Origin: Desulfovibrionaceae bacterium
Lineage (GTDB): Bacteria > Desulfobacterota > Desulfovibrionia > Desulfovibrionales > Desulfovibrionaceae
Assembly (NCBI GenBank): GCA_015233395.1
Contig: JADFXV010000014.1
Span: 1 to 49,635 of the forward strand
Length of the DNA stretch: 49,635 nt
Direction of reading: 5' to 3'
A program made the position numbers and the translations under genes. The notes beneath the pieces were generated by a model. It had not been told where the DNA came from and did no database searches. It was given only the letters and a program-made list of their open reading frames with translations. Of this stretch, positions 1-49,635 are shown piece after piece (the stretch's first letter is position 1; every line of letters begins with the position of its first letter).

Positions 1-118
1 TGAACAAAAGGGGTTTTCCCCCCGGACCCCCCTTTCCCCAAAAAACTTTATTCATTTGTTACGGGCGATCATCCCGGCCCCTGTCGAGGGGGTCCAGGGG
101 GAGGCGGCCCCCCCCTGG
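1..118. repeat. Composite intergenic hairpin repeat cut by the left window edge
   Basis: The window begins with TGAA, the complement of the TTCA loop seen in the hairpins at 5471-5508 and 40203-40239, followed by one hairpin arm (CAAAAGGGG, then TTTTCCCC). Next come a CCCC-AAAAAACTTT tract, a short AT-rich spacer, a CGGGCGATCATCCCGG palindrome and CCTGTCGAGGGGG. Read on the minus strand, the module order matches 40058-40240. The partner arm lies outside the window. It sits downstream of the minus-strand aminopeptidase gene and may act in transcription termination, which is inference. Confidence 0.65.
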
Positions 119-1318
119 TCAGTATAAAAAGACGCCGTTTTCGTAAATCGCGATTTTTTCGCCGCTGCGCAGTTTGGCGCTCACCCGTTTGGGTTCGGTG
201 TTGACCAGATCCCAGTGCAGGGCGGAGTCGTTGAAGCCGAGCGCGGCCTTGGATTCCTTCGTCAGTTCCGAGGGATCGCCGGAGTAGGTGTCCGAGTAGG
301 AGCTGCCGATGGCGATATGGCAATTGCCGTATTCGCCTCCGTGGTTTTCGTCGTAGAGGGTGTTGGCCATGAAGGCGCTGATGCGCGAGAAGCGTTTGTC
401 GGTCAGGGAAAACTCGCCGACTTTGTCGGAGCCTTTGTCCATGGCCAGCTGTTTGCGCAGGAATTCGGCGCCTTCGGCGGCGTCGCTGGCGGTCACGCGG
501 CCGGCCGCGAATTCCAGCTTGACGCCCCGGACGTAGTTGCCGCTGCGGTAACTCGGCTGGTCGGCGAAAAAGACGCCTGAGACGCCGCGCCAATCCGGCG
601 AGGTGAAGATCTCGAAGCTCGGGATGTTGTGGCCGGAAATGCCCAGGAAGCGGCGTTTGTCGCCCCGGCTGACGCGCAGGTCCACACTGGCCGATTCCAC
701 GTGGTATTCCACGGCGTCCATTTCAGAGAGCCAGCGTTTGATCTCCGAGGCGGACCTGAAGATGTCCTCCCAGGCGGTTTCGGGCGCGGCGTCGTTGAGG
801 AAGCAGGCTTCGGCGATCTGGCGAGCGTATTCGCGTTTGGACAATCCCGAGAGCCTGGCCGGCTCGTCGGTCGGGTACAGGCACAGGGTCCAGCCGAATT
901 TGCCCTGTTCCTCGCGGCGGGTCAGGATGTCGCGCAGGGGTTTTCTGGCCACGGCCACCGTGGCGATCCGCTTGGGATCGACCTCGCTCAGATGGGTCAG
1001 CGATTCCGGGGCCAGGATGTAAATCGCGCCGTGCAGACGGCTGTAAAGCTCTTCCGCGCCCGGGGGCTGGAACACGAGTTGCTGGGCGTCGGCCTTGCGG
1101 AAGAAGGCGAGCTCCATGGGGCTGGTGAGGTTGACCCTGGGCACGGCGTGGAGTCCGGCCTCGACCACGCGGTCGTAGACCGCTTCCATGAGCTTTAAGC
1201 CCGGCGGGTCGCACTGGATCAGCACGATATCGTGTTTTTTGTAGCCGCCCGGCCGGGCGGTGCGCAGGCCCCACATCAATACCGAGGCGTAGCGGTCGAT
1301 CTGTTTTTGGGTGAACAT
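119..1318 (-). CDS. Aminopeptidase, M29 (thermophilic metalloprotease) family
   Basis: A 399-residue cytoplasmic protein resembling the M29 aminopeptidases (AmpS/PepS/aminopeptidase T), which use two divalent metal ions to remove N-terminal residues from peptides. In the C-terminal half are the expected acidic and histidine segments: GHNIPSFEIFTSP, then TLYDENHGGEYGNCHIAIG, then ALHWDLV near the end, where this family places its metal-binding Glu, His and Asp. Length is normal. I place the start at 1318 (MFTQKQIDRYASVL), where homologues usually begin, with a weak GGA ahead of it. An in-frame ATG at 1354 would add 12 residues but lacks a visible ribosome site. It is the last gene of the minus-strand block and is followed by a hairpin repeat. 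The exact peptide substrate cannot be told. Confidence 0.85.
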   Translation of the reverse strand: MFTQKQIDRYASVLMWGLRTARPGGYKKHDIVLIQCDPPGLKLMEAVYDRVVEAGLHAVPRVNLTSPMELAFFRKADAQQLVFQPPGAEELYSRLHGAIYILAPESLTHLSEVDPKRIATVAVARKPLRDILTRREEQGKFGWTLCLYPTDEPARLSGLSKREYARQIAEACFLNDAAPETAWEDIFRSASEIKRWLSEMDAVEYHVESASVDLRVSRGDKRRFLGISGHNIPSFEIFTSPDWRGVSGVFFADQPSYRSGNYVRGVKLEFAAGRVTASDAAEGAEFLRKQLAMDKGSDKVGEFSLTDKRFSRISAFMANTLYDENHGGEYGNCHIAIGSSYSDTYSGDPSELTKESKAALGFNDSALHWDLVNTEPKRVSAKLRSGEKIAIYENGVFLY

Positions 1319-1354
1319 GGCTTTTCCGGGGGAGGCGGTCTTTTCGGTGGGCAT

Positions 1355-1599
1355 AATCGGAGTTTATTTCATAAAAAAGGGCGTCTTTCAAGCCGCCAGT
1401 CCGCTTGTCCGGCCCTGAAAAAGTTTGGGGGCTGCTCCGGCTCGGCTCACCGTCCGGCGAGAGGTCGCCGCCCTCGGCTTTCGGTTGGTGCGAATCAAAA
1501 CCGGAAAACCAGAACCACTGTTATTTTCCCAGGGGCTGCCGCCCCGGCCCCGCTCTAGAATCTAGAATAAGAACTGCGGCGCGCCCCTTTTTTCTCGCT
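1355..1599. other. Intergenic stretch between aminopeptidase and cysQ
   Basis: This 245-bp gap holds a GGGGCTGCCGCCCC hairpin and a direct repeat of TCTAGAA (about 1554-1567). No convincing small ORF, RNA gene or T-run terminator was seen. It separates two minus-strand genes, so it probably carries the end of the cysQ transcript or the promoter of the aminopeptidase gene. Confidence 0.4.
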
Positions 1600-2370
1600 C
1601 TAGGCCAAGGCCAAAAAAGGGCCGGCCATGAGATTCTCGGTATTGTAGACGATCGGCCGGCCGTCGAGGCCGGCCATCGAGCCTCCGGCGCCTTCGACGA
1701 TGGCCTGGCCTGCGGCCATATCCCATTCGTGCAGCGCGCGCGCCCGGGGATAGACGTGCGCCGCGCCCTCGGCCACGGCCGTAAACTTGAGCGCCGCGCC
1801 CAGGGCCATGGTCCGGTAGGGGGCGAAAGGCGCGAGCAGCGCTTCGACGCCCGGGTCCGGATGGGAGCGCGAAACCAGCGCCACCGGGTGTTCCCCGGGG
1901 CGCGGTTTGACCGTGGAAATCGCCCGCGCGGCCTGGCCGCCGTCCTGTCGCCAGGCTCCGAGCCCGGGGCCGCCGAAGTACATCGCGTCCGGGCAGGGGG
2001 CGTACAACAGGCCGAAGACCGCGCGCCCGGCCGCGACCAGCGCGATGTTGACCGTGAATTCGCCGTTGGCGGCCAAAAATTCCCGGGTGCCGTCGAGCGG
2101 ATCGACGATGAACACGTGGGGCGCGTCCCGGCGCGCAGCGTAGGGGGCGTTGTCGGACTCTTCGGACACGACCGGGACGCCCGGATAAGCGGCGGCCAGT
2201 TCGCGGATCAGGACCGCGTTCGAAGCCTCGTCGGCGAGCGTCAGCGGCGAGCGGTCGGCCTTGAGCCGGACCCCGGCGTCCTTTTGGTAGTAGGCCATCA
2301 TGGCCGCCGCGGCGAGTCTGGCCAGGCCGGGCAGGGGGCTCAGATCGAGCCCGGCGGCGCGAAGCTGCAT
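1600..2370 (-). CDS. cysQ: 3'(2'),5'-bisphosphate nucleotidase CysQ
   Basis: A 256-residue member of the inositol monophosphatase-like, Mg-dependent, lithium-sensitive phosphatases. The metal-binding motifs are clear: VVSEES near residue 68, VDPLDGTREF near residue 90, and EWDMAAGQAIVEGAGG near residue 215. The DPLDGTREF form is typical of CysQ, which hydrolyses 3'-phosphoadenosine 5'-phosphate (PAP) from sulfate-assimilation and sulfotransfer reactions to AMP. In a sulfate reducer it would guard against PAP build-up, although dissimilatory sulfate reduction itself uses APS. It lies 13 bp after the HDOD gene on the same strand, and its GAGG ribosome site overlaps the end of that gene, so the two are probably cotranscribed. 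A general inositol phosphatase role cannot be excluded. Confidence 0.9.
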   Translation of the reverse strand: MQLRAAGLDLSPLPGLARLAAAAMMAYYQKDAGVRLKADRSPLTLADEASNAVLIRELAAAYPGVPVVSEESDNAPYAARRDAPHVFIVDPLDGTREFLAANGEFTVNIALVAAGRAVFGLLYAPCPDAMYFGGPGLGAWRQDGGQAARAISTVKPRPGEHPVALVSRSHPDPGVEALLAPFAPYRTMALGAALKFTAVAEGAAHVYPRARALHEWDMAAGQAIVEGAGGSMAGLDGRPIVYNTENLMAGPFLALA

Positions 2371-2383
2371 GCGCGGTTTTCCT

Positions 2384-3271
2384 CTAGGCCAGGCCGGCGG
2401 CGAAATTTTCGAAGTCCCTGCCGGCGTACAGCGCGTGCAGTTCGGCCAGGACCCTGTCCCGGTCCAGATGGAGTTTGGCGAGGACGTCGCTCCAGTCGCA
2501 GGACGACGGCGCTTCCGGGTCGGTCAGGGACAGAACGAGGGCGTCGGCCAGGCACAGGATCAGGGCTTGCTTCCTGTACTCCGGGGCGACCATGGGGGAA
2601 TGGTGCCAATTGACCGGTTCGGTGAGTTCCGGCGGCAGATTCCAGGATTTGAGCGTCATGGAGCCGACCACGCCGTGCTCCAGGGCCCAGTGGGCGTCCT
2701 CGGCCTCGTGCGTGGGCAGGCCCGCTTCGCGGGCTGCCGCGTCGATGGCCAGCCAGTCGGCCGGGGCATGGATGGCGATGAGCAGTTTGCCCAGGTCGTG
2801 GAGCAGGCCGCTGGTGAAGAGATCGTCGGGACTCTCCAGATGCGTAAGCGAGGCCAAAAGCTTGGCGGCCATGCCCACGCGCAGTTGATGCCCCCAGTAG
2901 GCCGTGAAGTCGAAGGCTTCGGGCGGCTTTTTGCTCTTGCCCATGGCGGCCACGCCCACGGCCACGACGATGCTTTTGATCTCGTTGAGCCCGAGCACCG
3001 CGATCGCCCGGGAAACGTTGGTCACCTGGGCTTGCAGGCCGTAGAACGCGGAGTTGGCCGTGCGCAGCAGCTTGGCGGTCAGGCCCTGGTCGCGTTCGAT
3101 GGTTGCGGCGATTTCTTCGAGCGGGCTGGCGGAGTTGTCGCCGGTCTGGGTAAATATCTTCTGCAGGATCACCGGGGAAAACGGCAGATCGTTCTTGAAC
3201 GCGGACAGTTTGAGCAGGAGTTGCTGGGCCCGGTCGATGGCCTGGCGTTTTTCCTCGATGCTTCGTTGCAT
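2384..3271 (-). CDS. HDOD domain protein
   Basis: A 295-residue protein made almost entirely of an HDOD domain, a catalytically dead relative of HD phosphohydrolases found in bacterial signalling proteins. The domain starts around residue 20 (LPFSPVILQKIF), runs through DQGLTAKLLRTANSAFYGL and AIAVLGLNEIKSIV, and contains the helical segment SGLLHDLGKLLIAIH near residue 145. That HDLGK stretch keeps the HD pair, so residual metal binding is possible. HDOD proteins usually act as output or scaffold modules in motility, biofilm or stress control; no specific partner is visible here. It is followed by cysQ at 13 bp. The start lacks a strong ribosome site. Confidence 0.85.
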   Translation of the reverse strand: MQRSIEEKRQAIDRAQQLLLKLSAFKNDLPFSPVILQKIFTQTGDNSASPLEEIAATIERDQGLTAKLLRTANSAFYGLQAQVTNVSRAIAVLGLNEIKSIVVAVGVAAMGKSKKPPEAFDFTAYWGHQLRVGMAAKLLASLTHLESPDDLFTSGLLHDLGKLLIAIHAPADWLAIDAAAREAGLPTHEAEDAHWALEHGVVGSMTLKSWNLPPELTEPVNWHHSPMVAPEYRKQALILCLADALVLSLTDPEAPSSCDWSDVLAKLHLDRDRVLAELHALYAGRDFENFAAGLA

Positions 3272-3356
3272 GCAGTGTCGCTATGCCGCGCGGGCCCTGG
3301 CCTGGCGGGACCGGCAGGACCGGCGGGCTTGGCGGACTCCGGGCGCGCCGGTCCGG

Positions 3357-4298
3357 TTATTCATCGAGATTGATGGGCGCGTTCGAGCGCGGCGTTGCGG
3401 GCGGCGTTTCGCCGGACTGCCCCTCGCCGGACTGCCCTTCGCCGGAGGGCGCGGCCCCGGGCGGCGGGGCTCCCGGGACCAGGCCGGGAAGCAGGTTCTT
3501 GGCCGCGATGTAGTCCAAAAACTGCTTGGCCGCGGGCAGGTCAGGGTTCAGGCCGAGGGCCTTGTTCAAGTATTCGACGCATTGCCGGTATTGGCTCTTT
3601 TCGAAAAAAGCCCTGGCCGTGTTGTAAAACAGATTTTCGTCCTGCGGGGAGAGGTCCTCGGCGCGTTTGTAATAGTCCAGGGCCTGATCGTACATCTTGT
3701 TCTTGCGCAGGTTGATGCCGAATTCGTTGAACAGGTGCTTGTGTTCCTTCTCGAACGCGGCGTCGAGCTTGACCAGGCGTTCGAAGATGTCGTTGGCCTT
3801 GTTGGCTTCGCCGCGATCGAGATAGGTCAGCCCCAGACCGAAATTGGCCCGGACGTTCTCCTCGTCGACGTTGAGCGCCGTGTGGAATTCCAATTCGGCG
3901 GAAAAGATCTCGCCCTTGCTGCGGTGCTTTTCGCCCTTGACGATGGTCGCCTCGAGCTCGCGCAGGCGCGGATAGACGGTCGAGACGTAAAACTCGGGCT
4001 CGGGCGAGAAGTTCGCCAGCAGCTCGTCCAGGGAAATCGTGCGCTTGGGCCCGGTGGGGACGTAATTTTTGTTGAGCGGCTGGAGTTCGATCGCGCCTTC
4101 GGTCCGCTCCTCGGCCATCCAGTACATCTTCTGGATGATCTTGCGGGTGGTTGTTCCGGTGCCGACCTTTTGAATCATCTGGCTGGAAAAGACGCCCTTG
4201 ATCCGTTCCTTGCGCGCCGCCTCGCCGGCGGGGCGGCCCGGCGCGGCGTCGCCCGGGGGCTTGCCCGGGCCGGGAGTCTGGCCTTGGTCAACGGTCAT
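3357..4298 (-). CDS. Tetratricopeptide repeat protein with low-complexity tail
   Basis: A 313-residue soluble protein. Residues 1-30 are Gly/Pro-rich, about 30-130 carry a conserved-looking region (GVFSSQMIQKVGTGTTTRK), and about 130-265 contain TPR helices, for example ALNVDEENVRANFGLGLTYLDRG, split here as ALNVDEENVRAN and FGLGLTYLDRG, and later ALDYYKRAEDLSPQDENLFY. TPR arrays mediate protein contacts; no enzymatic motif is present. The C-terminal tail contains GEGQS repeated twice, encoded by a 15-bp tandem repeat near 3411-3450. The start is supported by AAGGA about 8 nt upstream. It lies downstream of gmk on the same strand. The function is unknown. Confidence 0.8.
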   Translation of the reverse strand: MTVDQGQTPGPGKPPGDAAPGRPAGEAARKERIKGVFSSQMIQKVGTGTTTRKIIQKMYWMAEERTEGAIELQPLNKNYVPTGPKRTISLDELLANFSPEPEFYVSTVYPRLRELEATIVKGEKHRSKGEIFSAELEFHTALNVDEENVRANFGLGLTYLDRGEANKANDIFERLVKLDAAFEKEHKHLFNEFGINLRKNKMYDQALDYYKRAEDLSPQDENLFYNTARAFFEKSQYRQCVEYLNKALGLNPDLPAAKQFLDYIAAKNLLPGLVPGAPPPGAAPSGEGQSGEGQSGETPPATPRSNAPINLDE

Positions 4299-4413
4299 AA
4301 TTCCGGTCCTTGGTCTGTTCGGGCGCCTGGCCGGAGAAAAACCGGCGCGGTCGTCCCACGTCCCGGAAATTGTATTGATTCAACGGGGAGATGGCAAGTA
4401 TCGCCGGTGAAAT

Positions 4414-5043
4414 TTATCTCGCCGGCCGCGAAAAAGAGGCCAAAATCGCTTCCGCCAACCCAGGATTGCGCGCTGGGCGCAGGCGCTCGGCCAGATACAC
4501 CGCGCGCAAATCCTCATAGGCCCGGCTCAAAACGTCGTTGACCACCAGATAGTCGAACTCCCCCGCCCTGGCGATCTCGGCCTCGGCGTTCTTGAGCCGT
4601 TTATGCACCGCCTGGGCGTCGTCCGTGCCCCGGCCGGCGAGACGGGCGGTCAAGACCTCAAGCGAAGGCGGCAAAATGAAAACGAACGCCGCCGGGTCAA
4701 ACGCCCGGCGCAGGGCCGCCGCGCCCTGCACGTCCACGTCGAAAATCACGTCCAGGCCGCGCGACAAGGTGTCCAGCACTGCTGCCCGGGGCGTGCCGTA
4801 GAAATTGCCGTGCACCTCGGCCCACTCGGCGTAGTCTCCGGCGTCGCGGCGCGCGGCGAACTGCCCGCGGCTCACAAATTCGTATTCGCGGCCGTTCACC
4901 TCGCCGGCGCGCGGCGCCCTGGTGGTGTGGGACACGGAAAATTCCATGCCCGGAAATTCGGCGCGCAACTTGCCGATCAGCGTGCTCTTGCCCGCGCCGG
5001 ACGGGGCGCAGACCACAAAGACCATTCCCAGGCGATTATCCAT
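4414..5043 (-). CDS. gmk: Guanylate kinase
   Basis: A 209-residue cytoplasmic enzyme that phosphorylates GMP to GDP with ATP, in GTP synthesis. The P-loop is APSGAGKST near residues 13-21. The GMP-binding part has [21 protein letters not shown] split as [10 protein letters not shown] and [10 protein letters not shown], followed by the [10 protein letters not shown] and FDVDVQGAA segments typical of Gmk. Length is normal. Its ATG overlaps the 3' end of remA by 8 nt, which implies translational coupling; yicC-remA-gmk is a common order. The C-terminus is full length. Confidence 0.96.
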
Positions 5044-5323
5044 CCTGCTCCTCCCCGGCGGCCGGTTGCATCGCGGCCTGAGCCAGACGCTGGCCGATCG
5101 TCTCGGCCTGGATGGCCGACAAGATCACATGGTTGGAATCGGTCACCAGGATCGAACGGGTCTTGCGGCCCTGGGTGGCGTCGATCAAACGCGCCGACTG
5201 CCTGGCGTCCTCGCGCAGACGCCGCATCGGCGACGAAGCGGGACTGACGATCGCCACCACCCGCGCAGCCACCACGAAATTGCCGAACCCGATGTTGAGC
5301 AACCGCTCGCGTTTGTCCGACAT
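5036..5323 (-). CDS. remA: RemA/DUF370 family regulatory protein
   Basis: A 95-residue protein of the DUF370 family. The typical opening [20 protein letters not shown] appears after the start at 5323, which has GGAGG about 9 nt upstream. An upstream in-frame start at 5425 would run through a hairpin repeat and is rejected. In Bacillus subtilis RemA is a DNA-binding activator of extracellular matrix genes; outside Firmicutes its role is unproven. The segment [23 protein letters not shown] is broken here as [10 protein letters not shown] and [11 protein letters not shown], the latter matching the family's conserved basic patch. The gene overlaps gmk by 8 nt and follows yicC after a 217-bp repeat-filled gap. 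Confidence 0.85.
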
Positions 5324-5340
5324 AAGAGAACGCCTCCGGC

Positions 5341-5508
5341 GGCCGGGGATTAACTGCGAGTAAGCGAAGGAAGACCTTCGCAACTCGCAGTTGAACCCCC
5401 GGACCCCCTCGACAAGGGGGGACAATTGTTTCTTGTCTACACCATAAAAGTTTTTTGGAGGAGGGGGTTCGGGGGAGGAACCTTTTGTTCACAAAAGGTT
5501 CCTCCCCC
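5341..5508. repeat. Composite repeat: nested AACTGCGAG hairpin plus TTCA-loop hairpin
   Basis: Two structures fill the remA upstream gap. At 5352-5392 AACTGCGAG pairs with CTCGCAGTT and inside it GCGAAGG pairs with CCTTCGC. This unit is nearly identical to 31604-31644, with one substitution. It sits between GGCCGGGGAT and GAACCCCCGGACCCCC, the flanks of the ATGATC-centred module seen elsewhere. Then, after an AT-rich spacer and AAAAGTTTTTTGG, 5471-5487 (GGGGGAGGAACCTTTTG) pairs perfectly over 17 bp with 5492-5508 around a TTCA loop. No T run follows on the plus strand. It separates yicC from remA and could act as a terminator or processing site. Confidence 0.8.
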
Positions 5509-5540
5509 GATTCTCCCATCCCTCCCCCTCTCCCCGTCTC

Positions 5541-6422
5541 TTACTCCACGTTGGCCACTTGTTCTCTACACTTTTCGAGTTCGGCCTTGAATTCGACGGA
5601 CAGTTCCGAGGCGGTGAGGTCTTGGGCCTTGTTGCCCAGGGTGTTGATTTCGCGGAAGGCTTCCTGGAGCAGGAAGTCCAGCCGTTTGCCGGTTTCGCCT
5701 CCGGCGGCGACGACTTTGTTGAGCCGTTCCAGGTGACCGGCGAGCCTGGTCAGTTCTTCGCTGACGTCGAGTTTGTCGCACAGGATCGCCGCTTCCTGGA
5801 GGATGCGGTCGCGGGGCAGGTCGCCGAGTTGTCCGCCGACGAGTTCGGCGATGCGGGCGGTCAGGGCGGCGGTTTTCTTTTCTTTGATCGGCGGCGTGGC
5901 TTCGCGCAGCCGCGCGAGGATTTCTTCCATGTGTTGCACCCGGGCGAGCAGGTCGCGGGCCAGGGTTTCGCCTTCGCGTCCCCGGGAGAGTTTGAAGTCG
6001 TTAAGCGCCTGTCCGAGTCCGGCGGCGAGTTGTTCGGCCAGATCCGGGTCGGGTTCGCTGAGCGGGTCGCGCCAGACGGCCGGGACGGTGAGAAAGCGGT
6101 TCATGTCCGGGGCGAAGGGGGCGTCGCAGGCGGCCGCCAGGTCGCGCAGCTTGCCGATCATGGCCAGGGCGAGCGGTTCGTTGAGTTGCGCCTCGGCGAA
6201 TTCGCCGCCCAGGGCTTCGAAGTGCAGGCTGATTTCCACGCGTCCCCGGTGGATTTTTTGGCGCACGAGGCGTTCGAAGGCGTTTTCCATGGAGCGGGTG
6301 AAGTGGGGCAGCCGCCATTTGAGGTCGAGAAAGCGGCTGTTGACGCCTTTGACTTCCCAGGTTTGGGCGAAGCGGGGGGTGGCGAGCCGAGCCCGGCCGT
6401 AGCCGGTCATGCTGATGAGCAT
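5541..6422 (-). CDS. yicC: YicC family protein (putative endoribonuclease)
   Basis: A 293-residue protein with the hallmark YicC N-terminus ISMTGYGRA and the internal VNSRFLDLKWRLP. The C-terminal DUF1732 part includes KRLDFLLQEAFREINTLGNKAQ, shown here as KRLDFLLQEAFREIN and TLGNKAQD, followed by a short tail. E. coli YicC is reported to be a Mg-dependent endoribonuclease linked to RNA decay; other members are taken to be similar. AAGGA about 8 nt ahead supports the start at 6422. It lies 12 bp after the DUF4416 gene on the same strand, so mtaB-DUF4416-yicC probably form one transcript. Confidence 0.93.
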   Translation of the reverse strand: MLISMTGYGRARLATPRFAQTWEVKGVNSRFLDLKWRLPHFTRSMENAFERLVRQKIHRGRVEISLHFEALGGEFAEAQLNEPLALAMIGKLRDLAAACDAPFAPDMNRFLTVPAVWRDPLSEPDPDLAEQLAAGLGQALNDFKLSRGREGETLARDLLARVQHMEEILARLREATPPIKEKKTAALTARIAELVGGQLGDLPRDRILQEAAILCDKLDVSEELTRLAGHLERLNKVVAAGGETGKRLDFLLQEAFREINTLGNKAQDLTASELSVEFKAELEKCREQVANVE

Positions 6423-6434
6423 CGGGTGTTCCTT

Positions 6435-6983
6435 TTATCTCGGGCCGTCGCCCGCGGTTGCGCGTCTGGCCAGGTGGCGCAGTCTCAGTTGCGTGAGAAT
6501 GGCCCGGAGCTCCGGGCCGTTGTAGTCCGGGAACGTCCAGGGCAGGGCGTTCCAATCCCCTTTTTGATAGTAGAGCGTCAAGTCCGCGAAAACGCCTTTT
6601 CCGAGGTAGACGCGGTGGGTGAAATTTTTTCCGGTGGCCAGGACCAGGCGTTCGGGGCTGATCAGTCCCGGGTCGAGATTGACGATACGGCGGCCGCCGG
6701 CGTCGCGCAATTCGTTTTCCACGGTGTTGGCGGCGAGTTTGATGTCCGCCAGATCGTCCTGGGGGACCAGGCGTTCAAAGGCCAGGATGCGGCGGGTGAT
6801 GGGCGTGCCGAGTTCTTGGTCGTAGTAGCCGGTGTGGTCGAAGGCCAGGGGGTCCGAGACGAAATCGGCCGGGCCGAAGTCGTTTTCCAGGCGCGCCGTC
6901 AGGCCGGGCCAGATCGCCTCCCATTTGGCCGAGAGGATCGACAGGATCAGGGTGGCCGGCGGCGGCGGGGCCGGGGTGCTCAC
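6435..6983 (-). CDS. DUF4416 family protein
   Basis: A 182-residue protein matching DUF4416: an N-terminal strand (ILSILSAKWEAI), then FGPADFVSDPLAFDHTGYYDQELG given here as FGPADFVSDPLAFD and TGYYDQELG, then NLDPGLISPERLVLATGKN and HRVYLGKGVFADLTLYYQ. The biochemical function of the family is unknown. I place the start at GTG 6983 because its GTGA overlaps the mtaB stop by 4 nt and the protein then has the family's usual length; a longer reading back to 7109 would overlap mtaB by 130 nt. Coupling to a tRNA-modifying enzyme is suggestive but not proof of a role. Confidence 0.82.
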   Translation of the reverse strand: MSTPAPPPPATLILSILSAKWEAIWPGLTARLENDFGPADFVSDPLAFDHTGYYDQELGTPITRRILAFERLVPQDDLADIKLAANTVENELRDAGGRRIVNLDPGLISPERLVLATGKNFTHRVYLGKGVFADLTLYYQKGDWNALPWTFPDYNGPELRAILTQLRLRHLARRATAGDGPR

Positions 6984-8260
6984 GAAAGCCGCCTGGTCAG
7001 GATGGTTGCGCCCTTGACTCCGGCCGGAGCGACCCGGAGGCGTTCGCCCGGGCGCGGCGCATCGCTTCCGGGCTCGGAGGCGACCTGGCAGTCCAGGTAG
7101 TATTCGCACAGTCCGCGCGGGCTGTCGCCTTGCTCGGCGACGACCGTCAGGGTGGGCAGCGCGGAGACGGCCTTGGCGAAGGCTTTTTTCTTGCGGGCGG
7201 CCAGGGCGCGCAGGGCGCTCGCGCGCTGTTTGGCCAGCGGCGCCGGAACCTGGTCCGGCAGGCGGGCGGCGAGCGTTTGCGGCCGGGCGGAGAAGGGGAA
7301 GACGTGGGCGTAGGTCAGGGGCAGCGCGTCCACGAAAGCCAGGGTGACGGCGAATTCTTCGCCGGTTTCGCCGGGAAAGCCGGCCAAAAGGTCCGCTCCC
7401 AGGGCGAACAGAGGTCGGACGGCGCGAAATTTTTCAAGCCAGGAGGCCACGCCCTCCGGGGAGTAGTTACGGCGCCGCATGCGCGTAAGCGTGCGCGCGT
7501 CGCCGCTTTGCAGCGACAGGTGCAGGTGCGGCAGGACGAGTCCGGCGTTGTGCAGGACGCTTGCGGCCTGCTCGCCGAGCAGGCCCGGGTCGAGCGAGGA
7601 CAGGCGGATGGCCGCCCGGCCCGCGAATTCCGGGGCCAGGGAGTTGTTGAGAGTTTCGATCAGGTCCCAGAACCCCGGGCAGTCCGGGGCGGCGTATTGG
7701 CCCAGGTTGACGCCGCTGACGACGATTTCGGCGAACCCGGAGCGAAAGAGGGCTTGAGCCTCGGCCACGACGTCGGCGGCCGGGCGCGAAACCGGCCCGC
7801 CCCGGGCGCGGGGCACGATGCAGAAGGCGCAGGCCGCGCCGCAGCCGTCCTGGACCTTGAGCACGGCCCTGGAGCGCGTTTTCGCGGCGGGTCCGGGGAA
7901 TGGGGCGATTGGGGTCAATGCGGCCGGTCCGGCCAATTCGGACAGGGCGTCGGCGCGTCCGGCGACGATTTCTCCGGGCGGCGGATTTTTGACGAGTTCG
8001 CCGGTCGCGGCGGAAGCGGCGCAGCCGGTCAGGATGATCCGGGCGTGCGGCGATTCGGCGGCCGCCTTGCGGGCCAGGCGGCGGGTGTCGGCCACGGCTT
8101 TCCCGGTGACGGCGCAGGAATTGATCACCACCAGCGCGGCGGCCTCGCCCGGGGCGGCTTCCCGCAGGCCCCGTGCGAGCAGTTTTTCGCGCAGCCACGA
8201 GGATTCGTACTGGTTGATTTTGCAGCCCAGGGTTTGGATGCGGAAAGAGCCGGCGTCCAT
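6980..8260 (-). CDS. mtaB: tRNA t6A37 methylthiotransferase MtaB
   Basis: A 426-residue radical SAM methylthiotransferase that converts N6-threonylcarbamoyladenosine-37 of tRNA to the 2-methylthio form. The N-terminal UPF0004 domain supplies three cluster cysteines (TLGCKIN, INSCAVT, LTGCAA), and the radical SAM cluster motif is CGAACAFC (CxxxCxxC) near residue 140. The SLDPGLL, HLSLQSGD and GADLLAGFPGET segments complete the SAM barrel, and the end carries a short TRAM-like part. This pattern is closest to MtaB (YqeV) rather than MiaB or RimO. The start MDAGSFRIQTLGCKIN is chosen over a longer in-frame reading because it places the first Cys normally. Confidence 0.9.
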   Translation of the reverse strand: MDAGSFRIQTLGCKINQYESSWLREKLLARGLREAAPGEAAALVVINSCAVTGKAVADTRRLARKAAAESPHARIILTGCAASAATGELVKNPPPGEIVAGRADALSELAGPAALTPIAPFPGPAAKTRSRAVLKVQDGCGAACAFCIVPRARGGPVSRPAADVVAEAQALFRSGFAEIVVSGVNLGQYAAPDCPGFWDLIETLNNSLAPEFAGRAAIRLSSLDPGLLGEQAASVLHNAGLVLPHLHLSLQSGDARTLTRMRRRNYSPEGVASWLEKFRAVRPLFALGADLLAGFPGETGEEFAVTLAFVDALPLTYAHVFPFSARPQTLAARLPDQVPAPLAKQRASALRALAARKKKAFAKAVSALPTLTVVAEQGDSPRGLCEYYLDCQVASEPGSDAPRPGERLRVAPAGVKGATILTRRLS

Positions 8261-8371
8261 GGCCTCAGAGAGCCCCGGAAGCGGAAAAAAACGCCCTGCG
8301 GCCACGCGGCGGGCGAGAATATTTTTCCGGCGTCAAGTTTAACATACTGATATTATGAATGTGTGTGTCCA

Positions 8372-8387
8372 TGGCATGCCTTCTGCA
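8372..8387 (+). promoter_or_regulatory. Sigma-54 type promoter of the flagellin gene
   Basis: TGGCATGCCTTCTGCA places GG at 8373-8374 and GC at 8385-8386, exactly 10 nt apart, as sigma-54 -24/-12 elements require. The -24 box TGGCATG differs from the consensus TGGCACG by one base. Transcription would start near 8398, about 38 nt before the ATG. Flagellin genes in several polar flagellates are controlled this way or by sigma-28; no sigma-28 match was seen. Confidence 0.7.
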
Positions 8388-8435
8388 TCGACTCGGCAAA
8401 ACACGGATCGTTTCGCTTGAACAAGGAGGTTTATC

Positions 8436-9329
8436 ATGGCCCTGATTATCAACCACAACATGAATGCTATGGTCGCCACCCGGAACCTGGACACGGCGTA
8501 CGACAGCCTTTCCAAGGCCACCAACCGGTTGTCCTCCGGCCTGCGCATCAACACGGCGGCCGACGACGCGGCCGGCCTGGCCATCCGCGAACTCATGCGG
8601 TCGGACATTTCCACCCTCAACCAGGGCGTGCGCAACGCCAACGACGCGATCTCGATGCTCCAGACCGCGGACGGCGCGCTCCAGGTCACCGACGAAAAGC
8701 TCATCCGCATGAAGGAATTGGCCGAACAGGCGGCCACCGGCACCTACAACTCGACGCAGCGCCTGATCATCGACTCGGAATACCAGGCCATGGCCTCGGA
8801 AATCACCCGAATCGCCAGCGCCACGGACTTCAACGGCATTTATCTGCTCAACGGCAACCTGTCGAGTCCGGTGCACAACGGCAACATCATGAACCCGACC
8901 GGCAAGCTCAAGATTCACTTCGGCGTCGGCAACTCGAGTTCCTCGGATTACTATTACATTCAGATCGGCGACGCGACCGCTTCGGCCCTGGGCGTGGGCA
9001 TGGGCGCGGCAGGAGTCGCCGGGCGTTCCATTTCCACCCAGAACCTGGCCCAGTTGGCTTTAAACCAGATCCAGAACGCCATCGTGTCCAAGGACAAGAT
9101 CCGCGCCGCGCTGGGCGCCCTGGAAAACAGGCTGTCGAACACGATCACCAACCTGCAGATCCAGTCCCAGAACCTGCAAGCCGCCGAATCGCAGATTTCG
9201 GACGTGGACGTGGCCACGGAAATGACCGAGTTCGTGCGCTCCCAGATCCTGACCCAGGCGGCCACGGCCATGCTGACCCAGGCCAACAGCCTGCCCAAGA
9301 TGGCCCTGCAGCTCATTCAGGGCGGTTAA
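8436..9329 (+). CDS. fliC: Flagellin
   Basis: A 297-residue structural protein of the flagellar filament. The N-terminal D0/D1 region is classical (MALIINHNMNAMVATRNL, then RLSSGLRINTAADDAAGLAI), the middle is short and serine-rich (about residues 140-190), and the C-terminal D1/D0 region ends AMLTQANSLPKMALQLIQGG. It would be exported by the flagellar type III system with no cleaved signal. AAGGAGG sits 6 nt before the ATG. It is a single-gene unit with its own sigma-54 type promoter and a strong terminator. The small central domain makes it a compact flagellin; other flagellins may exist outside the window. Confidence 0.97.
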   Translation: MALIINHNMNAMVATRNLDTAYDSLSKATNRLSSGLRINTAADDAAGLAIRELMRSDISTLNQGVRNANDAISMLQTADGALQVTDEKLIRMKELAEQAATGTYNSTQRLIIDSEYQAMASEITRIASATDFNGIYLLNGNLSSPVHNGNIMNPTGKLKIHFGVGNSSSSDYYYIQIGDATASALGVGMGAAGVAGRSISTQNLAQLALNQIQNAIVSKDKIRAALGALENRLSNTITNLQIQSQNLQAAESQISDVDVATEMTEFVRSQILTQAATAMLTQANSLPKMALQLIQGG

Positions 9330-9363
9330 TAGGCGCGGGAAACGCCCCAGAAAAGGATTGACG

Positions 9364-9401
9364 GCCGGGCGGGGTCCGAAAGGATCCCCCCGGCTTTTTT
9401 T
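9364..9401 (+). terminator. Rho-independent terminator after flagellin
   Basis: A GC-rich stem (GCCGGGCGGGGTCC at 9364-9377 with GGATCCCCCCGGC at 9382-9394, GAAA loop region) is followed at once by seven T residues. A weaker CGGCC/GGCCG stem with another T7 run follows at about 9405-9428 and may be a backup. Confidence 0.9.
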
Positions 9402-9509
9402 CGCCGCGGCCCCAAGCGGCCGTTTTTTTGCGAACGGCGAAGACGCCGGCAATGGTTACGCCGGCGCGTGGGGGCCGCCGGCGTTCTTCCCGAAAGGCGC
9501 GCGGCACGG

Positions 9510-9653
9510 TTACCATTTCTTTTCCCGAATTTTTTGCTTTTCGAAATCGATATGGAGCTGGAATTTTTTGCGCTGGCGTATCTGGGAGGTGAGCTGCGCT
9601 CCCAGATAGAAGCAGACGAGGATGACGATTCCCCAAAACAGGTAGTTCAACAA
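9510..9653 (-). CDS. Small single-pass membrane protein (47 aa)
   Basis: On the minus strand a TTG codon at 9653, with GGAG about 8 nt upstream, opens a 47-codon frame ending at TAA 9510-9512. The peptide starts LLNYLFWGIVILVCFYLGAQ, a clear hydrophobic membrane segment of about 18 residues, and continues with a charged tail (IRQRKKFQLHIDFEKQKIRE, then KKW). Hydrophobic helix plus basic-rich cytoplasmic tail is a real-protein pattern and not what a GC-rich shadow frame usually gives. It lies 63 bp after the exported-protein gene on the same strand. It uses a non-ATG start and is below most gene-calling limits. No family was recognised. Confidence 0.5.
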   Translation of the reverse strand: MLNYLFWGIVILVCFYLGAQLTSQIRQRKKFQLHIDFEKQKIREKKW

Positions 9654-9716
9654 GGTGATATCTCCGGGGACAAGCGCGCCGGGGGCCGGACAAACCGCTT
9701 GGTCGCGCTCCCCTTT

Positions 9717-10199
9717 CTATGGTTGGGGAAAAGACAGATTTTCCAGGTTGTTGAGTAGAACCTTGAGTTCCTTGACAATAGCGTCCGCCATCGCGGCGAT
9801 ATCCTGATTTTTGTTGTTCCCGGCGATTTCGGTGAGGCTCTTGATGTCGGCCTTGATCAACAGGGGCAGTCCCTGGCGCAGGGCGGCGATTTTCGTTTGG
9901 ACGTAGGCGATGTCCTTGGGATTGTGCAGATGGCCGCCGATGTCCAGGAGTTGAAAGATCAGGTCGGCCGAGGCGGCGCGCTGAACTCCCACCATGATCA
10001 GATAGCTCACGGTGATTTTTTCCGCCGGATTTTGGATGTCGCCGATCAGCTTTCCGGCTTCGCCGGACAACGCGGTCAAGCGTTCGTGGCTGTTCTGGAA
10101 ATATTTTTCAGCAGAGTCGGCGAGCGCCCCGGCGGGGACAACCAGGCAAAGGCCCGCCAGGGCGGCCAGGGCCAGGGCGATGGCGATTGCTTTGGGCAT
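9717..10199 (-). CDS. Small exported helical protein of unknown function
   Basis: A 160-residue protein beginning MPKAIAIALALAALAGLCLV and continuing VPAGALADSAEKYF, a typical Sec signal peptide with a likely cut after ALA near residue 28. The mature part is helical, with ITVSYLIMVGVQRAASADLI and a coiled C-terminus (AIVKELKVLLNNLENL). No cysteine, metal or enzyme motif is evident in the mature chain. The start at ATG 10199 is not certain: GTG at 10211 would add a KK-containing n-region that also suits a signal peptide. It may be periplasmic. It stands alone with the 47-aa membrane ORF behind it. I do not recognise the family. Confidence 0.65.
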   Translation of the reverse strand: MPKAIAIALALAALAGLCLVVPAGALADSAEKYFQNSHERLTALSGEAGKLIGDIQNPAEKITVSYLIMVGVQRAASADLIFQLLDIGGHLHNPKDIAYVQTKIAALRQGLPLLIKADIKSLTEIAGNNKNQDIAAMADAIVKELKVLLNNLENLSFPQP

Positions 10200-10694
10200 A
10201 TGTTTTTTCACGTCCTGCTCAAAGCGGCAGACGCCGCTTGACCCTGTTCTTCGCGGGGCCGTATTCATAAACGGGCGTGCGAAAATCAAGAAATTTCCCA
10301 CTCCCGTCAATACTCGTACGCACATGCGTCTCTCCTTGGCGCGGCTACCGCGCCGCCTTGCGTCTACCATGTTTTGGCGCAAGGTCCAAGAGCGGCGCCT
10401 CGGGATTTTTTCGGCCGGGCTCCGGCGTGAAATTCCCGCCGATCCCCCGCAATCCCTTGAAGCGTCCGACGTCCCGGTTTTGCCACTGGCTGCCGGTCGA
10501 AAAATCCGCTAGATTGCGACCGGCCGCGCGCGCTTGGCCGCGCGCCCTTGGTCGCGAGGCGGCGCAAGGCTCTTTGCCGTTTTTTTTCCGGCAAGTCGAG
10601 AGTTGCGGCGCAGCGCGTTTTGCCGGAGAACGGACCAGAACGGCCGGATCGCGGACCTGCGTTCGCCCGGCGAAACCCAGCCAAAGGATAGCCC
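10200..10694. other. Divergent intergenic region before thyX
   Basis: This 495-bp stretch lies between the minus-strand exported protein and thyX. On the minus strand TTGACG near 10300 with a 17-nt gap to GATTTT is a weak promoter candidate for the exported protein. Around 10516-10550 a G+C-rich direct repeat (GGCCGCGCGC with CTTGG) occurs twice. The plus-strand frame 10324-10512 has no ribosome site and is Arg-rich, so I do not call it. Nothing else was seen. Confidence 0.4.
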
Positions 10695-11468
10695 ATGCCG
10701 CCGATCGCGCCGCGCGTCAGATTGCTCGCTCATACCCCGAACGCTCTGTCTCTGATTTACGCGGCCTTCCGGCAATGCTACCACGCCGGCTTCGCGGGCG
10801 ATATGTGGGACAGGCTGGCCGCCGGAGAAATCGAGCCGGACAAGCAGGCCGCCTTCGTGACCAAGATCCTCGCCTCGGGCCACGATTCGCCGATCGAACA
10901 CGTCAGCTTCACCTTCGCCGCCGAAGGGGTCTCCCGGGCGCTCACGCACCAGTTGGTGCGCCATCGCATCGCCTCCTATTCGCAGCAGTCCCAGCGCTAC
11001 GTCAATGCGAGCGACTTCGACTACGTCGTGCCGCCGCGGATTGCGGCCATTCCCGAGGCCAGGGAGCGTTTTATGTCGTTTATGGCCGAGTGCGCCACGG
11101 CGTACCGCGACCTGCGCGGGCTGCTCGAAACCTCGGGCAGAGCCGGCGCCAAGGCCAACGAGGACGCCCGCTTCGTCCTGCCCCAGGCGGCCGAGAGCAA
11201 AATCGTGCTGACCATGAATTGCCGGTCGTTGCTCCATTTCTTCGAACTGCGCCTGTGCGAGCGGGCGCAATGGGAGATCAGGGCCCTGGCCGGAGCGATG
11301 CGCGACCTGTGCCGCCAGGCGTTGCCGGTCATCTTCAACGCGGCCGGTCCCAAATGCGCGCGCCTGGGCTATTGCCCCGAGAGCGCGGATTTCAGCTGCG
11401 GCAAATATCCCCCGGCCCCGGCCGCCAGGGGTGGTAAAAAAGATGGATTATTAAAAAAGAAATCGTGA
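10695..11468 (+). CDS. thyX: Flavin-dependent thymidylate synthase ThyX
   Basis: A 257-residue enzyme that makes dTMP from dUMP using methylene-tetrahydrofolate, FAD and NADPH. The ThyX signature RHRxxSxxxxSxR is present as RHRIASYSQQSQR near residue 95, followed by the C-terminal FFELRLCERAQWEIR and GPKCARLGYCPE segments. AAAGGAT precedes the ATG. The last dozen residues (Gly/Lys-rich, GGKKDGLLKKKS) are encoded where base composition falls sharply into the AT-rich region in front of dnaA and look like a non-conserved extension. ThyX in place of ThyA is common in anaerobes. Confidence 0.95.
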   Translation: MPPIAPRVRLLAHTPNALSLIYAAFRQCYHAGFAGDMWDRLAAGEIEPDKQAAFVTKILASGHDSPIEHVSFTFAAEGVSRALTHQLVRHRIASYSQQSQRYVNASDFDYVVPPRIAAIPEARERFMSFMAECATAYRDLRGLLETSGRAGAKANEDARFVLPQAAESKIVLTMNCRSLLHFFELRLCERAQWEIRALAGAMRDLCRQALPVIFNAAGPKCARLGYCPESADFSCGKYPPAPAARGGKKDGLLKKKS

Positions 11469-11974
11469 TTGCCTGAGATCGCCTGAAATCTCCCGAAATC
11501 TCCGAAAGTTGAATATTATCGCGGCTTCGACATGAATCCGCCATATTCTCCACTGGTCCGTTCGGACCTTTCTTTCAGTTGTTTATACAAATAAAATCAG
11601 CTAATTATGCGCAAATTCCTGGATTACGGGGAGATCGTGAAAGATAAAAAATCCCGGCGAGTTGGTTGTTTTGTCGTCATTATTGTCAAAATATTTTTTT
11701 CTTCGATGAAATAATTTGAAGTAAAAGAGAGAAAAATGAAGATAACTTAAAATTATCATGTTGAAAAAAGTTGTTCAGCTGTGAAAAATCTGGTGAAAAA
11801 ACCCCCGATCGCCAGTCGTCATAGCCCCTTAGCAGGGGAATCATAAAAACCCCCAAGGCCGAACGTTTACCGGGATTTCCAGTCCCGACAACGCCTTGCG
11901 CTGGTGAAACCATCCGGCCCGCGCGGGGACTCACCACCCCTGGTCAACCTTGAGCCAAGGCGCGGGGGGGACTA
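11469..11974. other. AT-rich region upstream of dnaA
   Basis: About 500 bp, strikingly AT-rich between roughly 11500 and 11830, in an otherwise GC-rich window. It holds near-matches to the DnaA box TTATNCACA, each with one mismatch: TTATGCGCA near 11606, TTATACAAA near 11582, and TGTGAAAAA near 11779 on the other strand. A CCCC-TTAGCA-GGGG hairpin (near 11824) and a CGGGATTTCCAGTCCCG hairpin (near 11871) follow. No exact DnaA box was found. It could be a dnaA promoter region or a replication-origin-like segment; no ORF was supported. Confidence 0.5.
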
Positions 11975-13375
11975 TTGACCACACCCATGAACGAAATCGG
12001 CCCGTGGGATCAACTCAAGGACTCGCTGCGCGACCGGTTCGGACAGGGACTCTTCAAGCTCTGGATCGAACCGCTGGCCGCACGCCTCGAAAATGGCCGG
12101 CTTCACTTGGTCGCCCCCAACGAATTCGTCGCCTCCTGGGTCCGCGACCGGCTCATGGAGCAGATCCGGCAAACCGCCGCCGAAGCCGGAGTCGGCATCG
12201 CCGGAGTCGGCGCCGCTTGCCGCCGGACAGGCGATCCCGACCGGCCGGCGCCGGCGCGAGCCGCGGCCAAACCGCCCCAAAGCCCGAATAAACCGGCCGG
12301 AAGCGCCACGCAACTCGCCTTCCCGGTCTTCAGCGGGACAGGGGTGCAGGGCGCCGCCCAAAACCAGCACTACCGCTTCAATTTCGACGATTTCGTCGTC
12401 GGCCCCTCAAACGAACTGGCCTACGCCGCGTCCATGGGCATCTGCCGCCAAACGCTTCCGGCCGACCAGATCTTCATCGCCTCGGGTCCGGGACTGGGGA
12501 AAACCCATCTGCTCCAGGCCATCGGCGCCCATCTCGCCGCCAAGGACGGGACAAGCCGGCCCCGGGTGGCCTATTTGTCCTCCGAGGGCTTCGCCAACCG
12601 CCTCATCATGGCCATGAAAGCCAGGGAAGTGGAGAAATTCAAGGCCGCCTTCCGGGAAAACATCGACCTGCTTCTGCTCGAAGACATCCATTTCTTCCAA
12701 GGCAAACTCAAACTCCAAGACGAACTGGTCAACCTGCTCAACGCCCTGCAGTCACGCGGCTGCAAAGTCGTGCTCTCCAGCGTGTGCACCCCCAAGGAAC
12801 TCGCCGAGGTCGACAAAAGCCTGGCCTCGCGGTTCTGCTCGGGATTTATGGCGGTCATCGACCGGCCCGATTTCACCACCCGCAAAAATATCCTCGAACG
12901 CAAGGCCGAAAAAGAAAAAGTCCGCCTGTCCGAGGACGTCTCCGACCTGCTCGCCAAACACATCACCACCGATATCCGCCAACTGGAAAGCTGCCTGCGC
13001 AATCTGGCGCTCAAGGCGCGCCTGCTCGGAGAAACCATCGGGCTGGACATGGCCTGGGACGTCCTGCAACATTTTCACATCGAAAACCGGGGACTCGGCC
13101 TGGCCGACATCGTGGCCCACATCTGCCGGGCCTACCGCATCTCCGCCGACCAATTGAGTTCCAAAAGCCGCAAACACACCCATGTCGTCGCCCGCAACAC
13201 CGCCTTCTTTTTGGCGCGCAAACATACCGCCATGTCGCTCGCCGACATCGGAGCCCGCTTCAACCGCCGGCATTCCACCGTGCTCAAAGGCATCACCTCC
13301 ATCGAACGGCACCTGAACCTCATGACTCCGCTCGGCCGCGAACTGGGCCGCACCATCGACCAATTGGGCAAATAG
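11975..13375 (+). CDS. dnaA: DnaA-family replication initiator, divergent
   Basis: A 466-residue protein with DnaA architecture: domain I (DQLKDSLRDRFGQGLFKLWI), a Pro/Ala-rich linker about residues 85-130, an AAA+ ATPase from FNFDDFVVGPSNELAYA, and a C-terminal helix-turn-helix. The Walker A is GPGLGKT at residues 171-177 and Walker B lies in LLLLEDIHFF. In the DNA-binding domain the usual GRDHTTV signature is RRHSTV (residues 431-436), so the Asp is replaced by Arg. There is no dnaN or gyrB beside it, so this may be a second DnaA or a DnaA-like regulator. The start is TTG 11975 or ATG 11987; neither has a clean ribosome site. Confidence 0.85.
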   Translation: MTTPMNEIGPWDQLKDSLRDRFGQGLFKLWIEPLAARLENGRLHLVAPNEFVASWVRDRLMEQIRQTAAEAGVGIAGVGAACRRTGDPDRPAPARAAAKPPQSPNKPAGSATQLAFPVFSGTGVQGAAQNQHYRFNFDDFVVGPSNELAYAASMGICRQTLPADQIFIASGPGLGKTHLLQAIGAHLAAKDGTSRPRVAYLSSEGFANRLIMAMKAREVEKFKAAFRENIDLLLLEDIHFFQGKLKLQDELVNLLNALQSRGCKVVLSSVCTPKELAEVDKSLASRFCSGFMAVIDRPDFTTRKNILERKAEKEKVRLSEDVSDLLAKHITTDIRQLESCLRNLALKARLLGETIGLDMAWDVLQHFHIENRGLGLADIVAHICRAYRISADQLSSKSRKHTHVVARNTAFFLARKHTAMSLADIGARFNRRHSTVLKGITSIERHLNLMTPLGRELGRTIDQLGK

Positions 13376-13384
13376 CCGGACCCT

Positions 13385-13560
13385 CCGGAGTCCAGAGGAG
13401 GCTCTGCCTCCGCTGGGGCTTCGCCCCAGCCCCCCATGGCAAGGGGATCGGCTGAGCCCATTGCCGAGGGGGTCCGGGGGGGATCATCCCCCCCGGCGGG
13501 GATCCAAGGGGCAGCGCCCCCTGGCCCCCGGAGGGCGCGGGGGCCAGGGGCAAAGTCCCA
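13385..13560. repeat. Modular GC-rich hairpin repeat between dnaA and the MFS gene
   Basis: Successive short inverted repeats: GGAGGCTCTGCCTCC, CTGGGGCTTCGCCCCAG, a GGCAA...TTGCC stem, GGGGGGGATCATCCCCCCC, GGGGC-AGC-GCCCC, then CCCCGGAGGGCGCGGGGG. The same module types recur at 17156, 18492, 22226, 27635, 31566 and 40058. Read-through translation of this stretch gives only Gly/Pro/Ala-rich sequence, so it is not part of the next gene. Confidence 0.85.
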
Positions 13561-13576
13561 GGCAAAGGATATATTT

Positions 13577-14794
13577 ATGACGCAGTCAGGCGCCGGCGAA
13601 GGGCACGGCGATCCGGGAGGACCGGTCTTCGCCGTCATCATGGCCATCAGCGTGTGCCATTGCATCAACGACATGCTGCAGGCGCTCCTGCCGGCCATCT
13701 ATCCCATCTTGAAGACGGATCTCGGCTTGAATTTCAGCCAGATCGGCCTGGTGACGCTGACTTACCAGATGACCGCCTCGATTCTGCAGCCCCTGGTCGG
13801 GCTGTACGCCGACCGGCGGCCGACGCCGCTCGCCCTGCCAAGCGGCCCGATGCTTACGCTTGGCGGCCTGGCGCTGCTCTCGGCGGCGCACAACTTCCCG
13901 ATGCTGCTGGCCGGGGCGGCTTTGCTCGGCATGGGGTCGTCGATCTTTCATCCCGAATCCTCGCGGGTCGCGGCCATGGCCTCCGGCGGCCGGCGCGGAC
14001 TGGCCCAGGCCCTTTTTCAGGTCGGCGGCAACGCCGGGCAGGCTCTGGGGCCGCTGGCCGCAGCCCTGGTGGTGGTCCGCTGGGGCCAGACGAGCCTGGC
14101 GTTTTTCGCCCTCTTGGCCCTTCTGGCCTGCGCGATCCTGTGGCGGGTCGCGGTCTGGCGCCGCGAGCACGGCCTGGCCAGGCTCCGGCGCGGCGGCGCT
14201 CTCGCCGGCCAGATCGTCCTGCCCCGGGGCAAGGCCCTGCGCGCGCTCGGCATTTTGCTCGCGCTGATCTTTTCCAAATATTTCTATCTGGCCAGTTTGA
14301 ACAGTTATTTCACCTTTTATCTGATCCACCGTTTCTCCGTGTCCGTGCCCGAGGCGCAATTGCATCTGGCCCTTTTTCTCGCCGCCGTGGCCGCCGGCAC
14401 GGTCGCGGGCGGCCCGCTTGGGGACCGGTTCGGCCGCAAGGGCGTGATATGGTTCTCGATTCTCGGAGCGCTGCCCTTCACGCTGCTCTTGCCGCACGTC
14501 AATCTGGCCTGGACCGGGCCGTTGACCGTGTGCATCGGCCTGATTCTGTCCTCGGCCTTTCCGGCGATCGTCGTGTACGCCCAGGAGCTTTTTCCCGGCA
14601 AGGTCGGGGCCATGGCCGGGCTCTTCTTCGGACTGGCCTTCGGACTCGGCGGGATCGGCGCGGCCGTGCTCGGCCGGCTGGCCGATGCCACCAGCATTGA
14701 GCGGGTCTACCAATTGTGCGCCTATCTGCCCGCCCTGGGGCTCTTGGCCGCTTTTTTGCCGCAAGTGGAGCGCGTTCGCCGCCGCAGGGCCTGA
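13577..14794 (+). CDS. fsr: MFS transporter, fosmidomycin-resistance (Fsr) type
   Basis: A 405-residue inner-membrane protein with about 12 hydrophobic segments. It opens with VFAVIMAISVCHCINDMLQA and LLPAIYPILKTDLGLNFSQI, and has ASILQPLVGLYADRRPTP and MGSSIFHPESSRVAAMASGG, which match Fsr-type major facilitator exporters; the second half has GGPLGDRFGRKGVIW, an MFS motif A copy. Fsr exports fosmidomycin in E. coli; the natural substrate here is unknown. The start at 13577 has AAAGGAT upstream; an in-frame ATG at 13436 lies in repeat DNA and is rejected. It appears to be a single gene between two intergenic regions. Confidence 0.88.
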   Translation: MTQSGAGEGHGDPGGPVFAVIMAISVCHCINDMLQALLPAIYPILKTDLGLNFSQIGLVTLTYQMTASILQPLVGLYADRRPTPLALPSGPMLTLGGLALLSAAHNFPMLLAGAALLGMGSSIFHPESSRVAAMASGGRRGLAQALFQVGGNAGQALGPLAAALVVVRWGQTSLAFFALLALLACAILWRVAVWRREHGLARLRRGGALAGQIVLPRGKALRALGILLALIFSKYFYLASLNSYFTFYLIHRFSVSVPEAQLHLALFLAAVAAGTVAGGPLGDRFGRKGVIWFSILGALPFTLLLPHVNLAWTGPLTVCIGLILSSAFPAIVVYAQELFPGKVGAMAGLFFGLAFGLGGIGAAVLGRLADATSIERVYQLCAYLPALGLLAAFLPQVERVRRRRA

Positions 14795-14872
14795 GCGCCC
14801 GGGCGGATCGCGGTGCGGGCCAAGGCGTCTAGGCCCGCCGGCTAAAGGCGGACATGCCTCCCTGCGCGACGC

Positions 14873-14902
14873 TTGACAAAAGGGCGATTTTTCGTTCTTA
14901 AT
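14873..14902 (+). promoter_or_regulatory. Sigma-70 type promoter upstream of the glycosyltransferase
   Basis: A perfect -35 TTGACA at 14873-14878 is followed after 18 nt by CTTAAT (14897-14902), a moderate -10. The local AT-richness (14880-14960) supports a promoter. The leader to the ATG would be about 90 nt. Confidence 0.5.
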
Positions 14903-14998
14903 ATCTTCTTTTGAGCAAGTTTCAGGGCGGCCCCATGAATATATTGGATTTTTTATCCAAGCGGGGTATTTTTCGACGTCCCAAGGAGTGACACGATT

Positions 14999-15847
14999 AT
15001 GATGAACGGCAAAAAAGTTGTGGTGGTCATGCCCGCCTACAACGCCGCCGCGACTTTGGAGCGCACCTACGCCGAGATTCCCATGGACATCGTCGACGAG
15101 ATCATTCTGGTCGACGACGCCTCGCGCGACAACACCATCGAGCACGCCAGGCGCCTCGGCATCCGCTGTTTCCTGCACGAGCGCAACTGGGGGTACGGCC
15201 GCAACCAGAAGACCTGTTATTCCGAGGCATTGAAGCTCGGGGCCGACGTGGTCATCATGCTGCATCCCGACTACCAGTACACGCCCAAGATCATCCCGGC
15301 CATCGCCAACCTGGCCACCTGCGGCGAATACGACGTGATCATCGCCTCGCGCATTTTGGGCGGCAAGTCCCTGCAGGGCGGCATGCCCGTGTACAAGTAT
15401 GTTTCCAACCGTTTTTTGACCGCCGCCCAGAATCTGCTCATAGGCGCCAAGCTGTCCGAATACCACACCGGCTACCGGGCCTTCACCCGCGCGGTGCTCG
15501 AAAAATTGCCCTTGTGGGAGAATTCCGACGATTTCGTGTTCGACAACCAGATGTTGGCCCAAGCCGTGTTTTTCGGGTTCAACATCGGCGAAGTCTCGTG
15601 CCCGACCAAGTATTTCGACGAAGCTAGTTCGATCAATTTCAGCCGCAGCGTGACCTACGGCCTGGGCGTCCTGAACACCTCGCTGCGATTTTTCCTGCAG
15701 AAACTGGGCTGGGCCGAGCACCCGATCTTCAATAAAGACGGCAAAGGCCTCAAGGACGCGAGCAACGAGTACTATTCCGACAAATCGTGCTGCGCCGGAC
15801 CGACCTGCCAGAGCGATCCCGTGGCCCTGAAGAAATTTTCCGGCTAG
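14999..15847 (+). CDS. Family 2 glycosyltransferase (dolichol-phosphate mannosyltransferase-like)
   Basis: A 282-residue GT-A fold enzyme. The nucleotide-sugar site is visible as [18 protein letters not shown], then [12 protein letters not shown], and a metal-binding region [11 protein letters not shown] near residue 90, where His-Pro-Asp stands at the usual DxD position. The DPM1-like layout predicts transfer of a sugar to a lipid carrier or an envelope glycan; donor and acceptor cannot be told. No membrane segment is obvious apart from amphipathic helices. The C-terminus has a Cys-containing tail ([12 protein letters not shown]) that is unusual for the family. AAGGAG precedes tandem ATG codons at 14999 and 15002. 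It is followed by a strong terminator. Confidence 0.85.
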
Positions 15848-15870
15848 CCCGGAATCGACCCGCGCCAATT

Positions 15871-15898
15871 AAAAAGCCCGGCGAACCGGGCTTTTTTT
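15871..15898. terminator. Bidirectional rho-independent terminator
   Basis: AAAAAGCCCGG pairs with CCGGGCTTTTT around a CGAA loop, with T residues after the stem on the plus strand and A residues before it, so it can serve the glycosyltransferase and the convergent dehydrogenase. Confidence 0.93.
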
Positions 15899-15918
15899 AT
15901 TGGTTTGCGCGGCGCGCT

Positions 15919-17118
15919 TCACCTCATGTCAAACGCCACCTTCAAACTCCCGCTTGTTTTCTTATCAATCGCCGCCTGGAAGGCCCGGCGGTAATCCTCA
16001 AGCCGGAACAAATGCGTGAGCAGCCCGGACGACGGGTAGCCGCCCCCCGCCAGAATATCCAAGGCCATGCGGTACACCCGCACGGTCGCGCCGCGCCAGG
16101 GCGCCGTCGCATACGACGACGAGCCGGTCACGGTGATCTCCCGGAACCACAGGCTCGACACGTCGGCTTTTTCGATCTGCGAAGTCGTGGCGACCATCAC
16201 GTACGCGCCCCGGCCGCGCAGGGCGAGCAGGCCTTCCTGGAAAGCCTTCGAACCTCCGGCGCAATCGAAAAAAATGTCCGCGCCGCCCTCGATGTTGCCG
16301 CCGCCAAGCGAGGTCTTCACGAATTTTCCGCCCACCGCCCCGGCCAACTCCTTGCGCGAGGGCGAACGCAGCACGACGTCCGCGCCGCCCGCCGCCGCCA
16401 GCTCCGCCTGGACGCCGTGACGGGCCACGACCACGATTTTCGCCTTGCTGCCCAGCGCGCGCAAAAGCCTAATCCCGTGCTGCCCGAGCACGCCCGCGCC
16501 GTAAATCGCCACCGTGTCCGCGTCGCCGGGATAATGCCGCAGAATCGGCGCCAGCACCGAAGCCATCGAATCCACCAACACCGCGTCCTCGTCGGACACG
16601 CGCTCCGGCACGCGCAAAAGCCGCGAAGGGTGCGCGGCGGTCATCTCGGCCATGCCGCCCCCGGCGTCGCGGTTAAAGCCCAGAAACGAACCCGGCGCCA
16701 GGCCCTCGTCAAGGAAATTCTCGCACAGATTGTACCGCCCGCTCGCGCAATACCGGCACGGCGCAAGCCCCCTGGGCTCGCACGACAACACCGGCTCGAT
16801 CAAAACCCGCTCGCCTTCGGCGAAACCGGCATCGGCCGCATCGACGCGGCCGACGATCTCGTGGCCGAGGATCGCCGGCAACGAGGCGTACGGTTCGAGC
16901 AATAACGATTCCGCGCCGCGCAACAAGCCGAGATCCGAACCGCATACGCCGCACAACAGCGGCTTGACCACCACCCAGCCGGGCGCGGGCGACTTGAAGG
17001 ACACGTCCCTGAGCCCAAGCGGCGAAACCAGATGATGAAACCGGCGGCGCTGGATCTTGGAACATAGGCCGGACAACAGATACTTGGGAATGGAGTAGTC
17101 GTAGACAAGCGCTTTCAT
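15919..17118 (-). CDS. Zinc-dependent medium-chain alcohol/polyol dehydrogenase
   Basis: A 399-residue member of the MDR superfamily. The catalytic zinc ligands sit in CGVCGSDLG and the GHEIVGRV segment; a structural-zinc-like cluster is present as CEPRGLAPCRYCASGRYNLC. The Rossmann fold follows (VAIYGAGVLGQHGIRLLRAL). Members oxidise alcohols or sugar alcohols with NAD(P); threonine or sorbitol dehydrogenases are close comparisons but the substrate is not evident. The start MKALVYDYSIPK has GGGAGG four nt upstream. A longer in-frame reading back to 17256 is repeat DNA and is rejected. It converges on the glycosyltransferase. Confidence 0.87.
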   Translation of the reverse strand: MKALVYDYSIPKYLLSGLCSKIQRRRFHHLVSPLGLRDVSFKSPAPGWVVVKPLLCGVCGSDLGLLRGAESLLLEPYASLPAILGHEIVGRVDAADAGFAEGERVLIEPVLSCEPRGLAPCRYCASGRYNLCENFLDEGLAPGSFLGFNRDAGGGMAEMTAAHPSRLLRVPERVSDEDAVLVDSMASVLAPILRHYPGDADTVAIYGAGVLGQHGIRLLRALGSKAKIVVVARHGVQAELAAAGGADVVLRSPSRKELAGAVGGKFVKTSLGGGNIEGGADIFFDCAGGSKAFQEGLLALRGRGAYVMVATTSQIEKADVSSLWFREITVTGSSSYATAPWRGATVRVYRMALDILAGGGYPSSGLLTHLFRLEDYRRAFQAAIDKKTSGSLKVAFDMR

Positions 17119-17155
17119 GCCGCCTCCCTGCCAGCAAGGCGCCCTCGCGTCAAGG

Positions 17156-17365
17156 CATGGAGGCGGAGGGCGCTGCCCCCCCCGCGCCCTCCGGGGGCCA
17201 AGGGGCGCTGCCCCTTGGATCCCCGCCGGGGGCGATGATCGCCCCCGGACCCCCACGGCAGGGGCGCGGCCGTGTCCCCTGACGCGGGGGTCCGGGGGGC
17301 ATCATGCCCCCCGGCGGGGTCTGGGGCGGAGCCCCAGCGGAGGAGTCCAGAGGAGGCGGCGCCCC
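17156..17365. repeat. Modular GC-rich hairpin repeat upstream of asd
   Basis: Contains, in reverse orientation to 13385, a GGGCGCTGCCC hairpin, the CCAAGGGGC-loop-GCCCCTTGG unit, GGGGGCGATGATCGCCCCC, a GGCAGGGG...CCCCTGACGC segment, GGGGGGCATCATGCCCCCC, CTGGGGCGGAGCCCCAG and a GAGGAG...CCAGAGGAGG part. Two ATGATC/ATCATG modules occur in one copy, as at 22226. The 340-bp gap to asd holds nothing else I can support except GGGGGA ahead of the asd start. Confidence 0.85.
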
Positions 17366-17458
17366 TGGTTTCGCGGCGGCGAGGTTGACGCGGGCGGGCG
17401 CGGGTTGTAACGAGAATCTTTTCCAACGATTTCGATCATAGCCGGACAGGGGGATTGT

Positions 17459-18487
17459 ATGCTCGAAGCGAAACTGGTGGTAGCCGTGGCCGGAGCGACC
17501 GGGGCGGTCGGTCGCGAAATGCTCAAGACCTTGGAACAGCGCAATTTTCCCGCGACCCAGGTCGTCGCCCTGGCCACCGCCAAATCGGCCGGCATCCAGA
17601 TTCCTTTTATGGATACGGAAATCACCGTCCAGGAGATGAGCGAGGATTCCTTCAAGGGCGTCGATCTGGCCCTGTTCTCGGCCGGCGGCGCGGCCTCGAA
17701 GAAATACGCGCCCGCGGCCGTGAAGTCCGGCTGCGTGGTGGTCGACAACTCCAGCGCCTGGCGCATGGACCCCGAGGCGCCGCTGGTCGTGCCCGAGGTC
17801 AACCCGGAGGATCTGGACTGGCATAACGGCATCATCGCCAATCCCAACTGCTCCACCATCCAGATGGTCGTGGTTCTCAAGCCCATCCACGACCGGGCGA
17901 CCATCAAGCGCGTCATCGTCTCGACCTACCAGGCCGTCTCCGGCACCGGCCAAAAGGCGGTCGACGAGCTCGAAGCCCAGGTCCGCGCCCTGTTCAACGC
18001 CCGCGAACCCGAGGTCAACGTCTATCCGTACCGCATCGCCTTCAACTGCCTGCCCCAGATCGACGTGTTTTCCGACGGCGACTACACCTTCGAAGAAATC
18101 AAAATGATCAAGGAAACCGCCAAGATCATGGGCGACGACTCGATCAGGGTCACGGCCACCACCGTGCGCGTGCCGGTGTTCTACGGCCACAGCGAAGCGG
18201 TCAATATCGAAACCGAGGACAAACTCACCGCCGCCGATTGCCGCGCCCTGCTGGCCCAATCGCCCGGCATCCGCGTGGTGGACAACCCCTCGCTGAAACT
18301 CTACCCCATGCCCATCGACGCCGCCGGAGAAGACGAAGTCTTCGTCGGACGCATCCGCGAAGACGACACCATCGACTGCGGACTCAACATGTGGATCGTG
18401 GCCGATAACCTGCGCAAAGGCGCGGCCTTAAACGCCGTCCAAATCGCCGAAGCGCTCGTCGAACGCGATCTGGTGCGGGTGAAATAA
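17459..18487 (+). CDS. asd: Aspartate-semialdehyde dehydrogenase
   Basis: A 342-residue enzyme that reduces aspartyl phosphate to aspartate semialdehyde with NADPH, at the branch point to lysine/diaminopimelate, threonine and methionine. The NADP-binding GATGAVGREMLKTLEQ is at the N-terminus. The catalytic Cys is C131 in ANPNCSTIQMV, and the base His lies in VRVPVFYGHSEAVN. It ends with the usual CGLNMWIVADNLRKGAALNA. Length is typical. GGGGGA is four nt before the ATG. It is followed by a repeat and an aminotransferase gene on the same strand. Confidence 0.97.
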   Translation: MLEAKLVVAVAGATGAVGREMLKTLEQRNFPATQVVALATAKSAGIQIPFMDTEITVQEMSEDSFKGVDLALFSAGGAASKKYAPAAVKSGCVVVDNSSAWRMDPEAPLVVPEVNPEDLDWHNGIIANPNCSTIQMVVVLKPIHDRATIKRVIVSTYQAVSGTGQKAVDELEAQVRALFNAREPEVNVYPYRIAFNCLPQIDVFSDGDYTFEEIKMIKETAKIMGDDSIRVTATTVRVPVFYGHSEAVNIETEDKLTAADCRALLAQSPGIRVVDNPSLKLYPMPIDAAGEDEVFVGRIREDDTIDCGLNMWIVADNLRKGAALNAVQIAEALVERDLVRVK

Positions 18488-18491
18488 AGAG

Positions 18492-18595
18492 CCGGGGCTT
18501 TGCCCCAGACCCCACCGGGGGGGCATGACCCCCAATTGCCGGGGGCGATCATCGCCCCCGGTGGGGATCCAAGGGGCAAAGCCCCTTGGCAACTT
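18492..18595. repeat. Modular GC-rich hairpin repeat after asd
   Basis: CGGGGCTTTGCCCCAG starts four bases past the asd stop, followed by CACCGGGGGGGCATGACCCC, CCGGGGGCGATCATCGCCCC and CCAAGGGGC-AAA-GCCCCTTGG, which ends 15 nt before the next gene. The whole gap between asd and the aminotransferase is this repeat. Confidence 0.85.
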
Positions 18596-18609
18596 CTATT
18601 GGAGACATC

Positions 18610-19548
18610 ATGGAAATATTGGACACCCGGGCGTATCTTGACCGCATGTTGTCGGTCGAGCGGCCCGGGAGCGGCAATGTTCTGGCTTTTTACGAGCACC
18701 GGGTCGGCGCGGTGTGCACGGACCCCAAGTTGATGCTCATGCCGTGGGACGACCATTTGGTGCATCGCGGCGACGGCGTGTTTGAGACCTTGAAGTATTT
18801 GCATCGGCGCATTTACCAGCTCGACGCCCATTTGGAGCGCATGAAGAAGTCGGCGGCGGCGATTTTTCTTGCTCCGCCTTGCGACTGGGAGTGTGTGCGC
18901 GGTTTGATTCTGGACGTGGCCAAGGCTGCGGATCGCGACCGGGGTTTGTTTCGCATTTTGCTCGGGCGCGGCCCCGGCGGTTTCGGCATCGACCCCAGCG
19001 AGTGTCCGGTCCCGAGTTTGTATCTGGTGGCCTACGATTTCCATCCCAAGTCCGAGAGCGTGTTCGAGAAGGGCGTCACCGCCATCCGCACGTCGATTCC
19101 GGCCAAGCAGCGCTATCTGGCCAAGATCAAGTCCATCGACTACCTGCCCAACATGCTGATGAAGAAAGAGGCGATGGAGCGCGGCGCCGATTTCCCGATC
19201 TGTTTTTGCGAGGACGGTTTCATGGCCGAGGGCGCGACCGAGAACATCTGCATCGTGGACGCGGACGGCAAGTTCGTCGTGCCCGAGCTCAACAACGCGC
19301 TGACCGGCACCACGCTCATGCGCGCCTTGGATTTGATCAAGGGCGAAATGCCGGTGAGTTTCCGGGGCATCCGCGAGCAGGAGCTTTACCTGGCCAAGGA
19401 GATCATCGTCCTGGGCACGACCGCCGACGCGCTCTCCATCGTGCGCTACAACGGCAAGCCGGTCCACGACGTGCGCCCCGGCCCGGTCAGCAAAAAGCTG
19501 CGGGCGCTCTTGCAGCAGGATTTGCTGGAGAACGGGATTGTATTTTAA
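18610..19548 (+). CDS. Class IV aminotransferase
   Basis: A 312-residue PLP enzyme of fold type IV, the group holding branched-chain aminotransferase, D-amino acid aminotransferase and aminodeoxychorismate lyase. The N-terminus has HRGDGVFETLKYLHRRIYQL, the PLP lysine lies in AKIKSIDYLPNML, and EGATENICIVDADGKF with LTGTTLMRALDL are the cofactor-binding loops. The KIKSIDY form resembles D-amino acid aminotransferase/PabC-like proteins more than IlvE; the substrate cannot be assigned. TTGGAGA lies just ahead of the ATG at 18610. A start 24 nt earlier would use repeat sequence. It may be cotranscribed with asd, but the intervening hairpins could limit that. Confidence 0.85.
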   Translation: MEILDTRAYLDRMLSVERPGSGNVLAFYEHRVGAVCTDPKLMLMPWDDHLVHRGDGVFETLKYLHRRIYQLDAHLERMKKSAAAIFLAPPCDWECVRGLILDVAKAADRDRGLFRILLGRGPGGFGIDPSECPVPSLYLVAYDFHPKSESVFEKGVTAIRTSIPAKQRYLAKIKSIDYLPNMLMKKEAMERGADFPICFCEDGFMAEGATENICIVDADGKFVVPELNNALTGTTLMRALDLIKGEMPVSFRGIREQELYLAKEIIVLGTTADALSIVRYNGKPVHDVRPGPVSKKLRALLQQDLLENGIVF

Positions 19549-19582
19549 TTATTTCGATTAATAACACCCTAAGGAGTCCATA

Positions 19583-19999
19583 ATGCAACGCACTTTGTCC
19601 ATCATCAAACCCGACGCCGTCGGCCGCAACCTCTCCGGGGCGATCCTGAAAATGATCCAGGACGCGGGCCTGACCGTCAAGGCCATGAAATTGATCCGCA
19701 TGACCAAGGAACAGGCCGAAGGCTTCTACGCCGTGCACAAGGCCCGGCCGTTCTTCGCCGACCTGTGTTGCTTCATGTGCTCGGGGCCGGTCGTGGTATC
19801 GGTTCTGGAAGGCGAGGGCGCCGTGACCCGCTACCGCGACCTGATGGGCGCCACCAATCCGGCCAACGCCGCCGAAGGCACCATCCGCAAGCAGTACGCC
19901 CTCGACATCGAAAAAAATTCGGTCCACGGTTCGGACGCGCCCGAGACGGCCGCCGTCGAGATCGCCTACTTCTTCAGCCAGCTCGAAATCGTCGGGTAA
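19583..19999 (+). CDS. ndk: Nucleoside diphosphate kinase
   Basis: A 138-residue enzyme that transfers phosphate from ATP to other nucleoside diphosphates through a phosphohistidine. It starts with [20 protein letters not shown], has [18 protein letters not shown] in the nucleotide site, and the active His stands in [12 protein letters not shown] near residue 116. Length is standard. TAAGGAG precedes the ATG. It lies 34 bp after the aminotransferase and 4 bp before proC on the same strand. Confidence 0.97.
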
Positions 20000-20003
20000 C
20001 GCC

Positions 20004-20816
20004 ATGGGCTCCATGTTCAAAATCGGATTCGTCGGCGCGGGCAACATGGGCGGCGCCATCGTCAAGGGACTCGCCGGCCGGCCGGAGTACGAGCTGATCG
20101 CCTTCGACCCCGACGCGGCCAAACTGGGCGCGCTCGCGAACCAGTACAAGATCGCCGCGGCCGCCGGAGTCTTCGAACTGGCCCGGGACTGCGATTACGT
20201 CGTCGTCTGCGTCAAACCCGCCCAGGTCGAAGACGTGATCAAGAACATGGCCGGGGCGTTAACTCCCGGCAAATGCCTGATCTCCATCGCCGCGGGCGTG
20301 CGCCTGAAAAGGATCAAGAAATGGGCCGGCAAGGACTGCCCGGCCGTGCGTGTCATGCCCAACACCCCGGCCTTGGTCGGCGAAGGGCTCTTCGCCCTTT
20401 GCTTTGAAGACCAGACCGTCACGGCCGAACAAAAAGTCTTTGTGTCCACCATGTTCGGCTGCCTCGGAGAAACCTTCGACCTGCCGGAAAAACACTTCGA
20501 CGCCTTCACCGCCGTGGCTGGCTCCGGCCCGGCCTATGTCTACTACTTCATGGAAGCCTTGACCGAGGCGGGCGTCCTGCTTGGCTTCGACCGCGACACC
20601 GCCACCCGCGTGGTCAAAGGCCTGGTCTCCGGTTCCGCCGCCCTGGCCCACGCCTCGCCCAAACACTTGAGCGAACTGCGCGAAATGGTCACCTCCCCGG
20701 CCGGAACCACCGTCGCCGCGCTGCTCCACCTCGACCGCAACGCCGTGCGCGCCTCGATCATGGAAGCGGTGGAAATGGCCCAACTGCGCAGCGAGGAATT
20801 GGGGAAAGAAGAGTAA
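20004..20816 (+). CDS. proC: Pyrroline-5-carboxylate reductase
   Basis: A 270-residue enzyme catalysing the last step of proline synthesis, reduction of pyrroline-5-carboxylate with NAD(P)H. The Rossmann glycine motif is IGFVGAGNMGGAIVKGL, followed by VRVMPNTPALVGEG and, near residue 170, AVAGSGPAYVYYFMEAL and the signature REMVTSPAGTTVAAL. Length is normal. The start is ATG 20004 or 20013; MFKIGFVG at 20013 is closest to homologues. It is 4 bp after ndk. It ends in Glu-rich residues just ahead of a large hairpin pair. Confidence 0.97.
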   Translation: MGSMFKIGFVGAGNMGGAIVKGLAGRPEYELIAFDPDAAKLGALANQYKIAAAAGVFELARDCDYVVVCVKPAQVEDVIKNMAGALTPGKCLISIAAGVRLKRIKKWAGKDCPAVRVMPNTPALVGEGLFALCFEDQTVTAEQKVFVSTMFGCLGETFDLPEKHFDAFTAVAGSGPAYVYYFMEALTEAGVLLGFDRDTATRVVKGLVSGSAALAHASPKHLSELREMVTSPAGTTVAALLHLDRNAVRASIMEAVEMAQLRSEELGKEE

Positions 20817-21147
20817 GAGTAAGAGGAAGAGAATCGGGGGGAAACTTTTTTGAAAAAAAGTTTCCCCCCGAACCCCCCTTCAAAAAACTTTTTTCGGGCC
20901 GTTGCGCCCCTTTTCGCCAAGGCGAAAAGGGGCGCAACGGCCCGAAGACGTTTTTTGAAATGGGGTTGAGGGGAAATTGTTCAGGGCCGCAGATTCGGAA
21001 ATCGGATCGCAGTGGTGAAAGGCGGAGCGATGCGATGGGCAAACCGGCATCGTGTAGGGGCGGTTCGCGTATCGCCTTCTTCTCTGACGGGCCGTCGTGG
21101 CCTGGCCTGGGTTGCGGGCGGTCGTCTTTTTGCGGGAGTTCTCTTTC
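20817..21147. repeat. Two-hairpin intergenic unit with a 26-bp perfect palindrome
   Basis: Hairpin 1 pairs 20836-20852 (CGGGGGGAAACTTTTTT) with 20855-20871, 17 bp. Hairpin 2 has an outer stem, CCCC-TTCAAAAAAC against GTTTTTTGAAATGGGG, which encloses a perfect 26-bp inverted repeat: TTCGGGCCGTTGCGCCCC-TTTTCGCC at 20894-20919 with its complement at 20922-20947, separated by AA. The same arrangement with a different inner palindrome occurs at 37919-38050 and, reversed, at 41361-41471. The rest of this 331-bp gap has no supported gene. It is probably the proC terminator region. Confidence 0.85.
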
Positions 21148-22212
21148 ATGAAACAATACGACGCCTTATCGCTGCTCTCCGGCGGCCTGGACAGCATCCT
21201 GGCGGCCAAGGCCGTCGCCCGCCAGGGCTTGTCCGTGCTCGGCCTGCACTTCGTCAGCCCGTTTTTCGGCAAGCCCGGCAGCGTCGCGGCCTGGCGCGCG
21301 AAGTACGGCCTGGACATCGAGACCGTGGACGTGGCCGACGCGTTCGTGGCCATGATGGCCGGCGGTCCGGCCAACGGCGTGGGCAAGTTCCTCAACCCCT
21401 GCATCGACTGCAAAATCTTCATGCTCCGCCGCGCCAAGGACATGCTGGAAAAATACGGGGCGCGGTTTCTTGTCACCGGCGAGGTGATCGGCCAGCGGCC
21501 GATGTCGCAACGCATCGACGCGCTCAACATCATCTCGCGCGACGCCGGGGTGCGGTCGATTCTGCTGCGGCCGCTGAGCGCCAAACGCTTGCCGCCGTCG
21601 CCCATGGAAGAGTCGGGCCTGGTGCGGCGCGAGGAATTGTACGGCTTTTACGGCCGTGGCCGCCGCGAACAGCTCGACCTGGCGGCGAGCTTCGGCCTGA
21701 CCGACCTGCCCACCCCGGGCGGGGGCTGCATGCTGGCCGAACTGGAGTCGGCCAGAAGGTATTATCCGATTTTCAGGCACAAACGCCTGCCAAGCGGCGC
21801 CGATCTGCACCTGGCCAACGTCGGGCGCCAATATTGGCGCAGCGGACTGGCCCTGGCCGTGGGCCGCAACCAGTCCGACAACGCGCGGCTCGAAGCGCTG
21901 GCCTCTGAAGGCGACCTGCTGTTTAAGGTCCGCGACTACCCAGGACCGCTCGGCCTTGGCCGGCGCTTCGGCCAGACGCCCTGGGACGAGGCCGAAGTCC
22001 GGTTCGCGGCGGCGCTTCTGGCCTCGTATTCCGGCAAGGCGGTCGCGCTCGGCGGTCCGGTCGAAGTGACGGTGGGACTCGGCGGAGCCCGGGTGTCGGT
22101 CGCGGTGACGCCCTGCCGGGACGCTCCCAACGGCTTCGCCGAACCGGACTGGGAAACAGCCAAACAAGGCAAACGCGCCCTGTTCGGCGACGAACGCGAA
22201 GACGACTTTTAG
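21148..22212 (+). CDS. ThiI-like PP-loop ATPase, putative tRNA thiolation enzyme
   Basis: A 354-residue protein with an N-terminal PP-loop SLLSGGLDSILAAKAVARQG, which binds ATP to adenylate a substrate. The pair of cysteines in NPCIDCKIFMLRRAKDML near residue 90 and the segment VTGEVIGQRPMSQR match the ThiI/MnmA-like group, where such cysteines carry sulfur. A third conserved block is PTPGGGCMLAE near residue 190. The C-terminal part (from about residue 215, RLPSGADLHLANVGRQ) resembles the NFACT-R-like domain found on Desulfovibrio-type homologues. Target base is not known; 4-thiouridine or 2-thiouridine formation is inferred. GGGAG lies ahead of the ATG at 21148. Confidence 0.75.
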   Translation: MKQYDALSLLSGGLDSILAAKAVARQGLSVLGLHFVSPFFGKPGSVAAWRAKYGLDIETVDVADAFVAMMAGGPANGVGKFLNPCIDCKIFMLRRAKDMLEKYGARFLVTGEVIGQRPMSQRIDALNIISRDAGVRSILLRPLSAKRLPPSPMEESGLVRREELYGFYGRGRREQLDLAASFGLTDLPTPGGGCMLAELESARRYYPIFRHKRLPSGADLHLANVGRQYWRSGLALAVGRNQSDNARLEALASEGDLLFKVRDYPGPLGLGRRFGQTPWDEAEVRFAAALLASYSGKAVALGGPVEVTVGLGGARVSVAVTPCRDAPNGFAEPDWETAKQGKRALFGDEREDDF

Positions 22213-22225
22213 ACATACCTTCCGG

Positions 22226-22436
22226 GGACCAGAGGAGGCTCCGCCTCCTCTGAGCTCCTCCGCCGGGGGCGATGATCGCCCCCGGACCCCCACGGCAGGG
22301 GGCGCGGCTGAGCCCCCTGACGCGGGGGTCCGGGGGGCATCATGCCCCCCGGTGGGGTTCCAAGGGGCAAAGCCCCTTGGCCCCCGGAGGGCGCGGCGGG
22401 GTCCAGGGGCAGCGCCCCTGGCGCCCCTGGGGCGCT
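22226..22436. repeat. Modular GC-rich hairpin repeat before the M50 protease
   Basis: Order of units: CAGAGGAGGCTCCGCCTCCT, GGGGGCGATGATCGCCCCC, CACGGCAGGGGGCGCGG followed by CTGAGCCCCCTGACGC, GGGGGGCATCATGCCCCCC, CCAAGGGGC-AAA-GCCCCTTGG, CCCCGGAGGGCGCGG, and CCAGGGGCAGCGCCCCTGG. It is the most complete copy, and its central part closely repeats 17215-17330. Confidence 0.87.
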
Positions 22437-22472
22437 TGCCCGTGCGGCGCCTTCGTGATACCTCTGCGGCCC

Positions 22473-23135
22473 ATGTTCGACTCGCTCGGCGACTATGTTC
22501 GTCAAATCGTCATTCTCGCGCCGCCGCTGTTATTTTCCATCACCTGCCATGAAGTGGCTCACGGGTATGTCGCCGCGCTGCTTGGCGATCCCACCGCCAG
22601 GCTGGCCGGGCGGCTGACCTTAAATCCTCTCAAGCATCTCGATCCCGTCGGCGTGCTGGCTTTTTTGGCCACCCGCATGATCGGCTGGGCCAAGCCCGTG
22701 CCCGTGGACCCGAGGTATTTCAAGAATCCTCCCAAGGGCATGATGTTGGTTTCGGTCGCCGGACCGCTGACCAATTTTCTGTTGGCGATTGTGTTTCTTT
22801 TCGTTTTCAGGGGGTTGTACGGTTTTTTGGGCAGCGGCGGTCACGCCGGATCTGTCGAGGCCGTGCTGTATCCCGTGGCGTTGATGTGCAAGCAGGGCAT
22901 AGGGTTGAACGTCGCCCTGGCGATTTTCAACTTGTTGCCCTTGCCGCCGCTTGACGGCTCGCAGATTCTGGCCGGCGTCCTGCCCAGGAATATGGCCGCG
23001 GCCTATCTCGGCTTGTCCCGGTACGGCTTTGTCGTGCTGATTCTTCTGGCCGTCACCGGTTGGCTCGGCGAGATCCTGCGGCCGGCCATGGTCTGGGTTT
23101 TGAACCTCATGCTCGTGGTGTTCTGGCATACGTAA
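22473..23135 (+). CDS. Site-2 protease family (M50) membrane metalloprotease
   Basis: A 220-residue integral membrane protein. The zinc motif HEVAH is in ITCHEVAHGYVAALLGD near residue 27, and the second metal site is in NLLPLPPLDGSQILAGVLP near residue 155, both inside hydrophobic segments. About five to six membrane helices are present. Small soluble-domain-free members like this cleave membrane-bound substrates or remain uncharacterised (YwhC-type). The start MFDSLGDYVRQ at 22473 follows repeat DNA; its ribosome site is weak, and GTG at about 22455 is an alternative. It is 42 bp ahead of trpS, probably one transcript. Confidence 0.88.
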   Translation: MFDSLGDYVRQIVILAPPLLFSITCHEVAHGYVAALLGDPTARLAGRLTLNPLKHLDPVGVLAFLATRMIGWAKPVPVDPRYFKNPPKGMMLVSVAGPLTNFLLAIVFLFVFRGLYGFLGSGGHAGSVEAVLYPVALMCKQGIGLNVALAIFNLLPLPPLDGSQILAGVLPRNMAAAYLGLSRYGFVVLILLAVTGWLGEILRPAMVWVLNLMLVVFWHT

Positions 23136-23177
23136 GCCCCGGCCGGACGCCACATCCGCTGCAAAAGGAAACGCATC

Positions 23178-24170
23178 ATGAACGGCAAAGACCGCGTCGT
23201 CTCCGGCATGCGCCCGACCGGGCCGCTGCATTTGGGCCATTATTTCGGCGTGTTGCGCAACTGGATCGCCTTGCAGGAGGATTACGACTGCTTTTTCTTC
23301 GTGGCCGACTGGCACGCGCTCACCACGGAATACGCCGATCCCAGGCGTATCAAGGGTTTCATCCCGGAACTGGTGGTCGACTGGGTGGCCGCCGGGCTCG
23401 ATCCCGAGCGTTGCGTCATCTTCCGGCAATCCCAGGTCAAGGAGCACATGGAGTTGCATTTGCTGCTCTCCATGGTCACGCCGGTCTCCTGGCTGGAGCG
23501 CTGCCCGACCTACAAGGAAGTGGCCGCGGAGCTTGCGGCCAAGGAGCTGAACACTTACGGCTTCCTGGGCTATCCCGTGCTGATGGCCGCAGACATTCTG
23601 ATCTACCGGCCGAAGTTCGTGCCCGTGGGCCAGGACCAGTTGCCCCATCTGGAACTCACCCGCGAGATCGCGCGGCGGGTCAATTATCTGTGGGGCGATT
23701 TTTTCCCCGAGCCCGGGGCGCTGCTCACCGAGGCGCCGAAGCTCCCGGGTCTGGACGGGCGCAAGATGAGCAAGAGTTACGGCAACTCCATCGCGCTCGG
23801 CGAGGATCTCGCGTCGCTGAAAAAAAAGGTCTCGGGCATGCTCACCTGCGCCAAGCGCGCCCGTCTCAAGGACCCGGGCGACCCCAAGGAGTGCAACCTT
23901 TTTCCCTACCACGAGCTGCTCACCCCGCTTGGCAAGCGCGAGGAGATCATCGAGGGCTGCCTGTCGGCCTCCTGGGGCTGCGGCGACTGCAAAAAGCTGT
24001 TGACCGAGGCCCTGACCGCCTTTCTCGAACCTATCCAGGCCCGGCGAAACGCCCTGTTGGCGCACCCCGGCCGCCTGGGGGAAATCCTGGACGCCGGCGA
24101 CGCCAAGGCCCGCGAAGCGGCCCGGGCCAACCTGGAAAGCCTGCGCGAACTGATCAATTTTGTGTTTTAG
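23178..24170 (+). CDS. trpS: Tryptophanyl-tRNA synthetase
   Basis: A 330-residue class I aminoacyl-tRNA synthetase charging tRNA-Trp. The HIGH motif appears as PTGPLHLGHYFGVLRNW and the KMSKS motif as DGRKMSKSYGN; AADILIYRPKFVPVGQDQLP lies in the Trp-binding region. Length is typical. AAAGGAAA stands before the ATG. It follows the M50 protease by 42 bp and is followed by a nested hairpin. No T-box or attenuator-like leader was seen. Confidence 0.97.
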   Translation: MNGKDRVVSGMRPTGPLHLGHYFGVLRNWIALQEDYDCFFFVADWHALTTEYADPRRIKGFIPELVVDWVAAGLDPERCVIFRQSQVKEHMELHLLLSMVTPVSWLERCPTYKEVAAELAAKELNTYGFLGYPVLMAADILIYRPKFVPVGQDQLPHLELTREIARRVNYLWGDFFPEPGALLTEAPKLPGLDGRKMSKSYGNSIALGEDLASLKKKVSGMLTCAKRARLKDPGDPKECNLFPYHELLTPLGKREEIIEGCLSASWGCGDCKKLLTEALTAFLEPIQARRNALLAHPGRLGEILDAGDAKAREAARANLESLRELINFVF

Positions 24171-24184
24171 AGATAGTGGGAAGC

Positions 24185-24284
24185 CGGGGGAGGAACCCTT
24201 TGTTCAGGCGCGGAGAGTAGAAAAGTCTTCTTTTCGTACTCTCCGCTTCGAAGCGTCTTCCCGCTGCAAAGGGTTGCTCCCCCG
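24185..24284. repeat. Nested hairpin after trpS
   Basis: Outer arms CGGGGGAGGAACCCTTTG (24185-24202) and CAAAGGGTTGCTCCCCCG (24267-24284) pair with one mismatch. Inside, GCGGAGAGTA and GAAAAG (24210-24225) pair with CTTTTC and TACTCTCCGC (24230-24246), and a CGCTTCGAAGCG palindrome follows. The outer stem starts like 5471-5487 (GGGGGAGGAACC). It probably terminates trpS transcription, though there is no T run. Confidence 0.75.
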
Positions 24285-24368
24285 ATTCTCTCCTTCGCCT
24301 TTTGACCGGTCCGGCGATTTCGGGTAGCGAGGGAAGCGGTTTCAGGAACCGCGCCCAGGGAGGGCGAG

Positions 24369-24731
24369 ATGCCGCGAATACTGATGATCGACGACTCCAT
24401 GTTCCAGCGTTTCAGCCTGGGCAAGTTGCTCAAGGGGCTGGGGCACGAGCCGCTTGAGGCCGCCGACGGGCTCTCTGGGCTGCGCATGGTCGAGGCGGAA
24501 AAGCCGGACCTGATCGTGATGGATCTGAACATGCCCGGCCAGGGCGGGCTTGAGACCTTGATCGAGATCCGCAAATTCTCCGCCGCCTTGCCTGTGGTGA
24601 TCTTAAGCGCCGACATCCAGGATACCACCCGGAGCCGGTGCCTGGAGGCCGGAGCCACGGCCTTCGTCAACAAGCCTTTCGACGCCGCCGGCTTCAGCGC
24701 CCTGATCGGCGAGTGCCTAACCGGCAAATAA
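24369..24731 (+). CDS. CheY-like single-domain response regulator
   Basis: A 120-residue receiver domain alone. The acidic pair is D8-D9 (LMIDDSMF), the phosphoacceptor is D52 in LIVMDLNMPGQGG, the switch Ser is S80 and the conserved Lys is K102 in FVNKPFD. With no output domain it would act by protein contact. GGAGGGCGAG precedes the ATG. It lies 24 bp before an Hpt gene, which suggests a phosphorelay pair. The cognate kinase is not in the window. Confidence 0.93.
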   Translation: MPRILMIDDSMFQRFSLGKLLKGLGHEPLEAADGLSGLRMVEAEKPDLIVMDLNMPGQGGLETLIEIRKFSAALPVVILSADIQDTTRSRCLEAGATAFVNKPFDAAGFSALIGECLTGK

Positions 24732-24755
24732 CGACAGCGCGCCCGCGGCGTATCT

Positions 24756-25160
24756 ATGACGCAATTCACCATCGACGACGAAACCTGGGACGCCTTCAAG
24801 GGGTCGTGCGAACGGCTCTTGCCGCACATCGAAGGCGGTTTGCTGGATATCGAGACGGCCAAAGCGGACGAACTGACGGACAAGCTGGCGACGCTCATGC
24901 GCCTGGTCCACACCCTCAAGGGCGACGCCGGCATCGTGAGGCTTTCGAACATGGTCGCGCTGTGCCACGCCATGGAAACCCTGCTCGGCGTCATCAGCGC
25001 CAATCCGGCCCTGGCCAAGCCGTCCATCGTGAGCATGCTGCTTTCCGCCCTGGACAAGCTCCGGGCCATGGTCGAGGATTGCCAGGAGGCGGCGGCGATC
25101 GACATCGAGCGCGAACTCTTCGTGCTCGACCTGGCTGCCGGCCGCTTTCGCCGGGAGTGA
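24756..25160 (+). CDS. Hpt domain phosphotransfer protein
   Basis: A 134-residue histidine-containing phosphotransfer protein. The phosphoacceptor is H52 in RLVHTLKGDAGIVRLSNMV, set in a helical bundle like the P1 domain of CheA. No kinase or receiver domain is attached. It probably exchanges phosphate with the CheY-like protein just upstream, or with another receiver such as CheV's, which is inference. The ribosome site is weak. The gene converges on cheV. Confidence 0.9.
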   Translation: MTQFTIDDETWDAFKGSCERLLPHIEGGLLDIETAKADELTDKLATLMRLVHTLKGDAGIVRLSNMVALCHAMETLLGVISANPALAKPSIVSMLLSALDKLRAMVEDCQEAAAIDIERELFVLDLAAGRFRRE

Positions 25161-25233
25161 CGCGCCGCGCGAAGCGGCGCCGGGGCGGGCGCTGACCGGA
25201 CGAACCGGTAAGACCGGCCGAATCGGGCGGCTT

Positions 25234-26196
25234 TTATCGCGGGAATTTGGCTTCGATCAGGGTTTTGGCGCGCTGGGTCAGGGTGCTGATTTCAGGTTTG
25301 GTGACCTGGTCGTCGGCGCCGACCGATTGTCCCTTGTGGAACAGGGCGTCATTGATGAGCGAGGAGAACAGGATGACCGGCAGTTCCTTGAGGACCGGGT
25401 CGTCCTTGATGCGGCGGCAGAGATTGTGGCCGTCCATGGCCGGCATTTCGATGTCCGTGACCACGATGTGCAGGTAGTCGCTGATCGGCGCGTTCGCGGC
25501 GACGGACTGTTCCTTGATTTGCACCAGCCGGTCCCAGGCCTCCTTGCCGTTGACGTCGGAAAAGACCTGGTAGCCGTCGCGCTCCAGCGTGTTGACGATC
25601 ATCTTGCGGATCGAGGTGGAATCGTCCACCACCAGGGCCTTGTAGACGTGGCTGTCGGACTTCTCGACGGTGGCTTCCTTGTCCGGCTCGTTTTGCATGG
25701 CCAGGTTGGGATTGATGTCCCAGATGATGCGCTCCATGTCGAGCAGAAGCAGGATATGGTCGGGAAATTTGACCACGCCGGTGAAGCTGTGCTCGCTGAA
25801 ATCGGCCACGTAGCTGCTCGGCGGCTCGACGTTTTCCCAGCTCAAGCGGTGGATGCGGGTCACTCCGGAGACCAGAAAGGCGTTCACGATCCGGTTGAAT
25901 TCCGAGACGATGACGATCGGCTTGCCGTCGCTTTCGACCTTGATATTGAGCCAAATGGCCAGGTCGATCAGGGGGATGACCTTGGAGCGCAGGTTGAACG
26001 TCCCCACCACGCAGGGATGCGGCGTGCTCGGCAGCGCCGTGATCTTGGGCAGGCGGATGATTTCGAGAACCTTGGAGACATTGACTCCGAAATACCAGCG
26101 GTACTTCTCCCCTTCCGGATTTACGCCGTCGAGGTAGAATTCCACGATCTCGAGTTCGTTGGTGCCTGATTCGAGCAAAATATTCGATGGAGCCAT
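25234..26196 (-). CDS. cheV: Chemotaxis coupling protein CheV
   Basis: A 320-residue protein with a CheW domain (about residues 15-165: VEFYLDGVNPEGEKYRWYFG, VIPLIDLAIWLN) and a receiver domain (about 190-315: KALVVDDSTSIRKMIVNTL, phosphoacceptor in VVTDIEMPAMDGHNLCRRI, conserved Lys in VTKPE). CheV couples chemoreceptors to CheA and tunes adaptation. The start at 26196 (MAPSNILLESG) has AAAGGACC upstream; longer in-frame readings reach GC-rich leader DNA. It is divergent from hypF with a 241-bp gap and is separate from other che genes. With the neighbouring CheY-like and Hpt genes it forms a small signalling group. Confidence 0.92.
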   Translation of the reverse strand: MAPSNILLESGTNELEIVEFYLDGVNPEGEKYRWYFGVNVSKVLEIIRLPKITALPSTPHPCVVGTFNLRSKVIPLIDLAIWLNIKVESDGKPIVIVSEFNRIVNAFLVSGVTRIHRLSWENVEPPSSYVADFSEHSFTGVVKFPDHILLLLDMERIIWDINPNLAMQNEPDKEATVEKSDSHVYKALVVDDSTSIRKMIVNTLERDGYQVFSDVNGKEAWDRLVQIKEQSVAANAPISDYLHIVVTDIEMPAMDGHNLCRRIKDDPVLKELPVILFSSLINDALFHKGQSVGADDQVTKPEISTLTQRAKTLIEAKFPR

Positions 26197-26437
26197 GAGG
26201 TCCTTTCCCATGTCGAGAATGCGGCCGTGATGGAACAATCTTCCGTGTTGCCACTCATAGTCCACCGTTTTGAGCCGAAAGTCAACATTGAGCGCGCGCC
26301 CGCTCCTCCCGGCGTTTCCCGCCGGACGCCCCGGCGCCCAGGCGGCCGGCGATTGACAAACCGGCCCGGGTTGGGACAATCCACACCCAGGCCTCAATCC
26401 GGCGCGGCCAGCGCCGGCGCTCCGGCGCGACATCAAT

Positions 26438-28960
26438 ATGCCTGACAGTACCTTGTATCGCCGTCGTTTGACCATTGCCGGGCAGGTCCAGGGCGTGGGT
26501 TTCCGTCCGTTCGTCTATCGCCTGGCCGGACGGGAGGGCTTGACCGGGTTTGCCTTCAACGACGTCCGGGGGGTGGTGGTCGAGCTCCAGGGCAGTCTTG
26601 AGGCGCTCGGGCGTTTCGGCGCCGGTCTGACCGGGGAAGCGCCGCCGCTGGCCCGGATCGTCACAGTCGTCTCCGAGGATGTCGAGCCCGTGCCGGGAGA
26701 GACGGCTTTCGGCATCAGGCAAAGCCTGGCAGGGACCGGGCACGCCGTGCTCATCGCGCCGGACACGGCCGTGTGCCCGGATTGCCTGGCCGAGATGTTT
26801 AATCCCGCAAATCGCCGTTATCTCTATCCTTTCACCAACTGCACCAACTGCGGCCCGCGCCACACCATCACCCGGACCATCCCGTACGACCGGCCGGGCA
26901 CGTCCATGGCCTGCTTTCCCTTGTGCCCCGCCTGCGAACGCGAATACCGCGATCCGGCCGACCGCCGTTTCCACGCCCAGCCCAACGCCTGTCCCGAATG
27001 CGGCCCGCATGTCCGGCTGGCGGACGCCTCGGGGGCGACGCTGGCCGAACGCGGCGAGGCCCTGGAGCGTTGCGCGCGCCTGCTCGCCGGGGGAAACGTC
27101 GTGGCCGTCAAGGGCCTGGGCGGCTTTCATCTGTGCTGCGACGCGGCCTCGGACGCCGCCGTGGCCCGTTTGCGAGCGCGCAAGGGCCGGCCGAACAAGC
27201 CTCTCGCGGTCATGGTCGCGGACGCCCAAACGGCCAAGTCCCTGGCCCGGGTCGACGAGGCGAGCGCGGCGCTGCTCACCGGCCACATCCGGCCGATCGT
27301 TTTGTGCCGGGCAATCGCGGACGCGGGACTGAGCGCGCTGATCGCCCCGGACACGGACGCGCTCGGGCTGATGCTGCCGTACACCCCCCTGCACCAGGTC
27401 CTGTTCCACCATTATCGGCGCGAGCTCCGGTCGCTTGCGCCCGGCCGGACGGCGGCCCTGGTCATGACCTCGGGCAATATTTCCGGCGAGCCCATCTGCC
27501 TGGGCAACCGCGAGGCGGCGCGCCGCCTCGGCGCCATCGCCGACGCCTTCCTTTTCCACAACCGCGACATCTTGATCCGCACCGACGATTCGGTCGTGCG
27601 CTGCCTGCCCGCGCCCGACGGCCAGCCATATGCTTCTGGGGCTCCGCCCCAGACCCCGCCGGGGGGGATGATCCCCCCCGGACCCCCTCAAAGGGGGCCG
27701 GGGGCGCCCGCTGCGTCCGGTGCGCCGGGCTGCTTGTATTACCGCAGGGCCAGAGGGTACGTGCCGGGTCCGGTGTTTTTGGCCGGCGACGCTCCGCCGG
27801 TTTTGGGGCTGGGGCCGCTGCTCAAATGCACCGTGACCCTGACCAAGGGCGACCGGGCCTTTGTCAGCCAGCACATCGGCGATCTGGAGAATCTGGAGAC
27901 GTACGCCTTCTACAGGGAAACCATCGCCCACATGCGGCGCGTGCTCACGGCCGAGCCGGTCCTGGCCGTGCGCGACGCCCATCCCGATTACCTGAGCAGC
28001 CGGCACGCAGCCGAACTCGGCATTCCGGCGGTCGAGCTGCAGCACCATTTCGCCCACATCCACGCCGTGCTGGCCGAGCACCGCTTCGAGGGTCCGGCGC
28101 TGGGCCTGGCGCTCGACGGCTCGGGCTACGGCCTGGACGGCACGGTCTGGGGCGGGGAGGGGCTGTACGTGCATCCCCGGGCGCTGGTCAACGAACGCCT
28201 GGGCAGGCTTACGCCCGTGGCCATGCCCGGCGGCGAAGCGGCCATCCGCGAGCCCTGGCGCATGGCCCAGAGCTATCTCGCCGCCATCGGGGAGAAGGAG
28301 CCAAGCGGCCGGGCCTGGACCTGGCTTGAAGGGCAAAAGCGCGCCCAGGCTTCGCGCCTGGTCGGCCAGATGCTGGAGAAGGGCGTCAATTGCCCGCGCA
28401 CTTCGAGTTGCGGCCGGCTGTTCGACGCCGTGGCCGGACTGCTCGGCCTGAGCCACGAGATCTCCTACGAAGGCCAGGCGGCCATCGTGCTGGAGCGCGT
28501 CCAGGACGCAAGCGAAACTCACGCCTACGAGGCGAGCGTCGCGCGCGCCGGGGAGCTCCTTGAACTGGACAGTCTTGGCCTGTTCGCCCAGGTGCTCGCC
28601 GACTGGCGCGCCGGGGTTCCGGCGCCGCGCATCAGCCGCCGCTTCCATCTCGGCCTGATCGCCGGGCTTGTCCGGCTGGCCGGGGACATGGCCGAGGCGA
28701 CCGGGATCGCGACCGTGGGCCTAAGCGGCGGGGCGATGCAAAACTTCACCCTGGCGACGCGCTTGCCGCGGGCGCTGCGCCTGGCCGGGCTCACCGCGCT
28801 GCGCCACGAGATCCTGCCGCCGGGCGACGCCTGCATTTCCCTTGGCCAGGCGGCCTACGGGCGGATGGCGCTGTGCTCCGGCCAAACTGGCCAAACTGGC
28901 CAATCGGTTCAGCCGGGCCAATCGGGCGGCGACGGTTTTTCGCGTGAGCCGGGCCGGTAA
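26438..28960 (+). CDS. hypF: Carbamoyltransferase HypF with in-frame repeat insertion
   Basis: HypF makes the CN ligands of the [NiFe] site from carbamoyl phosphate, handing the carbamoyl group to HypE. The 840-residue chain has an acylphosphatase domain (GQVQGVGFRPFVYRLA), two Cys4 zinc fingers (CPDCLAEM, CTNCGPR, CPACEREY, CPECGP), a YrdC domain (NVVAVKGLGGFHLCC) and a Kae1-like domain (QHHFAHIHAVLAEH, LALDGSGYGLDGTVWGGE). It is longer than the usual 750-780 residues. Residues about 400-432 are Gly/Pro-rich and encoded by a GC-rich intergenic-type repeat between DDSVVR and YYRRARGYVP. The C-terminus adds a GQTGQTGQS tail. The reading frame stays open. The 10-bp gap to usp suggests cotranscription. 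Confidence 0.95.
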   Translation: MPDSTLYRRRLTIAGQVQGVGFRPFVYRLAGREGLTGFAFNDVRGVVVELQGSLEALGRFGAGLTGEAPPLARIVTVVSEDVEPVPGETAFGIRQSLAGTGHAVLIAPDTAVCPDCLAEMFNPANRRYLYPFTNCTNCGPRHTITRTIPYDRPGTSMACFPLCPACEREYRDPADRRFHAQPNACPECGPHVRLADASGATLAERGEALERCARLLAGGNVVAVKGLGGFHLCCDAASDAAVARLRARKGRPNKPLAVMVADAQTAKSLARVDEASAALLTGHIRPIVLCRAIADAGLSALIAPDTDALGLMLPYTPLHQVLFHHYRRELRSLAPGRTAALVMTSGNISGEPICLGNREAARRLGAIADAFLFHNRDILIRTDDSVVRCLPAPDGQPYASGAPPQTPPGGMIPPGPPQRGPGAPAASGAPGCLYYRRARGYVPGPVFLAGDAPPVLGLGPLLKCTVTLTKGDRAFVSQHIGDLENLETYAFYRETIAHMRRVLTAEPVLAVRDAHPDYLSSRHAAELGIPAVELQHHFAHIHAVLAEHRFEGPALGLALDGSGYGLDGTVWGGEGLYVHPRALVNERLGRLTPVAMPGGEAAIREPWRMAQSYLAAIGEKEPSGRAWTWLEGQKRAQASRLVGQMLEKGVNCPRTSSCGRLFDAVAGLLGLSHEISYEGQAAIVLERVQDASETHAYEASVARAGELLELDSLGLFAQVLADWRAGVPAPRISRRFHLGLIAGLVRLAGDMAEATGIATVGLSGGAMQNFTLATRLPRALRLAGLTALRHEILPPGDACISLGQAAYGRMALCSGQTGQTGQSVQPGQSGGDGFSREPGR
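27635..27706. repeat. Repeat module inserted inside hypF
   Basis: Within the hypF frame lie CTGGGGCTCCGCCCCAG and GGGGGGGATGATCCCCCCC, then GGACCCCCTC and AAAGGGGGCCGGGGG, the same units as in intergenic copies at 31566 and 40058. Translated they give APPQTPPGGMIPPGPP and similar, the low-complexity insert at residues 402-423 or so. Confidence 0.9.
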
Positions 28961-28969
28961 GGACGGGGC

Positions 28970-29851
28970 ATGGACAAGCATCTGCTGGTGACCTTGGGCA
29001 GCGACAACACGTCTTCCGCGTCCCTGCGCTACGTGCGCGGTTTTTTTTCCAATCCGGCCGCAGTCAAGCTGACGCTTCTGTATGTCGTCCCCAGGCGCTA
29101 CGAAGAGGCGGTCGACAGCATCGTGAACGTGGAGGCGCCCGAAGGCGGCGTCATGGCGCGTTCGCCGGTCAATCCCGAGGTGCATTGCGCCGCCTGCCAG
29201 GCGGTTTTGGACGCGGGCCGGCGGTGGCTCGTGGAGATGGGCTTTCCGGAATCCAACGTCGAAACCAAGCTCATCGCCAACCGGCGCGGCACGGTGCGCG
29301 ACATTGCCCACGAGGCGGTCCGGGGCATGTACGACGCGGTCGTGCTCGGCCGGCGCGGGCTGAGCTGGTTCGACGAGATGTTTTCGGATTCGGTTTCGCA
29401 CCGGCTCTTGTGGGAAAGCGTGGATTTTCCCGTCTGGATCTGCCGCGAGCCGGATTTTAAGCGCTCGGGCGTGCTGGTTTGCGCCGACGGTTCGGAGCAA
29501 TCGCTGCGGGTAGCCGACCACGTGGGGTTCATTCTTCGCGGCGAGCCCCGGCACAAGGCCGTGCTTTGCCACATCGACACGCAAACCGGCCCGGGGGCCG
29601 AGGCCATCCTGCGGCAAGCCCGCGAGGCGCTTACCGGCGGCGGCCTGGAGCCGCAGCGCATCGAGACGCTGACGGTCGCGGCCAAGGACCCGGTCAAGGC
29701 GATCCTGGCCGAGGCCGAGCGGGGCGCTTACGCCGCCGTGGCCATCGGCCGGCGCGGCGGCAAGCCCGCCGGGCTCACGCGCATCTTCGGCCAGGTCAGC
29801 CTCCAGCTCCTGCGCGGCCTGAGCAAGTCCGCCCTGTGGCTGTGCAAATAA
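28970..29851 (+). CDS. Tandem universal stress protein
   Basis: A 293-residue protein with two UspA-like halves: residues 1-160 with VRGMYDAVVLGRRGLSWFDEMF near the end of the first, and 165-293 with VLVCADGSEQSLRVADHVGF and AYAAVAIGRRGGKPAGLTRIF. The GRRG pattern after VVLG and VAIG resembles the ATP-binding glycines, but some spacing differs from canonical G-2x-G-9x-G(S/T), so nucleotide binding is uncertain. Such tandem proteins respond to starvation or oxidative stress. It begins 9 bp after hypF. A tie to hydrogenase maturation is not known. Confidence 0.85.
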   Translation: MDKHLLVTLGSDNTSSASLRYVRGFFSNPAAVKLTLLYVVPRRYEEAVDSIVNVEAPEGGVMARSPVNPEVHCAACQAVLDAGRRWLVEMGFPESNVETKLIANRRGTVRDIAHEAVRGMYDAVVLGRRGLSWFDEMFSDSVSHRLLWESVDFPVWICREPDFKRSGVLVCADGSEQSLRVADHVGFILRGEPRHKAVLCHIDTQTGPGAEAILRQAREALTGGGLEPQRIETLTVAAKDPVKAILAEAERGAYAAVAIGRRGGKPAGLTRIFGQVSLQLLRGLSKSALWLCK

Positions 29852-30076
29852 GGCGGCGGCGAGCAGCCGGCAGCGGGCAAAGAGGGGCCCCCCTTTTGCA
29901 AGCGCAGCGTTGATGTCCGGCGCAACGCGGCCCGGCCGGGCGATATTTCTTGGTTCGCGGCCATGCGGAAATCGCGTTTTTTCCGTTCTTTTCCCCCTTG
30001 CGGTTTCATTTCCGCTCGGATAGAGGCCAATCCCTGCGTGGGAAAATTTTCGCGCACATTTCATGGAGGAAACAAA

Positions 30077-30328
30077 ATGATTCTCGACATCGATGACGTG
30101 AACGATTCGCTCAAGGGTTGGGGTTTCGATGTTTTGCCGGTCCGCAAATGGAGCCTGAACACCAGCTCGGCCGAGGGTTTGAAGTCCTCGTACCAGAGCC
30201 TGAAGAACGTGTACGCCAACCACGTGGCCGCTCAAAAAAAGAAAAACGGCAAGAACCCCGAACTGGCCGGCCATTGGGACTGGAAGATCAGCGACGCCCT
30301 GGTCGCCGAGATCATCGCCCTGATGTAG
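30077..30328 (+). CDS. Conserved-looking 83-aa protein of unknown function
   Basis: Start ATG 30077 with GGAGGAAACAAA ahead, a strong ribosome site; frame ends at TAG 30326-30328. The protein is acidic at the N-terminus (MILDIDDVNDSLKGWGF), with tryptophans and a basic central part (HVAAQKKKNGKNPELAGHWD). No signal peptide, cysteine or membrane segment. An ideal terminator follows 38 bp later, so it forms a compact single-gene unit. A reading from 29963 would add a basic leader with poor codons and is rejected. I do not recognise the family. Confidence 0.75.
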   Translation: MILDIDDVNDSLKGWGFDVLPVRKWSLNTSSAEGLKSSYQSLKNVYANHVAAQKKKNGKNPELAGHWDWKISDALVAEIIALM

Positions 30329-30365
30329 TCCGGCGCGAACTTTCGGGCCGCGCCGAATTCAAACG

Positions 30366-30396
30366 AAAGGCCGGGGAGATTCCCCGGCCTTTTTTT
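30366..30396 (+). terminator. Rho-independent terminator after the 83-aa gene
   Basis: AGGCCGGGGA at 30368-30377 pairs with TCCCCGGCCT at 30381-30390 around a GAT loop, then a T run to 30396. The stem is perfect. It also lies at the 3' end of the convergent gcvT (64 bp away). Confidence 0.95.
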
Positions 30397-30459
30397 GCGT
30401 CCGGCCATGAGGCGGGCATGCTGCTCTCTGGAATGCGGCGGCCGGCAAACCCGGCGCGT

Positions 30460-31545
30460 TTAGCCCAATTTCATCCGCGCCGTCCCGCCCTTGTAAAACG
30501 GCAGCTCCGTCCGCTTGGCCTCAAGCCGGGTCCGGCCGGTGTCGATGAGAAAATCCGTTTCCTCGGCCGCTTTCGCCGATACGCGGGCCAAGGCGATGGC
30601 GTGGCCGAGCGAAGGAGCGAACGAACCGCTGGTCACTTCGCCGGCGGCCTCGCCCGCCGCCGGCAATACCGCGTCATGCGTGCGCGCCGCCCTGCGGCCG
30701 GGGATGGTCAGGGCGATCAGCCTGGAGCGGACCGCCGAAGCGTTCGCCTTGCCGACGTACTGCGCCGGCGAGGCGGGAAGCGTCCCGTATCCGGCTTCGG
30801 CCGGGGTGGTCGTCTCGGTTAAGTCCTGGCCGTAAAGCGGATACCCCATCTCCAGGCGCAAGGTGTCGCGCGCGCCCAGCCCGCACGGCCTGGCCACGCC
30901 CCCGGCCAGGCACTCCTCCCACAAGGCCACGGCCGTCTCCGGGGGACAGAAAAATTCCACCCCAAGCTCGCCGGTGTAGCCCGTGCGGCTGACGATCAGC
31001 GGCGCTCCGGCAAAACTCGTTTCCACGAAATTGAAATATTTGAGCGCCTTCCAGTCGCCGTCCAACACCTCGGACAACACCGTAAACGATTTCGGGCCCT
31101 GCAAGTCGATCTTGGCCGTGGCTCCGGAAATGTCCGCAAGCTCGACCCCGGCGCCCAGGTGCGACCCGATCCAGGCGAAATCGTGGGCCGTGCGCGCGGC
31201 GTTGACCACCAGCAGGTAATCGTCCGCGCCCCGGCAGTACACGATCAGATCGTCCAAAATTCCGCCCGCGGGGCTGAGCAGAAAACCGTAGCGGCACTTG
31301 CCCGGCGCAAGCGTGTCCAGATTCTGGGTCGCCACCCGCGACAAGGCGTCCTTGGCCCCGGCCCCGCGCACCGTGAATTCGCCCATGTGGCAAATGTCGA
31401 ACAAACCGGCCTCGCTGCGGGTCCAGGCGTGCTCGGCCAGAATGCCCTCGTACTGCACCGGCATCTCCCAACCGGCGAACGGAACCATCTTCGCCCCGTG
31501 CGCGGCGTGCCAACCCGTAAGCGGCGTGGTCAACATCGTGTCCAT
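30460..31545 (-). CDS. gcvT: Glycine cleavage system aminomethyltransferase (T protein)
   Basis: A 361-residue tetrahydrofolate-dependent enzyme that takes the aminomethyl group from GcvH and forms methylene-tetrahydrofolate and ammonia. Typical segments are GAKMVPFAGWEMPVQYEGIL, EAGLFDICHMGEFTVRG, RTGYTGELGVEFFCPPE, LGARDTLRLEMGYPLYGQDL and the C-terminal VTSGSFAPSLGHAIALARV. Length is normal. AAGGA seven nt upstream fixes the start at 31545; a reading to 31680 uses repeat DNA. No gcvH or gcvP is in the window and no glycine riboswitch is visible upstream, where the repeat sits. Confidence 0.95.
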   Translation of the reverse strand: MDTMLTTPLTGWHAAHGAKMVPFAGWEMPVQYEGILAEHAWTRSEAGLFDICHMGEFTVRGAGAKDALSRVATQNLDTLAPGKCRYGFLLSPAGGILDDLIVYCRGADDYLLVVNAARTAHDFAWIGSHLGAGVELADISGATAKIDLQGPKSFTVLSEVLDGDWKALKYFNFVETSFAGAPLIVSRTGYTGELGVEFFCPPETAVALWEECLAGGVARPCGLGARDTLRLEMGYPLYGQDLTETTTPAEAGYGTLPASPAQYVGKANASAVRSRLIALTIPGRRAARTHDAVLPAAGEAAGEVTSGSFAPSLGHAIALARVSAKAAEETDFLIDTGRTRLEAKRTELPFYKGGTARMKLG

Positions 31546-31565
31546 GGGAATATCCTTGGATGAGT

Positions 31566-31680
31566 AACTGGGGCTTCGCCCCAGGCCCCGCCCGGGGGGG
31601 ATTAACTGCGAGTAAGCGAAGCAAGACCTTCGCAACTCGCAGTTGAACCCCCCGGCCCCCCTCGACGGGGGGGTGGGCAA
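31566..31680. repeat. Modular repeat with nested AACTGCGAG hairpin upstream of gcvT
   Basis: CTGGGGCTTCGCCCCAG is followed by a module whose two halves (CCCGGGGGGGAT and GAACCCCCCGGCCCCCC) are separated by the 41-bp AACTGCGAG...CTCGCAGTT hairpin (31604-31644), which differs by one base from 5352-5392. CTCGACGGGGGGG ends the module. AAAGTTTTTTGGGGG and a further G/C tract follow at 31706-31755. Confidence 0.87.
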
Positions 31681-31793
31681 TTCGCCGTATCCTCGATTAT
31701 TTGCTTAACCCCGTCAAAGTTTTTTGGGGGAAGGGGGTTTCCCCCTGATTCTCTTTTTCTCTCCGCCCTGCGCCTCCGCCCCTCTTCTCTCCC

Positions 31794-33545
31794 CTAAAAA
31801 AACAATCCGGCCGGGGGGGTATGGGGGTTTTGGCGCAGTTTGCGGATTTGTTTGATTTCGTCGAGCAGTTTGACCACCCGGCCGTAGTTTTTTTTGACCG
31901 ACAGGCCGTAGGGCGAGAGTTTTTCGTCTTTGATATGGACGTAGTTGGCGAGCAGGTAGCGGTCGCAGAGGATTGTTTCGCCGATGTTCAAGACGCGTTC
32001 GACCAGATTGTCGAAATAGTTGACGATTTCATATTTGAGATTGCCCAGGCTATCGCTGAAGGTGGTCAGCATTTGCAGGTAGGTCAGTTTGGCGCCTTTG
32101 TAGTGCCGCAGTTGCAGATCTTCGAGGTCTTTGACCCGGCGCGCCTGCTGGATGAAGCTGTAGCGGCCCCAGACTTCCTGGTGGAGCGTGCGCAGGGCGT
32201 CGAAGGAATCGTAGTTGTCCGGGGAGAGCAGATAGGAGTCCAGGACCTTGGCCACGTTGGAGTAGAATTCGTCGGAATAGCCGATGATGCGGCGCTGGTT
32301 TTTGGTGAGCCAGGCGTAGAGGAATTTGAGCCGTTTTTCGTCGGTGTCGGTATTTTCGACGATTTCGTTGCGCTTGAAGATGATGCGGCCGGTGTATTCT
32401 CCCCGGACGATGTCGTTTAAGCGCAAGAACAGGTTGTAGATGTCCTTGATGATGTTGATCTTGGCCAGGGGGAAGCCGGTGAGCGGATGGACGACTTCCT
32501 GTCGCAGGACGGACAGGGCGCGGTCCTGGCGCACGTTGTTGGGGTCGAATTTGTGCTGGCGGTAGATGACGCGCAAGATGACCACGCGTTTTTGCGGGTC
32601 CACGAAATAGCCGCCCTTGCCGATGAGGTTCAGGGCTTCTTTTTGGTGTTCGCCGACGCTGACCAGGGCGAGTTTTTCCAGTCTGGGATAGTCCTTGGCG
32701 TCCGGGTGGGAGTACAGGCTGGTGACGGTGCGGTCGGACTGGCCGAGCACGCGCACCAGGAAGTTTTCGCCCAGGCGGTGCAGTCTGCGGGCGAACAGAG
32801 CGGCCGAGGTGCGCCGTTCGGAGACGATGGGGAAGCCGTAGAGCTCCATGAGGAACTGGTAAACGAACTGCCGGTTCCGTTCGTAGCGTTTGTCGTCGCC
32901 GGGAGTGAATTTGCCGATGCGCAGGCCGAAGCGTTTGAGTTCGGTGTCCAGGTCCGAGGGCAGGGAAGCGTAGACGCCGCTCAGGTAAAAATCGCCGTAG
33001 GTGTCCTGGGCCATGACGTGGGCGCGTTCCATGTTACCCAGATAATCGAGCAGGTCGGGAAAGGCGTCCAGGCTGGTGACGTCGCGTCCGGCGAAGCGGG
33101 CGCGGAATTCCTCCTGGATTTGCCGGGGCAGGCGCATGGCGACGGTCAGGGCGTTTTGGGCGAAGACGGAGTCTTCCAGCGGGCATTTGGCCAGGGCGAT
33201 TTCCTCGGGCTGGTCGTAGAGGCCGTGCAGGATGTCGTATTGGAAGACTTCCTGGAAATATTTCAGCGGCCTAGCCAGGGCGACCATGCTGAAACCGGGT
33301 AGATCCTTGTATTCGTACAGGTCGCCCTCGAAGGAGGGGAGCAGTTCGCGCGATTCGACCAGGGGATAGTTTTCGGTCGTGAAGTAGGGTTTGAGCAGGC
33401 AGTGTTTGATGTGGGCCTGGTCGAGAAAATTTTTCAGTCCCCGGATGGTCTTGATCTGGGGCGGGGCGGCGAGTTTGCCCGGCTCGGTCTCGCGGGCGCC
33501 CGGGGCGCGGCTGAAGGCGTCTTGCCAGGAAAAGTGCTTGGACAT
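31794..33545 (-). CDS. Large conserved-looking protein of unknown function (583 aa)
   Basis: A 583-residue soluble protein starting MSKHFSWQDAFSRAPGARE. It is charged, tyrosine-rich and mostly helical, with sustained good codon use across its length. No P-loop, metal motif, signal peptide or membrane helix was found. Notable blocks are NQRRIIGYSDEFYSNVAKVL and LLDEIKQIRKLRQNPHTPPA at the C-terminus. ATG 33545 lies 2 bp after the stop of the DedA gene, so the two form an operon. A longer frame reaching 33959 overlaps DedA and has shadow-like Arg-rich composition. I do not recognise the family. Confidence 0.75.
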   Translation of the reverse strand: MSKHFSWQDAFSRAPGARETEPGKLAAPPQIKTIRGLKNFLDQAHIKHCLLKPYFTTENYPLVESRELLPSFEGDLYEYKDLPGFSMVALARPLKYFQEVFQYDILHGLYDQPEEIALAKCPLEDSVFAQNALTVAMRLPRQIQEEFRARFAGRDVTSLDAFPDLLDYLGNMERAHVMAQDTYGDFYLSGVYASLPSDLDTELKRFGLRIGKFTPGDDKRYERNRQFVYQFLMELYGFPIVSERRTSAALFARRLHRLGENFLVRVLGQSDRTVTSLYSHPDAKDYPRLEKLALVSVGEHQKEALNLIGKGGYFVDPQKRVVILRVIYRQHKFDPNNVRQDRALSVLRQEVVHPLTGFPLAKINIIKDIYNLFLRLNDIVRGEYTGRIIFKRNEIVENTDTDEKRLKFLYAWLTKNQRRIIGYSDEFYSNVAKVLDSYLLSPDNYDSFDALRTLHQEVWGRYSFIQQARRVKDLEDLQLRHYKGAKLTYLQMLTTFSDSLGNLKYEIVNYFDNLVERVLNIGETILCDRYLLANYVHIKDEKLSPYGLSVKKNYGRVVKLLDEIKQIRKLRQNPHTPPAGLFF

Positions 33546-33547
33546 CG

Positions 33548-34105
33548 CTATTTCTTGTGTTTGCGATTGCGCCGGATGATCCAGACGACGCAGACGGTCA
33601 CGGCGACGGCGCCGATGACCGCCATTTGGATGTGCTTGACGTTGGTCATGAAGCGTTCGACCACGCTGCCGAAGAGGAAGCCGGCGAAGCCGAAGGTCAG
33701 CGCCCAGACGAACGCCCCGGTGGCGTTGAGCAGCAGGAATTTGACCGAGCCCAGGCTGGTTGTGCCGAGATAGAAGGGGGTGACGTTGCGCAGTCCGTAG
33801 AAGAAACGGAAGCTGAGCACGATCAGCTCGTGGTAGCGTTCGATCATTTTGGCGAGCTTGTTCGCGCTGCGGCGCCAGGACTCGCGTTTCTCGATGATGC
33901 TGTTGCCCTTCCAGCGGCCGATGTAGAAGGCGAACTGGTCGCCGCACAGGCTGCCGCAAAAGGCCGCGGTGATGCAGTAGGTCAGGTCCAGATGGCCCAG
34001 GCTGGACAGGTAGCCGGCCACGAGCAAAATGGTTTCCCCTTCGAGAAAGGTTCCGATGAACAGGGCGAGATAGCCGTAATGCGCGAGCAGTTCTTCAACG
34101 GACAT
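33548..34105 (-). CDS. DedA/VTT family membrane protein
   Basis: A 185-residue inner-membrane protein of the DedA (SNARE-associated/VTT) family, whose members translocate or scramble lipids such as undecaprenyl phosphate and phosphatidylethanolamine, and affect envelope and proton-motive-force homeostasis. Seen are FIGTFLEGETILLVAGYLS, GDQFAFYIGRWKG and RFFYGLRNVTPFYLG, the last holding the conserved arginine region. Four to five membrane segments; the C-terminus is basic (IIRRNRKHKK). Start 34105 has AAGG upstream. It is 2 bp before the 583-aa gene. Exact lipid substrate unknown. Confidence 0.9.
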   Translation of the reverse strand: MSVEELLAHYGYLALFIGTFLEGETILLVAGYLSSLGHLDLTYCITAAFCGSLCGDQFAFYIGRWKGNSIIEKRESWRRSANKLAKMIERYHELIVLSFRFFYGLRNVTPFYLGTTSLGSVKFLLLNATGAFVWALTFGFAGFLFGSVVERFMTNVKHIQMAVIGAVAVTVCVVWIIRRNRKHKK

Positions 34106-34240
34106 GAATAAACCTTGCCGCGGCAAGCGGGATGCGGTCCCAGGGCACAAGCGCCCGGACGATCGCTTCGCCGCGCCGGTGCGGACGGATTTCGGGTGTG
34201 GGGTAGGGCCAGGCGTGTCGCGCGGCGCCGATCCATACGT

Positions 34241-35251
34241 CTATTTTGCGATTTTCACCAGCAGCGTATCGCCTCGTTTTTCGACGGACGGCTCTTTCCT
34301 GGCCGCGTTTTGGTCTCCCTTGTAATCAAGCACGATGCGGAATCTGTCCGGGTGGACGCCCAGGCGAATGCGTTCCACGAAATCGCCGTCGCCCGGCAGG
34401 ACGCTCGGGCCGTGGAAAACCCAGTCGCCGTACAGGTCCAGGGCCAGCCTCGCGGGCTGGATTTTTTGAAAATAGGCGACGTGGTCGAGGAACCGTTTGG
34501 TTTCGATGCGCAGCGTGCAGTCGCTGGGACCGCATTCGAGCGTGATCGCGGAAATCTGCCCGGGCTTGGCCGTCGCCGCGGCGGTTTCCGCAGCGGGGGC
34601 CGGTTTGACGGTCGCCGCCGGCGAGGTTGGCGACAAAGCTTTTTGGCCGGCCGGCCGGGGCGTTGCCGGGGAAGCATCCTGGCGAGCGGCGGCCGAGCTC
34701 ACGGGCGCGGGCGCCGTGGCGGACGGGGCCGGGACCGCCGCCGGAGCGTTTGGCGCGTCCTGGGGCGCGGCCTGCTCCGAGGCGGACGCGGGCGCGATGC
34801 GCTCTAGCGCCGCGCCGGCGAGTTGAAGCGCCTGGGCGCGCTCGGCGGCGAGTTCTTCCTCGGATTGACCCGGCCCGGGCGCAACGTCCTGGGTGACGGC
34901 CGGCGGCGGCAGGATGAGCTCGGGCAGGAGTTTGTAGAGGATGGCGAAGGCGTTCTTGCGCCAGGCGGGTATCTGGCCGTCCGCAGTCACCTCTTCCCAG
35001 GGCATGGGGCCGGTCTGGGGCGGCGGCGTAACGATCGGTTCGGCGGGCTGCGCGGGTTCGGGCGTGATGGCCGTCGCACTTGGCGTTTCGGTCTCGGCGG
35101 GCAAGTTTTCGGTGATTTGCCCTCCAGTGAACAGGCCTCCGAGCGAGGACAATATATTTCCCGAGCGCTCCCGGTTGAGCGCCGCTCCGGCGGCCATGGC
35201 CAGGACAAGCATGGCGAACAGAATACCTATCGCTCGTTTGTTCGACGACAT
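34241..35251 (-). CDS. AMIN-domain envelope protein with Pro/Ala-rich linker
   Basis: A 336-residue protein with an N-terminal signal anchor (RAIGILFAMLVLAMAAGAAL), a long Ala/Pro/Thr-rich stretch (about residues 50-235) and a C-terminal AMIN-like beta domain (about 235-336). AMIN strands are ITLECGPSDCTLRIETKRF, PARLALDLYGDWVF and FVERIRLGVHPDRFRIVLDY, ending KRGDTLLVKIAK. AMIN domains direct amidases, secretins and pili proteins to peptidoglycan or the periplasm. No amidase or secretin domain follows, so this would be a stand-alone periplasmic AMIN protein. It is divergent from nnr. Confidence 0.78.
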   Translation of the reverse strand: MSSNKRAIGILFAMLVLAMAAGAALNRERSGNILSSLGGLFTGGQITENLPAETETPSATAITPEPAQPAEPIVTPPPQTGPMPWEEVTADGQIPAWRKNAFAILYKLLPELILPPPAVTQDVAPGPGQSEEELAAERAQALQLAGAALERIAPASASEQAAPQDAPNAPAAVPAPSATAPAPVSSAAARQDASPATPRPAGQKALSPTSPAATVKPAPAAETAAATAKPGQISAITLECGPSDCTLRIETKRFLDHVAYFQKIQPARLALDLYGDWVFHGPSVLPGDGDFVERIRLGVHPDRFRIVLDYKGDQNAARKEPSVEKRGDTLLVKIAK

Positions 35252-35391
35252 TGCGGTTTTTCACCCCGGGATGTATGGACTGACATTGACGGCGCTTGCC
35301 TCGTCGCCGCGCTGTATTTTTTGCATAGCGTATTTATAAGCTGTCCCGCAACCGGAAAATCCCGGAATATGGACCTTTTCGAGGAGAAGCC

Positions 35392-36972
35392 ATGTTCGAC
35401 CCCCTGCCTACTCCAGCCGAGGCGAGCGCCTGGGACCAGGCCGCGATATCCGAGTTCGGCGTGAGTCGCGAGATTCTCACGGAAAACGCGGCCCGGGCCG
35501 CGTTTTCCGTGATCGAGAGCGATTGCGGCGATCTGCGCGGCAGCCGGGTGCTGCTTTTCGCCGGACCGGGCGGCAACGGCGGCGACGCCATCGCCCTGGG
35601 CAACATCCTGGCCGATCACGACGCGCAGGCGCTGCTTGTCCTGACCAAGGCCGAAACCGCGCGCAAGGGGGCGGCCGGCTACTTCCTGAAGCTGGCCAAG
35701 AAGTCCGGCCTGCCCACGGCCGCGATCGAGGATTTCGATTTTTCCCCGGATACGCCGCTGGACCTTTTGCCCGACATCGTGGTCGACGGCCTGCTCGGCG
35801 CCGGTTTTTCCGGCGAGCTGCGCGAACCCATGCTCTCCTATGTCAAGGGGATCAATGCGGTCGGCCGGGAAGCCCGGGTCTATTCGCTGGACCTTCCCTC
35901 TGGCCTGGACGGGCTGACCGGGCGGCCCTCGCCGGCAGCGGTCGAGGCCCGGGCCACGATCGCCTTCGAGGCGGCCAAGACCGGCTTGTACGCGCCGGGA
36001 GCGCAACGGTATACGGGCGAAATTTTCGTGCGCAAGGTGGGCGTCCCGAAGGCCGTGCGCGAGAAGCGCCCAAGCGCCGCCTGGCTGCTCACGCCGCGTC
36101 TGTGCGCCGATCTGCCTGAGTTCAATCCCGTCTGGCACAAGGGCCGGGCCGGGCATGTCCTGATCGTGGGCGGCTCGCCCGGGCTCACCGGCGCGCCGCA
36201 CCTGGCCGGCCTGGGGGCGTACCGGGGCGGGGCGGGGCTGGTGACGGTCGCTTGTCCGGCCGGACTGGAAATCCTGGTTAAGGGCAATATGGCGGAACTG
36301 ATGACCTGGCCGCTTCCGGGCGGGGACGAATGGGACATAAAAAATGCATCAGTGCTAGTAGACGAACTAGATAAGTTTGATTCGATCGTTATAGGTCCTG
36401 GAATTGGACGGTCGAGGACTACTGCTCTGTTTATTGAAAAGTTACTTGGGATTTTGCGCTCGGCCACTCCCAAGCCCATCGTCTGGGACGCCGACGCCCT
36501 CCACCTGCTCGGCGCCTACGGCGCCGTCGACAACGCCCTGCCGGGCGGCGGCGTCGTCACCCCGCACCCCGGCGAAGCCGCGCGCATGCTCGGCATCAAT
36601 ATCACCCAGGTCATGAATTCGCGCACCGAAGTCGTCCGCAAACTGGCGCAAGCCACCGGCTGCGCCGCCGTGCTCAAAGGCCCCAATACCCTGATCGCCG
36701 GAGACGAACCGGGAGAGCCGGGACTGTGCGTCTCGCCTTTCACCGCCCCCTGCCTGGCCGTGGGCGGCTCCGGAGACGTCCTGGCCGGACTAGTGGCCGC
36801 CCTCGCGGCGCAAGGAAAATCGCCCTTGCGCGCCGCCCGGCTGGCGGTATATTGGCATGGCTTGGCCGGCAAACTGCTGGAAAAAAACTACCCCCGCCGG
36901 GGCAACCTCGCCAGCGAAATCGCCGGCGCCCTGCCCGAGGCGCTCACGGAGTGGACACATGCTGCACGCTAA
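35392..36972 (+). CDS. nnr: Bifunctional NAD(P)H-hydrate epimerase / dehydratase
   Basis: A 526-residue repair enzyme for hydrated NAD(P)H. The N-terminal YjeF epimerase domain (to about residue 215) has LFAGPGGNGGDAIALGNIL and VDGLLGAGFSGEL. The C-terminal ADP-dependent dehydratase domain has VLIVGGSPGLTGAPHLAGL, GPGIG at 335-339, DADALHLLG, TPHPGEAARML and AVGGSGDVLAGLVAALAAQG. Length is normal. Residues about 315-356 are encoded by a patch of about 38% GC (36336-36460) with codons such as ATA, CTA, TTA and AGG that are rare elsewhere here, although the protein motif is kept. It overlaps the CBS gene by 14 nt. AGGAGAAGCC precedes the ATG. Confidence 0.95.
   Translation: MFDPLPTPAEASAWDQAAISEFGVSREILTENAARAAFSVIESDCGDLRGSRVLLFAGPGGNGGDAIALGNILADHDAQALLVLTKAETARKGAAGYFLKLAKKSGLPTAAIEDFDFSPDTPLDLLPDIVVDGLLGAGFSGELREPMLSYVKGINAVGREARVYSLDLPSGLDGLTGRPSPAAVEARATIAFEAAKTGLYAPGAQRYTGEIFVRKVGVPKAVREKRPSAAWLLTPRLCADLPEFNPVWHKGRAGHVLIVGGSPGLTGAPHLAGLGAYRGGAGLVTVACPAGLEILVKGNMAELMTWPLPGGDEWDIKNASVLVDELDKFDSIVIGPGIGRSRTTALFIEKLLGILRSATPKPIVWDADALHLLGAYGAVDNALPGGGVVTPHPGEAARMLGINITQVMNSRTEVVRKLAQATGCAAVLKGPNTLIAGDEPGEPGLCVSPFTAPCLAVGGSGDVLAGLVAALAAQGKSPLRAARLAVYWHGLAGKLLEKNYPRRGNLASEIAGALPEALTEWTHAAR
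36336..36460 (+). other. Low-GC codon-anomalous patch inside nnr
   Basis: My hand count gives about 46 G+C in 120 bases, compared with well over 60% on both sides. Boundaries are sharp: ordinary codons resume at CGCTCGGCCACTCCC. No indel or stop. It includes the ATP-site GPGIG motif, so function is preserved. Confidence 0.8.
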
Positions 36973-37414
36973 AGACGTCATGACCGCAAAGGTGATCGCG
37001 CTGCGCCCCGAAATGAAAATCGTCGAGGCGGCCAAAATCCTGCTCGACAACCACATCAACGGCGCGCCCGTGGTCGGCGGCGATCTCGAACTGCTCGGCA
37101 TCCTGTGCCAAAGCGACCTCGTGGCCCAACAAAAAGCCGTGAGCGTGCCCTCGTTCTTCTCCACGCTCGACGGCTTCATCCCCCTGGGCTCGTTTAAGGA
37201 CATGGACCGCGAAATGGAAAAAATCGCCGCCACCACCGTCGGCGCGGCCATGACCCCGGACCCGCTCTACGTCACCCTTGACGCCAGCGTCGAAGACATC
37301 GCCGGCGTCATGGTCGACAAGGGCTACCACACCGTTCCCGTGGTCGACGACGGCAAAGTCGTCGGCGTCGTCGGCAAGGAAGACATCTTGCGCACCCTGA
37401 TCGAAAACAAATAA
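36959..37414 (+). CDS. CBS-domain pair protein
   Basis: A 151-residue protein made of two CBS motifs (about residues 5-60 and 90-150). The first has AKDVMTAKVIALRPEMKIVE and NGAPVVGGDLELLGILCQSD; the second AAMTPDPLYVTLDASVEDIA and YHTVPVVDDGKVVGVVGKED. CBS pairs sense adenine nucleotides or SAM. With no catalytic domain it would act by binding a partner. The start at 36959, with GGAG seven nt upstream, lies inside the last codons of nnr (14-nt overlap), so the two are probably coupled. tsaE follows after 18 bp. Confidence 0.92.
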   Translation: MLHAKDVMTAKVIALRPEMKIVEAAKILLDNHINGAPVVGGDLELLGILCQSDLVAQQKAVSVPSFFSTLDGFIPLGSFKDMDREMEKIAATTVGAAMTPDPLYVTLDASVEDIAGVMVDKGYHTVPVVDDGKVVGVVGKEDILRTLIENK

Positions 37415-37432
37415 TCAGTTCGGACGCCGCCG

Positions 37433-37936
37433 GTGCCGACCCCGGGCCTGACCCTCACCCTCCCGGCCGAGGCCGACACCCTGCGCCTCGGCCGCATCCT
37501 GGCCGAAACAGCGCCGCCTTCCGCCGTCCTGCTCCTGGCCGGCGCGCTCGGCAGCGGTAAAACCTCCCTGGTCAGAGGCTTGACCCTGGCCCTGCCGGGC
37601 GGCGACCGCGCCGAAATCGCCTCCCCCAGCTTCACCCTGTACAATCTTTACCCGACCAGCCCGCCCGTGGCCCACTTCGACCTCTACCGCCTGGGCGCGG
37701 GCCGGCCGGACGCCGAATACTTCGAGTGGCTCGACGAAATCGAAGCCGGACGCCCGGCCCTGCTCGCCCTGGAATGGCCCGAACGGCTCGGCCAAGACGA
37801 TCTGCCGGGCGACTACCTGCTCGCGCGTCTGACCATGGCCCCTCCCGGACGCGCGGCGGCCCTGACGGCCCACGGCCCCACGGCGCGGCGATGGCTGGAG
37901 AGAGTGGAGGAAGAAAACCGGGGGGAAACTTTTTGA
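37433..37936 (+). CDS. tsaE: tRNA threonylcarbamoyladenosine ATPase subunit TsaE
   Basis: A 167-residue ATPase needed with TsaB and TsaD to make t6A at tRNA position 37, the substrate that MtaB (6980-8260) modifies further. The P-loop is GALGSGKTSLVRGL near residue 42, then SPSFTLYNLYP and AHFDLYRLGAG, the TsaE signatures. Start is GTG 37433 with a weak ribosome site. The last codons (NRGETF and stop) come from the left arm of an intergenic hairpin (37919-37934), so the gene ends inside repeat DNA and its C-terminus may have been extended. Confidence 0.93.
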   Translation: MPTPGLTLTLPAEADTLRLGRILAETAPPSAVLLLAGALGSGKTSLVRGLTLALPGGDRAEIASPSFTLYNLYPTSPPVAHFDLYRLGAGRPDAEYFEWLDEIEAGRPALLALEWPERLGQDDLPGDYLLARLTMAPPGRAAALTAHGPTARRWLERVEEENRGETF

Positions 37937-38050
37937 AAAAAGTTTCCCCCCGCGCCCCTCTTCAAAAATTTTCATTCTTTGAGCCTGCCGACTCTTTTCG
38001 CGTCACGAAAAGAGCCGGCAGGCTCAAAGCTGGTTTTTGAAAAGGGAACG
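37919..38050. repeat. Two-hairpin intergenic unit after tsaE
   Basis: Hairpin 1: CGGGGGGAAACTTTTT (37919-37934) with its complement at 37937-37952, which supplies the tsaE stop. Hairpin 2: 37978-38000 pairs with 38006-38028 over 23 bp with one mismatch (TTTGAGCCTGCCG with CGGCAGGCTCAAA, then CTCTTTTCG with CGAAAAGAG), set inside TTCAAAAATTTTC against GGTTTTTGAAAAGGG. Same plan as 20836-20966 with an unrelated inner palindrome. Confidence 0.85.
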
Positions 38051-38158
38051 GGGGGACGTTTTTGGGTCTGAACGCGGCAAATCCGGCGGGAATGAAATCC
38101 TGCCGGATTTGGAAAAATGAGCCGGGGCGATTGGTGAATCGCCCATCCTCGGGCGTCC

Positions 38159-38518
38159 TTACTGCAAGCTTTTGCGCACCGGCGTCTTGTCAAACACCAC
38201 CGCCGTGCCGTAGCAGGAGAAATACCGGCTGCCGTCCGGGTGGAAGGCCACGTTCTCCATGTAGCCGATGATGCCGTCGGCGCCGATGTCCAAGGCCTGG
38301 GCGGCCAGGCCCATGAAGGCGCAATCGGCGTCGAAGCCGCGGCCGCTGACCAGGCCCAAAACCTTCTTCACCCGCCGGCCCTGGAGCAAGGGCGTGGTGA
38401 CGACCGGGAACCGGCCGGAAAAAAACATTTCCTTGGCGTACTGATAGCGTTTGCCGCGCTTGAGTTCTTCGCTCTGTTTCTTCAGCTTTTTTTCGGGTGC
38501 GCTAAATAGTGACAGCAT
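38159..38518 (-). CDS. YbjQ-like heavy-metal-binding-domain protein
   Basis: A 119-residue protein whose C-terminal three quarters resembles the YbjQ/UPF0145 family: VVTTPLLQGRRVKKVLGLVS, then AQALDIGADGIIGYMENVAF and SCYGTAVVFDKTP. YbjQ proteins form pentamers and have no proven function, although the domain is named for metal binding. The N-terminus is basic (EKKLKKQSEELKRGKRYQY) and not part of the usual fold. AAAAGGAGC lies ideally ahead of the ATG. Divergent from hypC. Moderate certainty of family. Confidence 0.68.
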   Translation of the reverse strand: MLSLFSAPEKKLKKQSEELKRGKRYQYAKEMFFSGRFPVVTTPLLQGRRVKKVLGLVSGRGFDADCAFMGLAAQALDIGADGIIGYMENVAFHPDGSRYFSCYGTAVVFDKTPVRKSLQ

Positions 38519-38690
38519 GTCTGCTCCTTTTCCGCCGCAGGGCGCCGGGTTCGCGTTGATCGCCAGGCTTCTTGCAAACTCTTTGCCATGTGCTAACTGC
38601 CTTGGAATCGTTGGAGTAGTTATGGGGTCCGTGAACAAATCCGGCGGCCGCGACGGAAAACCGTCGGAGCTCCGGCGCCGTGGCGCCGCC

Positions 38691-38718
38691 TTGACTTGAC
38701 GACCAGCCGGGCTATAAT
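38691..38718 (+). promoter_or_regulatory. Sigma-70 promoter of hypCDE
   Basis: TTGACT (38691-38696) and a perfect TATAAT (38713-38718) are 16 nt apart, ideal spacing apart from one nt. A CGGCGCCGTGGCGCCG hairpin lies immediately upstream. The start point would be about 38725, giving a leader of roughly 34 nt. Confidence 0.8.
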
Positions 38719-38758
38719 TCCCCGGTTCAAACCGCCAAGTCCAGGGAGGACAATGCGC

Positions 38759-38983
38759 ATGTGCCTGGCAATCCCCATGGAGATCAAATCCATCGACGGG
38801 CCGGTGGCCAACGTCGAAATATCGGGCGTGACCAAACAGGTCCGGCTCGACCTGATGAGCGAGGAAGCGAGCGTCGGCGATTATGTCATCGTCCACGCCG
38901 GGTTCGCCATTTCCCGGCTGGACCGCGAACAAGCCCTGGAAACGCTTGAGATCTTCAAGGAGTTGCGCCTTGACGCCTTTTGA
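38759..38983 (+). CDS. hypC: Hydrogenase maturation chaperone HypC
   Basis: A 74-residue chaperone that carries the Fe(CN)2CO unit with HypD and delivers it to the hydrogenase large subunit. The start is set by the essential Cys2: MCLAIPMEIKSIDGPVAN begins at ATG 38759, nine nt after GGAGG. An ATG two codons earlier at 38753 would bury the cysteine. The body (RLDLMSEEASVGDYVIVHAG) is a typical HypC beta-barrel. It overlaps hypD by 14 nt. Confidence 0.96.
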   Translation: MCLAIPMEIKSIDGPVANVEISGVTKQVRLDLMSEEASVGDYVIVHAGFAISRLDREQALETLEIFKELRLDAF

Positions 38984-40052
38984 TTCCTTCAAAAATCCGG
39001 ACTTGTGCCGCGCCCTGCTCGGCAAGCTCGAAGCCGCGCTCGATAAACCCATGCGCTTCATGGAAGTCTGCGGCACCCACACCGTGGCCATTTTCCACAG
39101 CGGGCTGCATTCGCTTCTGCCCAGTCAACTCGTCCACCTGACCGGCCCCGGCTGCCCGGTCTGCGTCACCCACGAATCCGAAGTCGCCGCCTTCATCGAA
39201 CTGGCGGGCAAGGACGGCGTGATCGTGGCCACCTTCGGCGACCTGATGAAAGTCCCGGGACCCGGCGGCGCCAATCTCAAAAAAGCCCAGGCCGAAGGCG
39301 CCCGCGTCGAGGTCGTCTACTCGCCGTTTGACGCCCTGGCCCTGGCCCGCGACAATCCCGCGAGCAAAGTCGTTTTCCTTGGCGTCGGCTTTGAGACCAC
39401 GGCCCCGGCCGTGGCCGCCACGGTCAAAATCGCCAGGGAACAAAAACTGGACAATTTCCTTCTGCTCAGCTTTCACAAGCTGGTCCCGCCGGCGCTGCGC
39501 GCCCTGCTGGCCGACCCGTTCATGAGCATCGAGGCCTTCTTGCTGCCCGGCCACGTCTCGGCCATCATCGGCCTGGCCGCCTACAAATTCATCGAGGACT
39601 ACCACGTCCCGGCCGTGATCGCCGGTTTCGAACCCGTGGACATCCTCACCTCCCTGCTGCTCATGGTCGAACAACGCAAAAAGGGCGAAGCCAAGGTGGT
39701 CAACGGTTATCCCCGCGTGGTCCCGGACGCGGGCAACCCCAAAGCCCTGGCCACGATGTACGAGGTCTTCAAGACCAGCGACGCGCTCTGGCGCGGCATC
39801 GGCGCGATCCCGGACAGCGGACTCGTCCTGGCCGACGCCTACGCGCAATGCGACGCCTTCAAAGTCCTGGACATCACGCTCAAGGAATCCAAGCCCCTGC
39901 CCGGCTGCCGCTGCGGCGACGTGCTCAAAGGCATACTCAAACCCAACGAGTGCCCGCTCTATAAAAAAGTCTGCACCCCGGCCAATCCGGTCGGACCCTG
40001 CATGGTCTCAACCGAAGGCAGCTGCGCCGCCTACTACAAGTATCAGTTGTAA
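38970..40052 (+). CDS. hypD: Hydrogenase maturation protein HypD
   Basis: A 360-residue [4Fe-4S] protein that assembles Fe(CN)2CO with HypC. Conserved cysteine motifs are EVCGTHTVAIFHSGL near residue 30, GPGCPVCVTHESE near residue 58 and GFETTAPAVAATV, with the C-terminal cluster ligands in LPGCRCGDVLKGILKPNECP and GPCMVSTEGSCAAYYKY. The best start is TTG 38970, eight nt after AAGGAG; ATG starts further upstream lie within hypC in another reading and lack support. The gene overlaps hypC. Confidence 0.95.
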   Translation: MTPFDSFKNPDLCRALLGKLEAALDKPMRFMEVCGTHTVAIFHSGLHSLLPSQLVHLTGPGCPVCVTHESEVAAFIELAGKDGVIVATFGDLMKVPGPGGANLKKAQAEGARVEVVYSPFDALALARDNPASKVVFLGVGFETTAPAVAATVKIAREQKLDNFLLLSFHKLVPPALRALLADPFMSIEAFLLPGHVSAIIGLAAYKFIEDYHVPAVIAGFEPVDILTSLLLMVEQRKKGEAKVVNGYPRVVPDAGNPKALATMYEVFKTSDALWRGIGAIPDSGLVLADAYAQCDAFKVLDITLKESKPLPGCRCGDVLKGILKPNECPLYKKVCTPANPVGPCMVSTEGSCAAYYKYQL

Positions 40053-40057
40053 ATTCC

Positions 40058-40240
40058 GGCGGCCAAGGGGCTGCGCCTCTTGGAACCCCGCCGGGGGGGA
40101 TGATCCCTCCCGGACCCCCTCGACGGGGACATGAACTTGGAAAGTAGATATTCAGTATATTTGTCCGTAATGTAAAAGTTTTTTGGGGGAAGGGGGGTCT
40201 GGGGGGAAACCCCCTTTTGTTCACAAAAGGGGGTTCCCCT
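40058..40240. repeat. Composite repeat between hypD and hypE
   Basis: The stop of hypD is followed by CCAAGGGGC-TGC-GCCTCTTGG, GGGGGGGATGATCCCTCCC, CCCCCTCGACGGGG, a variable AT-rich spacer (about 40132-40170), AAAAGTTTTTTGGGGGAAGG, then a hairpin GGGGAAACCCCCTTTTG against CAAAAGGGGGTTCCCC with a TTCA loop (40203-40239). Its order is the reverse complement of 1-118. It lies inside the hyp operon yet ends only 34 nt before hypE. Confidence 0.85.
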
Positions 40241-40273
40241 CAGTCTTCCTCTCCACCCCCAAAAGGATTTCCC

Positions 40274-41281
40274 ATGACGATTGAGCGCGTACTTCTCGAT
40301 TACGGCAGCGGCGGGCAGGCTTCGCACCGGTTGGTGAACGAGTTGTTTTTGAAGCATCTGGGCAACGCGGTTTTGTCGGTGCTCGACGACGCCGCGCGGC
40401 TGGACATCGCCGGTCCGCTGGCCATGAGCACGGACAGTTTCGTGGTCGACCCGATCTTTTTCCCGGGCGGCGACATCGGCGCCTTGGCGGTGCACGGCAC
40501 GGTCAACGACGTGGCCATGCTCGGAGCCAGGCCCAGGTATCTGACGTGCGGTTTCATTTTGGAAGAGGGGTTGCCGATCGAGGATCTGGAGAAAATCGTC
40601 GCCTCCATGGGCGCCGCCGCGGCCGAGGCCGGAGTGTTGATCGTGGCCGGCGACACCAAGGTCGTGCCCAGGGGCATGGCGGACAAGATTTTCATCAACA
40701 CCACCGGCATCGGCGAGATTTTCGCTTCTCCCGCGCCCAGCGGCCACCGGGCCGCGCCGGGCGACGCCGTGCTCATCAGCGGCACGCTCGGCGACCACGG
40801 GTTGGCCATCTTGTCCACGCGTCAGGGCTTGTCGTTCGACGCGCCGGTGGCGAGCGACTGCGCCTCGCTGAACCATCTCATCGTGAAAGTGATCGAGGCC
40901 GCCGGCGACGTCCACGTATTGCGCGACCCGACCCGGGGGGGCCTGGCCACCACGCTCAACGAGATCGCCGGCCAGTCCGGGGTGGGGGTGTTCATCGAGG
41001 AGTCGTTGATACCGGTCAAGCCGGCCGTGGCCGCCGGGTGTTCGTTTCTCGGCCTGGACCCGTTGTACCTGGCCAACGAAGGCAAGTTCATCTGCATTCT
41101 GCCCGAGGCGAACGCGCAGGCCGCCTTGGCCGTCATGCGCGCCGATCCGCTCGGGGCGGACGCCGTGCGCATCGGCGTCGTCAGGGCCGAGCATCCCGGC
41201 AAAGTCGTCATGACCACGCCGCTTGGCGGCCAGCGCCTGATGGGCATGCTGGAGGGCGAGCAGCTCCCGCGCATTTGTTAG
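40274..41281 (+). CDS. hypE: Hydrogenase maturation protein HypE
   Basis: A 335-residue PurM-like enzyme that accepts carbamoyl from HypF at its C-terminal Cys and dehydrates it to thiocyanate for CN transfer to HypCD. Seen are LDYGSGGQASHRLVNELFL, DDAARLDIAGPLAMSTDSF, PGGDIGALAVHGTVNDVAML, VAGDTKVVPRGMADKIFINT and DPTRGGLATTLNEIAGQSGV, ending in PRIC with the essential terminal Cys. AAAAGGATTT precedes the ATG at 40274. Partner HypF is 11 kb upstream. HypA and HypB are not in the window. Confidence 0.96.
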   Translation: MTIERVLLDYGSGGQASHRLVNELFLKHLGNAVLSVLDDAARLDIAGPLAMSTDSFVVDPIFFPGGDIGALAVHGTVNDVAMLGARPRYLTCGFILEEGLPIEDLEKIVASMGAAAAEAGVLIVAGDTKVVPRGMADKIFINTTGIGEIFASPAPSGHRAAPGDAVLISGTLGDHGLAILSTRQGLSFDAPVASDCASLNHLIVKVIEAAGDVHVLRDPTRGGLATTLNEIAGQSGVGVFIEESLIPVKPAVAAGCSFLGLDPLYLANEGKFICILPEANAQAALAVMRADPLGADAVRIGVVRAEHPGKVVMTTPLGGQRLMGMLEGEQLPRIC

Positions 41282-41372
41282 CGCAGCAGGAGAGGGCCGG
41301 AAACACGTCTTTTCCAAACCGCCCTCATCCCTCTTTTTTCCCATGATCCTCCTGCCCATTGAAAAAACGAAA

Positions 41373-41471
41373 CCCGCCGTTTCGGGCCGGCGCGAAGCGC
41401 TGGCCCGAAACGGCGGGGATAGAGTTTTTGAAAGGGTCCAGGGAAAACTTTTTGCAAAAAGTTTTCCCTGG
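41373..41471. repeat. Reversed two-hairpin unit between hypE and glnK (terminator)
   Basis: CCCGCCGTTTCGGGCC (41373-41388) pairs perfectly with GGCCCGAAACGGCGGG (41402-41417) around a GCGCGAAGCGC loop. CCAGGGAAAACTTTTTG (41438-41454) is a perfect 17-bp palindrome with 41455-41471. The orientation is opposite to that at 20836 and 37919, and it lies between convergent genes, so it is placed to end both transcripts. Confidence 0.85.
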
Positions 41472-41479
41472 TCTTCTTC

Positions 41480-41830
<351 letters not shown>

Positions 41831-43450
41831 TTAACGATGGGTCTTGTTCAAGTTGAAGTCGGGGTAGGCGATGACGCCCACTTCGTGCAGGTCGAGGCCT
41901 TCATGTTCAATTTCGGCGGAAACGCGCATCGGGACGAAGATGTTCATGATCTTGAAGTAGATGACAAAGGCGCAGAAGATGAACACGAAGTTGGTCAGCA
42001 CGCCGATGCACTGGGCCATGAACTGGCCGCCGTCGCCGTAGAGCAGGCCTTTGACCGTGCCGGTGACGCCGTTGACGCCGTCGCCGTAGGCACCGTCGGC
42101 GAAGATGCCGAGCGCGAGCAGGCCCCAGGCGCCGTTGACGCCGTGGACCGAGATGGCGCCGACCGGGTCGTCGACTTTGAGCGTCTGGTCGACGAAGAAG
42201 ACCGAGATGCACAAGATGACGCCGGAGATCAGGCCGATGATCACGGCCGAGGTCGGGGTGACGTAGGCGCAGGGGGCGGTGATGGCCACCAGGCCGGAGA
42301 GCATGCCGTTGGCGGCCATGGACAGGTCGGGTTTGCCGTAGATGAACATCATGTACAGCAGGGCGGAGACCGCGCCGGCGGCGCTTGCCAGCATGGTGTT
42401 GGTGGCGATCATGCCGATGCGCAGGTCGGTGCCGGCCAGGGTCGAGCCGGTGTTGAAGCCGAACCAGCCGAAGGCCAGGATGAGCACGCCGGTGATGGCC
42501 ATGGGGATGTGGTGGCCGGGGATGGCGTTGGCCGTGCCGTCGGCATTGTATTTGCCGATGCGCGGCCCGAGCATCCAGGCGCCGGCCAGGGCGGCCACGC
42601 CGCCGGTCATGTGCACGACCGAGGAGCCGGCGAAGTCAAGGGTGCCGTGGCCCAGGCCGAAGTTCGCGCCCAGTTGGGACAGCCAGCCGCCGCCCCAGAC
42701 CCAGTTGGCGTAAAGCGGATAAGCGATCATAGACATGAAGAAGCCGTAAACCAGGAAGCTTTTGAAGCTCCAGCGTTCGGCCATGGCGCCGGTGGGGATG
42801 GTGGCGGCGGTGTCCATGAACACCATTTGGAACAGGAACAGGGCGGCGATGGAGACGTCGTAGCTATCGCCGGTCAGGAAAAAACCCTTGAGTCCCCACA
42901 GGCCGAAATCCTTGCCGAACAGGTTGATGGAGAATTCGCTGTTCAGGATGCCCATGGTGCCGCCCAGGGTGGGGGAGCCGCCGCCGCCGCCCATTTGCAG
43001 GGCGTAGCCGCAGATCCAGAAGCCGAGCAGGCCCGTGCCGTAGACCATGATATTCATGCCCATGGTGTGGCTGGCGTTCTTGGCGCGGGTGAAGCCGGTT
43101 TCGCACAGGGCGAAGCCGACCTGCATGAACATGACCAGGAAGCCGCAGACCAGGGTCCAGGTCATGTTGATGCCGATCTTGTTATGCCCGACCACGTCGG
43201 CCACCTTGGTGAGCATGGCGTCCTTGTCGGCGGCCATCTTTTCGACTTCTTCCTTGGTCGGGGCGTTGGCCGAGCCGCCGACGATGTCGGCGATGGCGCC
43301 GATGGCGGTTCCGGTCGGATCCGGGACCGGCGGCGGGGCCGGAGCGGCCTCTTCGGTTGCGGCCGGGGCCTCTTGGGCAAGGGCCAGAAGCGGCGCGCCG
43401 AGGAACATGACTGTGGCGAGAACAAGCGCCATGGCGAGAAATCTTTTCAT
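41831..43450 (-). CDS. amt: Ammonium transporter Amt
   Basis: A 539-residue inner-membrane channel for ammonium with about 11 membrane segments. An N-terminal cleavable signal (MKRFLAMALVLATVMF, then LGAPLLALAQ) and a Pro/Ala-rich segment come first, giving a longer periplasmic N-terminus than E. coli AmtB. Conserved are GFALCETGFTRAKNASHTMG and GVNGAWGLLALGIFADG. The start at 43450 has GGAGG upstream; ATG 43462 is possible. It precedes glnK. Confidence 0.95.
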   Translation of the reverse strand: MKRFLAMALVLATVMFLGAPLLALAQEAPAATEEAAPAPPPVPDPTGTAIGAIADIVGGSANAPTKEEVEKMAADKDAMLTKVADVVGHNKIGINMTWTLVCGFLVMFMQVGFALCETGFTRAKNASHTMGMNIMVYGTGLLGFWICGYALQMGGGGGSPTLGGTMGILNSEFSINLFGKDFGLWGLKGFFLTGDSYDVSIAALFLFQMVFMDTAATIPTGAMAERWSFKSFLVYGFFMSMIAYPLYANWVWGGGWLSQLGANFGLGHGTLDFAGSSVVHMTGGVAALAGAWMLGPRIGKYNADGTANAIPGHHIPMAITGVLILAFGWFGFNTGSTLAGTDLRIGMIATNTMLASAAGAVSALLYMMFIYGKPDLSMAANGMLSGLVAITAPCAYVTPTSAVIIGLISGVILCISVFFVDQTLKVDDPVGAISVHGVNGAWGLLALGIFADGAYGDGVNGVTGTVKGLLYGDGGQFMAQCIGVLTNFVFIFCAFVIYFKIMNIFVPMRVSAEIEHEGLDLHEVGVIAYPDFNLNKTHR

Positions 43451-43523
43451 CCCCTCCTCCATTTTCTAGACTGTTGCAGAACGTTGTGAACAAAACCGTA
43501 TTGCCCGTGAGAGCGTAAAGCCG

Positions 43524-43540
43524 CGCAAGCTTTTGTCCGG
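43524..43540 (-). promoter_or_regulatory. Candidate sigma-54 promoter for amt-glnK
   Basis: On the minus strand GGACAAAAGCTTGC has GG and GC with exactly 10 nt between, and TTGC in the -12 box. The -24 box is weaker than consensus. About 75 nt lie between it and the amt start. Nitrogen-regulated amt-glnK operons often use sigma-54, which supports but does not prove it. Confidence 0.4.
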
Positions 43541-43782
43541 CGCGGTGCGGTCGCGTTTTTAGGAGGAGTCTTCGTAGAGTCGCATGGTCCGTCTCCGGGT
43601 TGTGGGCCGTGCCGGCCGCGTACGGGTCGCAGGGGCTAAGCAAGAATGGTGCAAAAGTAAAAATATTGTAAAGATCGAATCTTTTTAAGTGGTTAGACAT
43701 GGAGGTGCAGCAACGGATTGTTACATTTTTGTATCATCGTACATTTCTGTATTGTTCGAAAAGATCGTTTTTTCAACTTCCA

Positions 43783-43813
43783 TTGACAGCGGCTTGCCGG
43801 TTGTGCTTAAGAT
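43783..43813 (+). promoter_or_regulatory. Candidate sigma-70 promoter for amrS
   Basis: Perfect TTGACA at 43783-43788 and CTTAAG at 17-nt spacing (43806-43811) or TAAGAT at 19 (43808-43813). The -10 is only a moderate match. About 53 nt separate it from the gene start. Confidence 0.4.
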
Positions 43814-43866
43814 ACAAAAGGCTTGCCGTCTGTTCCGGGCGGCCGCCGGTCGGCGCCGGAGGGGCG

Positions 43867-44922
43867 ATGCGGGAAGCTGGATTTTACGCCAAACAGGCCG
43901 GGGGGGACGCGCAATGCTTCCTGTGCGCCCACCGCTGCCTGGTCAAGCCGGGCAAGCGCGGCCTGTGCGGCGTGCGCGAAAATCAGGGCGGGACGCTCTA
44001 TAGCCTGGTTTACGGCCGGCTGGTTTCGGCCTCGGTCGATCCGATCGAAAAAAAACCGCTGTATCATTACCTGCCCGGGACCACGAGTTATTCGATCGCC
44101 ACCATGGGCTGCAATTTCCGCTGCCTTTTCTGCCAAAATTACTCCATTTCCCAGCCCCCGCGCGAACGCGGCGCGATCGCGGGCCGCGAAACCTCCCCGG
44201 CCGCAGTCGTCGCCGAGGCCGAGCGCGCCGGCTGCGCTTCGATCGCCTACACCTACGTCGAACCCACGATTTTTATGGAATACGCCCTGGACGTGGCCGC
44301 GCTGGCCAGAGAACAGGGCCTGGGCAACGTTTTCGTGAGCAACGGCTACATGACCGCCGAGGCGCTCGCCGCGCTCGCGCCGGCGCTGGACGCGGCCAAT
44401 GTGGATCTCAAGGCCTTCCGCGATTCGTTTTACCGCGACAACTGCGGCGCGAGGCTTGCGCCGGTGCTGGACACGCTGACCGCCATGAAGCGCCTTGGCG
44501 TCTGGCTGGAGGTGACGACCCTGATCATCGCCGGTCTCAACGACGATCCCGGGGAACTCGCCGAACTGGCGGCGTTTCTGGCGGCGCTCGGACCGGAAAC
44601 GCCTTGGCACGTTTCGGCTTTCCATCCGGCCTTCCGTATGGCCGATCGGCCGCCGACCCCGCCCGAGGCCGTGCTGCGCGCCAGGGACATCGGGCTTGCG
44701 GCCGGGCTGCGCAACGTTTATGCTGGAAATATCCGTGGTTTTGGCGGGGAGAACACCGTGTGCCGCCGCTGCGCAAGCACGCTCGTCGAGCGCGCCGGGT
44801 ATGCGATACGCAAGACCGGCCTGGCGGGAGCCGCGTGCGCGGATTGCGGCGAAATCATGGACGGACGGCTCGGCATAGGGGCCGGGCGAGCGCCCGGTCC
44901 GCCCAAGGGAGACAGGCCATGA
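43867..44922 (+). CDS. amrS: AmmeMemoRadiSam system radical SAM enzyme
   Basis: A 351-residue radical SAM protein. The cluster motif is CNFRCLFCQN near residue 90, preceded by an N-terminal Cys pair region (CFLCAHRCLVKPGKRGLCGV). DPIEKKPLYHYLPGT and VEPTIFMEYALDVA are typical, as is RDSFYRDNCGARLAPVL. The last 40 residues hold two more CxxC-type groups (CRRCAST, CADCGEIMD). In many archaea and bacteria it occurs with AMMECR1 and Memo domain genes; the reaction is not firmly known. Neither partner gene is adjacent. GGAGGGGCG precedes the ATG. It overlaps the EAL/HDOD gene by ATGA. Confidence 0.9.
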   Translation: MREAGFYAKQAGGDAQCFLCAHRCLVKPGKRGLCGVRENQGGTLYSLVYGRLVSASVDPIEKKPLYHYLPGTTSYSIATMGCNFRCLFCQNYSISQPPRERGAIAGRETSPAAVVAEAERAGCASIAYTYVEPTIFMEYALDVAALAREQGLGNVFVSNGYMTAEALAALAPALDAANVDLKAFRDSFYRDNCGARLAPVLDTLTAMKRLGVWLEVTTLIIAGLNDDPGELAELAAFLAALGPETPWHVSAFHPAFRMADRPPTPPEAVLRARDIGLAAGLRNVYAGNIRGFGGENTVCRRCASTLVERAGYAIRKTGLAGAACADCGEIMDGRLGIGAGRAPGPPKGDRP

Positions 44923-46229
44923 CGCCGGAGACGACGAACGGGGCGGACTCAACGGACAGGGCCGACCAGGAATCGGTAGCCATCTTCGTGGCGCGCCAGC
45001 CCATTTTCGACCGCAAAAGCCGCGTCTGGGGCTACGAACTCCTGTTTCGCTCCGCGGGCGACGAGCACGTCGCCACGGTGGGCGATTCCGACCAGGCCAC
45101 CTCCCACGTCATCGCCGACGGTTTTTTCATGGCCAAGCCGGGCATCGAGCCCGGGGCCAAGATGCTCATCAATTTTCCCCGCAATCTTCTGCTCGACGGC
45201 GCGGCCTTCACCCTTCCCAAGGAAACCTGCATCATCGAGATTCTGGAAACCGTCGAGCCCGAGCCGGAAATCCTCACCGCCCTGGCCGGGCTGAAACAGG
45301 CCGGCTATCAGCTCGCCCTGGACGACTACGTGGGCCAGCCCGGCTACGAGCAGATCATCGCCCTGGCGGACATCGTCAAGGTGGACATTTACGGGCGCGC
45401 GCCCCAGGAGGTCGCCGCCATCGTCGCCGGGCTCAGGCCTTACGGGGTCCAGCTTTTGGCCGAGAAGATCGAGGACCGGGTCATCTTCCGCGTCTGCGAA
45501 CGGCTGGGGTTCGACTTTTTCCAGGGCTTTTTCTTCCGCAAGCCGGAAATCATCCCCGGCAAAAAGCTCGGCACGGGCGAGATGACCAAGCTGCAACTGC
45601 TCCAGGAGCTGGGCAAGGAAGATCTCGACATCCGCGACATTTCCGCGATCATCGGCCGGGACATCTCCATCTCCTACCGGCTGCTTCGGTACATCAACTC
45701 CTCGCATTTCAGCCCGCGCTTCAAGATCGAATCCATCACCCACGCCCTGACGATGATCGGCCAGCGCCAATTGGCCCAATGGCTTCGGGTGGTGCTGCTG
45801 GCCGATCTGGACACGGCCGGCAATTCCCAGGTGGTGGCCATGACCTCGGTGCAGCGGGCCAAATTTCTGGAATTTCTCACCATGTCCGGAGCGGTTGCCG
45901 GGCATACGCCGGAGTCCATGTTTCTGCTGGGCCTGTTCTCCATGCTCGAGACGCTGCTTGGCATGCCCATGGCGGAATTGCTGGAGCATCTGCCCCTGGA
46001 GGAGGAGATCAAGCGGACCCTGGCCGGGGAGCCGTCGCCCCTGCGCATCTGGCTTGAACTGGTCGAATCTTACGAAAATGCGAAATGGGACGTGGTCGAA
46101 CGCATCCTCAAGGAGCGCCGGCTGTGGCCCATCGAGACCAGCCAGCAGTATATCGAGGCCATGAAATGGACCCGCGAGATCCTGTCGCCGGAACCGGCCG
46201 CGGAAGGCGGTCAGGGACAGCCCGCCTAA
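44919..46229 (+). CDS. EAL-like/HDOD signalling protein (YuxH type)
   Basis: A 436-residue protein. The N-terminal part (about 20-235) is a degenerate EAL domain: VARQPIFDRKSRVWGYELLF has YELL where active phosphodiesterases have EALxR, and LALDDYVGQP occupies the DDFG place, so c-di-GMP hydrolysis is doubtful. The C-terminal part (about 235-420) is HDOD (RDISISYRLLRYINSSHF, ITHALTMIGQRQLAQWL). Proteins like this act as c-di-GMP-linked or motility regulators. The ATG overlaps amrS by 4 nt, an ATGA junction, which implies coupled translation. Confidence 0.88.
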   Translation: MTPETTNGADSTDRADQESVAIFVARQPIFDRKSRVWGYELLFRSAGDEHVATVGDSDQATSHVIADGFFMAKPGIEPGAKMLINFPRNLLLDGAAFTLPKETCIIEILETVEPEPEILTALAGLKQAGYQLALDDYVGQPGYEQIIALADIVKVDIYGRAPQEVAAIVAGLRPYGVQLLAEKIEDRVIFRVCERLGFDFFQGFFFRKPEIIPGKKLGTGEMTKLQLLQELGKEDLDIRDISAIIGRDISISYRLLRYINSSHFSPRFKIESITHALTMIGQRQLAQWLRVVLLADLDTAGNSQVVAMTSVQRAKFLEFLTMSGAVAGHTPESMFLLGLFSMLETLLGMPMAELLEHLPLEEEIKRTLAGEPSPLRIWLELVESYENAKWDVVERILKERRLWPIETSQQYIEAMKWTREILSPEPAAEGGQGQPA

Positions 46230-46241
46230 GCCCGCCGTCCG

Positions 46242-47543
46242 TCACTCCTCGTCCTTGTCGCGTTCGTCGAGCACCCGCCTGGTCTTGCCCTGGGAGCGGG
46301 GCAGGGTTCCGTTATCTAAGATCTCCACGTAACCGCGCACCATGAGGTGCTTGCGCATCTCCTCGGAAATGGCCAGGGACAGGTTCTGGTCGTATTCCGG
46401 ACTTTCGTTTTTGGCGCGTTCGATGCGCACCAGCATGCGGTCGCGGCCGTCCTTGCGGGTCAGATGGATCATGTACTCGCTGCTCACGCCCTTGAATTCC
46501 TCGAGCACCGAGGCGATCTGGCCGGGGTAGATGTTCACGCCCTTGATGATGAACATGTCGTCGGAGCGGCCGAGCAGCCGCTCGTGCCGGGGCAGGCGCA
46601 CGCCGCAGGGGCAATCGCCCGGGATCAGCCGGGTCAGGTCGCGGGTGCGGTAGCGGATCAGCGGACTCGCCCGCTTGGAGAGCGTGGTCACCACCATCTC
46701 CCCGATCGCGCCCGGGGCGCAGGGCGCGAGCGTCACCGGATCGATGATTTCGAGGATGTAGAAATCGGCCCAGTAGTGGATGCCCTCGTGGGCTTGGCAT
46801 TCCAGTCCCGCTCCCGGGCCGTAGAGCTCGGTCATGCCGGTGATGTCGAAACTTTCGCTCAAGCCGAGCAGCCGCTCGAAGCGGCGGCGCATCTTGAGGG
46901 TGTGGGTCTCGGCCCCGAAGATGGCCTTTTTGAGGCAAATCCTGTCGCGCAAATCGCGTTTGGCCACCTCCTCGGCCAGAAGCAGGGCCATGGAGGCGGT
47001 CGAGCCCAGACAAGTGGTCTTCAAATCCGTGAGCAGTTCGAGGTGGATTTCCATGTTGCCCGGGCCGATCGGCACGGCCATGGCCCCGAAATGCTCGCAA
47101 CCGAGCTGAAATCCCGCCCCGGCGGTCCACAGGCCGTAACCCACGGCGATCTGCACCCGGTCGTTTAAGGTCAGCCCGGCCATTTCGTAGCAGCGGGCGA
47201 ACATGTGCCTCCAGGCGTCGACGTCTTCGCGCGCGTAGGCCAGGACCTTGCGCTTGCCGGTCGTCCCCGAGGAGGCGTGGATGCGCACCACCTCGGACTC
47301 GGGCACGGACAACAGCGGCAGGGGATAACCGTCCTTCAAGTCGTCGGCGGTGGTGAAGGGCAGGCGGGCCAGATCGCCCAAGCTCTTCACGTCGCCGGGC
47401 GCAACCCCGGCCTCTTGCAGACGCCGGCGGTAAAAGGGACTGCCGTCGAAGGCGTGGGCGACGGTCCATTGCAGGCCGGCAAGCTGGCGGGCGGCGAGTT
47501 CGTCTTCGCCGTAGTCCGGAATGAATCGGTATTGGGGGGGCAT
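46242..47543 (-). CDS. paaK: Phenylacetate-CoA ligase family protein
   Basis: A 433-residue adenylate-forming enzyme. The ATP motif is HASSGTTGKRKVLAYARED near residue 88; SFDITGMTELYGPGAGLEC and CAPGAIGEMVVTTLSKRASP follow, and the C-terminal domain has RSDDMFIIKGVNIYPGQIAS. Members activate aryl acids to CoA thioesters, and in anaerobes serve amino-acid-derived aryl acids such as phenylacetate or indoleacetate. The window has no other paa genes and the substrate is not shown. It converges on the EAL/HDOD gene with 12 bp between. trpA lies 85 bp upstream on the same strand. Confidence 0.92.
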   Translation of the reverse strand: MPPQYRFIPDYGEDELAARQLAGLQWTVAHAFDGSPFYRRRLQEAGVAPGDVKSLGDLARLPFTTADDLKDGYPLPLLSVPESEVVRIHASSGTTGKRKVLAYAREDVDAWRHMFARCYEMAGLTLNDRVQIAVGYGLWTAGAGFQLGCEHFGAMAVPIGPGNMEIHLELLTDLKTTCLGSTASMALLLAEEVAKRDLRDRICLKKAIFGAETHTLKMRRRFERLLGLSESFDITGMTELYGPGAGLECQAHEGIHYWADFYILEIIDPVTLAPCAPGAIGEMVVTTLSKRASPLIRYRTRDLTRLIPGDCPCGVRLPRHERLLGRSDDMFIIKGVNIYPGQIASVLEEFKGVSSEYMIHLTRKDGRDRMLVRIERAKNESPEYDQNLSLAISEEMRKHLMVRGYVEILDNGTLPRSQGKTRRVLDERDKDEE

Positions 47544-47628
47544 GCGGTGAACTCCGTGCCGGCGGGCCCTTATCCTAACAAAGGCCGCGTCCGGGATCGA
47601 GACTGTCCGGGCCGGATAAAACCGGCGG

Positions 47629-48396
47629 CTACTTCCAGCGGTCCATGAAGGAGGCGGCCTGGCCGCCTTCCCGGAGGTGGTCGATCAGCGAACTGCCGAA
47701 GACCACGGCGTCGATGCGCGCGCCGAACGAGGTGAGCTGGTCCGGACTTTTGACGCCAAAACCCAGGGCGAGCGGCAGGTTGAAGACGCTGCGCGCCAAA
47801 TCGAGCCGCAGGGCGATCTCGGGAGGCAACTCGCCGCGCACGCCGGTGACGCCCATGACCGAGACGAAATACACGAAGCCTTCGGCGCGTTCGGCGTACA
47901 GGCGCATGCGCGCCTCCGGGGTGTTCAGGCCGATCAGCGGGATCAGGCTGACGCCCGTGCCCTGGACGGCGGTATGCACGCGGTAAGATTCCTCGAAAGG
48001 CAGATCCGGGACGATCAGTCCCGAGACGCCGGCCCGGGCGGCGTCGTAGGCCAGCTTGTCCAGGCCGTACTGGAAAAAAGGGTTGAAATAGCCCATAAGC
48101 ACGAGCCCGGCCTTATAGCGCGCCTTGCGCCTGGTCAGCTCGCCGATGAGCCAGGCGAGCGAGACGCCGCGCTCCAGGCTCTCCAGCGAAGCCCGCTCGA
48201 CCACCGGGCCGTCGGCCACCGGATCGGAAAAGGGAACCCCGATCTCGATCACGTCCGCGCCCGAGGCGTCCAGGGCGGCGAGCTCGTCGAAAAAACGCTC
48301 CTTGTCCGGAAAACCGGCCGGCAAAAAAGGAATGAGCGCCTTGCGGCCGGACGCCGTGGCGGCGCGGATCCTGTCGGTCAAAATCGAAACGGTCAT
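47629..48396 (-). CDS. trpA: Tryptophan synthase alpha subunit
   Basis: A 255-residue TIM barrel that cleaves indoleglycerol phosphate to indole and glyceraldehyde 3-phosphate. The catalytic Glu and Asp are in DVIEIGVPFSDPVADGP; KAGLVLMGYFNPFFQYGL, GLIVPDLPFEES and ALGFGVKSPDQL (phosphate-binding) are typical. Slightly shorter than E. coli TrpA. The gene follows trpB by 18 bp on the same strand, the common trpBA order. Confidence 0.97.
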   Translation of the reverse strand: MTVSILTDRIRAATASGRKALIPFLPAGFPDKERFFDELAALDASGADVIEIGVPFSDPVADGPVVERASLESLERGVSLAWLIGELTRRKARYKAGLVLMGYFNPFFQYGLDKLAYDAARAGVSGLIVPDLPFEESYRVHTAVQGTGVSLIPLIGLNTPEARMRLYAERAEGFVYFVSVMGVTGVRGELPPEIALRLDLARSVFNLPLALGFGVKSPDQLTSFGARIDAVVFGSSLIDHLREGGQAASFMDRWK

Positions 48397-48414
48397 GGCG
48401 AATATCCGATGCTT

Positions 48415-49593
48415 TTAGCGCCCGGAGCGGGCGTTGAGATACTGCTCGATGATGTCCATGTCCTTGTCGCCGCGCCCGGACAGGCAGACGCACACCTGGC
48501 TGCCCTTGGGGATGGATTGGACGCTGCCGAGCACCCAGGCCAGGGCGTGGGCGCTCTCCAGGGCCGGGATGACGCCTTCCTTGCGGGTGAGCGTCAGGAA
48601 AGCCTCCTGGGCCCCGCGGTCGTCGACCATGACGTAGGTGGCCCGGCCGGTCTTCTTCAGATGGGCGTGCTCAGGCCCGACGCTCGGATAGTCCAGACCC
48701 GGGGCGATGGAATGCGAGGGCAGAATCTGGCCGTCGCCGGTCTGCAAAAGCAGGCTCATCATGCCGTGCAAAACCCCGGGCGAACCAAGCGACAACGGCG
48801 CGGAATTGGTGCAGCCCGGCTCCCCTGAGCCCGCCGCCTCCACGCCGATCAGCCGGACCTCGGGGTGCGGCGCGAAGGCGTGGAACATGCCGATGGCGTT
48901 GGAACCGCCGCCGACGCAGGCCACCGCGTAGTCCGGCAGGCGGCCGCAGCGTTCCAGAAACTGGGCCTTGGCCTCGCGGCCGATCACCGCCTGGAACTCG
49001 CGCACCATGGCCGGAAAAGGATGCGCCCCGGCGGCCGTGCCCAGGCAATAATGGGTGTCGGCCTGATGCGCGATCCAATAGCGTAGGGCGGCGTTGATCG
49101 CGTCCTTGAGCGTTTTCGTGCCGCTCTCGACAGGCACGACCTCGGCTCCGAGCAGACGCATGCGCCTGACGTTGTGCTCCTGGCGCACAACGTCCAGCGC
49201 GCCCATGTAGACCAGGCATTTCAAATTGAGCAAAGCCGCCGCCGTGGCCGTGGCCACGCCGTGCTGGCCCGCGCCGGTCTCGGCCATGATCGAGGTCTTG
49301 CCCATGTGCTTGGCGAGCAGGGCCTGGCCGATGGTGTTGTTGATCTTGTGCGAGCCGGTGTGGTTCAAATCCTCGCGCTTGAGCCACAAGTCGAAACCGA
49401 GCTCGGCCGAAAGATTCGGACACCGAAACAAAGCCGACGGTCTGCCGACGTAATCGCGCAGAATATCGGTAAATTCCTTCTGGAACGCGGCGCTCGGCAC
49501 GATCTCGTCGAAGGCCTTCTCCAATTCCAAATGAGGCGGCATGAGCAACTCGGGCACAAACCTGCCGCCGTATTCGCCGAAGTAACCGTTCAT
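48415..49593 (-). CDS. trpB: Tryptophan synthase beta subunit
   Basis: A 392-residue PLP enzyme joining indole and serine. The PLP lysine lies in LNHTGSHKINNTIGQALLAK, the phosphate-binding loop in ACVGGGSNAIGMFHAFAPH, and EPGCTNSAPLSLGSPGVLHG follows. The full protein is inside the window, including its start MNGYFGEYGGRFVPELL at 49593. Other trp genes, if adjacent, would lie beyond the right edge. A hairpin half lies just upstream of the start. Confidence 0.97.
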   Translation of the reverse strand: MNGYFGEYGGRFVPELLMPPHLELEKAFDEIVPSAAFQKEFTDILRDYVGRPSALFRCPNLSAELGFDLWLKREDLNHTGSHKINNTIGQALLAKHMGKTSIMAETGAGQHGVATATAAALLNLKCLVYMGALDVVRQEHNVRRMRLLGAEVVPVESGTKTLKDAINAALRYWIAHQADTHYCLGTAAGAHPFPAMVREFQAVIGREAKAQFLERCGRLPDYAVACVGGGSNAIGMFHAFAPHPEVRLIGVEAAGSGEPGCTNSAPLSLGSPGVLHGMMSLLLQTGDGQILPSHSIAPGLDYPSVGPEHAHLKKTGRATYVMVDDRGAQEAFLTLTRKEGVIPALESAHALAWVLGSVQSIPKGSQVCVCLSGRGDKDMDIIEQYLNARSGR

Positions 49594-49599
49594 GGTGTG

Positions 49600-49635
49600 T
49601 GCGGGAACCGGGGGAGGAACCTTTTTTTGAAAAAA
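49600..49635. repeat. Hairpin repeat cut by the right window edge
   Basis: CCGGGGGAGGAACC followed by TTTTTTTGAAAAA matches the left arm and loop of the GGGGGAGGAACC and AAACTTTTTTGAAAA hairpins at 5471 and 20836. The expected right arm is outside the window. It lies directly upstream of trpB. Confidence 0.6.

Follow-up and report, generated by a model that had tools for sequence, protein, structure and literature searches.

The window analysed here is the whole stretch of 49,635 nucleotides, positions 1 to 49,635 of contig JADFXV010000014.1 (assembly GCA_015233395.1), of a Desulfovibrionaceae bacterium, and it contains an intact hypF gene. Translation of 26438-28960 gives a protein of 840 amino acids in one open frame with no internal stops, in which domains of five Pfam families were recognised: acylphosphatase (10-92), zf-HYPF in two stretches, YrdC (215-390), HypF_C (452-547) and HypF_C_2 (556-804). 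The protein scores 735.6 bits against the NCBIfam model TIGR00143, the curated cut-off of which is 466.1, and is the single HypF found in the genome. The hypD and hypE genes (38883-41278) are located about 10 kb downstream, with an arm of the repeat described below between them.

The hypF gene carries extra codons between those for DDSVVR and YYRRARGYVP. The initial annotation assigned all of 27635-27733 to a repeat of intergenic type inserted in frame. Repeat DNA with both of the modules it named is present, but only 68 of the 99 flagged nucleotides (27636-27703) are repeat-derived, supplying about 23 codons, and the remainder is probably native linker. The features of the gene are as follows.

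26438-28960, + strand: hypF, carbamoyltransferase HypF, intact (translation, Pfam, NCBIfam)
27636-27703, + strand: one arm of a dispersed palindromic repeat, in frame, HypF residues about 400-422; matches C112 at 97%
27636-27652, + strand: hairpin 1, CTGGGGC-TCC-GCCCCAG; 7 pairs, all cells (100%) paired across the 27 aligned arms
27659-27681, + strand: hairpin 2, CCGGGGGGGA-TGA-TCCCCCCCGG (module CCGGGGGGGATGATCCCCCCCGG); 10 pairs, 99.3% of cells paired
27683-27697, + strand: hairpin 3, CCCCC-TCAAA-GGGGG; loop one base short of that in the intergenic copy that matches best (TCGACA)
27704-27733, + strand: remaining flagged part, encoding APAASGAPGC, probably native linker codons (judged by eye)

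At least 61 matches to the hypF copy, itself included, were found in its own 3.37-Mb genome, part of them being the two arms of one pair, and the best other match reaches 97% identity over 68 nt with an E value of 5e-26, which rules out chance similarity of GC-rich DNA. The figure of 61 is a minimum, and the clusters of copies read, 52 in number, do not form a random sample, because the copies most like the hypF copy were taken and 40 of 205 first-look candidates were scored. Most of the matches begin at 27636-27638, and the best one (C112) stops at 27703; several gapped matches of 77-86% extend to 27708-27714, so the 3' edge of the hypF copy is uncertain by about 10 nt. The hypF and C112 copies are identical over the first 54 nt, after which TCAAA replaces TCGACA, making the hypF copy one base shorter (68 against 69 nt). 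Simple in-frame insertion of 69 nt with later loss of this one base would have broken the frame, which implies a unit, or edges of it, unlike those of C112. Many copies also begin to resemble one another at the hairpin-1 edge, as judged by eye, and an exact reverse complement of 27654-27689 (36 nt) is present in the window at 13466-13501. A search of a plasmid collection with the 87-nt stretch 27634-27720 gave no match, and a plasmid origin was rejected; no known RNA family reaches its gathering score anywhere in the window.

The arms of the repeat are about 59-69 nt long and consist of the hairpins CTGGGGC-TCC-GCCCCAG and CCGGGGG..ATGAT..CCCCCGG, after which a third is often present. One arm is present in 29 of the 52 clusters and two arms in 23, mostly arranged head to head over about 135 nt; a full head-to-head pair folds at -125.5 kcal/mol (z -7.24). 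For the arm alignment, 75 arm matches were reduced to 28 distinct ones without length changes, of which 27 were used, L148:2184-2242 being dropped because its G-run was shifted. In these 27 arms 99.6% of the cells of the 17 stem pairs are paired, and five pairs are changed on both sides, three of them among the ten pairs of hairpin 2. The covariation score was reached by none of 500 shuffles, although related copies may outdo shuffled ones even where no structure exists. For further pair types, one of five measures of covariation, 462 of 500 shuffles reached the observed value, which thus does not rise above them. The palindromes seem, judging from the aligned arms, to have been kept beyond the letters alone.

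The repeat was found in 76 of 149 Desulfovibrionaceae genomes and in 25 of 44 genera, its own included. In a phylum sample of 138 genomes, one of the 134 outside the family has a match, and this match is weak. The window itself contains the following further copies.

13461-13520, - strand: copy flanked by a dnaA-like gene and, on the other side, the part of an MFS gene recognised by Pfam
17202-17335, no strand assigned: head-to-head arm pair between divergent ADH-like and semialdehyde dehydrogenase genes
18494-18585, no strand assigned: two partial arms past the semialdehyde dehydrogenase stop
22237-22376, no strand assigned: head-to-head pair with a ThiI-like gene on one side and the Pfam-recognised part of a peptidase M50 gene on the other
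31570-31605, + strand: partial arm upstream of that part of gcvT which matches Pfam (start codon unfixed)
40067-40128, + strand: arm between hypD (stop at 40052) and hypE

Two other kinds of repeats were observed in the window. One is a terminator-like class with A/T runs (such as GGGGGGAAACTTTTT...AAAAAGTTTCCCCCC), at 20823-20870, 37907-37954, 1-49 and 40175-40223. The other is a 73-nt repeat with a palindromic core (AACTGCGAGT...ACTCGCAGTT), the two copies of which, 5336-5408 and 31588-31660, are 90% identical; the latter overlaps the end of a partial hypF-type arm.

Only one of the 52 clusters, that of hypF, was called in frame in a gene by a codon-based caller, while the same rule called genic 978 of 2000 random positions in the window and 1233 of 2000 in the other stretches (49-62%). 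The hypF copy is therefore exceptional, even though the clusters examined are those most like it. The codon model was built on 13 window genes; in leave-one-out trials 95% of true windows scored above 0.156 and 95% of wrong-frame windows below 0.154, its weakness being that wrong-frame windows of 60 codons score above 0 in about 16% of cases and above 0.154 in 5%. It replaced a first model, under which hypF scored equally high in an antisense and in the sense frame. Several long open frames cross other copies; of nine that were run on Pfam, five matched no family and four contain domains, all located to one side of the repeat. The copies were placed by Pfam-matched gene parts with unfixed start codons, so short N-terminal overlaps are possible. 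As to the arms themselves, the reading frame used in hypF is open in 26 of the 27 arms, over 59 nt, and one of the forward frames is closed in all but one of the 27. Shuffling the letters of one arm leaves on average 4.5 of six frames open, as many as in the arms, and the open frames are therefore a by-product of GC content.

The position of the insert in the protein was considered on a predicted structure. The AlphaFold model of HypF, computed from a 30-row alignment, has a mean pLDDT of 87.4, the values for residues 399-428 and for the C-terminal tail (820-840) being under 50; residues 390 to 431 have no secondary structure, and the YrdC and Kae1-like domains on either side are well folded. 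A Foldseek search matched the model to HypF crystal structures, 3vth_A with a TMq of 0.85 and 3tsq of E. coli with 0.72. In the sequence alignment to 3vth, 8 residues separate the aligned halves (371 to 380), versus 46 here (387 to 434). From the low pLDDT, the lack of secondary structure and this difference in length, the insert is predicted to add to the linker between the YrdC and Kae1-like domains a disordered loop. The placement in this linker, proposed from the sequence at the outset together with a structural check, agrees with both the domain positions and the model.

The same linker was compared in 110 hypF genes, namely 109 related ones and that of this genome, of which 108 are distinct (L025 and L051 are the same gene, as are L046 and L108, leaving 107 distinct related genes). 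The genus of the bacterium is represented by its own genome alone, and the relatives compared are 45-62% identical. The linker, counted from DDSV to RRxRGY, was located in 106 genes and missed in four; it has 11 residues in 61 of the 106, 49 in the gene studied and 91 at maximum, and a length of at least 49 is seen in four genes, counting the one studied; at L021, L039, L040 and several other loci one of the two linker scripts was mis-anchored, and single lengths for these loci are unreliable. Among Desulfovibrionaceae relatives the linkers are of 12-49 residues and unrelated in sequence, and thus vary even without the repeat. Of the 38 extra residues, about 15 must therefore have a source other than the repeat. 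The first estimate of about 33 extra residues was roughly right against the common 11, but with a family linker that is long and variable anyway the repeat accounts for only about 23 of the 49. Subtracting the repeat leaves about 26 residues, by arithmetic, which on comparison by eye is close to the 29-residue linkers of L022 and L024. In L021 (2632-2760, - strand) the linker contains an internal near-duplication of the DDSVVRPHG motif.

None of the 109 related hypF loci (107 distinct) has a repeat match at E<0.01 inside its HypF match. L044 has a match with an E value of 2e-7 that precedes its HypF match by 55 nt in the open frame, and the one in L033, inside HypF, is at chance level (E 1.8). 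The case in which all relatives carry the same linker in unrelated codons was thus not encountered: the linkers differ, and among the loci compared the copy in the gene studied is the only significant one inside a HypF match.

These data are best explained, with a probability of about 0.8, by the in-frame insertion of one repeat arm into a disordered linker, where it has been tolerated and is probably nearly neutral. One arm of a high-copy palindromic repeat of Desulfovibrionaceae would have been copied into hypF where an unstructured linker joins the YrdC-like to the Kae1-like domain, adding about 23 codons within the open frame, and would since have been tolerated as DNA of a selfish type. 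The copying may, as a guess, have been driven by the hairpins, through either template switching or the action in trans of a tyrosine transposase. The copy probably arose by an insertion event, and a recent one, given the first 54 nt identical to an intergenic copy. The claim that intergenic-type repeat DNA lies in coding DNA with the frame kept was borne out, the gene being the only HypF found and intact on both sides of the repeat; tolerance is deduced from the intact frame and the conserved domains, and the enzyme presumably works with the insert in place.

The linker may instead have grown by slippage or template switching on GC-rich DNA, followed by gene conversion from intergenic copies. 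Such growth would suit the unrelated family linkers of 12-49 residues, the visible internal duplication in the L021 linker and the hypF copy being 1 nt short of its best match, but the run of 54 identical nucleotides starting from the hairpin-1 edge is better suited by insertion of a unit, and this origin is considered unlikely. Slightly less probable still is that the insert is kept for a function. Pro-Pro-Gly stalls ribosomes, and the HypF peptide contains two PPG motifs; the flagged stretch folds at -71.7 kcal/mol (z -2.95), with none of 200 shuffles as good, so that mRNA hairpins together with these codons might slow ribosomes and help the domains to fold one by one. However, related hypF genes do without the element, the 11-residue linker being the one found in 61 of 106, and the intergenic copies form the same hairpins. 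A false join driven by the repeat during assembly is very improbable: the repeat is high-copy and the genome is in 158 contigs, but the element is just 68 nt long, and on either side of it lies one half of the single HypF found, both in one frame, so that an erroneous join would have needed to bring one gene together again.

Besides the insertion of a palindromic arm, which is the preferred reading for this hypF, repeats of another type occur in the same linker elsewhere. HypF of a Desulfobacterales MAG (L098) has in frame in its YrdC-Kae1 linker 33.6 tandem copies of GAAACTG (3194-3428), a stretch with 23 matches in its genome; a Chloroflexi MAG (L093) has in the same place, also in frame, a period-7/14 array (7201-7240) with 43 matches, and another genome of the phylum (G166) has there a period-7 array of 4.6 copies (L189, 1374-1405) with 6 matches, each number including the array itself and part of the matches being neighbouring pieces of one array. 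Tandem repeats are also located elsewhere in HypF, including the loop before TSGN and the stretch from the zinc fingers to YrdC. Period-7 arrays were observed in other loops of L118 (aa 345-373), L088 (aa 326-336) and L189 (1688-1716), and between the zinc fingers and YrdC of L093 (aa 189-207); L060 has a tandem repeat at aa 187-234.

Such arrays are not restricted to HypF. MurD of G149 (L179; match 18-473) and MurG of G166 (L210; match 1-355), both over the cut-off, contain period-7 arrays in frame at 245-285 and 171-183, respectively; both genomes are among the three with a heptamer array in the HypF linker, and the arrays are of the same kind. In a MurU-AmgK-like frame (L182) an array at 279-299 lies between its two matches, neither of which reaches the curated cut-off, and a BioH-like protein below the cut-off (L208) contains a period-7 array in frame. 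At other heptamer places an open frame spans the array in 3 of 3 cases in G166, 1 of 5 in G150 and 5 of 5 in G149, of which three are sound (L181 is half masked and L178 is at a contig end). The heptamer arrays in HypF, MurD and MurG show that repeats in conserved enzymes are not peculiar to the hypF studied here, nor to HypF in those genomes. Non-triplet arrays were found in 5 of 110 hypF genes (256 kb) versus none of 88 HypD/HypE genes (90 kb), a set in which two triplet-period arrays are present; this enrichment is suggestive only. Tentatively, and at odds somewhat below even, dispersed repeats of intergenic type may be a recurrent source of loops and linkers, with the YrdC-Kae1 linker of HypF as a repeated landing site.

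The repeat shares broad features with REP/BIME elements, as REPs are defined in an excerpt of PMC12306157: it is dispersed, palindromic and mostly extragenic (1 of 52 clusters genic), and has two arms, often in opposite orientation, in 23 of 52. REPs inside genes are also reported in the consulted part of PMC3733652, and relative to the elements outlined there the hypF-type arm differs as a composite of two to three hairpins. The unpaired tag of the GTAG super-family, as GTAG or CTAC, is present in only one of the 27 arms; at the place of the CGTC super-family tag, 11 of the 27 arms have CGTC, 9 have CGAC and 7 have others, the hypF copy having CAAA. By the tags tested, the repeat is neither a GTAG nor a CGTC REP. 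The genome encodes two Y1 transposases (Y1_Tnp; L175 and L176), and no arm was found near either gene at E<=10 in the fetched flanks (L175 is 52 nt from a contig end and its left flank is missing), so within these flanks a RAYT-linked REP was rejected.

With regard to MITEs, which have terminal inverted repeats plus a target-site duplication, the head-to-head pairs are inverted repeats, and no clear duplication was seen by eye. The enterobacterial elements RU-1, RU-2 and RU-3 (ERIC, YPAL) occur in genes, according to parts of PMC2759123 and PMC2229807, and are similar in being small mobile intergenic repeats with open frames that become fused in frame into genes (PMC2759123). Compared by description, they differ in length (103-168 bp) and in their enterobacterial hosts. 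The heptameric tandem repeats outlined in the abridged text of PMC4692102, mostly intergenic and of period 7, are of the type seen in HypF of L093, L098 and G166; they form tandem arrays, whereas the hypF repeat consists of palindromes. Among the matches listed in a search of the open-licence literature, there was no account of repeats in hypF or of in-frame heptamers, and the matches listed for a Desulfovibrionaceae repeat did not describe it in their titles or abstract openings.

The closest likeness is to the Rickettsia palindromic elements (RPE), reportedly described by Ogata et al. in 2000. As far as the available parts of PMC2229807 and PMC3767692 go, RPEs are likewise palindromic and dispersed, being both intergenic and in frame in conserved genes. 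They are 105-146 bp long and were found in 19 reading frames (PMC2229807), whereas the hypF arm is 68 nt long and one of 52 clusters is genic. RPE segments are reported to be inserted in solvent-exposed areas (PMC3767692, in the part consulted); for the hypF copy, in frame and in a conserved gene as well, the site is predicted to be disordered. In one tested enzyme, Gmk with an RPE, activity is kept and substrate affinity changed, according to the same portion of PMC2229807. By analogy with these descriptions of RPEs, the hypF insert may work like an RPE insertion. In-frame insertion of this kind is known from RPEs, while the repeat family, its host gene and the heptamer parallels did not turn up among the matches listed in the literature search. 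The hypF copy would extend in-frame palindromic insertion, best known from Rickettsia, to a repeat widespread in a bacterial family of sulfate-reducer relatives, and to an enzyme of hydrogenase maturation whose structure has been solved and in which testing the effect would be easy. The heptamer parallels suggest that repeats supply loops to conserved enzymes more often than the word extragenic implies, and that inter-domain linkers are among the places where repeats survive.
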